A DNA stretch of 41,757 nt. It comes from an uncultured Prevotellaceae bacterium (GTDB taxonomy: Bacteria > Bacteroidota > Bacteroidia > Bacteroidales > Muribaculaceae). Shown piece after piece: positions 1 to 41,757 of the stretch. The notes beneath the pieces were generated by a model, which was not told the DNA's origin, did not search any database, and was given only the letters and a program-made list of their open reading frames with translations. The stretch covers positions 1-41,757 of the forward strand of contig ONOU01000030.1 in NCBI GenBank assembly GCA_900319525.1. The letters run 5' to 3'. Both the position numbers and the translations under genes were made by a program. Numbering within the stretch: the stretch's first letter is position 1; each line of letters opens with the position of its first letter.

Positions 1-58
1 TGACGGAAATAGTTGATGTTCATGGCGTTATTGATTTAGTTTAATTGTTATTGTGGTT

Positions 59-442
59 GACGGCGGCGGAGCCGCCGCCCACGGGACAGGTCGCGCGCGG
101 GGGCCGTGGCAATGCCACGGCACAGGGGACCTGGTCGCGCGCGAGGGGGAGGGCGATGGCAACGCTTGTCGCTCTCTTGATCGTGCGGGGGGTGCAAGCC
201 AGAGGCTTGCAATACATCGACGTGGTTGTGCCTTTTACAAGGTGGCGGCCTGTGATGCCTTGACGGCAGTGTGGGGCGCTTCACGGCGGCGGAGCCGCCG
301 CCCACGGGACAGGTCGCGCGCGAGGGGCCGTGGCACTGCCACGGCACGGGGAACCTGGTCGCGCGCGGGGGCCGTGGCATTGCCACGGCACGGGGGACCT
401 GGTCGCGCGAGGGCCGTGGCATTGCCACCGCGCGGGGGATGG
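59..442. repeat. GC-rich array of palindromic repeats (REP-like)
   Basis: A 19-bp palindrome, GCCGTGGCA-N-TGCCACGGC, occurs at 103-121, 327-345 and 371-389, with a decayed copy at 413-431. The last three are spaced about 43 bp apart and separated by similar linkers containing ACCTGGTCGCGCG. A longer unit that begins with a GGCGGC/GCCGCC hairpin starts near 61 and again near 284. The open reading frames here are low-complexity translations of the repeat on both strands, so no gene is called. It resembles repetitive extragenic palindromic DNA; function unknown. Confidence 0.85.
204..275. repeat. Dispersed 72-bp repeat, copy 1
   Basis: This 72-bp stretch matches 41575-41646 in the same orientation without gaps, with about 12 mismatches. 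It lies between two blocks of the GC-rich palindrome array. A small perfect hairpin, GCAAGCC-AGA-GGCTTGC, sits at its left edge. No coding potential is evident. It is probably one member of a genome-wide repeat family. Confidence 0.75.
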
Positions 443-498
443 CGTTGATGCGGTTGTGGGGCAAAGGTAATTAATGATGGGGTGGTTGTCCATGTCAA

Positions 499-535
499 AA
501 AGCACGGATGCTCGCGTAGTGAGCGTCCGTGCTTT
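499..535 (-). terminator. Rho-independent terminator of the phosphatase gene
   Basis: A 15-bp inverted repeat (AAAGCACGGATGCTC and GAGCGTCCGTGCTTT, one mismatch) encloses a 7-nt loop. Read on the minus strand, the stem is followed by a run of T. It lies about 100 bp downstream of the minus-strand gene ending at 633. Apart from this, 443-632 holds nothing recognised. Confidence 0.8.
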
Positions 536-632
536 GCGGCCTTGTGTGGGCTCGATTGGTTGAAAAGTTGGCTTTAACGTTTAAACAGTGAGCAGGTTAT
601 CTACTTGCGAAACTTGAGTGAGAATGAAGTTG

Positions 633-2099
633 TCACTTCTCAAAAATGGGGGTGCCGATGCAGCCGTTGGGCGACTGGATGTGTAGCATGGCGCACACGG
701 TGGCTGCGATGTCGGTCATGTGGGTGAGGCGTGATGTCTCGCCGGGGGTGATGTGCCAGCCCATGAAGATCAAGGGGATGTGGGAGTCGCTCTGGCTCCA
801 TGTGCCGTGGTTGGAACCGGCCCACTCGGTCTTGCCTGCATAGACTCCCGTGCGTGGCACGATGTAGATCTCGCCGCTGCGGCCGGGGAAGTAGCCTAGC
901 TTGATGCGTTCCTTGAGCAGGGTGGGGATGGGATAGGAGTCAATCTTGGCGACATCGATGGCCCACTGGATTTCATCGGGCTGCTCGAGGGCCTGGCAGG
1001 CGGCACGCATGACCTCGTCATAGTTAAGACGGGCGCTGTCGATGGCCTCGTGGTTGAGGTAGAAGGTGTATTCCATCTCTTCCTTAATCAGGTTATTCAC
1101 GCCAAACTGTTGATTGAGCACCTGATTGGCGGCAGTGCGTGCGTCGGGATTATGCCAGCAGCCGCTGGGCAGGCCGTGGGACGTCATGCGGTCGTAGCTG
1201 TGTGTGCCGCCATGGTCGGCCGAGAGGAACAACAGGTAGTTGCCGCGGCCGATGCGCTGGTCCAAAACCTCGATGAAATGGGCGATTTCGCGGTCCAGCT
1301 GGTAGTAGATGGAGTCCACCTTGGGCGAGTGGGTGCCGTAGTAGTGGGAGCACATGTCGGTGTTGGAAACGCTGATGGCCAGCATGTCGGTGGCCTCGCC
1401 CTGGCCCAGCTGCTCGTTGATGAGGGCCTGCTCGGCCATGGCAAACGTCAACGTGGTGCCCACGGGTGTGTTGTTCAGGTCCAAGGCCAACTCGTCGCGG
1501 TGCCGCTTGTTGAAGTCACTGACCCACTTGGGCAACTTGTCGCGGTAGTAGGTGCTGGTGACAAACGACGCACTGCCCTTGTCGTACCAGTAAGCGCCCA
1601 CAGGATGATGGCCCGCCGGCAGGATGGCCGCGCGGTCCTTGAGGGCGATGCCCACAGCACGGCTCTTGAAATGGGTGGCCAACTGCAGCTGGTCGGCAAT
1701 GGTGGTGGTGATGAGGTTGCGCGGCGACTTGCCACGGGTCTTGTCGTTGCCGCCCACACCGCGTTCACTATCGTCCTGCACACTGGTCACGTTCTTGCCG
1801 TTAAGCATGAAGTTGTTGCCGGCAATGCCGTGAAAGGCGGGTGTCGTGCCCGTGTAGATGGAGGAGTGGCCGGCAGCAGTCACCGTGGGCACATAGTCGA
1901 TGATGGTGTTGTTGCACAGGTACCCGTCCTGGAGCAGGGTCTTGAATCCCCCCTCGCCCCACTGGTAATTATAGAGGTAGTCCCACCTCATCTGGTCAAC
2001 AACCAGGCCCACAACCAGCTTGGGCCTATCGACTTGGCCGCTGGCCATCAACGCCATCGCAGCCATCACAACAACAATAACTCTCTTCATTCTCTTCAT
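633..2099 (-). CDS. PafA-like alkaline phosphatase superfamily protein, exported
   Basis: The 488-residue product starts at an ATG giving a short basic end and a hydrophobic leader ending near ASGQ. Another ATG lies three codons downstream and one five codons upstream. It belongs to the nucleotide pyrophosphatase/alkaline phosphatase superfamily and resembles PafA, the phosphate-irrepressible enzyme of Bacteroidetes. Visible hallmarks are a metal-ligand Asp in VVDQMRWD (about residue 35), the nucleophile segment PTVTAAGH with Thr74 in the nucleophile position, GNN near residue 95, SADHGG as a metal motif and a late SNHGTW metal histidine. It should release phosphate from monoesters in the periplasm; the natural substrate is unknown. 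It follows the LacI regulator gene by 71 bp on the same strand and may share its transcript. A terminator lies at 499-535. Confidence 0.87.
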   Translation of the reverse strand: MKRMKRVIVVVMAAMALMASGQVDRPKLVVGLVVDQMRWDYLYNYQWGEGGFKTLLQDGYLCNNTIIDYVPTVTAAGHSSIYTGTTPAFHGIAGNNFMLNGKNVTSVQDDSERGVGGNDKTRGKSPRNLITTTIADQLQLATHFKSRAVGIALKDRAAILPAGHHPVGAYWYDKGSASFVTSTYYRDKLPKWVSDFNKRHRDELALDLNNTPVGTTLTFAMAEQALINEQLGQGEATDMLAISVSNTDMCSHYYGTHSPKVDSIYYQLDREIAHFIEVLDQRIGRGNYLLFLSADHGGTHSYDRMTSHGLPSGCWHNPDARTAANQVLNQQFGVNNLIKEEMEYTFYLNHEAIDSARLNYDEVMRAACQALEQPDEIQWAIDVAKIDSYPIPTLLKERIKLGYFPGRSGEIYIVPRTGVYAGKTEWAGSNHGTWSQSDSHIPLIFMGWHITPGETSRLTHMTDIAATVCAMLHIQSPNGCIGTPIFEK

Positions 2100-2170
2100 A
2101 TTCTCAATTAACAATTATTACTTAATTCGTGTGATAGTATAGAAAACAAATAAGGATGGTTGTGGTTGGG

Positions 2171-3202
2171 TTAGGGGTGGCGGGTGGTGCCGCGGACGAC
2201 GAGGCGGGTCTTGACGATGCGTTTCTCGGCGTGGTCGCGTGGCAGTATGCCCTCGACGAGGCCGATGAGGATGTCGGCGGCCTCCTTGCCCACTTGCGCG
2301 CCGCGCTGCTCGACGGTCGTGAGCATGGGGTCGCACACGGTGGCGCGGAAACCGTTGGTGAAGCCGCAGATGCTCACCTCGTCGGGCACGTTGAAGCCCA
2401 TGCGCTTGACCACCGACAGGATGCCGATGGCCGTCTCGTCGTTGACGGCGAAGAAGGCATCGGGTCGGCCCTGCATACGCATCATGGCGGGGGTAATGCG
2501 CTCGGCGTCGGCGCGGTTGTCGCAGATGCGCACCAGTGACTCGTCAAGTGATAGCCCGTGCTTGTACAGGGCGTCACGATAGCCGTTATAGCGGTTTTTG
2601 GCAATTTCCATGCTCATGGGGGCACCGTAGAAGGCAATGCGCCGGCATCCGGTCTCGATGAGGTGGGAGACGGCGTTCAGTGTGCCCATGTAGTCATCCA
2701 CGACCACACGGCTGGCATTGAGCGCAGGGCAGATGCGGTCATAGAAAACCAGCGGAACGCCTGCTGCCTCGAGGTGGAGGAAGTGCTCATAGTGCTCGGT
2801 GTCCTTGGCTTGAGAGACGATAATGCCGCACACTTTGTTCTTGAGCATGTCTTCACAGATCTGCACCTCCCGCTCGTAACTCTCGTTGCTCTTGGCCACA
2901 ATGATATGGTAGCCGCGTGCCGATGCCTCGCCCTCGATGCCGTCGAGGATGGATGAGAAATAATAGTGCACCAGTTCCGGGATGATGACACCGATGGCGC
3001 GTGAAGGATTGCGGCGGCTGTGCCGCAGCTGCTCGGCAATGACGTTGGGGAAGTAATTGTGTTCCCGGGCATACTGCTGGATGGCTTTGCGTCGTTCGCG
3101 GGAAATGCTGGCACTGTCGCTCAGCGCTCTTGATACGGTGGCTACCGACACGCCCAGCTCGCGTGCGATATCTTTCATAGTCAGTTGTCGTTTATCATCC
3201 AT
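2171..3202 (-). CDS. LacI-family transcriptional regulator
   Basis: The 343-residue protein has the classic LacI/GalR plan. An N-terminal helix-turn-helix and hinge helix (about residues 8-60, MKDIARELGVSVATVSRAL) are followed by a periplasmic-binding-protein-like sugar domain (about 65-340) with the typical IGVIIPEL, FYDR and FAVNDETAIG segments. The gene is divergent from susC. A CRE-like operator lies between them at 3300-3313, and an identical one precedes the amylase gene. The local regulator of the starch locus is therefore most likely this protein, although Bacteroides thetaiotaomicron uses the unrelated SusR. The inducer is probably a malto-oligosaccharide or a derivative (inference). 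A weak minus-strand -7 box (TACCTTCG, 3273-3280) would put the operator near its own -33 region, consistent with autorepression. The second Met (residue 9) is an alternative start. Confidence 0.92.
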   Translation of the reverse strand: MDDKRQLTMKDIARELGVSVATVSRALSDSASISRERRKAIQQYAREHNYFPNVIAEQLRHSRRNPSRAIGVIIPELVHYYFSSILDGIEGEASARGYHIIVAKSNESYEREVQICEDMLKNKVCGIIVSQAKDTEHYEHFLHLEAAGVPLVFYDRICPALNASRVVVDDYMGTLNAVSHLIETGCRRIAFYGAPMSMEIAKNRYNGYRDALYKHGLSLDESLVRICDNRADAERITPAMMRMQGRPDAFFAVNDETAIGILSVVKRMGFNVPDEVSICGFTNGFRATVCDPMLTTVEQRGAQVGKEAADILIGLVEGILPRDHAEKRIVKTRLVVRGTTRHP

Positions 3203-3299
3203 GTTGGTTGTTGTCGGTTTTACTTGAGTTGGTTTGGTGGTTTAATCCAGCACGCATGATTGCAATGCACTGCGAAGGTAGAACAAAAAATCGAATTGC

Positions 3300-3313
3300 G
3301 CAAACGATTGCAT
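3300..3313. promoter_or_regulatory. LacI-type operator upstream of susC
   Basis: GCAAACGATTGCAT is part of a near-palindrome with a central CG, the arrangement bound by LacI/CcpA-class regulators. The same 14 bases recur at 10879-10892 before the amylase gene. It lies 54 nt upstream of the susC -7 box and in the region expected for the -33 element of the divergent lacI gene. The match and its repetition are seen directly; binding is inferred. Confidence 0.75.
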
Positions 3314-3367
3314 TTATTAAATAGATAATTTAACATTATCAAAAAAGAAAGATAATCTTAAAAAGTC

Positions 3368-3375
3368 TATATTTG
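3368..3375 (+). promoter_or_regulatory. susC -7 promoter box
   Basis: TATATTTG fits the Bacteroidetes -7 consensus TAnnTTTG and is identical to the box before the amylase gene. No good TTTG -33 element lies 19-21 nt upstream, as would be expected of an activator-dependent promoter. It predicts an untranslated leader of about 125 nt before the ATG at 3507. The rest of 3203-3506 is AT-rich with no gene. Confidence 0.7.
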
Positions 3376-3506
3376 CCATGTTTTAATTGCCTAAAAGCGG
3401 CCTTGTGACCATACTGGCCAAAAGCCCATCGGGGCAGGCATGAAACGACGCATGACTATTAAACAATTGATTACCAATTATAATATTAACTTTCAAACAA
3501 TTTAAA

Positions 3507-6500
3507 ATGAAGCAGGTAAACATCAGAATTCCGTTTAGGATTCTTACCCTCGTGATGGGACTCTTCCTGTCACTGGGAGCCTATGCACAGATTACTGTGA
3601 ATGGCATTGTGAAGGATGCTACCGGCGAGCCTGTGATCGGCGCGAGTGTTCGTGTCGTTGGCAGTCAGCAGGGAACGGTGACCGACTTTGACGGTCTCTT
3701 TACCCTTGATGGCGTGCCCCAGGGCGCCAAGCTCCAGATTTCGTCTATCGGCTACGAGACCCACGAGGTCACGGCAGCCAGTGACATGGTAATTACCCTA
3801 GCCGAGAGCACCCAGATGCTTGAAAATCTGGTGGTCATCGGTTATGGTGTAGTAAAGAAAAACGACTTGACCGGTTCGGTAACGGCGCTCAAGCCCGATG
3901 CCAAGAACAAGGGTGTCGTTGTCAGTGCCCAGGACATGCTCGGCGGCAAGGTTGCCGGTGTGAGCGTGACCAGCAACAGTGGTGAGCCTGGCGGTGGTGC
4001 TACCATCCGCATCCGCGGTGGTTCGTCGCTCAACGCCAGCAACAATCCCCTGGTCGTTATCGATGGTATCGCCATGGATAACAATGGCGTGAGCGGTCTG
4101 TCCAACCCCCTGTCACTGGTTAACCCCCAGGACATCGAGAGCTTCAACGTGTTGAAGGACGCCTCGGCCACCGCCATCTATGGTAGCCGTGGTAGTAACG
4201 GTGTCATCATCATCACCACCAAGAAAGGTCGCCGCGGCCAGCGTCCCGCTGTTTCTTACAACGGTAGCGCAACCTGGAGCATGAAGAAGAAGACCATCGA
4301 CGTGATGACTGGTGACGAGTACCGTGACTTCGTGAAGGAGATTTTCGCCGGCAGCACCCGCGAGCAAAACGCCCTGTCGCTGCTGGGCAATGCCAACACC
4401 GACTGGCAGAACGAGATCTACCGCACGGCCTTCAGCCACGACCACAACCTGACCGTTTCGGGTTCGGTAGGCCAGATCCTGCCTTACCGCATCTCGGCCG
4501 GCTTCACCGACCAGCAGGGTATTCTCAAGACTTCGGACTACAAGCGTTACACCGTGGCCTTGAACCTGAACCCCTCGTTCTTTGATGATCACCTGACGAT
4601 GAACCTCAGCGGTAAGTTGGCGTGGACCAAATCCCGCTGGGCCGACACCGGCGCCGTGGGTAATGCCGTCCGCATGGATCCGACGCAGCCCATCTATAGC
4701 AGCGATGAAAAGTATAACGGCGTGGGTGGCTACTTTGAGTGGCTCCAGCCTAATGGCTCGGACAGTGCTTGGCCCTACACCAAGAACACCAACGCACCTT
4801 ACAACCCCGTGGCCATGCTCGACAACCATGACAACAGTGGTAAGACCCACTCGTTTATCGGTACTGCCGAGATCGACTATAAGATCCACGGCTTTGAGGA
4901 CCTGAGGCTGCACCTCACCCTGGGTGGTGACTTCACTGGCGGTAATGGCCACAACATCAGTGCCAATATCTCCAACACCTCCAACTACTGGGGCAACAAC
5001 AGCTGGTACACCCAGAGCAAGGAGAATCTGCAGTTGAGCACCTATGCCCAGTACTACAAGGACTTCAACGACAAGCACCACTTTGACATCATGGCCGGTT
5101 ACGAGTGGCAGCACAACTGGCGCAAGGAGTACAACGAGTCATGGGGCACCTATCCCACCAACTCGGCACTCTTCTTCACCGACGCCGACAGGGAAATTCC
5201 TGGTGCACTCGTTGTAACCCCTGGCCTGTGGGTTCCTGGTGCCACCTACAATGTGGGCGACAGCAAGGCTGGCGCTATCCGTGGCGAGGGCGCTTATTAT
5301 CAGCAGAATGGTCTGGGTTACCGCACCGAGAACTACCTGGTGTCGTTCTTTGGCCGTGCCAACTACACCTATGACAACCGCTACTTGTTGACCTTCACCA
5401 TGCGTTATGACGGTTCTTCACGTTTCAAGAAGCACTGGGCACTGTTCCCCTCTGCAGCATTGGCATGGAAGATCAACGAGGAAGCCTTCTTGAAAGATGG
5501 TCCCTTCAGCGACCTGAAGCTGCGCCTCGGTTGGGGTAAGACCGGTCAGCAGGAAGGCATCGGCGACTACAACTACTTTGCCACCTACGTGATGAGCAAC
5601 GGTAGCCAGGGTTCCTACTATGATATCTCTGGTGACGGCACCAAGGCTAGGCCCAACGTCTATAACCCCGAGCTGAAGTGGGAGACCACCACGACGACCA
5701 ACATCGGTCTGGACTGGGGTATCATGAACCAGCGCCTGAGCGGTAGCATCGACTGGTATTATCGCAAGACCACCGATCTGCTGAACTGGGCCACCTTCTC
5801 GGCTATGACCAACTTCAAGAACGCGTTCTACAAGAACATCGGTTCGCTGCGCAACACCGGTATCGAGTTCTCGTTGAACTGGAAGGCCATCAGCACCAAC
5901 GACCTGTTGTGGACCATCGACTATAACTTGACCTACAACAGCAACAAGATCACCGAGCTCATCAGTGACGATCCCGATTACTTCGTGACCACTGGTAGCA
6001 TCGGCATCAACGGTAATGCCCAGGCTCACGTCGTGGGTCATCCCTCTAACAGTTTCTTCGTTTACCAGCAGGTCTATGGCCAGGATGGCAAGCCCATCGA
6101 GGGCCAGGTGGTAGACCGCAACGGTGACGGTGTGATCAGCGACGCCGACAAGTACCTGTACAAGTCGCCTTGGGCTCCCGTGACCATGGGTCTGGCATCC
6201 CGCCTCGACTGGAAGAACTGGGACTTCGGCTTCAGCCTGCGTGCCAGCATCGGCAATTACCTGTTCAACAACGTGATGCAGGGTTATCACAACGTGAGCA
6301 CTGCAGCCGTGTTTGAGGAGGTGGGTGCCTTCTACCTGAACAACCGTCCCCGCTCTTCGGTGGAGATGGGCTGGCAAACCTATAACAACCACGCTAACTT
6401 CAGCGACTACTGGGTACAGAACGCATCGTTCCTCAAGTGTGACAACATCACCCTGGGTTACAGCTTCAACAACCTGCTGAAGCGCGGCAGCTACAACGGC

Positions 6501-6647
6501 ATTGGTGGCCGTATCTATGGTAGCGTCAGCAACGTATTCTGCATCACTAAGTATGACGGCATCGATCCCGAGGTATTCGGTGGCATCGGCGGTGACATCT
6601 TCCCGCGTCCCATCTCGTTCATCCTGGGTCTGAGCCTGAACTTCTAA
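3507..6647 (+). CDS. susC: SusC-like TonB-dependent outer-membrane transporter
   Basis: The 1046-residue SusC/RagA-family transporter imports oligosaccharides across the outer membrane using TonB energy. It has a signal peptide ending near GAYAQ (residue 28), a carboxypeptidase-regulatory-like domain (about 30-105; GEPVIGASV), a TonB-box-like VVIGYG at 109-114, a plug domain (about 118-240; ending in the VLKDASATAIYGSRG and IITTKKG signatures) and a 22-strand-type barrel finishing in FILGLSLNF. Length and the C-terminal aromatic residue are typical. susD follows after 43 bp, then two SusE/F-like lipoproteins, so the complex is the starch-uptake type. Malto-oligosaccharide substrate is inferred from the neighbouring amylase and SusA-like enzyme. 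The long ORF antisense to its 3' half (5418-6659) is a codon-bias shadow. Confidence 0.97.
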   Translation: MKQVNIRIPFRILTLVMGLFLSLGAYAQITVNGIVKDATGEPVIGASVRVVGSQQGTVTDFDGLFTLDGVPQGAKLQISSIGYETHEVTAASDMVITLAESTQMLENLVVIGYGVVKKNDLTGSVTALKPDAKNKGVVVSAQDMLGGKVAGVSVTSNSGEPGGGATIRIRGGSSLNASNNPLVVIDGIAMDNNGVSGLSNPLSLVNPQDIESFNVLKDASATAIYGSRGSNGVIIITTKKGRRGQRPAVSYNGSATWSMKKKTIDVMTGDEYRDFVKEIFAGSTREQNALSLLGNANTDWQNEIYRTAFSHDHNLTVSGSVGQILPYRISAGFTDQQGILKTSDYKRYTVALNLNPSFFDDHLTMNLSGKLAWTKSRWADTGAVGNAVRMDPTQPIYSSDEKYNGVGGYFEWLQPNGSDSAWPYTKNTNAPYNPVAMLDNHDNSGKTHSFIGTAEIDYKIHGFEDLRLHLTLGGDFTGGNGHNISANISNTSNYWGNNSWYTQSKENLQLSTYAQYYKDFNDKHHFDIMAGYEWQHNWRKEYNESWGTYPTNSALFFTDADREIPGALVVTPGLWVPGATYNVGDSKAGAIRGEGAYYQQNGLGYRTENYLVSFFGRANYTYDNRYLLTFTMRYDGSSRFKKHWALFPSAALAWKINEEAFLKDGPFSDLKLRLGWGKTGQQEGIGDYNYFATYVMSNGSQGSYYDISGDGTKARPNVYNPELKWETTTTTNIGLDWGIMNQRLSGSIDWYYRKTTDLLNWATFSAMTNFKNAFYKNIGSLRNTGIEFSLNWKAISTNDLLWTIDYNLTYNSNKITELISDDPDYFVTTGSIGINGNAQAHVVGHPSNSFFVYQQVYGQDGKPIEGQVVDRNGDGVISDADKYLYKSPWAPVTMGLASRLDWKNWDFGFSLRASIGNYLFNNVMQGYHNVSTAAVFEEVGAFYLNNRPRSSVEMGWQTYNNHANFSDYWVQNASFLKCDNITLGYSFNNLLKRGSYNGIGGRIYGSVSNVFCITKYDGIDPEVFGGIGGDIFPRPISFILGLSLNF

Positions 6648-6690
6648 TTGCGCCGACACATTATACTAATTTATAATTAGATTGAACACA

Positions 6691-8361
6691 ATGAATAAGT
6701 TTTTCAAATATATATTGAGTGCTGCTGTGGTGCTGATGATGGGTGGCGGACTGACCTCCTGTATCAACGACCTGGATGTGGAGCCCATCGACCCCTCGTT
6801 GCAGAGCGATGTCACTCCCGAGCAGCTGTTCAACAAGTGCTATTCGGTCTTCGCTACCTCGGGTAACAACGGTGGTGACGACAATGTTGACGTTGACGGA
6901 CTCGATGGCGGTTTCCAGCACAAATACCGCCAGATGTGGAACTCTAACGAGTTGACGACCGATGAGGCCATCTGCGGTTGGGGTGATGAGGGTATCCCCT
7001 CCTATTGCCACAACACCTATGACGCCAGCCACCCGATGCTGCGCGGTTACTACTATGGTCTGTGTATCGGTATCACCTTCTGCAACCAGTATCTGAGTGA
7101 ATTTGGTGATTATGATGCCACGATGACTGCCGAGGTTCGCTTCCTGCGCGCCTTCCAGTTCTACCTGTTGACCGATGCCTTTGGCAACATCCCCTTCGCC
7201 ACCACCATCTCGGGTGACAACCCCGAGCAGTACAGCCGTGCACAGGTGTGCGAGTTCATCGAGAAGGAACTCAAGGCTATCGTCGGCGAGGACGACAGTG
7301 ACAACGCTACTATCCTCAATGACCCGAAACCCAAGAAGTATGGCGAGGCTGGTTATGGCCGCATCGACAAGGCCGCTGCATGGATGCTGCTGGCCCGTCT
7401 GTACCTCAACAGTGAGGTCTATACCGGTACTCCCCGCTGGGGCGACGCCGCTACCTATGCCAAGAAGGTGATGGACTCCAACTACAAGCTGTTCACCACG
7501 GGCTATGCAGGCAATGGCATTGATGGCGTTTACCGCGAGTACAGCGCCTACCAGATGCTGTTCATGGGTGACAACGGCAAGACCGATGCTGCCTATGAGG
7601 CTGTATTCCCTGTTATTCAAGATGGTCTGCGCACCACCTCTTGGGGCGGTACCAACTTCTTGATCTGCTCGACCGCCGATGTCGATATGCACCCCAACCA
7701 GTATGACGAGACCGAGGTCAATGGTCTGTACAACAACAGCGCATGGGGTGGTAACCGTGCACGTCCCGAGTTGATCCGTCTGTTCTTCCCCAACGATGAC
7801 GCACCTGCTGGCCACGCTTATGTGCTGGCCATGGCTGCCGAGGACGACCGTGCCCTGTTCGAGACCGAGGGCCGTTACCTCAACGTGGAAGATGAGTCCA
7901 ACTTCAAGTATGGCTATGCTGTTGCCAAGTTCAACAACTTCAAGTGTGACGGCAGCAAGGGTAGCGACATCACCTTCGCCGACTCCCACCTGTTCTACAT
8001 GCGAGTGGCTGAGGCTTACCTGACCTATGCTGAGGCTCTGACGCGTCAGAATGGCGCTGTTGCTCCTGCCGAGGCCGTGGCTGCCATCAATGCCATCCGT
8101 GGCCGTGCTCACGCACAGCAGCGCAACCGCTACACCCTCGACCAGATCCTGGACGAGTGGGGTCGCGAGTTCTACTTTGAGGGTCGTCGCCGTGTCGATT
8201 TGATCCGCTTTGGCAAGTTTGGTGGCAACACCGACTACCAGTGGCAATGGAAGGGCGGCGTGTATGCAGGTCGTGACTTTGAGGCATTCCGCAATGTGTT
8301 TGCCATCCCCACCGATGACCTGATTGCCAACTCCAAGCTGCAACAGAATCCCGGTTATTGA
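6691..8361 (+). CDS. susD: SusD-like starch-binding outer-membrane lipoprotein
   Basis: The 556-residue RagB/SusD-family lipoprotein is the lid partner of SusC. The ATG at 6691 is preferred over an upstream TTG at 6682 because it gives a normal lipoprotein leader: MNKFFKYILS, a hydrophobic stretch, and the lipobox LTSC with Cys24. Acidic residues soon after the Cys fit surface export. The N-terminal SusD-like region covers about 30-300, and the conserved C-terminal block WGREFYFEGRRRVDLIRFGKF lies near 490-510. It sits 43 bp after susC and 42 bp before the next lipoprotein gene, so the genes are surely one transcript. It should capture starch helices at the cell surface and hand them to SusC. 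Confidence 0.96.
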   Translation: MNKFFKYILSAAVVLMMGGGLTSCINDLDVEPIDPSLQSDVTPEQLFNKCYSVFATSGNNGGDDNVDVDGLDGGFQHKYRQMWNSNELTTDEAICGWGDEGIPSYCHNTYDASHPMLRGYYYGLCIGITFCNQYLSEFGDYDATMTAEVRFLRAFQFYLLTDAFGNIPFATTISGDNPEQYSRAQVCEFIEKELKAIVGEDDSDNATILNDPKPKKYGEAGYGRIDKAAAWMLLARLYLNSEVYTGTPRWGDAATYAKKVMDSNYKLFTTGYAGNGIDGVYREYSAYQMLFMGDNGKTDAAYEAVFPVIQDGLRTTSWGGTNFLICSTADVDMHPNQYDETEVNGLYNNSAWGGNRARPELIRLFFPNDDAPAGHAYVLAMAAEDDRALFETEGRYLNVEDESNFKYGYAVAKFNNFKCDGSKGSDITFADSHLFYMRVAEAYLTYAEALTRQNGAVAPAEAVAAINAIRGRAHAQQRNRYTLDQILDEWGREFYFEGRRRVDLIRFGKFGGNTDYQWQWKGGVYAGRDFEAFRNVFAIPTDDLIANSKLQQNPGY

Positions 8362-8403
8362 TCGGATATCAATGTCTAACATTATAAAATGACAATAAAG
8401 AAC

Positions 8404-9585
8404 ATGAAAAAGATATTTTTATCAACACTGATGCTGCTGAGCATGGCGCTCGTGTTCACGGCCTGCGAGGACGATCGAGATTCCAATCCCACGCTGGTCC
8501 AGCCCACGTCGTTCACGCTCAATAACCCCGTGAACACGCTGGTTAATCTGGCAGCTTCGACGGGCATCCCCTTTGCCTGGTCGCAGCCCGACTTTGGAGG
8601 CTGGCCTGCCGCTTGTGAGTATCAGCTCGAGGTTTCACCCACCAACGAGTGGACCGTATCGACCGCCGATGCTGATGCCGATACTACTGGTACTGTGGTT
8701 GCCAACTATGCCACGATCAAGACGGTGTATGCAAGTTGCAGTGGCAACATGCTTACCGAGGAGCTCAACAAGGCCTTGAACAAGATTGCCAAGTGGGAAG
8801 AGGGCAATGTTCCCGAGAAGCAGACCGTGTATGTGCGCTGCAGTGCTGTTACCGCCGGTGCACAGAAGGTTTACTCCAACGTGGTAAGCCTGGACGTGAA
8901 CCCCTATTATGTTGACGTCAGCACCGAGGTGAGCGACGAGATTCAGCTGTGGTACCTCATCGGTGCTTGCATTGGTGACGGTTCATGGGGCAATAATGCC
9001 GATGGTGTGGGTGTATCCATCATCCCGATGTATCCCGTTTATAAAGATGATGGCAGCGTAGTACCCGGTGAAATCCAGTATGTGGGTTACTTCCCCGCCG
9101 ATCAGGGCTTCAAGCTCATCCAGGTTCCTGGTGACTGGAAAGCTCAGTGGGGCCAGGGCGATGCCGGCTACGTCAAGAATGACGGTGGCAGCAGTGACAT
9201 TAAACTTCCTGCCGATGGTTACTACATGATCCACCTGAACACCGCTACCGACGAGCTCACCATCGAGCCTTACGTCCTGGCTGTGGGCGTTTACAATCAG
9301 ATTGCCATGCCTGGCAACTATCAGGGCTGGGATACGGGTTCTGACCTGATGAATCCCATGAGCACCGTCGTTGAGAACCACGACTGGTACCTGAAGAGTG
9401 TGACCTACGAGGAGACAACCCTCAAGTTTGCTGCCGACAATAGTTGGGATGTAAACTGGGGCGGTAAAGGCTTCCCCCACGGCCTGGGTACTCAGGGTGG
9501 TCCCGACATCGCCGTTCCTGCTGGCACCTACAATGTGTACTTCAACGATATCTTGGGTACCTACAGCTTTGTGCCTGTCAAGTAA
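8404..9585 (+). CDS. SusE-like surface starch-binding lipoprotein
   Basis: From the ATG at 8404 the product is 393 residues with a canonical leader and the lipobox FTAC followed by acidic residues (CEDD). An in-frame ATG five codons upstream (8389) is possible. An N-terminal SusE Ig-like domain (about 35-165; SFTLNNPVNT, then AFAWS-like strands) is followed by two carbohydrate-binding modules. The first begins LWYLIGACIGDGSWGNN near 180; the second begins near 300 (MPGNYQGWD). These modules repeat closely in the next gene. SusE and SusF of Bacteroides bind starch without cutting it. The position directly after susD supports this role; the sugar contacts cannot be verified by eye. Confidence 0.92.
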   Translation: MKKIFLSTLMLLSMALVFTACEDDRDSNPTLVQPTSFTLNNPVNTLVNLAASTGIPFAWSQPDFGGWPAACEYQLEVSPTNEWTVSTADADADTTGTVVANYATIKTVYASCSGNMLTEELNKALNKIAKWEEGNVPEKQTVYVRCSAVTAGAQKVYSNVVSLDVNPYYVDVSTEVSDEIQLWYLIGACIGDGSWGNNADGVGVSIIPMYPVYKDDGSVVPGEIQYVGYFPADQGFKLIQVPGDWKAQWGQGDAGYVKNDGGSSDIKLPADGYYMIHLNTATDELTIEPYVLAVGVYNQIAMPGNYQGWDTGSDLMNPMSTVVENHDWYLKSVTYEETTLKFAADNSWDVNWGGKGFPHGLGTQGGPDIAVPAGTYNVYFNDILGTYSFVPVK

Positions 9586-9597
9586 TTAATAACCTTA

Positions 9598-9705
9598 GTT
9601 GTAAGTTTTAAGTTTTTAGTTTTAAGTAATGATACTTTAGCCCTACTGTTTTCGGGAGATAGTAATAGTACTTACAACTTAAAACTTACAACTTGAAACT
9701 GAAAA
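9598..9705. repeat. Heptamer repeat arrays forming an inverted repeat
   Basis: Four 7-nt units of the type GTTTTAA (9598-9625) face five units of the type CTTACAA/CTTAAAA (9671-9705), so the two arrays are roughly reverse complements. The second array ends exactly at the ATG of the next lipoprotein gene. Related heptamer arrays occur at 35583-35673 and 38897-38938. Between the arrays is about 45 nt of unremarkable DNA. Confidence 0.75.
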
Positions 9706-10794
9706 ATGAAAATGAAGAAGTTTTTATATATTGCAGCAACCGCGCTGTTGCTGGCAAGCTGTACCGAGGATTTCAAGGACTGGGCTGAGCCCCAGAGCAA
9801 TCCTCAAGGTGAGGTGATCACCTTTGGCAACGGTTCGGTGACCCCGGTGAATACCATCGACTTTGCCGTGGAGACCGGCGAGCGTGTCAAGGTGTGTGAC
9901 ATTATCGCTCCCTCGACTAGTGACACGACCTATATTCCTCAATATCACATCTTCCTGAATGGTCAGGGCTTTGTCCTGAGTGAGGATGGTACGATCAATG
10001 CACAAGAGCTGAAGGACTATGTGATCTCGCTCTATGGCAAGGCACCCGAACCCCGCGTGTTTAATGCTCAGGTAGAGTGGCTCATGACCAATGGCACTAC
10101 TGGCACCACTATCAAGAGTGAGCCGTTTGAGCTGACTGTGATTCTTGAGCCTATCGCCAAGCCCGACCTGTGGTATCTGGTAGGTTCGTGCATCGGTGAC
10201 GGTTCGTGGGGCAACGAGCAGGCCAAGATTGGCATCTCACTTATTCCCATGTACACCGAGGCCGAGGACTTCACCGTTCTGACCTATGCCGGTTATTTCC
10301 CCGCAGGACAGGGCTTCAAGCTCATCCACACGCCGGGTAGCTGGGATGAGCAGTGGGGTGCAACCGCCGACGGCACCTTCGTGAAGAATGATGGCGGCAG
10401 CACCGACATCAAGATGGCAGCCGACGGCTATTACCTGATCACTTATGACATGAGTGCCGAGACGCTGACCATTACCCCCTATGACGGAGAAGTTCTTGCC
10501 TTCTCGTCGATGGGTATGCCTGGCGACTATCAGGGCTGGGATGCCGGTGGCACGCTGATGACCCCCATGAGCACCGTTGTGGAAAATCACGACTGGATCA
10601 TGAGGAATGTGACCTACGACAACACCGAGCTCAAGTTTGCCGGTGATGGCGGTTGGGGCCACAACTGGGGCAGCACCCAGTTCCCTGTGGGCACTGGTGT
10701 CCAGAATGGTGCCAATATCCCCATCGAGGCCGGTACCTATACCGTTGTCTTTAACGACATCCTGGGCAAGTATTACTTCATCAGCATGCAGTAA
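9706..10794 (+). CDS. SusF-like surface starch-binding lipoprotein
   Basis: This 362-residue lipoprotein has a short leader and the lipobox LASC (CTEDFKD). Its N-terminal domain (about 25-150) looks like the DUF5115-type domain of SusF-like proteins. Two carbohydrate-binding modules follow: the first starts LWYLVGSCIGDGSWGNE near 158, the second SMGMPGDYQGWD near 267. Both modules are close paralogues of those in the preceding gene, including GYFPA-QGFKLI and FVKNDGGS-DIK stretches, so the pair arose by tandem duplication with N-terminal replacement or divergence. It should add starch-binding sites around the SusCD complex. A strong terminator follows, so this is the last gene of the susCDEF transcript. 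Confidence 0.92.
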   Translation: MKMKKFLYIAATALLLASCTEDFKDWAEPQSNPQGEVITFGNGSVTPVNTIDFAVETGERVKVCDIIAPSTSDTTYIPQYHIFLNGQGFVLSEDGTINAQELKDYVISLYGKAPEPRVFNAQVEWLMTNGTTGTTIKSEPFELTVILEPIAKPDLWYLVGSCIGDGSWGNEQAKIGISLIPMYTEAEDFTVLTYAGYFPAGQGFKLIHTPGSWDEQWGATADGTFVKNDGGSTDIKMAADGYYLITYDMSAETLTITPYDGEVLAFSSMGMPGDYQGWDAGGTLMTPMSTVVENHDWIMRNVTYDNTELKFAGDGGWGHNWGSTQFPVGTGVQNGANIPIEAGTYTVVFNDILGKYYFISMQ

Positions 10795-10820
10795 TCACTT
10801 GTCAACCGTAATATGAATTG

Positions 10821-10862
10821 CCGAGGGCAGGCCCGTGTGTGGCTTGCCCTCGGTATTATTTT
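10821..10862 (+). terminator. Rho-independent terminator after susCDEF genes
   Basis: CCGAGGGCAGGCC (10821-10833) pairs with GGCTTGCCCTCGG (10841-10853), with one G-T pair and a 7-nt loop, followed by TATTATTTT. It separates the lipoprotein genes from the independently promoted amylase gene. Confidence 0.88.
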
Positions 10863-10878
10863 GGCCATTGATGGGCCT

Positions 10879-10892
10879 GCAAACGATTGCAT
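10879..10892. promoter_or_regulatory. LacI-type operator upstream of the amylase gene
   Basis: GCAAACGATTGCAT is identical to the operator at 3300-3313 and here is preceded by T, giving the near-palindrome TGCAAACGATTGCA. It lies 55 nt upstream of the TATATTTG box at 10948-10955, against 54 nt for susC. It follows the terminator directly, so it belongs to the amylase promoter. Confidence 0.75.
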
Positions 10893-10947
10893 GTAAAAAA
10901 TAATTGTGCAAATTTCACTTATCTCCATGTAATTGAGGATAAATGAC

Positions 10948-10955
10948 TATATTTG
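10948..10955 (+). promoter_or_regulatory. -7 promoter box of the amylase gene
   Basis: TATATTTG fits TAnnTTTG and equals the susC box. No clear -33 TTTG is seen at 19-21 nt. The leader to the ATG at 10990 would be about 30 nt. Confidence 0.7.
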
Positions 10956-10989
10956 TGGAAAATATAACTACCTAAAAACGAAAGAGACG

Positions 10990-13068
10990 ATGAAAAAGCT
11001 TTTTACTACTGCACTTGTTGTGTTGCTGCCGCTATTGCTCATGGCGCAAGGCTGGCCGGCAAAGTATGGTGGCGTGATGTTGCAGGGATTCTATTGGGAT
11101 TCCTATAATGACACACGCTGGCCCAAACTCGAATCTCAGGCCGATGAGTTGGCCGAGTTCTTCAAGCTCGTGTGGATCCCCCAGAGTGCTTCTTGCGGAA
11201 GTGGCACGTCGATGGGATATGACGACCTGTACTGGTTCTCAAACTACAACAGCTCCTTCGGTAACGAGGCACAGCTGCGTTCGTTGATCAATACCTTCAA
11301 GAGCAAGGGCATCGGCACCATTGCCGACGTGGTGATCAATCACCGCAAGAATGTATCCAGTTGGGTGGACTTTCCCGTCGAGGTGTACAAGGGTGTGACC
11401 TACCAGCTCAAATCTACCGACATCTGCAAGAACGACGATGGCGGCAACACGCTCACGTGGGCTGCGCAGAACGGTTACTCGTTGAGTGCCAACAATGACA
11501 CGGGCGAGGACTGGGGCGGCATGCGCGACCTGGATCACCGCAGCGAGAATGTGCAGAAGAATGTCCTGGCCTATCTCGGCATGCTGCTCAACGACCTGGG
11601 TTATGTGGGGTTCCGCTACGATATGACCAAGGGGTATTCCGCTTCCTTCACGGGACTATATAACTCGACAGTGAATCCCGAATTCTCGGTGGGTGAGTAC
11701 TGGGACGGCTATCTGCCCAGTGTCAGGAACTGGGTTGACGGTACCAAGGTTGATGGTGTGGTGCAGAGTGCGGCATTTGACTTCCCCTTCCGCTATACCA
11801 TCCGCGATGCGGCCAACAATAACAAGTGGACCAACCTGAGCGGCAGTGACAAGGGCCTGAACCTGGCTACCAATTACAAGCGATATGCCGTTACCTTCAT
11901 TGAGAATCACGACACTGAATACCGTAGCGCGTCGGCTCCCCAGGATCCCATCAAGAACAACATCGAGGCCGCCAATGCCTACCTGCTCTCGATGCCCGGC
12001 ACGCCTTGCATCTTCCTCAAGCACTGGCAGGACTACAAGGAGAGCATCAAGCAGATGATCTATGTGCGCCAGTTGGCAGAAATCAGCAACACAAGCGTGA
12101 CCTACAACCTGAGCAAGAGTGATGCGTCCAATTACTATGTACAGCGCACGGTGGGTGACCGTGGCATGGTCCTGGCTGCGATGGGCTCGACAGCCTACAC
12201 GATCCCTGCTACCTATGTTGTGGTGTTGAGCGGAACCAACTACCGCTTGGCGTTGAGCAAGACCACCGAGACCGCATGGGCCAGCAAGCCCAGTGGCACC
12301 TATGAGGGAGCCATCAACGTGGAACTCACTGCCGTGAGCCAGACCGATGGCGCCCAGCTCGTCTATACCCTGGACGGTAGCGAACCCACTGCCAGCAATG
12401 GCACCAAGGTCGCTAGTGGCGCGAGCGTGAACATTAACAAGCAGACAACGCTCAAGGTGGGCCTGCTGATTGGTGGTGCCGTGAGCGGTGTGATCACCCG
12501 CAATTATGAGATCGACAACAGCGATTTTCAACCTTATGAGATCACGGTCTATCTCAAGGATCCCACTGTGGCACCCAACAACTGGCCTATGGTGAATTTC
12601 TACACTTGGGACAGTTCGGACAAGCAGTTCAACGGCAACTGGCCCGGCCAGACCATTACCGACACTAAGGTCATCAATGGTGTCAAGTTCTACTATTGCT
12701 CCTACAATATTACGGGCAAGAACTATTACATGAACTTCGTGTTCAATCAGGGCGGCAGCTCGGCCGGCAGCCATCAGACCGAGGACGTGACCTTTGTGAA
12801 CAAGACTTCCTTCTTTGAAGTCACTACCCAGACCAACAAGTACCAGATCAAGGATGTCACCGATCAGTATTTGCCCTTCATCGATGGTGTGAAGGGCGAT
12901 GTGAACGGCGACGGCGAGGTGAACATCGCCGACGTGAATTGCCTGATTGACATCATCCTGGGTGTGAGAGATGCCAGTGAGTTTGCTGGTAGGGCCCTGG
13001 TCAATGAGGATACAGAGGTGAACATTGCCGACGTGAATGCGGTAATTGACATCATTTTGAGCGAGTGA
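10990..13068 (+). CDS. Secreted GH13 alpha-amylase with starch-binding and dockerin-like domains
   Basis: The ATG at 10990 gives 692 residues with a Sec signal peptide (about 1-19, ending LLMAQ) and no lipobox; an upstream TTG start is rejected. The GH13 catalytic domain (about 20-420) has region I IADVVINH (111-118), nucleophile Asp211 in FRYDMTKGYS, acid/base Glu236 in SVGEYWDG and the stabilising Asp308 in IENHDTE. Then come a chitobiase-C-like beta domain (about 433-508; VYTLDGSEPTAS), a CBM26-like starch-binding module (about 516-612; VNFYTWDSS, WPGQ) and two dockerin-like calcium repeats (about 635-692; DVNGDGEVNIADVN, then a degenerate VNEDTEVNIADVN). It should cut alpha-1,4 bonds of starch outside the cell. 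It has its own LacI-type operator. The galactanase gene follows after 31 bp. Confidence 0.95.
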   Translation: MKKLFTTALVVLLPLLLMAQGWPAKYGGVMLQGFYWDSYNDTRWPKLESQADELAEFFKLVWIPQSASCGSGTSMGYDDLYWFSNYNSSFGNEAQLRSLINTFKSKGIGTIADVVINHRKNVSSWVDFPVEVYKGVTYQLKSTDICKNDDGGNTLTWAAQNGYSLSANNDTGEDWGGMRDLDHRSENVQKNVLAYLGMLLNDLGYVGFRYDMTKGYSASFTGLYNSTVNPEFSVGEYWDGYLPSVRNWVDGTKVDGVVQSAAFDFPFRYTIRDAANNNKWTNLSGSDKGLNLATNYKRYAVTFIENHDTEYRSASAPQDPIKNNIEAANAYLLSMPGTPCIFLKHWQDYKESIKQMIYVRQLAEISNTSVTYNLSKSDASNYYVQRTVGDRGMVLAAMGSTAYTIPATYVVVLSGTNYRLALSKTTETAWASKPSGTYEGAINVELTAVSQTDGAQLVYTLDGSEPTASNGTKVASGASVNINKQTTLKVGLLIGGAVSGVITRNYEIDNSDFQPYEITVYLKDPTVAPNNWPMVNFYTWDSSDKQFNGNWPGQTITDTKVINGVKFYYCSYNITGKNYYMNFVFNQGGSSAGSHQTEDVTFVNKTSFFEVTTQTNKYQIKDVTDQYLPFIDGVKGDVNGDGEVNIADVNCLIDIILGVRDASEFAGRALVNEDTEVNIADVNAVIDIILSE

Positions 13069-13099
13069 GAAATGGTTTATTCAAGTAATTTACATTGAG

Positions 13100-14467
13100 A
13101 TGAAAGGCTCTATCAGGCAATTTTTATGTTTAGCATTGACATTGACGGCATTAAGTGCTAATGCCGCCAGTAGGGGCGACGTGAATGGTGATGGCGAGGT
13201 GAACATCGGTGATGTGACCTATCTCATCGACATGATTCTTGACGGCAACGAGGACTTGAAGGGCGACGTGAATGGTGATGGCGAGGTGAACATTGCCGAC
13301 GTTACCGCTGCCATCGACATCATTCTGAATGGTGGAAGCGAGGAAGAACCATATGACGGGCCTGTTGTGGGCGGTGATATCTCGATGTTGACCAAGTACG
13401 AGGCCCATCAGCTCATGGCTCAACAGCAGTATCATATCAACAGCGCCCATTACTATGACATGAACGGCAGGGTTATCGACGATGTCATCACGTGGGCCAA
13501 GCAGCAGGGTTGGAACGCTGCGCGTGTGCGCCTGTTTGTCAATCCCGCCAACGCATCGGCGACCGACAAAGGACAGGGCGTGATCCAGAATCTGGACACC
13601 GTCAAGGTGCTGGGACGACGCATCAAGGAGGCCGGCATGCAATTCATGCTCGATTTCCATTACAGTGACAGCTGGGCCGATCCCGTCAAGCAGTACACTC
13701 CCGCCGAGTGGGCTGGCTTGAACGATGAGGAAGTGACGGTCAAGATCTACGAGTACACACGCGACTGCCTGCGCGCTCTCAAGGACGCTGGTGCCAAGCC
13801 CGACTATATCCAGACGGGCAACGAAATCAGCTACGGCATGTTGTGGGGACCCGTGGGCACCTCGGCGTCCAATCTCAAAAAGTGCTATAGCGGTGACGAG
13901 ACCAACTGGCTGCGGTTTACCAATCTGCTCAAGGCCGCTGGACGTGCTTGCCGTGAAGAGTGCCCCAATGCCAAAATCATCCTGCACACCGAGCGTGTGG
14001 CTAAGCCCAACATCATGCTCAACTTCTACAACCAGATGAGGAGCAAGGGTGTGGACTATGACATTATCGGCCTGAGTTACTATCCTTATTATCATGGAGC
14101 CCTGTCCAACTTGGCAAACGCACTCAACAATTTGACCAACAGCTATCAGGACAAGGATATCATGATTGTCGAGACGGGATACAGCTATCATTATGCCATC
14201 TCAGGCGACTATGACCTCACCTCGACCTGGCCCTTGACAGCCGAGGGACAGCGCCAGTTCACTGCCGACCTGATTGCACGCCTCAAGCCTTACAGTAAGG
14301 TGAAAGGACTGTTCTGGTGGTTCCCCGAGGCCAATGAGTATGGTCTGGGTGGCAGCTACTGGAACACGCTGCACGTCAATGACGCATGGTATAACGCAGG
14401 CTTGTGGAACCACGAGACCGGTCGTGCCACGCCAGCCCTGTATGAGCTCAAATCCTTCGTGGAGTAA
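13100..14467 (+). CDS. GH53 endo-beta-1,4-galactanase with N-terminal dockerin-like repeats
   Basis: The 455-residue exported protein has a signal peptide (about 1-23), then two dockerin-like calcium loops (26-48 and 55-77; GDVNGDGEVNI in each), then a GH53 TIM barrel (about 92-455). The acid/base Glu242 lies in YIQTGNEISYG and the nucleophile Glu358 in MIVETGYSY, both in the expected family motifs, with ARVRLFVNP and FHYSDSWADP as further markers. GH53 enzymes cut beta-1,4-galactan of pectic arabinogalactan I, a substrate unrelated to starch. The gene lies 31 bp after the amylase gene with no visible terminator, so co-transcription is likely. Dockerins usually sit at C-termini; here they are N-terminal and their DNA nearly matches the 3' end of the amylase gene. 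Confidence 0.94.
   Translation: MKGSIRQFLCLALTLTALSANAASRGDVNGDGEVNIGDVTYLIDMILDGNEDLKGDVNGDGEVNIADVTAAIDIILNGGSEEEPYDGPVVGGDISMLTKYEAHQLMAQQQYHINSAHYYDMNGRVIDDVITWAKQQGWNAARVRLFVNPANASATDKGQGVIQNLDTVKVLGRRIKEAGMQFMLDFHYSDSWADPVKQYTPAEWAGLNDEEVTVKIYEYTRDCLRALKDAGAKPDYIQTGNEISYGMLWGPVGTSASNLKKCYSGDETNWLRFTNLLKAAGRACREECPNAKIILHTERVAKPNIMLNFYNQMRSKGVDYDIIGLSYYPYYHGALSNLANALNNLTNSYQDKDIMIVETGYSYHYAISGDYDLTSTWPLTAEGQRQFTADLIARLKPYSKVKGLFWWFPEANEYGLGGSYWNTLHVNDAWYNAGLWNHETGRATPALYELKSFVE
13175..13293 (+). repeat. Direct repeat encoding dockerin-like loops
   Basis: A 32-nt sequence at 13175-13206 recurs identically at 13262-13293 (87-nt period); both encode GDVNGDGEVNI. A close variant lies at about 12896-12930 in the amylase gene. 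Identity at silent positions points to recent duplication or gene conversion. Confidence 0.85.
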
Positions 14468-14476
14468 AATAGAGAC

Positions 14477-14645
14477 TGTGTCATTATTCAAATGCTGCAA
14501 TAATAACCGCCCTGCGGGCGGGAAATTTATCAAATTTTTAAATTAAAATTATTAATTGATTTATATTGGTGATAATTTTAAATAAAATTTGAATAATTTC
14601 CCGTGCGTTAGCACGGTAATATTACCGAGTCGTTATTATGACACA
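14477..14645. repeat. MITE-like inverted-repeat element (full copy)
   Basis: The element begins TGTGTCAT and ends ATGACACA, with long imperfect inverted arms of about 70 bp and an AT-rich centre. Each arm carries a GC-rich hairpin: CCGCCC-TGC-GGGCGG at 14507-14521 and CCGTGC-GTTA-GCACGG at 14601-14616. Its right arm (14570-14644) matches 32969-33043 with 8 mismatches in 75. It fills the gap between the convergent galactanase and methyltransferase genes and could end transcription in both directions. Confidence 0.75.
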
Positions 14646-14672
14646 TCATCTATAAGTTTTATGTGGCTGTCT

Positions 14673-15308
14673 TCAGTCGCGCGGTTTGCGGGCTGTGACA
14701 CAAATAAATCGGCGCCCCTCGTCATGACGGGCGTCGATGTTGTTGAACCCCGCATAGTTGAGGCTCTGCTTGATTTCGTCGATGGTGTAGATGCGTATGC
14801 CTCCCACGGCGCGCTCGGTCATACGGTCGCTCTCGGCTTCACCGTCCATCTCGTTGGCGATGACCAGTGTGCCGCCAGGCTTGAGCACTCGCATCATCTC
14901 GGAGACACCACCATCCAGCGACGGCCAATAGTAGATGGTCTCAAAAGCGGTCACCATATCAAATATGTCCCGCGCCAGGGGCATCTGGGCGGCGTTACCT
15001 CCTATAATCAGGCAACGCTCGTCGATGACTTCCCTGTAGTTTAGCTCATTGGCTACCTCGATCGCTAGATTGGACAGGTCAATGCCAGTTATTCTTGCCT
15101 CGGGGCACATGGCAAGCATGCGCTTGATATTGGCTCCGCCGCCGCAACCCACGTCAAGAATATTGGTCATCTCGCCAATTTTCAATTCTTCAAATACCCA
15201 TTCGGGCAGCGCGGCGTGCCGCTTGTCATTCATAGCTTTTAAAGTGCACTTTCCCCAGAAACCTCTAGGATGACGCCCGCGAGCGTAATATCTGTAGAGC
15301 TTACTCAT
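14673..15308 (-). CDS. Class I SAM-dependent methyltransferase
   Basis: The 211-residue soluble protein has a Rossmann-type methyltransferase fold. Motif I is ILDVGCGGGAN (about 50-60), the acidic motif II is GIDLSN, and a later FDMVTAFETIYYWP and VLKPGGTLVIANE correspond to motifs IV and post-IV. It resembles the Methyltransf_11/UbiE-like group, which acts on small molecules or lipids, but no substrate can be assigned. It lies 63 bp after the SusA-like gene on the same strand, as the last gene of a possible murF - neopullulanase - methyltransferase transcript. There is no signal peptide, so it is cytoplasmic. Confidence 0.88.
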   Translation of the reverse strand: MSKLYRYYARGRHPRGFWGKCTLKAMNDKRHAALPEWVFEELKIGEMTNILDVGCGGGANIKRMLAMCPEARITGIDLSNLAIEVANELNYREVIDERCLIIGGNAAQMPLARDIFDMVTAFETIYYWPSLDGGVSEMMRVLKPGGTLVIANEMDGEAESDRMTERAVGGIRIYTIDEIKQSLNYAGFNNIDARHDEGRRFICVTARKPRD

Positions 15309-15371
15309 CGTTTTGGTTAACTATTTGCCTGCAAAGTTAGTTGATATTTATCAGATTTGCAATAGCATATA

Positions 15372-17231
15372 TCAGAATTCCAGCACGAGAGTGCCACGAG
15401 CGGGCAGGTCAATGGTGCCGTTGGCCAGGTTCACACTCTTGCCCGTGGGCACGTCGTGGGCGACTGTAGTGTTGCCAAACACCTCGCTATAGCGGTCTAG
15501 CTGCATCTGCCTGGGCTTGGTCGTGCCGTTGAGGATGGTCACGGCATGACGCCCGTTCAGCGTGCGGGCGATGACATAGATGCCGTCCTTGGGAATGAAT
15601 TGGGTCATCTTGCCCTTGGTGATGAGCTGGTTGCCTTGGCGCCAATGCAGCAGGGCGCTCAGCCAGTTGAACATGTCGTTCTGGGCAGGGGTGCGGCCCT
15701 CGGCGGTAAAGGCATTCTGCTTGTCACCGGGGAAACCGCCAGGGAAGTCCTTGCGCACATTGCCGTCGGTGATACGCTTGGTGCCGTTCATCAGCACCTC
15801 GGTGCCATAGTACAGTTGCGGGATGCGCGGGATGGTCAACAGCAGGGCCAGGGCCTGCTTCAGGGCATCCACGTCTTGACCGTCGTGCAAGTAACGGTCG
15901 GTGTCGTGGTTCTCGATGAAGGCCATCACGCTCGACGGGTTGGGGTAGAGGTAGTCCAGGCACAGGCTGTTGTACACGCGGTTGTAGCCACGCCACCAGC
16001 CGTCAGTCTCCTCGTGGCGGGCGCTGTCCATCTTCTCGTAGAAGGAGAAGTCCATCACCGTCTTGAGGTAACTCTCGGGGAGTCCCATCTTGTTGCCCTT
16101 TTGCCATGCAGCGGTATATGCGGGATTCTCGACCCATGTCTCACCCACGGTGTTGAAGTTGGGATACTCGACATCGAGGCGCTTCATCCAGCGTGCCATG
16201 GCGTCGGCATAGGCATAGGGATAGGTGTCCATGCGGATGCCGTCGATGCCCACGGTCTCAATCCACCAGATGCTGTTCTGGATCAGGTAGTTCATCACAT
16301 GCACGTTGTGGTGGTTCAGGTCGGGCATCGAGGGGACAAACCAGCCCTCAACGGTCTCCTTGAGGTCAACCTCGCTGGCATAGGGGTCCATTACTGGAGT
16401 GAGCTTGTAACTCGTCTGCAGGTAGTTGTTCTTGTAGTCGGGCTGGTTGAACCAGTCGTGGCTGGGCATGTCCTTGAGCCAGGGATGATGGCTGCCGCAG
16501 TGGTTGAAGATCATGTCCATCACCACCTTGAGGCCACGGCTGTGGGCCTCGTCGATAAGGCGGCGGTACTCCTCGTTGGTGCCGAATCGCGGATCCACCT
16601 TGTAGTAGTTGGTCGTGGCGTAGCCATGATAGGTCGAGTGGTTGTGGCCGTCGGGCGAATTGTTCTCGAGCACGGGGGTGAACCACAGGGCCGTCACGCC
16701 CAGCTGGGTGAAGTAGTCCAGATGCTGGCGGATGCCCTCGATGTCGCCGCCATGACGCAGGCTGGGTTGTGTGCGGTCGTTCTTGTAGGCCTCCATGCCG
16801 GCAATCTGGTTGTTGGCGGGATTGCCGTCGGCAAAGCGGTCGGGCATGAGCATGTAGAGCACATCGGCGTTGGTAAATCCCATGCGCTTGTCGCCGCTCA
16901 TCTCGCGGGCCAGCAGTTGATATTTTACTGTCTTCTTGCTGCGTCCTTGCTTGAAGGTCATTGCCATCGTGCCGGGCTGGGCGCCACGGGTATTCAGGTA
17001 AACGAACAGGTAGTTGGGCGAGTCCAGACGTACCAGGCTGTCAATCGTCACGCCTGCATAGTCGATGGTCACCTCGGCATCACGGATGCCCTCACCATAG
17101 ACCATGAGCTGCACACTGGAATCCTTCAGCCCCACATACCAGTTGGTCGGCTCGATGCGGTCCACCTTGACCGCCGCATGGCTGGCAATTACCCCGATTG
17201 CCACCACCATCACAAGCAAAAATCTCTTCAT
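15372..17231 (-). CDS. susA: SusA-like neopullulanase / cyclomaltodextrinase (GH13)
   Basis: The 619-residue exported GH13 enzyme matches Bacteroides SusA in size and layout. It has a signal peptide (about 1-20), an N-terminal cyclomaltodextrinase-type beta domain (about 21-110), a catalytic barrel (about 120-520) and a C-terminal beta domain (about 530-619). Catalytic residues are nucleophile Asp335 in GIRMDTYPY, acid/base Glu364 in TVGETW and Asp443 in IENHDTD; region I is MDMIFNH (238-244). Without a lipobox it is probably periplasmic, splitting imported malto-oligosaccharides, cyclodextrins or pullulan. Unlike in B. thetaiotaomicron, it is not next to susB/susC. It lies 54 bp after murF on the minus strand, with no obvious promoter or LacI-type operator of its own. 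Confidence 0.93.
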   Translation of the reverse strand: MKRFLLVMVVAIGVIASHAAVKVDRIEPTNWYVGLKDSSVQLMVYGEGIRDAEVTIDYAGVTIDSLVRLDSPNYLFVYLNTRGAQPGTMAMTFKQGRSKKTVKYQLLAREMSGDKRMGFTNADVLYMLMPDRFADGNPANNQIAGMEAYKNDRTQPSLRHGGDIEGIRQHLDYFTQLGVTALWFTPVLENNSPDGHNHSTYHGYATTNYYKVDPRFGTNEEYRRLIDEAHSRGLKVVMDMIFNHCGSHHPWLKDMPSHDWFNQPDYKNNYLQTSYKLTPVMDPYASEVDLKETVEGWFVPSMPDLNHHNVHVMNYLIQNSIWWIETVGIDGIRMDTYPYAYADAMARWMKRLDVEYPNFNTVGETWVENPAYTAAWQKGNKMGLPESYLKTVMDFSFYEKMDSARHEETDGWWRGYNRVYNSLCLDYLYPNPSSVMAFIENHDTDRYLHDGQDVDALKQALALLLTIPRIPQLYYGTEVLMNGTKRITDGNVRKDFPGGFPGDKQNAFTAEGRTPAQNDMFNWLSALLHWRQGNQLITKGKMTQFIPKDGIYVIARTLNGRHAVTILNGTTKPRQMQLDRYSEVFGNTTVAHDVPTGKSVNLANGTIDLPARGTLVLEF

Positions 17232-17285
17232 TTTGGTTATATATTACGATGTTGTATTTGTTTCTTTTGTTATTGTTGTTGGAAA

Positions 17286-18599
17286 TTACAGCAGTTCCGG
17301 GAGTTGGAATAGGCGGGTGCCGTTGGAGCCCTTGATGAGGATGTAACGGCCCTCGGGACGGTGCTCGGTGATGGCTGCCTTGACCTGCTCGACGTCGTCA
17401 AACTTGCGGTAGGGGCAGTCGATGCCCTGGAATTCCTTGCCCACGAGCCAGACCTCGTCAAATGGGCAGCCTTTCAGCTTCTCGACCACCCGCTCGTGCT
17501 CCTCACGGCTGCTGCCCCCAAGCTCGCGCATCTCGCCCAGAATAGCCATCTTGGGAGAAACCTGCATTAGGCTGAAGTTGTCCAGAGCAGCGGCCATCGA
17601 GGTGGGATTGGCGTTATAGGCATCCACAATGAGGTGATTATGCTCGGTGTGGGTGAGTTGCGAGCGGTTGTTGGAGGGCACGTAGCTCTCCAGCGCGTGG
17701 CAAATCTGCTCGGCCGTAACGTCAAAGTGCAGTCCCACGGTCACCGCTGCCAGCACGTTGTCGATGTTGTAGCTGCCGATGAGGTGGGTCGTTACCTCAT
17801 GCCATTGGCCACCATCCTTGCGCCATTTCAAGCGCAGGAAGGGGTCACAGGCGATGAGCTGGCCGTAAACGCATGCTCCAGTCTTGCTATTGTCACAGGT
17901 GTATCGCTCGGTCTTGACCCCTTGAGGCAAAATGGACATCAGGTGCTCGTTGTCGGCGTTGACAAAGATGACGCTGTCAGGGCGCGTGGCCAAGTTGTCA
18001 TACAGCTCGCCCTTGGTGTGGATGACACCCTCGAGCGAGCCGAAGCCTTGCAGGTGGGCCTTGCCCACGTTGGTGATCAGGCCGCAGGTGGGCTCGGCGG
18101 TTTCGGCCAGTGTCTTGATGTCACCCGGGTGGCTGGCGCCCATCTCGATGACTGCAATCTCATGCATGACGCTGAGGCGGAAAAGCGTCTTGGGCACGCC
18201 CACGTCGTTGTTGAAGTTGCCCTCGGTCGCCATTTCGTCATAGCGCTCGGCCAGGACGGCGCGCACGAGTTCCTTGGTCGTGGTTTTGCCATTAGTCCCC
18301 GTAATGCCAATAACCGGTATGTCGAACTGGCGGCGATGCTCACGCGCCATGTCCTTGTAGGCTTGCAACGTGTCGGGGACAAGAATCATCTGCTTGCTGC
18401 CCTTGTAGCTGTTATAGACTTGCTCGTCATCGACAATGGCGACGGCACAGCCCTTGTCCAGGGCTTGTGCGGCAAACCGGTTGCCGTCAAACGATTCACC
18501 CTTGAGGGCGATAAAGATACTGCCCTCGGGGCAGTCGCGGCTGTCGGTGGTGATGACAGGATGCTGCTGGTAGATTGAGTAAAGTTCCTTGCTGTCCAT
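17286..18599 (-). CDS. murF: UDP-N-acetylmuramoyl-tripeptide--D-alanyl-D-alanine ligase
   Basis: MurF adds D-Ala-D-Ala to the UDP-MurNAc-tripeptide, the last cytoplasmic step of peptidoglycan precursor synthesis. The product is 437 residues from the ATG at 18599; a longer reading from 18641 would start upstream of the promoter and is rejected. Visible are the Mur N-terminal domain (TTDSRDCPEGSIFIALKGESFDG, about 17-39, read in two parts), the ATP loop GTNGKTTTKE (101-110), EMGASHPGDI, TNVGKAHLQGFGS and a C-terminal ligase domain with DAYNANPTSM. It is divergent from ddl, which makes its D-Ala-D-Ala substrate. That pairing and the shared palindromic promoter suggest coordinated expression. Confidence 0.96.
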   Translation of the reverse strand: MDSKELYSIYQQHPVITTDSRDCPEGSIFIALKGESFDGNRFAAQALDKGCAVAIVDDEQVYNSYKGSKQMILVPDTLQAYKDMAREHRRQFDIPVIGITGTNGKTTTKELVRAVLAERYDEMATEGNFNNDVGVPKTLFRLSVMHEIAVIEMGASHPGDIKTLAETAEPTCGLITNVGKAHLQGFGSLEGVIHTKGELYDNLATRPDSVIFVNADNEHLMSILPQGVKTERYTCDNSKTGACVYGQLIACDPFLRLKWRKDGGQWHEVTTHLIGSYNIDNVLAAVTVGLHFDVTAEQICHALESYVPSNNRSQLTHTEHNHLIVDAYNANPTSMAAALDNFSLMQVSPKMAILGEMRELGGSSREEHERVVEKLKGCPFDEVWLVGKEFQGIDCPYRKFDDVEQVKAAITEHRPEGRYILIKGSNGTRLFQLPELL

Positions 18600-18620
18600 A
18601 TTGTTGACTTTTATTTTGTG

Positions 18621-18661
18621 GCAAAAGTACATAAAAAGCACAAATTTTTATGTACTTTTGC
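18621..18661. promoter_or_regulatory. Palindromic divergent promoter of murF and ddl
   Basis: GCAAAAGTACATAAAAA (18621-18637) and its exact reverse complement (18645-18661) flank a 7-nt spacer. Each arm holds a perfect -7 box TACTTTTG: minus strand at 18622-18629 for murF, plus strand at 18653-18660 for ddl. No clear -33 TTTG is seen for either. The leaders would be about 15-20 nt for murF and about 35 nt for ddl. Confidence 0.78.
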
Positions 18662-18700
18662 ACCCGAATTTTAATGTGCGCTCAATATAGCAATAAGATA

Positions 18701-19705
18701 ATGAATATCACTACCAAGAGAACTATCGCTATCGTGTGTGGAGGAGACTCATCAGAGTATGAGGTGTCATTGCGCTCGGCCGAGGGTCTGAATTCAGCCT
18801 TTGACCACGACCGCTACAATGTTTATATCGTCATGATCAGGAAGAACGACTGGCATGTGAACATGCCTGACGGCAGCACTGCTGACATTGACAAGAACGA
18901 CTTCTCGTTCATGAACAATGGCGAGAAGATCCGCTTTGACTATGCCTATATCACCATTCACGGCACCCCTGGCGAGAACGGCGTGCTGCAAGGCTACTTT
19001 GACCTCATCAATTTGCCATACTCGACCTGCAACGTGCTGGTCGAAGCATTGACGTTCCACAAGTTTGCGTTGAACAACTACCTGCGGGCCTTTGGCTGCT
19101 CAGTCCCTGACAGCATCCAGGTGCGCCGAGGTGTGCCCCACGGATGGACGGCCGAGAAGGTAAAGGATTATTTGGGCATGCCCTGCTTTGTCAAGCCCAC
19201 TGCCGACGGGTCGAGCTTTGGCGTGACCAAGGTGAAAAGCTGTGACCAGCTGGACGATGCCATGGAATATGCCTTCAAGCAGTGCGACAACGTGATGATA
19301 GAGCGCTTCCTGGACGGTACCGAGGTCACCGTGGGCTGCTACAAGACCAAGAGCAAATCGGTTGTATTCCCCGTCACCGAGGTCGTTACCGACAACGAGT
19401 TCTTTGACTACGACGCCAAGTACAATGGCCAGGTCGATGAAATCACGCCAGCCCGCATCAGTGACGAGCTGACCGCCGCCCTGCAGGCCGAGACGTCCCG
19501 CATCTATGACATCCTGCACTGCAACGGCATCATCCGCATCGATTACATCATTACCAAGAATCCTGACGGAACTGACCACATCAACCTGCTGGAAATCAAC
19601 ACCACTCCCGGCATGACAGTCACCAGTTTCATTCCCCAGCAAGTGCGTGCCGCAGGGCTCTCTCTCACCGATGTCCTCACCGATATCGTTGAGAACCAGT
19701 TCTGA
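18701..19705 (+). CDS. ddl: D-alanine--D-alanine ligase
   Basis: Ddl joins two D-alanines using ATP, supplying the dipeptide for MurF. The start at 18701 (334 residues) is chosen because an upstream ATG at 18650 overlaps the -7 box. Family markers are GGDSSEYEVSLRSA (14-27), the HGTPGENGVLQGYFDL loop (87-102), ATP-grasp KPTADGSSFGVTKV (165-178), an RIDYI metal site (279-283) and LEINTTPGMT (297-306) with the metal-ligand Glu and Asn. Length is normal. Whether it makes D-Ala-D-Ala or a variant depsipeptide is not decided by eye, but pairing with murF supports the usual product. A bidirectional terminator follows. Confidence 0.96.
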   Translation: MNITTKRTIAIVCGGDSSEYEVSLRSAEGLNSAFDHDRYNVYIVMIRKNDWHVNMPDGSTADIDKNDFSFMNNGEKIRFDYAYITIHGTPGENGVLQGYFDLINLPYSTCNVLVEALTFHKFALNNYLRAFGCSVPDSIQVRRGVPHGWTAEKVKDYLGMPCFVKPTADGSSFGVTKVKSCDQLDDAMEYAFKQCDNVMIERFLDGTEVTVGCYKTKSKSVVFPVTEVVTDNEFFDYDAKYNGQVDEITPARISDELTAALQAETSRIYDILHCNGIIRIDYIITKNPDGTDHINLLEINTTPGMTVTSFIPQQVRAAGLSLTDVLTDIVENQF

Positions 19706-19735
19706 TCAGCTGATCGACAGGTTATAACGATTTTC

Positions 19736-19771
19736 TAACTGAGGTGGCGGGATGGCCCGTCGCCTCAGTTA
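19736..19771. terminator. Bidirectional terminator between ddl and the acyltransferase gene
   Basis: TAACTGAGGTGGCGGG and CCCGTCGCCTCAGTTA form an almost perfect stem (one mismatch) with loop ATGG, between two convergent genes. A T-run lies before it and AT-rich DNA after it, so it can serve both strands. Confidence 0.85.
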
Positions 19772-19774
19772 GTG

Positions 19775-20899
19775 TTATTGGTGTGACAAGTGGTAGCGGC
19801 TCTTGAGGTTGCGATAGAGGGTGATGCCCAGCAGTGGTACTGCGGTGCCCACAATGGTATAGAGCACCCAGAAGAGGTCGGTGGTTGAGTTCTCGTGGAT
19901 GACCATGTGGCAACCGATCTGGCCCCAGTCCATGCCGTAATACCAGATTTTGATAGCCGACACGATCTTGAACGAAATGATGTGGAACACATAGATATAT
20001 AAGGTGTTGTTGCCGCAATAGACCATGAAGCGCTTGGCAATGCCCTCATGACGGTCGAGCCATGAGGCGATGTGGTGAACCATCAGGAATCCGATGGTGC
20101 CCGTGAGGGGTAGGGTGGCGACGGTGCGCAACTCGGTCTTGAGGGCCATTCCCTGCCAGCCCAACGAAGCCCCGACAATCAGTATTGCGGCATAGACGAG
20201 CGTGAGCGCCCAGTGCTCACGGATGTGGTGCTCGTAGCGGCGGTATAACACGCCCAATGCAAAGAACAGCACGCCCCAGCACTCGCGTATGCCGCCCTGC
20301 ACCACGGTGACGATAGACAGGTGGTTGGCCACCTTGAACCAGGCAAATCCCACGGCTAGCACGGCAATCACTGCTGGTACTGTGTCATGGTTGAGCCAGC
20401 GGTGGCGGTTGTGCAGTAACAGGTACAGCACCAGGAACACGATGCTCGACAACAGTAGCGCCCTGAAGAACCAGAAGGCTCCTGCCAGGAACTCGTCATA
20501 GCCTCCCATCGAGAAGATGATGTGCACCAGCCGCTGGCAGAATTGATACCAGTCGTAGGGGTGGGTCACACCGCCTGACCAGTTGCCGTAATGCTCGTTC
20601 ATCAGCCCGATCTTGAAAAACAGGTTGTGGAAAATCAGGAAGAACAGGCTCCACTTGACGAACGGCACGTACAGGCCCTTGAAGCGCTTCTTGACAAAAG
20701 TCCATGGGTCGCTGAGGTATTTCTTGTCAAAGAAATAGCCTGCCGCAATAAAGAATACCGGCATGTGGAACAGGTAGATGAAGGTCACCAGCAGTGTGGG
20801 ACCCTCGGCATGCCCGGCGCACATCAGGATAATGGCGATAGCTTTGCAGATCGCCAGATTGGTATTTCGCTGTTTTTTGATGAGAGGTGGTTGATTCAT
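19775..20899 (-). CDS. Membrane acyltransferase family 3 protein
   Basis: The 374-residue integral membrane protein has about ten hydrophobic segments and the acyltransferase-3 start: a short cytoplasmic end, then LAICKAIAIILMCAGH with the conserved His30, and FHMPVFFIAAGYFF. This family moves acetyl or succinyl groups from the cytoplasm onto sugars or glucans in the envelope. The gene overlaps the stop of the GH9/CE4 gene by 4 bp (ATGA), implying translational coupling. The acceptor is unknown; a polysaccharide also handled by the GH9/CE4 protein is a reasonable guess. It is the last gene of the minus-strand run beginning with ileS and ends at the terminator at 19736-19771. Confidence 0.88.
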   Translation of the reverse strand: MNQPPLIKKQRNTNLAICKAIAIILMCAGHAEGPTLLVTFIYLFHMPVFFIAAGYFFDKKYLSDPWTFVKKRFKGLYVPFVKWSLFFLIFHNLFFKIGLMNEHYGNWSGGVTHPYDWYQFCQRLVHIIFSMGGYDEFLAGAFWFFRALLLSSIVFLVLYLLLHNRHRWLNHDTVPAVIAVLAVGFAWFKVANHLSIVTVVQGGIRECWGVLFFALGVLYRRYEHHIREHWALTLVYAAILIVGASLGWQGMALKTELRTVATLPLTGTIGFLMVHHIASWLDRHEGIAKRFMVYCGNNTLYIYVFHIISFKIVSAIKIWYYGMDWGQIGCHMVIHENSTTDLFWVLYTIVGTAVPLLGITLYRNLKSRYHLSHQ

Positions 20900-23421
20900 C
20901 GGTTTTCCATCATTTCGGGGAGGGAGACAAAGTTGTAACCCTTTTTCTTGAGCGTCTTGATGAGCGCAGGCAGGCGGTCGTAGAATTTCTCCACACGTCG
21001 CTCGTCGGTGCCCAGGTGTATCATCAGCAACTGCCCGTTGAGGGTGTTTTCCCGCTCACAGCGCATGATGCGGTCCCACAGCCAGCGGTTGTCGCGATAG
21101 GAGTTGCCGCCCTCGATGGCGGGCCAGGTATAGTCCATGCTGCTGGCGGTGCCGGGCGAGAAATTGATGAGTTGCAGGCCCATCTCGCGTGCCCATGCGG
21201 CAATGGTGGCGTTATGCCACTCATAGGGCGGGATCATCCACGACGCCTGTTGCGGTGTGATGCCGAACTCGGCCATCTTGTTGAAACTCTTGATGATGTC
21301 GTCACGGAACTGCTCACGTGTCACCAGCAATGAGTCGCGCTTCTCCCAGTCACAGTATAGCAGGTGACCGTAGCTGTGACTGCCCACATAGTGGCCGTCG
21401 GCGACAAGCCGCTTGACAACGCCGGGAAACAGGTCAAAGAAGCGGCCAGTGAAGAAGAATGCTCCCTTGATGCCCTGCCGCTTGAGCGTGTTGATGATGC
21501 GGTCGGCACCGTCGGCACGGTCATCGGCTGTGAACACGAGGCAAATCTGCTTCTTGCCAGCATCACCACGCACGATGGCACCGTCGTCCCACAGGAAGCT
21601 GCCGCTCGTCGCGTTCCTGCCGTCGGTCTCATAGAACGAGAAGGGGAAGGTAAGCGAGGCCGTCCCGTCCATGGTGGGCTCGTTGGTGCTGTAGTCGTGG
21701 GTGTTGTCGTGATAAACCACGTCGCCGGGCTGGAACAGGTCATAGGTGTTGCCGTTGATGTTGATCATGTCGCTAGCCAGGTTCACGCCCTTGAGGCTGT
21801 TAAAGATCGTCGCATACACCGGGCCATCCACCAGTCCGCCCGTGGGCATGCCTACGCCTTCCATGACGAAATTGCTGTGGGTGGCATGAGGATAGGTGCC
21901 GCCACGGGGCAGTTCCACAATCATGCTCGTGCCCCACGGGTTGCAGCCCAGCAGCCAGTCGCGCAAGGCCGCTTCCATTTCGATGAACTGGCGGTTGCCC
22001 GTCAGCTGCCGGTAAAGGATGCATTGGGTGAGCATCGCCGTGGTGAGGTTGTTGCTGCACCAGATGCCGGGCACTCCCCACAGAAAGGGGTTGCCCGTCT
22101 GCTCGGCGCGCACTTCGACACGCTCGATGCCCGCCTTGATGTTGCGGATGAATTCGTCCCGCAAGCGGTCGTTGTTGCCGTTGGCCTCCTGTGCCAAGCG
22201 CACGTGTCCCATGTTCATGAACGGGTACCACTGGTAGTGGCGGGCGCTGTCGGCGCCCATCCATGGTGTGATGGGTTCGCGGCGGCCATACTCCACTGCC
22301 TGTGCCAGGTATTTAGGGTCACTGGTGGCATGGTAGAGCTCGATGGCGCCGAGTTCCATGTCATCGACCCAGTTGTCCTCCTCGTAGATGTAGGGCGAGA
22401 CCACGCTCACCGTCTGGGCGTTGCCGGGCTTGTCAACACCCACCTGATAGGCCTCAGCGGCTTTGGCGGCAATCTTGGCGGCAAACTGCGGGTAATAGGG
22501 AGCCAGCACCTGCGCCCCCAGAGCAAAGTCGCTGGCAAACTTGCCCGCTGTGCTGGCCGCACCCATCGTGGCGTTCATGAATTTTCCGCGCTGTTGCGGC
22601 TTGCCGTCGATGTAATAGACGGGTCGGCCGTTGTTGGGTCCCCAGCCATAGTCGGCTGGGTCGTCCTTGGGCAGTTTCATGCCGATGTGGTCGCGGTCGT
22701 CGGCAATTTGGTTATAGAGTTCGCCCGGTGCGGGGTTCATCTTGTCGAGCCAGGTAAGGCCCCAGTAAATCTCGTCGATGATGTCAGGAATACCGTTGGA
22801 TCCCTCCAGGCCGTTGGCCTGATAATGGTCGCCGAATGCTCCGGGGCACTGCTGCCATGCCAGCATCATCTGGTAGATGGCATTGGCGCTTGTGGTGGTG
22901 TATTGCAGCAGGTCGGCCGCATCGTGCCAGCCTCCCGTTACGTCGATGCGCTGTCCCTCCTTGTCGGGATGGTAGCGCACATAGGCATCCTTGGTGTGGC
23001 AGCTGTCGCGCTGGAACGGATTGAAGCCGCACCGCTGCTGTCGCATGTAATTGAGCACAAAGTCGGCCGTTCCGTCCCACACACGGCTGTTGATCGGGAA
23101 CACGGGAGACTCCACGCCGCCAGCCACGATGCGGTAAGCCCCCTCGATCTCGAAGTCGCTGAAGTCCAGCCGGCAGGTCGCCTTCATCTGTCCCCAAGGG
23201 CCCATGGAGCGTGTGGCAGTCGAGCTGTAAACGGTTTTGCCCGTGAAGGCGTCCACGAGTTGAAACGAGGTGATATCCGTCTTTTCCTGACTCATGAACA
23301 CGGCCACCTTGGTGGTTTGGGGCAGGTAACCCAGCTGGTTGATGCGTATCCACCCACTGGCATTTGCGGCAATCGCCATCGCCATTATAATAAATAATGT
23401 GATTGACAAACGTTGTTTCAT
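20896..23421 (-). CDS. GH9 glycoside hydrolase fused to a CE4 polysaccharide deacetylase
   Basis: This 841-residue exported protein has a signal peptide (about 1-21), a cellulase-type Ig-like N-terminal domain (about 22-110; IRINQLGYLP), a GH9 catalytic domain (about 115-600) and a C-terminal NodB-like CE4 domain (about 625-841). In GH9 the Asp pair of GGWHDAADLLQY (Asp167, Asp170) and the acid Glu581 in NEPTMDGTA are kept. In CE4 the motif-1 aspartates are in TADDR (633-634), the metal histidines in SHSYGH (682 and 686), followed by IPPYEW and LLMIHLG. GH9 includes endoglucanases and exo-glucosaminidases; CE4 removes N- or O-acetyl groups. Both sites look intact, so a two-step attack on an acetylated beta-glycan is plausible. 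The gene overlaps the acyltransferase gene by 4 bp and follows a chromate-family gene by 32 bp. Confidence 0.9.
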   Translation of the reverse strand: MKQRLSITLFIIMAMAIAANASGWIRINQLGYLPQTTKVAVFMSQEKTDITSFQLVDAFTGKTVYSSTATRSMGPWGQMKATCRLDFSDFEIEGAYRIVAGGVESPVFPINSRVWDGTADFVLNYMRQQRCGFNPFQRDSCHTKDAYVRYHPDKEGQRIDVTGGWHDAADLLQYTTTSANAIYQMMLAWQQCPGAFGDHYQANGLEGSNGIPDIIDEIYWGLTWLDKMNPAPGELYNQIADDRDHIGMKLPKDDPADYGWGPNNGRPVYYIDGKPQQRGKFMNATMGAASTAGKFASDFALGAQVLAPYYPQFAAKIAAKAAEAYQVGVDKPGNAQTVSVVSPYIYEEDNWVDDMELGAIELYHATSDPKYLAQAVEYGRREPITPWMGADSARHYQWYPFMNMGHVRLAQEANGNNDRLRDEFIRNIKAGIERVEVRAEQTGNPFLWGVPGIWCSNNLTTAMLTQCILYRQLTGNRQFIEMEAALRDWLLGCNPWGTSMIVELPRGGTYPHATHSNFVMEGVGMPTGGLVDGPVYATIFNSLKGVNLASDMININGNTYDLFQPGDVVYHDNTHDYSTNEPTMDGTASLTFPFSFYETDGRNATSGSFLWDDGAIVRGDAGKKQICLVFTADDRADGADRIINTLKRQGIKGAFFFTGRFFDLFPGVVKRLVADGHYVGSHSYGHLLYCDWEKRDSLLVTREQFRDDIIKSFNKMAEFGITPQQASWMIPPYEWHNATIAAWAREMGLQLINFSPGTASSMDYTWPAIEGGNSYRDNRWLWDRIMRCERENTLNGQLLMIHLGTDERRVEKFYDRLPALIKTLKKKGYNFVSLPEMMENR

Positions 23422-23453
23422 ATTCTATTCATATATTGGATGAAGGGGAGTGT

Positions 23454-23996
23454 TCAGAATACCAGAAATCCCGTGATCCCGGCCAGAATGATGACCAGGA
23501 TGGGATGAACGCGTGTGAAATACACGATGCAGAACGAGGCGATGCAGATGGCGATGGTGATCATGCGCTCGCTCACCTCGTAGCCAAAGTTCTCACTGTT
23601 CATCAGCAACAGAGCCGCCGATGCGATCAGGCCGACGACCACGGGACGTAACCCCATGAAGGCGCCCTTGATGAAGGGGCTCTGGCGATGGCGCTCGATA
23701 TAGTGGGCGGCGATGAGCGTGAGGATGAACGGTGGCAATACAACAGTGAGTGTCGTCACCAGTGACCCCAGCACGCTGCCAGTGACCACATAGCCGATGT
23801 AGGTGGCGCTGTTGATGCCTATTGGGCCGGGCGTCATCTGTGAGATGGCGACGATATCGGTGAACATCTGGCTCGTGATCCATCCCGAATCCACCACCTC
23901 ACGCTGGATGAGCGACAGCATCGCATAGCCGCCGCCAAAGCCAAACAGGCCGATCTTGAGGTAGGCCCAGATGAGTTTCAGGTAATTCTCAAGCAT
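23454..23996 (-). CDS. Chromate-family transporter, half-size (second subunit)
   Basis: The 180-residue membrane protein matches one half of a CHR (ChrA) transporter. It has the N-terminal signature FGFGGGYAMLSLIQRE (about 18-33) and SQMTPGPIGINSATYIGY (about 52-69), then several hydrophobic helices. Short-chain CHR proteins work as pairs, and the partner gene overlaps the start of this one by 8 bp. ChrA exports chromate in proteobacteria, but many bacterial CHR pairs have no proven chromate role, so the anion is unknown here. It lies 32 bp upstream of the GH9/CE4 gene within the same run. Confidence 0.92.
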   Translation of the reverse strand: MLENYLKLIWAYLKIGLFGFGGGYAMLSLIQREVVDSGWITSQMFTDIVAISQMTPGPIGINSATYIGYVVTGSVLGSLVTTLTVVLPPFILTLIAAHYIERHRQSPFIKGAFMGLRPVVVGLIASAALLLMNSENFGYEVSERMITIAICIASFCIVYFTRVHPILVIILAGITGFLVF

Positions 23997-24573
23997 TGCT
24001 GTCCTCCTTTGTTGTGCCCTTTAACAGGCTGTGCATATAATAAATGTATCCCCCGATGGCCCCAAGCACGATGTAGATGATAGGGTTGGAGATGTAGGGA
24101 ATCTTGCTGTAGATGAGCAGCGCCACAGCCACGGGAATGATGACCGTCTTCCAATTGATGCCGGCACTCCTGGCTGTCGTGAGCACTGGTGCGATGATCA
24201 GGGCGACCACCGCGGGGCGTATGCCCTTGAAGATGCGGCTCACGACGTCGTTGTTCTTGATGGTCTCGGGAGTGAGGAAAATAGCGATGACCAGAATCAT
24301 CAGGAACGAGGGCAGGATGGTGCCGATGGCAGCACACACGCTGCCTTTCACCCCCTTGAGGCGGTCTCCCACCAAGACGCTGATGTTCACGGCCAGTATG
24401 CCAGGCATGGACTGTGCCACTGCCAGCAGATCGAGGAAGTCGTTGAGCTCGATCCACTTGTGCTTTTCCACAATCTCCCGCTGGATGATGCTGATCATTG
24501 CCCATCCGCCGCCAAAGGTGAACGCACCGATCTTGCAGAAGGTCAGGAACAGTTGCAGGTACAGGTTGTTCAT
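23989..24573 (-). CDS. Chromate-family transporter, half-size (first subunit)
   Basis: The 194-residue membrane protein is the first of a short-chain CHR pair. It has FTFGGGWAMISIIQRE (about 18-33), then AVAQSMPGILAVNISVLVG (about 50-68), corresponding to the PGP motif region of the partner, and about five or six hydrophobic segments. The two halves are predicted to insert in opposite orientations and form one carrier. It overlaps the second subunit by 8 bp and follows the DUF4296 lipoprotein gene by 26 bp. Substrate unassigned. Confidence 0.92.
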   Translation of the reverse strand: MNNLYLQLFLTFCKIGAFTFGGGWAMISIIQREIVEKHKWIELNDFLDLLAVAQSMPGILAVNISVLVGDRLKGVKGSVCAAIGTILPSFLMILVIAIFLTPETIKNNDVVSRIFKGIRPAVVALIIAPVLTTARSAGINWKTVIIPVAVALLIYSKIPYISNPIIYIVLGAIGGYIYYMHSLLKGTTKEDSNA

Positions 24574-24599
24574 GGTTGTAACATGAGAAAAATTAAAGG

Positions 24600-25520
24600 C
24601 TATTTCTTGCTGCCGTGCTCAAGTAGCCGCTGAGCATGGATGAACCCATAGTTGCTCTTGTTCAGGCGGGAGCGGATGAGCATCATGCTATCGACACGTG
24701 CCATGTGACCCCGCTTGATGTCATAGCTCACATAGCCATAGATGCGCCTTACCTGGCGCGTCGAATCGCTCTGCACATCCAGTGCCACCCAGCCGTCGCT
24801 GTTGGTGCTGCGGGTAATCTGGGCGGTGCCGCCGTCGGTGTAATCGATGTTGAGGCTCACTTTGAACTCGTTGCCACCGCGAATGAGTTTATAGGCAAGC
24901 TGGTATCGGTCACCAAGCTTCTTGTTTGCATCGGGTGGGAAGTCAAAGGTGATGAACCCGCGACGGGCTCCACCGTTGAGCAGATAGTCGCGCTGGCCGT
25001 TCCACAGGTCGATTGAGTCGCCACTGGCGTTAGCGTTGACGTTGAGTTTGTGCATCGGCCGCTTTGAGGTGCTGGGACGAGGCGAACTGCCATGGGCAGG
25101 GGGCATTCCCTGCATGGGACCATCGGCATTCATCTCGGCAGGCCGCGCACCCTCGTCCACGCCCTTTCCCTTAACCTTGTCCAGCTTGTCGTAGCGCTCC
25201 TTCAGCTTGCCGATGGCCTTGTCGTAAGCCTTGGTGTAATCTTCCATGTTGTGGGCATACCACACCAGTGACGAGTCGTAGTCCTGCTGCGTGATGCCGT
25301 GCTTCTTGAAGATGGATTGCTTGAGCACCTGCTTGCTGGAGTCATCGGTGAAGTCATAGGTGTGGCTGTCGATATAGGCATCGGCCAATTCCAGATCCAC
25401 AATCAGGTTGGCCATCTCGTTCTTGCTCAGCACGCCGTTAGGCGTCCTGTCACACGAAGTGAGTGACAAGGCGAGTGCTAGCGACAGCAGTGAAAATATG
25501 GCTGGCAAGGTTGAACGCAT
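24600..25520 (-). CDS. DUF4296-domain lipoprotein
   Basis: The 306-residue lipoprotein has a hydrophobic leader and the lipobox LTSC (Cys23). A DUF4296 domain follows (about 35-120): LSKNEMANLIVDLELADAYI, then KHGITQQDYDSSLVWYAHN. The rest is less conserved, with a low-complexity Pro/Ser stretch (about 130-155) and a beta-rich C-terminal part (about 165-306) that looks like a ligand-binding or jelly-roll fold; this is only an impression. Proteins with this domain are found in Bacteroidetes, often beside lspA and ileS as here. Function unknown. It lies 23 bp after lspA, the peptidase that would process its own leader. Confidence 0.88.
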   Translation of the reverse strand: MRSTLPAIFSLLSLALALSLTSCDRTPNGVLSKNEMANLIVDLELADAYIDSHTYDFTDDSSKQVLKQSIFKKHGITQQDYDSSLVWYAHNMEDYTKAYDKAIGKLKERYDKLDKVKGKGVDEGARPAEMNADGPMQGMPPAHGSSPRPSTSKRPMHKLNVNANASGDSIDLWNGQRDYLLNGGARRGFITFDFPPDANKKLGDRYQLAYKLIRGGNEFKVSLNIDYTDGGTAQITRSTNSDGWVALDVQSDSTRQVRRIYGYVSYDIKRGHMARVDSMMLIRSRLNKSNYGFIHAQRLLEHGSKK

Positions 25521-25543
25521 GTCGGGTAGGAATTGATGGGCGG

Positions 25544-26218
25544 TTATTGTTCGTTATTGACGGGCGTGTCCTCGTCTTGGGCATCGCTGTCGGCTTGCTC
25601 CTCCTTGCTGACGTTGAGGGTTGCCAGATAGCGGGCATAAAACACAATCAACACGAAGACGCTGACACTGAGCGACGCATCGGCGATGTTGAAGATGGGC
25701 TGGAAGAACACGAAGTGGTCTCCGCCAATCATGGGCATCCACTGAGGCCAGTTCCACTCACACAGCGGGAAGTAGAGCATATCCACCACGCGGCCGTTAA
25801 ACAGGGTCGCATAGCCGCCGTCGGGAGGGAACAACTGCGCCACTTGGGGCGGCATGGGGTTGTTGAAGATGAGGCCATAGGCAATACAATCGATGACGTT
25901 GCCCAAGGCTCCCGCGGTAATCAAGGCGATGCACACGATGTAACCCGTGGGCACATCACTGCGATTGCGCAGCCGCCACAGATAGTAAATAAAGGCTCCC
26001 GAGGCGATAATGCGAAACAGCGTGAGCAGCAACTTGCTGCCCAACTCCATACCGAAGGCCATACCGTTGTTCTCGATGAACAACAGTTTGAACCACGATG
26101 TCACATCCAGCTCCTCGCCATAGTAGAAATGAGTCTTGACCCAAATCTTGACAGCTTGGTCGATAACGATAACCAGCGCAATGATGAGCGCTGCCAGTTT
26201 ACCTTTAGTAAGCTTCAT
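25544..26218 (-). CDS. lspA: Lipoprotein signal peptidase II
   Basis: LspA cleaves the signal peptide of prolipoproteins in the inner membrane. The ATG at 26218 gives 224 residues; an open frame continues upstream over dksA but is a shadow. Four hydrophobic segments are visible, with the catalytic aspartates in GALGNVIDCIAYG (Asp110) and FNIADASLS (Asp180) and the ENNGMAFGM substrate-site region (50-58). The protein is longer than the roughly 165 residues of E. coli because of an extracytoplasmic insert (about 119-170) and an acidic tail, both common in Bacteroidetes. It lies 22 bp after the dksA-like gene and serves the many lipoproteins of this region. Confidence 0.95.
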   Translation of the reverse strand: MKLTKGKLAALIIALVIVIDQAVKIWVKTHFYYGEELDVTSWFKLLFIENNGMAFGMELGSKLLLTLFRIIASGAFIYYLWRLRNRSDVPTGYIVCIALITAGALGNVIDCIAYGLIFNNPMPPQVAQLFPPDGGYATLFNGRVVDMLYFPLCEWNWPQWMPMIGGDHFVFFQPIFNIADASLSVSVFVLIVFYARYLATLNVSKEEQADSDAQDEDTPVNNEQ

Positions 26219-26240
26219 GAACGCAGTGTTGTCGTTGACC

Positions 26241-26627
26241 TCAGGATTTCTTCTTGTTCCTGGCCTCGATTTCCTTGCCCTCGATTGAGAGCGTGGCGTG
26301 GGGCACGGCAAGCAGGCGCTCCTTGGGGATGAGCTTGCCCGTGATGCGGCACACGCCGTAGGTCTTGTTCTCGATGCGCACGAGAGCGGCTTGGAGCTTG
26401 CGGATGAAGTCGAGCTGGCGCTCAGCGTGCTGGCTCGAGATCTCCTTCTGCAAGGTAGAGGCACCCTCTTCGGTCATCTTGAAGGTGGGGTTTGACTCGT
26501 CAAACATGATCGTGTCGCTCAAGCGCTTGTAGCTCTCCTGGGCTTGCTCGATCTTGGCGAGGATGAGTTCCTTGAACTCCTGCAGTTCCTCATCGCTGTA
26601 TCTGGTCTTTTCTTGTTTTTTAGCCAT
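26241..26627 (-). CDS. DksA/TraR-family transcription factor
   Basis: The ATG at 26627 gives 128 residues. A helical coiled-coil region (about 10-85) precedes a C-terminal zinc-finger-like segment, TYGVCRITGKLIPKERL (89-105), then VPHATLSIEGK. Only one cysteine of the usual four is present (Cys93), so the domain probably folds without zinc, as in many Bacteroidetes relatives. DksA-like proteins bind the RNA polymerase secondary channel and tune transcription, often with ppGpp; a DksA-like or TraR-like role is inferred from the family. It lies 37 bp after ileS and 22 bp before lspA, an order widely kept in this phylum. Confidence 0.92.
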   Translation of the reverse strand: MAKKQEKTRYSDEELQEFKELILAKIEQAQESYKRLSDTIMFDESNPTFKMTEEGASTLQKEISSQHAERQLDFIRKLQAALVRIENKTYGVCRITGKLIPKERLLAVPHATLSIEGKEIEARNKKKS

Positions 26628-26664
26628 AATTGGTTGTGTATCTGTGAATGTTATAATTCGGTGG

Positions 26665-29600
26665 TTATACTTTCTCGACATGAATGGGCAGCATCCAGCC
26701 GTCCATGTCCAGTTCATCGGCATTGGTGGCATCGACGGGAGCCACAGTGATGCTGGTGGCGAGCACTTGTCGGGCAATGTAGTCGCTGAAGGCCTGCACA
26801 GCGGCATCGGTGCGGTCATCGGGAGCGATGACAACGTTGATGCGGTCAGTGATGTCAAATTTCTTGCTCTTGCGCAGGTTCTGGATGCGGTTCACCAGTT
26901 CGCGTGCGATACCTTCTTGCAGCAGCTCATCGGTGATGGTGATGTCGAGCGCCACGGTGAGGTTGCCGTCATTGGCGACGAGCCATCCGGGGATGTCCTC
27001 GCTGATGATTTCCACATCGGCGAGCTCCACGGTCGCTAACTGTCCGTCAACATCGATATCCAGCTTGCCATCTTTCTCAAACTGGGCAATCTCGGGTTGC
27101 GACAGTCCGGTGATCTTGGCAGCGAGCGCCTTCATAATCTTGCCGTATTTCGGACCGAGTTTCTTGAAGTCGGGCTTCACGCGCTTGACCAGAATGCCGG
27201 CGTCATTGCCCACAAGCTTGAGCTCCTTGACGTTGACCTCGCCCTTAATGAGGTCGGCAACCGACTCGATATCTGCATGCTGCTGTTCATCGAGCACGGG
27301 CACCATGATGGCCTGCAGCGGCTGGCGCACCTTGATGTTCTGCTTGCGGCGCAGTGAGAGTACCAACGTTGTGATATCTTGGGCGGCTTTCATGCGCTTT
27401 TCCAGTTGCTTGTCGATGACGGTCTCATTGCTCTTGGGGAACATGGCAAGGTGTACCGACTTCTCGCTGTGAGTCAGGTCGCGATACAGGTGATCGCTGT
27501 AGAAAGGTGCCACGGGAGCCATGAGCAGAGCCACAGCGGTCAGACACTGGTACAACGTCTGGTAGGCAGCCAGTTTGTCTTGAGTCAATTCTTTGCCCTC
27601 ACGGAAACGTGGACGGTTCAACCTCACGTACCAGTTGCTCAGGTCATCACTGACAAACGAACTGATGGCACGTGTGGCCTTGGTGGGCTCGTAATCCTCC
27701 AGGTCGGCTTGCACCTCGGCAATGAGCGAGTTGAGCCTTGAGATAATCCAACGGTCGATCTCAGGACGCTCGGCCAGCGATACCTGCGGAGCCTCCGGGT
27801 CAAAGCCGTCAATGTTGGCATACAGGGCAAAGAACGAGTAGGTGTTATACAGGGTGCCGAAGAACTTGCGGGCCACCTCGGTCACACCGGCCTCGTCAAA
27901 CTTGAGGTTATCCCAGGGTGACGAGTTGCTGATCATGTACCAGCGCAGCGGGTCGCTGCCGTATTTCTCGATGGCACCGAAGGGGTCAACGGCGTTGCCC
28001 AGGCGCTTGCTCATCTTGTTGCCGTTCTTGTCGAGCACGAGACCGTTTGAGATCACGTTCTTGTAGGCCACGCTGTCAAACACCATCGTGGCGATGGCGT
28101 GCAACGTGAAGAACCAGCCGCGCGTCTGGTCCACGCCCTCGGCGATGAAGTCGGCGGGGAAGAAGGTCTTGTTGTCCACGGCCTCCTTGTTCTCGAAGGG
28201 GTAGTGCAGCTGGGCATAGGGCATCGCACCGCTGTCAAACCACACGTCGATCAGGTCCAGCTCGCGCTTCATGGGCTTGCCCGTGTCGCTCACCAGGATG
28301 ATGTCGTCCACGTAGGGGCGGTGGATGTCGATCTTATTGTAATTCTCCTCGCTGTAGTCACCGGGGATGAAGCCCTTGTCCTTGTAGGGGTTGGAGGTCA
28401 TCACGCCAGCTGCCACGGCCTTGTCGATTTCGTTATAGAGCTCCTCGATGCTGCCGATGCACTTCTCCTCGCCATCCTCGTCGCGCCAGATGGGCAGCGG
28501 AGTGCCCCAGTAGCGGCTGCGGCTCAGGTTCCAGTCGTTCAAGTTCTCCAGCCACTTGCCAAATCGTCCGGTGCCCGTGTGCTCGGGCTTCCAGTTGATG
28601 GTGTGGTTGAGCTCAATCATGCGGTCGCGGCACGCCGTGTCGCGGATGAACCAGCTGTCCAGCGGGTAGTAGAGCACGGGCTTGTCGGTGCGCCAGCAGT
28701 GGGGGTAGTTGTGGGTGTGCTTCTCCATCTTGAAGGCGGTGCCTTCCTGCTTCATGCGGATGCAGATGTAGATGTTGAGGTCCTCGGCCTTGGCGGCTGC
28801 GGCCTCGTCAAACTTGCCGTTCACGGTGTACTGCGGGTCGTAGGCGTTCTTCACCCAGCGACCTGCATACTCCTTGTAGAGGTCCACGTTCACGTAGTTC
28901 TTGACAAAGTCCTCGTCGAGGTCTTCCAGCATGTAGTACTTACCCGTCAAGTCCACCATGGGGCGGGTCTCGAGCTTCTTGTTGATCATGTACAGGGCGG
29001 GGATGCCGGCAGCCTTGGCCACGCGGGCATCGTCGGCACCAAAGGTGGGCGCGATGTGCACGATACCGGTACCGTCCTCGGTGGTCACATAGTCACCGGG
29101 GATGACGCGGAAGCCGTTGTCGTTGCCCACGACCTTGCCGTCCCCCTTATCGACGGGCTTCACCCAGGGGAACAGCTGTGCATAGCGCATCTCGAGCAGG
29201 TCCTGACCCTTGAAACGGGCGATGACCTTGTAGGGCACGACCTTGTCGCCTGCATTGTACACCAGGGGCTGGTCCTTGCCGTCGGCCTTGAAGTAGGCAT
29301 CGACGCGGGCCTCGGCCAGCAGGTAGATGGCGGGCTTGCCGGTGTAGGGGTTGAAGCTCTCGACGGCTACATAGTCGATCTTGCCACCCACACACAGGGC
29401 GGTGTTGCTCGGCAGGGTCCACGGGGTGGTGGTCCAGGCCAGCACATAGGTCTCGTTGAAGCCCTCATCGGCAGCCTCGCGAATCTGCTTGATGACGGGA
29501 TGCTCCTCACCGCTCAGCACGGTAAACTGGGCCGTCACCGTCTGGTCCTTGACGTCGCGGTAGCAGCCGGGCAGGTTCAGCTCGTGGGAGCTCAGGCCGG

Positions 29601-30162
29601 TGCCGGCAGCGGGCGAATAGGGCTGGATGGTGTAGCCCTTGTAGAGCAGACCCTTGTTGTAGAGTTGCTTCAAGAGCCACCACAGGCTCTCGATGTAGCT
29701 GTTCTTGTAAGTGATATAGGGGTCTTTCATATCGACCCAGTAGCCCATGCGGTGGGTCAGGTCTTCCCACTCGCGGGTATATTTCATCACCTCCTTGCGG
29801 CAGGTGGCGTTGTAGTCATCGACCGAGATTTTCTTGCCGATATCCTCCTTGGTGATGCCCAGTGCCTTCTCCACTCCCAGCTCGACAGGCAGACCGTGGG
29901 TGTCCCAGCCAGCCTTGCGCTTTACCAGGAATCCCTGCATCGTCTTGTAGCGGCAAAAGATGTCCTTGATTGACCTGGCCATCACGTGATGGATGCCCGG
30001 CATGCCGTTGGCGCTGGGGGGACCCTCAAAGAACACATAGGCGGGCGCACCCTCGCGCTCGGTGATGCTACGGCCAAACACATCCTCCTTGTCCCACTGC
30101 TGCAGGACTTCCTTGTTGATATCCGACAGGTTAAACCCGTTATACTCGTTGAATTTTTTCAT
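26665..30162 (-). CDS. ileS: Isoleucine--tRNA ligase (type 2)
   Basis: The 1165-residue class I aminoacyl-tRNA synthetase charges tRNA-Ile. The HIGH-like motif is GIHHVMAR (56-63) after GPPSANGMP, and the KMSKR motif lies near residue 716 within NGNKMSKRLGNAVDP. The editing domain lies between, with WTTTPWTLPSN near 250, and the anticodon-binding domain is C-terminal. Length and HHVMAR-like form suit the eukaryote-like IleS2 type common in Bacteroidetes, which is often naturally resistant to mupirocin (known of the type, not tested here). It opens the minus-strand run to dksA, lspA and beyond; its -7 box is at 30196-30203. Confidence 0.97.
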   Translation of the reverse strand: MKKFNEYNGFNLSDINKEVLQQWDKEDVFGRSITEREGAPAYVFFEGPPSANGMPGIHHVMARSIKDIFCRYKTMQGFLVKRKAGWDTHGLPVELGVEKALGITKEDIGKKISVDDYNATCRKEVMKYTREWEDLTHRMGYWVDMKDPYITYKNSYIESLWWLLKQLYNKGLLYKGYTIQPYSPAAGTGLSSHELNLPGCYRDVKDQTVTAQFTVLSGEEHPVIKQIREAADEGFNETYVLAWTTTPWTLPSNTALCVGGKIDYVAVESFNPYTGKPAIYLLAEARVDAYFKADGKDQPLVYNAGDKVVPYKVIARFKGQDLLEMRYAQLFPWVKPVDKGDGKVVGNDNGFRVIPGDYVTTEDGTGIVHIAPTFGADDARVAKAAGIPALYMINKKLETRPMVDLTGKYYMLEDLDEDFVKNYVNVDLYKEYAGRWVKNAYDPQYTVNGKFDEAAAAKAEDLNIYICIRMKQEGTAFKMEKHTHNYPHCWRTDKPVLYYPLDSWFIRDTACRDRMIELNHTINWKPEHTGTGRFGKWLENLNDWNLSRSRYWGTPLPIWRDEDGEEKCIGSIEELYNEIDKAVAAGVMTSNPYKDKGFIPGDYSEENYNKIDIHRPYVDDIILVSDTGKPMKRELDLIDVWFDSGAMPYAQLHYPFENKEAVDNKTFFPADFIAEGVDQTRGWFFTLHAIATMVFDSVAYKNVISNGLVLDKNGNKMSKRLGNAVDPFGAIEKYGSDPLRWYMISNSSPWDNLKFDEAGVTEVARKFFGTLYNTYSFFALYANIDGFDPEAPQVSLAERPEIDRWIISRLNSLIAEVQADLEDYEPTKATRAISSFVSDDLSNWYVRLNRPRFREGKELTQDKLAAYQTLYQCLTAVALLMAPVAPFYSDHLYRDLTHSEKSVHLAMFPKSNETVIDKQLEKRMKAAQDITTLVLSLRRKQNIKVRQPLQAIMVPVLDEQQHADIESVADLIKGEVNVKELKLVGNDAGILVKRVKPDFKKLGPKYGKIMKALAAKITGLSQPEIAQFEKDGKLDIDVDGQLATVELADVEIISEDIPGWLVANDGNLTVALDITITDELLQEGIARELVNRIQNLRKSKKFDITDRINVVIAPDDRTDAAVQAFSDYIARQVLATSITVAPVDATNADELDMDGWMLPIHVEKV

Positions 30163-30195
30163 CTTTTTAAATAATGTACATTACAAATTTGGCTG

Positions 30196-30203
30196 CAAAG
30201 GTA
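30196..30203 (-). promoter_or_regulatory. ileS -7 promoter box
   Basis: On the minus strand TACCTTTG fits TAnnTTTG exactly, 34 nt before the ileS ATG. A TTTG at 30228-30231 is the nearest -33 candidate but its spacing (24 nt) is longer than usual. The inverted-repeat element begins 50 bp further upstream. Confidence 0.7.
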
Positions 30204-30252
30204 GTGAAAATTTGACCAACTCCCGCACAAAACCCCACAAAATGCATTTTGG

Positions 30253-30651
30253 GTAAAATGGGGACGGTTCTTTTGATGTAATTTTTACCCTTTTGCAACA
30301 GCCCCAGCTGTTGCAAAACTCGACGCAGTTTTTTAAATCGGCCTTGCGGCCGTGAACCTTTAGATCGGCGAAGCCAAATCAAATAAAAATTTGTATAAAA
30401 ATTAAACAGAATAATTATTTATTGTATTTTTTATTAAATTTGGCTATGCTAAAGGTTCACGCTCGCAGCGCGATCATAATTCCCTCGTACGTGGTTTGGC
30501 AACAGCCTCATGGCGAAGCCACGGGCTGATAAAGAGGCCTGATCAACAGATTTATTGATTAACTCGGTAGTAACTATGAAGTAGCCGATGCCGTTGATTC
30601 TATAATGATTAGAAAAATGTTTTTACATCAAAAGAACCGTCCCCATTTTAC
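30253..30651. repeat. MITE-like element with 29-bp perfect terminal inverted repeats
   Basis: The ends at 30253-30281 and 30623-30651 are exact reverse complements over 29 bp and contain GGGGACGGTTCTTTTGATGT. Nested inside is a second inverted repeat around an AT-rich centre: GTGAACCTTTAG at 30353 onward against CTAAAGGTTCAC ending near 30461, extending outward to a CGGCC-TTGC-GGCCG hairpin. No ORF of substance lies inside. Further copies of the end sequence occur at 30772-30798, 33417-33445 and, in part, about 33043-33060. It is non-autonomous; no matching transposase is in the window. Confidence 0.8.
30308..30352. repeat. Dispersed 45-nt repeat inside the element (copy 1)
   Basis: CTGTTGCAAAACTCGACGC followed by a T-run and a CGGCC/GGCCG hairpin. 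It matches 34069-34112 with one indel and one substitution, and its first part recurs at 41663-41678. It lies within the larger inverted-repeat element. Confidence 0.75.
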
Positions 30652-30771
30652 ATTTTAAAGGTTTTGGGAGGCGCAAACTTGGCTTCTATCAGGCGCACAG
30701 TAGAAACAAAAACCCGCTGCATTGATTTAGGGTCATGAATTGAAACTGAAACTGTTATCGTTGATTGTCTA

Positions 30772-30798
30772 TTACATCAAGAGAACCTTCCACTTTTT
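30772..30798. repeat. Degenerate copy of the element end
   Basis: TTACATCAAGAGAACCTTCC matches the 30623-30651 end with four substitutions in 27. It lies just downstream of the secreted-protein gene ending at 30810. The sequence between 30652 and 30772 shows nothing recognised. Confidence 0.6.
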
Positions 30799-30809
30799 CT
30801 TCTTCGGAT

Positions 30810-31904
30810 TTAGTCTTTATCGATGAATTTATTGATCTGTTCTTGGATGTTCGGAGCCAGTGGGGGAATCTTGTTGACTTTCTCGAATCGGCGCAGTTCG
30901 TCGATGTTCATGTCCACCTGGTTGTCCTTGCGCAGTTGCTTGTATTCTTTCTTGTCGATGTAGGCGTAATCGGTGGCATAGGACTGCACTTGGATAAGGT
31001 ATTCGGTGCCTGAATGCCTGTGCCTTCCAATAACGGTGAGCTGTGACATCACGAAGTCGTCGGTTCTTGAGTTTCCGACCGAGTCGGTGCGATAGACCTG
31101 ATAAATAGTGACCGAACTGCGCTGTTGTTTGACGGTGTCGGGTACAAACGTTTTACCCTTTTTAGCGGCTTTTTCCTGTTTCTCCTTGTTCTCGATGTGA
31201 TTATGGTAGGTACTTAAATTGAAAGACACCGTGCGAGTGTGCTCCTCTGCGTTCCAGTAGATGTAACCCAGTTGACAAATGCTGTCGGCAATGATCTGTC
31301 GTCCATTGCCGGTGTCGGTCAGGGTGATAGTGCCCTTCTGTTGCAGCCCACGTATTTTATCATAATATGATTTTTCGGGCAATCTTGCGAATTTGTCATA
31401 CTGCCCTGATGTGCTGTTGTAGAGGGCGCGCCAAAATCCGCTTTGCGCCTTTGAAAGTTGGCGTGACTTGGCAGATACCTCTTTCTTGTCGATATCATAG
31501 GCGTTGTCAATAACGCCGGCGCGGTAGAAGATGGGACCATCGTCATCGATATAGACATCGCGGAAGTAGGCCTGGCAATAGAGTAGTTCCTTGGGCTTTA
31601 CCACGACCTCGGGCAGGTCATAACCGGCCTCGTCAAGGGTGATTCGGCCGTCCTTGATGTCAGCCACGGCGATCGTTAGGGGCTTATAGGCCACTTGCGA
31701 CAGGTGGATGGTGGTGTTTTCGCCAACACTCTCAAGCCAACCGTCAATATCGGTACTTGCAATGAATTTGCCTTGGGTGGTTGTTACTGTTACATAGGGG
31801 ATTGGCGTTCCATCGCCATCCACTACTTGGATGCGCTGAGCGCGCAGTGGCATTGCACATAACAATAGCAGACAACTGATAAGAATGGTTTTCTTCATCA
31901 TCAT
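30810..31904 (-). CDS. Secreted protein with carboxypeptidase-regulatory-like domain
   Basis: The 364-residue exported protein has three possible adjacent Met starts, a hydrophobic leader and cleavage near PLRAQ. An N-terminal carboxypeptidase-regulatory-like beta domain (about 24-105; GTPIPYVTVTTTQGKFIASTD, read in two parts) resembles the start of SusC-type proteins, but no TonB box or barrel follows. The remaining 250 residues are charged and rich in Lys/Gln, with a probable helical stretch around 235-255 and at the C-terminus. This is similar to uncharacterised Bacteroidales proteins of this kind; function unknown. It stands alone between repeat elements, with no operon partner. The 138 bp upstream (31905-32042) is AT-rich and shows no clear promoter. 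Confidence 0.8.
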   Translation of the reverse strand: MMMKKTILISCLLLLCAMPLRAQRIQVVDGDGTPIPYVTVTTTQGKFIASTDIDGWLESVGENTTIHLSQVAYKPLTIAVADIKDGRITLDEAGYDLPEVVVKPKELLYCQAYFRDVYIDDDGPIFYRAGVIDNAYDIDKKEVSAKSRQLSKAQSGFWRALYNSTSGQYDKFARLPEKSYYDKIRGLQQKGTITLTDTGNGRQIIADSICQLGYIYWNAEEHTRTVSFNLSTYHNHIENKEKQEKAAKKGKTFVPDTVKQQRSSVTIYQVYRTDSVGNSRTDDFVMSQLTVIGRHRHSGTEYLIQVQSYATDYAYIDKKEYKQLRKDNQVDMNIDELRRFEKVNKIPPLAPNIQEQINKFIDKD

Positions 31905-32042
31905 GAAAACTTGTCAATACTAAGTTAATAATTAATTTAAATATTTGAAAATCAATGAGTTATTTTAACAATATATAACTGATAAAATTTGGTCAAGTGC
32001 CTGATATTCAGTAACTTAGTGGTCACCAAACACTGCTAAGAT

Positions 32043-32984
32043 ATGAGATATATTTCAGAAGCACTCGACCAATATACGGGCATTTGCAAGGAGGCTTTGC
32101 ACGATTGCGCGTCAAAGTTAAGCAAAAGTTTTGAGTCAGCCATCATCGAGGTACTACTTTTTTCCACAAGGTCATACCAGGCAAGATAAACTTCACTGGG
32201 CCGCTACGGCAGGCACTGCGAACAGTGCTACCGCCAGAACTTCAGGCGGCTGCGCTCGAAGAGCCTGAACTGGCCCGCCCTTGCCCTGCGCTACTTCGGC
32301 ACCGAGGGGCGCAAGGCCATAGCCATTGACCCCAGTTACGTCAGCAATGCGGGCAAGAAGACTCCGCATATCGGTCGCTTCTGGTCGGGGTGTGCGGGCG
32401 CCGTCAAGCACGGGCTTGAGATCATGGGGCTGGGGCTGATAGACATCGACGCCCACAACTGCATGATGCTGCGTGCCCATCAGACACCGGGGAACTTCGA
32501 GCTCAAGAAACGCAACAAGACGCTGGTGGACCACTATATAGCGGTCATCAAGCGCTACCGCAAGGAACTGCTCAAGCTGACCGACCTTGTCGTTGCCGAC
32601 GCCTTCTTCTCGACCCGCACCTTCTATGAAGGCATCCGTGCCCAGGGCTTCCACCTCATCAGCCGCTTCCGCGACAATGCCGTGCTGTACTACCTCTATC
32701 AGGGAGGGCCAACAGGCAAGAAGGGAAGGCCCAGGATAAAGGACGGAAAGATCGACGTCAACAAGCTCGACAAATCAAGGATGACACCCGTCGTCGTGGA
32801 CGGGATGCCGGGCAAGGCCTACACGCTGCTGGCCTACTCTAAGGCTCTGAAGTGCAAGGTGCGGCTGGTCATCTGGATCATGCCCAACAAAAAGCACAAG
32901 TTGTTCTTCTCCACCGACACCTCGCTCACGGGCGAGGAAGTCCTGGACTTCTACAGGGCAAGGTTCCATGATATTTTTAAATAA
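32043..32984 (+). pseudogene. Decayed IS4-type transposase, frameshifted and truncated
   Basis: Reading from the ATG at 32043 gives MRYISEALDQYTGICKEAL and on to about residue 38. Frame breaks near 32160 (a T6 run) and near 32195 are needed to reach the main open frame, which gives SLGRYGRHCEQCYRQNF, then AIAIDPSYVSNAGKKTPH (first catalytic Asp region), VVADAFFSTRTFYE (second Asp) and FYRARF at the end. IS4-family enzymes continue from YR into a segment with the catalytic Glu and Lys (YREK); here it breaks off at about 32968, where a dispersed repeat begins and supplies the last codons and a stop. The enzyme is therefore dead. No intact insertion-sequence ends were found. Confidence 0.85.
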
Positions 32985-33043
32985 AATTTGAATAATTTCC
33001 CGTGCGATAGCACGGTTATATTTCAGAGCCGCAATTATGACAC
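32969..33043. repeat. Half copy of the MITE-like element (right arm)
   Basis: These 75 bases align without gaps to 14570-14644 with 8 mismatches, including the CCGTGC/GCACGG hairpin and the terminal ATGACAC. The left arm is missing; transposase sequence abuts it instead. Partial sequence of the other element family (ACCGTCCCTATTTT) follows at once. Confidence 0.8.
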
Positions 33044-33111
33044 CGTCCCTATTTTGCCCAAAGATCAATCAGAATGGGTAGCAGACGCCTGGAAGGTGGC
33101 CATCTGAATAA

Positions 33112-33345
33112 CCCGCAGTGAATTAGGCTGCCGATTCAGAGCGAGGGAGTCTGAGTCTGGTTCACTGCGGGGATGATGGTGAAAAGAAACTGCCGCTGGA
33201 GGCGACCCCATTGCCGATGACAGGTTTGGGGTCGCCTCCAGCGACATGTACTGATGTGCACTTTTCCCGTGTTTAACGCAATCCACTTCGCTATCGCTCA
33301 GCGCATTGCGTCAACACGGGTTACTAAGAGGCCACCCTCCGGGTG
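33112..33345. other. Cluster of four hairpins, non-coding
   Basis: Four stems follow one another: CCCGCAGTGAA/TTCACTGCGGG (33112-33171), CGCTGGAGGCGACCCCA with its exact complement (33194-33243, 16-nt loop), CCCGTGTTTAACGCAAT/ATTGCGTCAACACGGG (33266-33320, one bulge) and CACCC-TCC-GGGTG (33333-33345). No ORF explains them. This could be a structured RNA or stacked mobile-element ends; no known RNA family is recognised. Confidence 0.55.
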
Positions 33346-33416
33346 TCTTTCAGCCATTTTTGGGGTGCGGTTGCCGTGGCTTTTTTAGTACAAAGGGCAG
33401 ATTGCTCCCTGAAAAA

Positions 33417-33445
33417 TTACATCAAAAGAACCGTCCCTATTTTAC
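33417..33445. repeat. Element-end repeat abutting the luxS promoter
   Basis: The 29 bases match the 30623-30651 end with a single substitution (TCCCTAT for TCCCCAT). The repeat ends 4 bp before the luxS -33 box and points the same way relative to luxS as the 30253 copy does relative to ileS. Confidence 0.8.
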
Positions 33446-33449
33446 CCTT

Positions 33450-33481
33450 TTTGGGGGATTGGGGGAAATTGATTACCTTTG
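33450..33481 (+). promoter_or_regulatory. luxS promoter
   Basis: TTTG (33450-33453), a 20-nt spacer and TACCTTTG (33474-33481) match the Bacteroidetes -33/-7 consensus in both sequence and spacing. The start ATG is 28 nt downstream, so the leader is short. Confidence 0.82.
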
Positions 33482-33509
33482 CTGGCGAGAATTTAACTGT
33501 AAAAATAAT

Positions 33510-34004
33510 ATGGAAGTCATTCAAAGTTTTACTATCGACCACACGCGACTGAAACCGGGCATCTATGTGTCACGCGAGGATAAGGGGTTCACGACCTATG
33601 ACCTGCGCATTACCGAGCCTAACAAGGAGCCTGCCGTGGCTCCTGCAGCCATGCACAGCCTTGAGCACCTGATGGCCACATGGTTCCGCAACAGCGAGGC
33701 CAAGGATGATGTGGTCTATGTGGGTCCTATGGGCTGTCTCACGGGCATGTACGTCATCATGACGGGTAACTATACCGTCGAGGACATGCGCCGCCTGACC
33801 ATCGATTGCCTGCGGTGGATTCTCGAGCAGGACGAGGTGCCTGCCACGCGTCCCGAGGCCTGCGGCAATTATCTGCTTCACGACCTGCCCATGTGCAAGT
33901 GGGAGAGCGCCCGCTATCTGGACCGTCTGCAGCACGACTTCCACTGCGAGTATGCCAAGCTGCAGATCGTCCTCGACGACGGCAAGGTGTTTGCCGACGC
34001 CTAG
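33510..34004 (+). CDS. luxS: S-ribosylhomocysteine lyase (autoinducer-2 synthesis)
   Basis: LuxS splits S-ribosylhomocysteine into homocysteine and DPD, the precursor of autoinducer-2, within the activated methyl cycle. The ATG at 33510 gives 164 residues, normal for the family; upstream in-frame sequence belongs to a repeat and lies before the promoter. The metal site HSLEH (His49, Glu52, His53) with Cys118 in EACGNY, and the catalytic Cys76 in GPMGCLTG, are all present. The gene stands alone, between mobile repeats, and no mtn (pfs) or methyl-cycle gene is in the window. No terminator is obvious downstream. Confidence 0.96.
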   Translation: MEVIQSFTIDHTRLKPGIYVSREDKGFTTYDLRITEPNKEPAVAPAAMHSLEHLMATWFRNSEAKDDVVYVGPMGCLTGMYVIMTGNYTVEDMRRLTIDCLRWILEQDEVPATRPEACGNYLLHDLPMCKWESARYLDRLQHDFHCEYAKLQIVLDDGKVFADA

Positions 34005-34064
34005 GCGTCCCACTGGCGCACTAACATAGCAAGGCGCTAAGTCATACTTTTTTTGCACCGTGTT

Positions 34065-34112
34065 GAGACTGTTGCAAAACTCGACGCGGTTTTTTAATCG
34101 GCCTTGCGGCCG
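34065..34112. repeat. Dispersed repeat with GC hairpin (copy 2)
   Basis: GAGACTGTTGCAAAACTCG (34065-34083) is identical to 41660-41678, and 34069-34112 matches 30308-30352 including the CGGCC/GGCCG hairpin. A separate stem, GAACAAATTGA/TCAATTTGTTC, lies at 34142-34200. The rest of 34005-34409 holds no gene. Confidence 0.75.
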
Positions 34113-34409
34113 AGAAATTTGACAATGATTTGCTGCATAGCGAACAAATTGAGCATCAGTGGTTTGGTTTTTTACCGAACTGAGGTTATTCAATTTGTTC
34201 CTTGAAGTTCATTGTGTTATCCTCTTTCCCGTTAAGGCTGGGAAAGGTGGGTGTGCCGATGTGATCCTTGGTTACATTAAAAGTTTTGAATAGACATTGT
34301 TGCAGATGATAGAATGAGCTCTTGAGCTATGAGTGGTTTGAAGAAAGGAATGGAATCATTTTCACGTTATTTAGTGTTGAATTAAGGGATTTTTAGATGG
34401 GTTGATATT

Positions 34410-34417
34410 ATCTTTGC
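34410..34417 (+). promoter_or_regulatory. mscS -7 promoter box
   Basis: TATCTTTG fits TAnnTTTG and lies 19 nt before the ATG at 34437. The -33 region shows only a T-run. Confidence 0.65.
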
Positions 34418-34436
34418 GGCTTAAAAACGGAGCATT

Positions 34437-35594
34437 ATGTTATTGAACAAGGTATTATTGCAGATACCGGTGGCTGCGCCCGACACGGTGGCTGCCAATA
34501 AGATTAAGGAGGCAACGAATGTTGTGACCTCGCAGGTGGACTCGCTTGCCAGTCAGCTGCATCCCGACTCGATTGCGGCGATGACGCCCGGCAAGCTCGT
34601 TGACAAGTTCAAATACCTGGACGTGGGCAGTCTGGTGACCACGTTGTCCAATCAGATCATTTCGCTGGCGTTGCGCATTCTTGCCGCTATCCTGATTTTC
34701 TACATCGGCAAGTTTATCATCAACAAGATTTACAGCCTGGCTCGTGCAGTCATGGTGCGAAAGGGCTTTGAACGCTCGTTGACGTCGTTCCTGCTGTCGT
34801 TTATCAAGATGACGCTGCTGTTCCTGCTCATTATCACCGTGATAGGTGTGCTGGGCATCGAGACCAGCTCGTTCATTGCCATCTTTGCCAGTGCCGGTGT
34901 GGCCATTGGCATGGCCTTGAGCGGCACGTTACAGAACTTTGCCGGTGGCGTGCTCATCCTGTTGCTCAAGCCCTACAAGGTGGGTGAGTATATCGAGTTT
35001 GGCGAGTTCAAGGGTACGGTTAAGGAAATCCAGATTTTCCACACCGTCATCAACACCTATAACAACGACCGCATCGTGATCCCTAATGGCGGCCTGGCAA
35101 CGAGCTCGTTAAAGAACTTCAGCGCCGAGCCCTACCATCGCGTGGAGTGGCGTGTGGGCATCACCTACGGTGACGATGTGGATGTCGCCCGCAAGGTCGT
35201 GCTGGGCATCCTCGCTGCCGATGAGCGCATCGTCCACAACGACACCGATGTCAAGGTTGATGAACAGCCGCATGAAGCGGCCGAGCAGCCTGAGCAGGAG
35301 GAGAAACGCCCCTGGTGGTATCGCCTCTTCCACTGGCACCGCAAACGCATCGAGCAGTGGAACGAGACGCAGGAGGCACAGCTGGCCGCACTGGTGCCAA
35401 CGCCCAATTACACACCCAGTGTCAACGTCGAGAGCCTGGACGAGAGTCAGGTGACGCTCGTCGTGCGTGCCTGGACCGAGATCGGGAACTACTGGCAAGT
35501 CCTGTATGATGTGAACGAGAGGATTTACAAGCAGTTGCCGCAGCATGGCATCCGCTTCCCGTTCCCGCAGATGGATGTACACGTTAATAGTTAA
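34437..35594 (+). CDS. mscS: MscS-family mechanosensitive ion channel
   Basis: The 385-residue protein is a small-conductance mechanosensitive channel, opening under membrane tension to release solutes. After a polar N-terminal stretch (1-60) come three hydrophobic helices (about 65-95, 117-143 and 150-180). The pore helix reads AGVAIGMALSGTLQNFAGG and is followed by the beta domain (KVGEYIEFGEFKGTVKEI; NDRIVIPNG) and an alpha/beta tail. Odd is a charged, tryptophan-rich insert at about 275-320 (EQPEQEEKRPWWYRLFHWHR) in the cytoplasmic C-terminal domain, which typical MscS proteins lack. The stop codon lies within a heptamer repeat array leading to the TPR gene. Confidence 0.94.
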   Translation: MLLNKVLLQIPVAAPDTVAANKIKEATNVVTSQVDSLASQLHPDSIAAMTPGKLVDKFKYLDVGSLVTTLSNQIISLALRILAAILIFYIGKFIINKIYSLARAVMVRKGFERSLTSFLLSFIKMTLLFLLIITVIGVLGIETSSFIAIFASAGVAIGMALSGTLQNFAGGVLILLLKPYKVGEYIEFGEFKGTVKEIQIFHTVINTYNNDRIVIPNGGLATSSLKNFSAEPYHRVEWRVGITYGDDVDVARKVVLGILAADERIVHNDTDVKVDEQPHEAAEQPEQEEKRPWWYRLFHWHRKRIEQWNETQEAQLAALVPTPNYTPSVNVESLDESQVTLVVRAWTEIGNYWQVLYDVNERIYKQLPQHGIRFPFPQMDVHVNS

Positions 35595-35673
35595 TAGTTA
35601 ATAGTGAAGAGTTAATAGTTAATAGTTAATAGTGAAGAGTGAAGAGTCATTAGTCATTAGTCATTAGTCAATA
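35583..35673. repeat. Thirteen-unit heptamer tandem array
   Basis: Thirteen consecutive 7-nt units in the order 3x GTTAATA, 1x GTGAAGA, 3x GTTAATA, 2x GTGAAGA, 3x GTCATTA, 1x GTCAATA. The array starts inside the mscS stop (encoding VNS-stop) and ends 4 nt before the next ATG at 35678. Confidence 0.92.
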
Positions 35674-35677
35674 GATA

Positions 35678-36667
35678 ATGTTTTTTGGGATTGTTAAGGA
35701 GATGATTTTGAGTCATTTTACATATAATATTGGGCTTAGTTTGCCGTGCGTTGCACGGTTGTTGGTGGCGCTGGCTGTGATGCTGACGTGGCAGCAGGGT
35801 GGGGCGCAGGTGATTAACTCCATCGGCGACGAGAACATGAAGGTGGAGCAGGGCATGAAGCCGCAGCAAAAGAAGGCCGAGGGCCCATACATTGCGGACC
35901 TGGACACCGAGACGCCCTATTTCCAGTATATCGACTCGGCGCAGACCTACATCTACAGCCATGACTGGCCCGTGGCCGAGCAATGGCTCATGCGGGCTGT
36001 CAAGGCCGACCTCGACAACCCCAACAACTCGTTGTTGCTGAGCAATATCGCCACGCTGCAGCGCTATCAGGGCAAACTTGCCGATGCGGTGAAGAACTAC
36101 TCGCTGGCAATAGACATGACGCCCCATGCCGTGACCTTGTTGCTGAACCGTGCGGCCCTGTACGTGGAGATGGACAGTATCGTGCGTGCCGAGGACGACT
36201 TTGGCCGCGTGTGCGAACTCGACCCGTATAATACCGAGGCGCGCTACTCGCTGGGCGTGCTGGCCATGGAACGCGGCGACACCCAGCGTGCCGAAGACCT
36301 GTTTAACGAGATCAAGCGCATCAACCCCAATTCGGGCCTCTATCACGAGGGCATGGGCCTGCTGCACAAGCGCAACGGCAACCACGCCCGTGCCGCCGAG
36401 CTGTTTACCCAGGTCATCAAGGTGCAGCCCAGCGCCCAGCTGCTGGCTCACCGTGCCGACTGCTACCTGGCCATGAAGCACCTCAACGATGCTGCCGACG
36501 ACATCCGCACTGCCCTGGAAATGACCCCCGACGACCCCTACCTGTACCTGCTGCGCGCCAAGCTCAACAAGCTGCGCTTCCAGCGTGACGACATGAACCA
36601 CGACATCGACACCGCCGTGTCCCTGGGCCTGAGCCGCGACTACATCAACCAAGCCCTCAACGAGTAA
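35678..36667 (+). CDS. Exported tetratricopeptide-repeat protein
   Basis: The 329-residue protein has an unusually long N-terminus before a signal-like hydrophobic stretch (ARLLVALAVML, about 26-36) and a probable cleavage near QGGAQ. The second Met (residue 9, at 35702) is an equally good start. From about 75 to 320 it consists of roughly seven TPR-type helix pairs, for example LLNRAALYVEMDSIVRAEDD and YSLGVLAMERGDTQRAEDLF. TPR arrays hold protein partners; none is identified here. It is probably periplasmic. The DNA for residues 23-27 forms a CCGTGC-GTT-GCACGG hairpin like those in the dispersed repeats. It may be co-transcribed with mscS. Confidence 0.87.
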   Translation: MFFGIVKEMILSHFTYNIGLSLPCVARLLVALAVMLTWQQGGAQVINSIGDENMKVEQGMKPQQKKAEGPYIADLDTETPYFQYIDSAQTYIYSHDWPVAEQWLMRAVKADLDNPNNSLLLSNIATLQRYQGKLADAVKNYSLAIDMTPHAVTLLLNRAALYVEMDSIVRAEDDFGRVCELDPYNTEARYSLGVLAMERGDTQRAEDLFNEIKRINPNSGLYHEGMGLLHKRNGNHARAAELFTQVIKVQPSAQLLAHRADCYLAMKHLNDAADDIRTALEMTPDDPYLYLLRAKLNKLRFQRDDMNHDIDTAVSLGLSRDYINQALNE

Positions 36668-36683
36668 TCTTTCTAGCAACCCT

Positions 36684-36751
36684 AACAACAATTAAGACAA
36701 CGGCAACAACATTAAAGTTGTGATTGTTGTTGGGGCGTTGTCGTTGTTGTT
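36684..36751 (+). terminator. Imperfect inverted repeat, likely terminator of the TPR gene
   Basis: The left arm (36684-36710, AACAACAATTAAGACAACGG start) and right arm (36726-36751) are complementary with small bulges around a 15-nt loop, followed by TT. It lies 17 bp after the TPR stop and before the rlmD promoter. Confidence 0.55.
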
Positions 36752-36764
36752 TGAGAAATCTTTG

Positions 36765-36772
36765 TACCTTTG
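36765..36772 (+). promoter_or_regulatory. rlmD -7 promoter box
   Basis: TACCTTTG is a perfect TAnnTTTG; TTG at 36744-36746 is a possible -33 core (18-nt spacer). Only 9 nt separate the box from the ATG at 36782, so the transcript would have almost no leader. Confidence 0.7.
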
Positions 36773-36781
36773 TGGCCGATT

Positions 36782-38188
36782 ATGAGAAAGAAAAAGGATA
36801 TTCCGGTAATTGAGAATTTTGAGATAACGGGCGTGGCGGCCGAGGGTAAGAGCCTGGGTCGCTGGAACGACCTGGTGGTGTTTGTGCCGTTTGGCGCTCC
36901 GGGTGACGTGATTGACCTGAAGATCGACCGCAAGAAGCACAGCTATGCCGAGGGGCATATCGAGCGCCTCGTCAAGCCCAGCGAGCTGCGCGTGGAGCCG
37001 ATGTGTGAGCACTTCGGGCTGTGTGGCGGCTGCAAGTGGCAGCACCTGCCCTATGAGTACCAGCTGCAGTGCAAGCAACAGCAGGTGGTTGATGCCATGG
37101 AGCGCATTGCCAAGGTGCCTATTCCCGAGATCAACCCCATCCTGGGCTCGGCGACAACGACCCACTACCGCAACAAGCTGGAATTCACCTTCTCCAACAA
37201 ATGCTGGCTCACGCGTGAGCAACTCGACAGCGGTGCCGAGTTCCCCGACCGCAATGCGGCGGGTTTCCACATCCCCGGAGCCTTTGACAAGGTGCTGGAC
37301 ATCAAGCGCTGCTGGCTGCAGGACGACATCAGCAACGAGCTGCGCCTGTTCATCCGCAATTATTGTGTCGAGAAGGGGTATAGTTTTTACGACATACGCG
37401 GGCAGCAAGGCTTCATCCGCATGACCATGACGCGCACCGCCAGCACGGGCGAGGTGATGGAGGTCATCGTGTTCGGTGAGGATAACCAGGCCGCCATCGA
37501 CGACGTGATGAGCGCCGTGCATGACCGTTTCCCGCAGATCACATCGCTACTCTATGTCATCAACCTCAAGGTCAACGACTCGCTGGCCGACCAGCAGTTC
37601 ATTACCTACAGCGGTCGCGACTACATCGAGGAGGAAATGGAGGGTCTGAAGTTCCGCGTGGGCCCCAAGTCCTTTTACCAGACCAATTCCCGCCAGGCCT
37701 ATGAACTCTATAAGGTGGCGCGCCGCATGGCCGCCCTCACGGGCGATGAGCTCGTCTATGACCTCTACACCGGCACCGGCACCATCGCCAACTTTGTGGC
37801 CCGCCAGGCCCGCCAGGTCATCGGCATCGAGTATGTGCCCGAGGCCATCGAGGACGCCAAGCTCAATTCCCGTGTCAATGGCATCGAGAACACATTATTC
37901 TACGCCGGCGACATGAAGGATGTGCTCACCGACGCCTTCATCGCCGAGCATGGGCGTCCCGAGGTGATGATCATCGACCCGCCCCGCGCGGGTATGCACG
38001 AGGACGTCGTCAACGTCATCCTCAATGCCGAGCCCGACAGGCTGGTGTACGTGAGCTGCAACCCCGCCACCCAGGCGCGTGACATCGCGATGCTCGACGC
38101 CAAGTACCGTGTTGTGGAGATCCAGCCCGTGGACATGTTCCCCCACACCCACCATGTCGAGAACGTCGCCCTGCTGATCAAGAAATAA
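36782..38188 (+). CDS. rlmD: 23S rRNA (uracil-C5)-methyltransferase, RlmD/RumA family
   Basis: The 468-residue enzyme methylates C5 of a uracil in 23S rRNA (U1939 in E. coli) using SAM. An N-terminal TRAM-type RNA-binding domain (about 10-62) is followed by the iron-sulfur cysteines CEHFGLCGGC (75-84). The SAM-binding DLYTGTGTIANFVA lies near 326, DPPRAGMHEDV near 399 and the catalytic cysteine loop YVSCNPATQARD near 422-433. The ATG at 36782 is chosen over a TTG at 36770, which overlaps the -7 box. RlmC or another uracil-C5 family member cannot be fully excluded; Bacteroidetes often carry more than one. It is convergent with the ABC exporter genes. Confidence 0.92.
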   Translation: MRKKKDIPVIENFEITGVAAEGKSLGRWNDLVVFVPFGAPGDVIDLKIDRKKHSYAEGHIERLVKPSELRVEPMCEHFGLCGGCKWQHLPYEYQLQCKQQQVVDAMERIAKVPIPEINPILGSATTTHYRNKLEFTFSNKCWLTREQLDSGAEFPDRNAAGFHIPGAFDKVLDIKRCWLQDDISNELRLFIRNYCVEKGYSFYDIRGQQGFIRMTMTRTASTGEVMEVIVFGEDNQAAIDDVMSAVHDRFPQITSLLYVINLKVNDSLADQQFITYSGRDYIEEEMEGLKFRVGPKSFYQTNSRQAYELYKVARRMAALTGDELVYDLYTGTGTIANFVARQARQVIGIEYVPEAIEDAKLNSRVNGIENTLFYAGDMKDVLTDAFIAEHGRPEVMIIDPPRAGMHEDVVNVILNAEPDRLVYVSCNPATQARDIAMLDAKYRVVEIQPVDMFPHTHHVENVALLIKK

Positions 38189-38216
38189 GCAGAATCAAGA
38201 GAACGCCGAAATACCG

Positions 38217-38891
38217 CTACAGCTGCGTCTTCTCGACGAGAAAACCGTCCAGCATATTGACAATGCGGTGGGCATAGGAGGCGTCGCGCTGTGAGTGGGT
38301 CACCATGACGATGGTCGTGCCATCGTCGTTGAGTTCAGCCAGCAATTCCATCACCTCCTTGCCGTTCTTGGAATCGAGGTTGCCCGTGGGCTCATCGGCA
38401 AGGATGAGTTCGGGATGGCAAATCAAGGCCCTAGCGATGGCGGTGCGCTGTTGCTGTCCACCCGACAGCTGGTAGGGATACTGTTTCGCGCGATGGGAGA
38501 TGTTCAGGCGGCGCAGCAGGTCGGTGACCTGTTGCTTGCGCTGCTTTGTGGGTATGCCCAGGTATTTTAATGGCAGCTCCACGTTCTGCTCCACAGTGAG
38601 CTCGTCGATGAGATTGAAACTCTGGAACACGAAGCCGATGTGCCCTTTGCGCATGGCCGTGCGCTTTCTTTCGGTGAGGTGGGCGACCTCGGTGCCATTG
38701 AGCAGATAGCTTCCCTCGCTGGGGTTGTCCAGCAACCCCAGGATGTTGAGCAGGGTGGTCTTGCCGCAGCCCGAGGGCCCCATGATGGCAACAAACTCAC
38801 CCTCGTCAATTTCCAGGTTGATGCCGCCCAGCGCCACGGTGTAAACGCCGCCGTAGTGGAAGACTTTCTTTAAATTGCTGATTTGGATCAT
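38217..38891 (-). CDS. ABC exporter ATP-binding protein (MacB/LolD type)
   Basis: The 224-residue cytoplasmic ATPase has Walker A GPSGCGKT (38-45), Q-loop [12 protein letters not shown], signature [15 protein letters not shown] (142-156), Walker B LILADEP (162-168) and a switch histidine in VMVTHSQ. The size and sequence place it with the MacB/LolD/FtsE group, which drives mechanotransmission rather than substrate passage through the membrane. It follows the large permease gene by 54 bp, a gap filled by a heptamer array, and surely serves it. The exported substrate (peptide, lipoprotein or antibiotic) is unknown. It ends 28 bp from the convergent rlmD. Confidence 0.95.
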
Positions 38892-38896
38892 ATAGA

Positions 38897-38938
38897 GTTT
38901 TAAGTTTTAAGTTTTAAGTCCTTAGTTTTAGGTTTTTA
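38897..38938. repeat. Six-unit heptamer array between ABC permease and ATPase genes
   Basis: Six 7-nt units on the plus strand (3x GTTTTAA, GTCCTTA, GTTTTAG, GTTTTTA). On the coding (minus) strand it reads as CTTAAAA units ending 5 nt before the ATPase ATG, like the array before the SusF-like gene. Confidence 0.88.
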
Positions 38939-38945
38939 GTTGGGA

Positions 38946-41393
38946 TTATTCTGTCTTGATGGTGGCGGCGGGATTCTTGCGTGCGGCAAGCCATCCTTGC
39001 AGAACTACCGTGCCGAGCATGATGCCTCCCACCACAAGCAGGCTTATCGGGAAAATCCACCAGTTGATGCTTGCACGTTCGGCAAAGTACTTGAGCGTTT
39101 GATTGCCAAAGAGCCATGCAATGGGTGCGGCCACAGCGAAGCAGATGAGGATAAACCAGCCGTAACGGTTGCACAACATCCACACAATCTCGCTTGTCGT
39201 TGCACCAGCCACCTTGCGGATGCCGATTTCCTTGCGGCGGTACTCGGACTCGAACATCGTCAGGCAGAAGAGCCCGATCAACGTGAAGACCAGGCAAAAC
39301 AGGGATATCATATAGTTTAGGTTAAAGAAAAGCAACTCGTTGCGATAGGTCCCGATCACATTATCGTTGTAAGGAATCACTTCAGATGCTTTCCCCTCGC
39401 TGAAATCCTGCACCAGGAGGTTGGCCTGTTGGCGGATGCTAGCCATATCGCTACCTGCCGTGACTCGCATAAAGAGCTTCTCGCCCGGATTATAGCGGTC
39501 AAGGATAAATACAAACGGCTGGTCATTCTTGACGCGCATCGTCCCATAGCGGATGTCGTTACAGATGCCGATAATGCGCGCGCTGTCAATGTAGTCATCT
39601 TCGGCACTGGTCAGTATAAAGCTGCCTATCTTGAGCCACGGCCACTTGCGCAGGGTTGCCTTGTTGATGATGACGCCTGTCGCGTCTTTGTCATTAAAGT
39701 CGCGTCCCTTATCGATAGTGATGCCCATGGTCTGCATGAAGTCGTAATCGATGAAAATGGTGCTGTAGTTCATGGTGTAGCCGTGGAATCTGGAATTGAT
39801 CAAGTAGTGGCCGTCGGTAGTCCCTAGCGGGGTCGAGGCGAATGTCACTGCTTCCACATTGGGAATCTGCAATAGTTGTTGCTTCAACCCTTCCCGATCA
39901 GCGGTTTCATGCACGTCCATCAGATTAGAGTAGAGCAACAGATTCTTATCGAAGCCGTAAGGAGAATTGATGATGTGCCGGCTCTGCTGAAACAGGATGC
40001 CCACATAAATGACCATCAGCATGGAAATGAACAATTGCAGACACACCAGGATGGTGCGCAGCCTGCGGCCTTGAGGAGTAAGCCCGAATGTCCCCTTGAG
40101 GACGAAGGCAGGCGGTAGCGAAGTCGCAAAAATGGACGGATAGATACCTGCCACGGTGCCGGCCAGCATGGCAAGCAGCAATGTGAGCAGCGCAATGAGC
40201 CAGTGGTCTTTCACGGCAAGGCTGCCTGCCAACGACAAGTCATCGGCCTGCAGATGCAGCATGTCACAGATGGCCAATCCCACCAGACAGGCTGCGACAG
40301 CAATGATGACACACTCGATGACCAATTTCAGACGCATGGTGCGGCGCTCGGCACCCAGCACGAGCCGGGTGTTAAGGCTGCGCATGCGCATCGGGCTCTC
40401 GGCTAGGGTGAAGTTCAGAAAATTGATCGTGGCGATGATAATGATCAACAGGCACGCCAAACCCAGGATGTTCATCATTCCCTTGAAGCCATGTTCGCCT
40501 GAAGTGTAGGTGAAAGGCTCAAAGTAGCTGCTGCTTAACGGGGTGAATTTGAATTTGGTGTTGCGGATGATCTCTTTATTGTCATTCAGCTTCTCTTCAC
40601 CATAATTATTGATATAGTAGTCTGCATTCTTGTCGAGGTCTGCAAGAATAGCTTGCCTAAGGTCGTCGCCAAGGGATTTGACCTTGTCGCTGTCGAGAAC
40701 TGTGGTGAACTTGACATAGCATTTATAGAGGCTATAAAAATCATAATAGTAGGTTGAGTCCATGTATTGAAAAATACAATTCGGCAGTTCACTGTTCTCT
40801 GGGAAATCCTTATAGACTCCAATTACTCTATATGTGTTGATTGAGTCATTGCCCAACTTGTCCTTGGAACTGTATAGCATTTCCTGGCCAGCGACCTGGG
40901 TGCTGTCGAAGTATTGTTGGGCGATGCTTGCAGGGATGATGAGGCCGTTTTTCTTTTTAGTAGTGTCTTTTTGAAAATTGATAGTACCGTGTAGGACCTG
41001 AGGCCTCAAGGTGGTTAATACAGTGGCGTTAGCTAATGAAAAAGGATAATACACTGTCTTTCCCCCTTTCTTGAATGGAAAAAGGGTGCTCGCGTCACTG
41101 TAGATGTCCCTCATCAGTGATACCGACTCAACATTTGGCAGGTGCTTGATGGCTTCGGCAAACGGACGGCACACGTTATCACTGTAGTTCCACTCGTGGT
41201 ATTCATAGTTGCTCTCAAGACGGTACAGCCGCTGGTAGTCTTCCACGCCGTGGTTGTAAGTGAGCTGATACACGATTTGAGTCATCAGCAGGAAGAACGA
41301 GGCAAAGGCCGCTGCCAAGCCCACGATGTTAAGAAAGGTCGCCAGTTTGAAGCGCCTTGCTGTATAGATAATGCTGTTGAAAATCTCGCGCAT
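38946..41393 (-). CDS. FtsX/MacB-type ABC exporter permease
   Basis: The ATG at 41393 (815 residues; MREIFNSIIYTARRF) is chosen because a promoter lies at 41456-41486, upstream of it but downstream of the longer frame's start at 41510. The protein has a first transmembrane helix (about 18-40) followed by a large periplasmic MacB-PCD-like domain. A central group of membrane segments with FtsX signatures follows (about 310-470), then a second periplasmic domain and a C-terminal group of three or four helices (about 680-800; RKEIGIRKVAGATTSEIVWML). This two-module form with about 800 residues is common in Bacteroidetes. The ATPase gene follows. It probably exports or extracts an unknown substrate, MacB-like; no periplasmic adaptor gene is in the window. 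Confidence 0.92.
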   Translation of the reverse strand: MREIFNSIIYTARRFKLATFLNIVGLAAAFASFFLLMTQIVYQLTYNHGVEDYQRLYRLESNYEYHEWNYSDNVCRPFAEAIKHLPNVESVSLMRDIYSDASTLFPFKKGGKTVYYPFSLANATVLTTLRPQVLHGTINFQKDTTKKKNGLIIPASIAQQYFDSTQVAGQEMLYSSKDKLGNDSINTYRVIGVYKDFPENSELPNCIFQYMDSTYYYDFYSLYKCYVKFTTVLDSDKVKSLGDDLRQAILADLDKNADYYINNYGEEKLNDNKEIIRNTKFKFTPLSSSYFEPFTYTSGEHGFKGMMNILGLACLLIIIIATINFLNFTLAESPMRMRSLNTRLVLGAERRTMRLKLVIECVIIAVAACLVGLAICDMLHLQADDLSLAGSLAVKDHWLIALLTLLLAMLAGTVAGIYPSIFATSLPPAFVLKGTFGLTPQGRRLRTILVCLQLFISMLMVIYVGILFQQSRHIINSPYGFDKNLLLYSNLMDVHETADREGLKQQLLQIPNVEAVTFASTPLGTTDGHYLINSRFHGYTMNYSTIFIDYDFMQTMGITIDKGRDFNDKDATGVIINKATLRKWPWLKIGSFILTSAEDDYIDSARIIGICNDIRYGTMRVKNDQPFVFILDRYNPGEKLFMRVTAGSDMASIRQQANLLVQDFSEGKASEVIPYNDNVIGTYRNELLFFNLNYMISLFCLVFTLIGLFCLTMFESEYRRKEIGIRKVAGATTSEIVWMLCNRYGWFILICFAVAAPIAWLFGNQTLKYFAERASINWWIFPISLLVVGGIMLGTVVLQGWLAARKNPAATIKTE

Positions 41394-41455
41394 GGTCAAC
41401 GATGGTTTTGTTTGTGTCTGACGGATCACGTCAAGCAATACCTGTTTTGTATTTG

Positions 41456-41486
41456 CAAATTTAAGGAGCAGTGGGTAATTGGTCAA
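41456..41486 (-). promoter_or_regulatory. Promoter of the ABC permease gene
   Basis: On the minus strand, TTG (41484-41486), a 20-nt spacer and TAAATTTG (41456-41463) fit the Bacteroidetes consensus. The leader to the ATG at 41393 is about 55 nt. Confidence 0.72.
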
Positions 41487-41574
41487 GTTTTTTCTCGATA
41501 AAAGTGGCACTTGTCGTGTTTTTTATGAAATAATGTCTATTATTTTTACACATTTACCGTTTCGGGATCGTAAA

Positions 41575-41646
41575 GGCTTGCCATACATCGACATGGCAGG
41601 GGCTTTTACAAGATGGCGGCTTGTAATGCCTTGACGACACTGCGGG
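41575..41646. repeat. Dispersed 72-bp repeat, copy 2
   Basis: It aligns without gaps to 204-275 (12 mismatches in 72, same orientation), including the core ATGCCTTGACG. It is followed by the 19-nt repeat GAGACTGTTGCAAAACTCG (41660-41678), shared with 34065-34083. Confidence 0.75.
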
Positions 41647-41713
41647 CATTGAGTCATCAGAGACTGTTGCAAAACTCGGTCGTTGAAGTTGCTGAGAATT
41701 GGATGGAAATTGT

Positions 41714-41756
41714 CGAGAATGGATTTGTCGATCTTTTTTCGTAAAATCCATTCTCG
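41714..41756. repeat. Hairpin at the window edge
   Basis: CGAGAATGGATTT (41714-41726) and AAATCCATTCTCG (41744-41756) are exact complements around a 17-nt T-rich loop. It could be a terminator or the end of another element; the window stops here. Confidence 0.6.
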
Positions 41757-41757
41757 T

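Follow-up and report, generated by a model that had tools for sequence, protein, structure and literature searches.

Starch utilization in the Bacteroidota has a textbook switch, SusR. LacI-family proteins usually act as repressors that leave the DNA upon binding an inducer. In the window that we analyzed (the whole stretch of 41,757 nucleotides from an uncultured Prevotellaceae bacterium), a lacI gene on the minus strand is divergent from a run of susC, susD, and SusE/SusF-type genes. Downstream of this run lie a GH13 amylase gene, a GH53 gene, and then a cyclomaltodextrinase gene on the minus strand (Pfam and NCBIfam assignments; Table 1). The locus raises the question of whether a LacI-family protein controls starch genes, and in which direction. 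We consider it probable, at roughly three chances in four, that the protein is an activator that binds GCAAWCGWTTGC and acts by position, activating at about 56 nt from a promoter and repressing lacI at 18–19 nt, a reading drawn from comparison of sequences.

Table 1. Features of the lacI-sus-amylase region (window coordinates)
Feature	Position	Strand	Basis
lacI, 343-aa LacI-family regulator, HTH and sugar-binding-like domain	2171..3202	-	PF00356, PF13377, PF00532
Predicted lacI -7 box TACCTTCG, differing from TAnnTTTG at one letter	3273..3280	-	sequence; among gap-19 lacI promoters
TTTG at the lacI -33 position, 20-nt spacer, within operator 1	3301..3304	-	sequence
Operator 1, 14-mer (12-mer core 3300-3311)	3300..3313	+	exact match, relatives
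Predicted susC -7 box TATATTTG, 54 nt past the 14-mer	3368..3375	+	sequence; position kept in relatives
susC-type TonB-dependent transporter	3507..6647	+	TIGR04056, 776 bits
susD-type starch-binding lipoprotein	6682..8361	+	PF07980; NF033071, 428 bits, below cut-off of 725
SusE/SusF-type protein	8389..9585	+	PF16411, PF14292
SusE/SusF-type protein	9706..10794	+	PF16411
Operator 2, 14-mer (12-mer core 10879-10890)	10879..10892	+	exact match
Predicted amylase -7 box TATATTTG, 55 nt past the 14-mer	10948..10955	+	sequence
GH13 alpha-amylase with CBM26 and dockerin-like module (start taken as ATG 10990; listed ORF begins at TTG 10933)	10990..13068	+	PF00128, PF16738, PF00404

A LacI-family protein beside sus genes

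The window protein has an N-terminal LacI helix-turn-helix (PF00356, E = 1.6e-15, 57.1 bits versus a cut-off of 27) and a C-terminal periplasmic-binding-protein-like domain (PF13377, 116.8 bits; PF00532, 98.9 bits). Each of its matches to NCBIfam LacI-family models fell below the cut-off of the model: it is not CytR by the best of them, NF008269 (198.8 versus 436 bits), nor CcpA by TIGR01481 (166.5 versus 442 bits), and the SusR models NF058541 and PF19904 gave no match in the Pfam and NCBIfam searches. The nearest solved structures are those of CcpA. When the protein was aligned with E. coli LacI, 340 of its 343 residues aligned, up to residue 329, and it ends near residue 332 of E. coli LacI; given where the alignment ends, we take it to lack the tetramer-forming tail of E. 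coli LacI.

SusR activates the starch-utilization genes of Bacteroidales and adjoins the sus operon, according to the excerpted text of PMC3878776. SusR and the window protein are both encoded beside Bacteroidales sus genes, but SusR is a membrane protein, whereas the window protein is of the LacI type; the motifs of SusR-like and HTCS regulators are direct repeats (PMC3878776, same excerpt), whereas the LacI site is a palindrome. The initial annotation had proposed a LacI-based starch switch replacing SusR, and this applies at this locus only. Replacement across the genome was ruled out, as the source genome has five SusR-family genes, of which, among the matches listed, three are full-length (on contigs C36, C14, and C30). 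The gene on C14 adjoins a GH13 gene and a SusC/SusD pair, and that on C36 is near GH32, GH16, and SusC/SusD genes. SusR-family matches were present in 87 of 101 genomes of the window's genus (43 of them above the cut-off), and a relative with no LacI match (G046) has a SusR-family gene (NF058541, PF19904; 457 bits versus a cut-off of 480) in a sus-like locus.

A fixed distance from operator to promoter

Identical 14-mers, GCAAACGATTGCAT, had been reported upstream of susC and of the amylase gene, at nearly equal distances from identical -7 boxes and with no clear -33 element in either promoter. All of this was confirmed in the sequence, both copies being on the plus strand and the two gaps being 54 and 55 nt. 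The -33 consensus is TTTG (PMC7366714, in the part of the text available), and no TTTG was found 19–21 nt before either box when both promoters were read.

In the 3,284,459 bases of the source genome, the two window copies of the 14-mer are the only exact ones, and its reversed control gave no exact match. The 12-mer core GCAAWCGWTTGC, a palindrome with a central CG, occurs four times with no mismatch (C20:3300, C20:10879, C12:357882, and C31:91306-91380), and all four copies have TAnnTTTG 55–57 nt downstream; counted from the end of the core, the boxes stand at 56 nt for susC and 57 nt for the amylase gene. Of the two cores beyond the window, one is followed by a GH13 gene (L187) and the other by a gene encoding pullulanase X25 and dockerin modules (L188). 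Loose matching was dropped as too noisy in favor of exact cores with a box: the 14-mer at up to three mismatches gave 4 matches versus 5.8 expected, which is background level, and the 12-mer at up to two mismatches gave 369 sites versus 229 for its reversed control. The signal therefore rests on exact cores and box distance.

A lacI ortholog (at least 63% identity) was found in 95 of the 101 genus genomes, including all 48 with at least 90% completeness and at most 5% contamination. Within a sample of 149 family genomes, all ten from the genus had an ortholog (66–100% identity), and the best LacI match beyond the genus was only 37–40% identical. A scan of named genomes gave at least 80 lacI loci, from MAGs labelled Muribaculaceae, Prevotellaceae, Prevotella, and similar and from two Prevotella isolates. 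In the family to which one Prevotella isolate belongs, 301 genomes were sampled, and 55 of them had an ortholog at E = 1e-90 or better. We compared 148 genomes: the window, 80 of 94 other genus loci, 38 named-genome loci that we judged non-genus (10 of the final 48 belonged to genus genomes and were dropped), and 29 of the best-scoring 30 isolate-family loci among the 55 (one was a repeat, and 25 weaker matches were left out).

The operator, searched as GCAANCGNTTGC within 520 nt upstream of lacI, was present in 143 of the 148 loci. The five without it in that range were L094, L259 (contig end), L338, L359, and L365; the operators of L359 and L365 each have one mismatch. TAnnTTTG stood 53–57 nt from the operator in 135 of the 141 lacI-susC regions with at least 70 nt beyond it (78 from the genus and 57 others), versus 0.59 expected from dinucleotide shuffling; related sequences are not independent, although their spacers and flanks vary. 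Three further regions had the box at 58–59 nt, and L087, L345, and L356 had an operator with no susC-side box. The distance from operator to lacI varied from 45 to 465 nt, and so the fixed box distance is no by-product of a frozen intergenic region. Cultured Prevotella also carry the arrangement, among them Prevotella sp. tc2-28 and tf2-5 (L282 and L284). Two loci (L358 and L363) have doubled operators, with about 56 nt between each operator and the promoter it serves; a third (L095) has one operator 19 nt from the lacI box and another 56 nt from the susC box. Chance, or a recent copying of the 14-mer, was ruled out by the recurrence of this arrangement in many genomes with unrelated spacers.

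Genome-wide, the pattern core-N42-71-TAnnTTTG was found in 100 of the 101 genus genomes (501 pairs summed) and its reversed control in none. Among the matches listed, 129 of 150 pairs were at 53–57 nt and 9 at 48–49 nt. The neighboring 30-nt distance bands had matches in 47 and 46 of the 101 genomes, and many in the nearer band were lacI's own promoter at gap 19. Pairs were also present in 37 of the 38 non-genus genomes, at 54–57 nt in 95 of 99 cases; the pairless genome (G254) has one base changed in its susC operator (L277).

The genes that follow such pairs were examined in 38 hand-picked, non-random genus regions from the listed pairs and at the two additional sites of the source genome. 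Under a simple ORF rule (an ATG-only rule picked a different gene at L189), 41 genes followed pairs at 53–57 nt, and one more site reached a contig end. An alpha-amylase domain was encoded by 19 of the 41, one of them branching-enzyme-like (Pfam), and 13 encoded CBM26, CBM20, or X25 modules only, several being truncated at the fetched end and the CBM26 match of L200 being slightly below its cut-off. The others were one glycogen synthase, five MFS transporters, two FUR-family regulators, and one gene with no telling domain. The sites sampled here were mostly upstream of alpha-glucan genes.

The lack of a -33 element extends to the relatives. Promoter sets were thinned so that the sequences kept were less than 80% identical. 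Among susC promoters, TTTG stood 19–21 nt before the box in 1 of 44 from the genus and 0 of 44 from elsewhere. It was absent from this position in all 40 Prevotella-type lacI promoters (what thinning left of the 45, out of 62, that had full flanks) and present in 3 of the 43 other target promoters, about its frequency at other spacings. The susC promoters have in common an A+T-rich, TTTAACA-like stretch past the operator, and Prevotella-type lacI promoters have a different one. The 43 other target promoters, no two of them 80% alike, showed no spacer conservation beyond A+T-richness, which indicates that the distance alone is kept.

The lacI promoter

The initial annotation also held that the site near lacI's -33 region could repress lacI, and the geometry agrees with this proposal. 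When TAnnTTTG or TAnnTTCG was permitted as the lacI box, the box stood 18–19 nt from the operator in 60 of 80 genus loci, and there, as in the window, the operator overlaps the -33 position. TTTG was present at -33 in 49 of 50 gap-19 lacI promoters; its letters are mostly the operator's own, and so only the spacing counts as independent evidence. The remaining 20 genus loci had the box at 48–49 nt, which fits neither geometry. Outside the genus, the lacI box stood at 54–57 nt in 62 of 63 loci (L345 and L361 have an additional one at 18–19 nt), so that in Prevotella-type genomes a single operator lies midway between two boxes. In genome G152, the source of the missed locus L094, the coordinates place operators at 19 and 56 nt about 1.5 kb away from lacI.

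In a FastTree phylogeny of 142 proteins with four outgroup paralogs, the genus sequences (gaps 19 and 49) grouped together (support 0.94), nested within sequences of the gap-56 type; six other gap-56 sequences formed a deep clade outside, and the large gap-56 group was poorly supported (0.25). By parsimony, gap 56 would be older than gaps 19 and 49. On balance, we favor the view that, across a large rumen and gut Bacteroidales genus and Prevotella-type bacteria, the protein is the lineage-wide activator of genes for starch and other alpha-glucans and works from one locked position at promoters without a -33 element, and that self-activation of lacI became self-repression in one lineage because the distance between the lacI promoter and the operator it has in common with susC changed by about 37 bp through a shift of the promoter.

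Activation, repression, or another factor

That the LacI protein activates susC and the amylase gene had been suggested from the upstream position of the sites. The fixed position relative to the -7 box and the missing -33 TTTG both stood up; activation itself would follow from them as an interpretation. The product of the lacI gene divergent from susC would bind the palindrome, the center of which lies about 62 bp upstream of where the -7 box begins, or about -74 from the expected transcription start (a value estimated from the name of the box, the start sites being predicted). A LacI dimer at about -74 may recruit RNA polymerase to a promoter without a -33 element and so activate susC, the amylase gene, and other alpha-glucan genes. 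At 18–19 nt, the spacing that prevails in the window's genus, the bound protein would cover the -33 position and repress lacI; at about 56 nt, in Prevotella-type genomes, it would activate its own gene. The ligand is probably a malto-oligosaccharide. Because inducers usually release LacI-family proteins from DNA, the ligand of a starch activator would have to act in the opposite sense, which counts against activation.

The protein could instead be an ordinary repressor at about -74, which would repress susC and the amylase gene by looping, bending, or trapping polymerase until released by a starch sugar. The overlap of lacI's own site with its -33 position suits this reading. Repression is, moreover, the commoner mode of the LacI family. 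The accessible part of PMC4052901 names many repressors. We nevertheless consider this explanation unlikely: a promoter that lacks a -33 element would be weak if unaided, there is usually one operator per promoter and hence no looping partner, the protein presumably has no tail for tetramer formation, and a repressor would gain little from a distance locked to 1–2 bp with no conserved spacer. It is quite improbable that a second activator sits between operator and box and is modulated by LacI, as CRP is by CytR; the TTTAACA-like stretch of susC promoters and the rank of CytR as best NCBIfam match, though far below cut-off, point that way, but the 43 other target promoters have no common spacer motif, Prevotella-type lacI promoters carry another stretch, and a general A+T-rich, UP-like element would account for that of susC. 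Assignment of the sites to another transcription factor is highly improbable: although the link to the LacI protein comes from comparing sequences, and five of six genus genomes with no detected lacI retain sites, those six assemblies are 67–87% complete and may simply miss the gene, gene and sites are both present in all 48 high-quality genus genomes, only 3 of 139 family genomes beyond the genus, which have no ortholog, have a pair (one each, at 59, 43, and 49 nt), a palindrome with a central CG is usual for the LacI family, and lacI's own promoter nearly always has the site.

Activation by the LacI protein would resemble class I activation. Class I activators such as CRP act from a single upstream position that is in phase with the helix, near -62 to -93, and recruit polymerase to a weak promoter. 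The window protein is like them in its single fixed upstream distance, but it differs in protein family and sigma factor, and its contact with polymerase is proposed. Within its own family, CcpA and Cra/FruR, which can both activate and repress, are global regulators of other phyla, whereas the window protein would control a regulon of starch genes through Bacteroidota promoters and from one locked distance; Cra/FruR activates some genes and represses others (PMC4052901, accessible part). MalR/MdxR, according to the same text, are LacI-family proteins associated with maltose and maltodextrin genes, like the window protein, but the MalR of Firmicutes is called a repressor there, and we set it beside the window protein by description only. 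KdgR, UxaR, UxmR, and UxuR of Bacteroides are LacI-family proteins in Bacteroidales as well, but the excerpt of PMC3878776 assigns them to uronate pathways and starch to SusR, and the sole mention of LacI in the available portion of PMC11784079 concerns uronate genes. We recognized no description of a LacI-family starch activator in Bacteroidota in the literature surveyed, which consisted mostly of titles and the starts of abstracts, with thin coverage of subscription papers and preprints.

A family reputed for repression thus appears to serve as a starch activator in many species. With a rule as sharp as this one (a 12-mer, about 56 nt, and TAnnTTTG), regulons can be predicted from sequence, and the arrangement offers a simple system for asking how activators contact the unusual polymerase and sigma factor of the Bacteroidota. 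The apparent change in the sign of self-regulation at one shared operator would be a natural experiment in promoter evolution.

Spacing and position of the lacI operator

In a subclade comprising 20 loci of the genus (for example, L088, L090, L091, and L096), the operator lies 48–49 nt from the -7 box of lacI, a spacing that matches neither the 19 nt nor the 56 nt geometry. At L094, a locus on a single contig of genome G152, the operators are about 1.5 kb away from lacI, as judged from coordinates, and something therefore separates the gene from its usual promoter region.

Other genes associated with the operator

The LacI orthologs at three loci (L360, L361, and L362) are 56–57% identical, and the box at these loci is 58–59 nt from the operator. 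Across the operator from lacI, the neighbor at these loci is weakly similar (30–31%) to the GH53 protein of the window; susC was not found. Two FUR-family genes also have the operator upstream of a TAnnTTTG box; the presence of a metal or peroxide regulator of this family in a starch regulon was unexpected.

Features and their coordinates
Feature	Genome	Coordinates	Operator to TAnnTTTG box
FUR-family gene	G150	L189:1501-1926	57 nt
FUR-family gene	G153	L197:191-610	56 nt
SusR-family gene	G000 (own genome)	within L411 (G000:C14:60000-79500)	
Amylase and GH53 protein	G000 (window)	10990-14467	

A SusR-family gene and dockerin modules

Because the SusR-family gene on contig C14 sits between a gene encoding a GH13/CBM26/dockerin protein and a SusC/SusD pair, two types of regulator, LacI and SusR, may serve alpha-glucans in one cell. 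Pfam Dockerin_1 modules are present on many of the amylases and X25 proteins of the regulon (L187, L188, L194, L199, L210, L214, and others), as well as on the window amylase and the window GH53 protein. Any amylosome-like assembly of these dockerin-bearing proteins would require cohesins.
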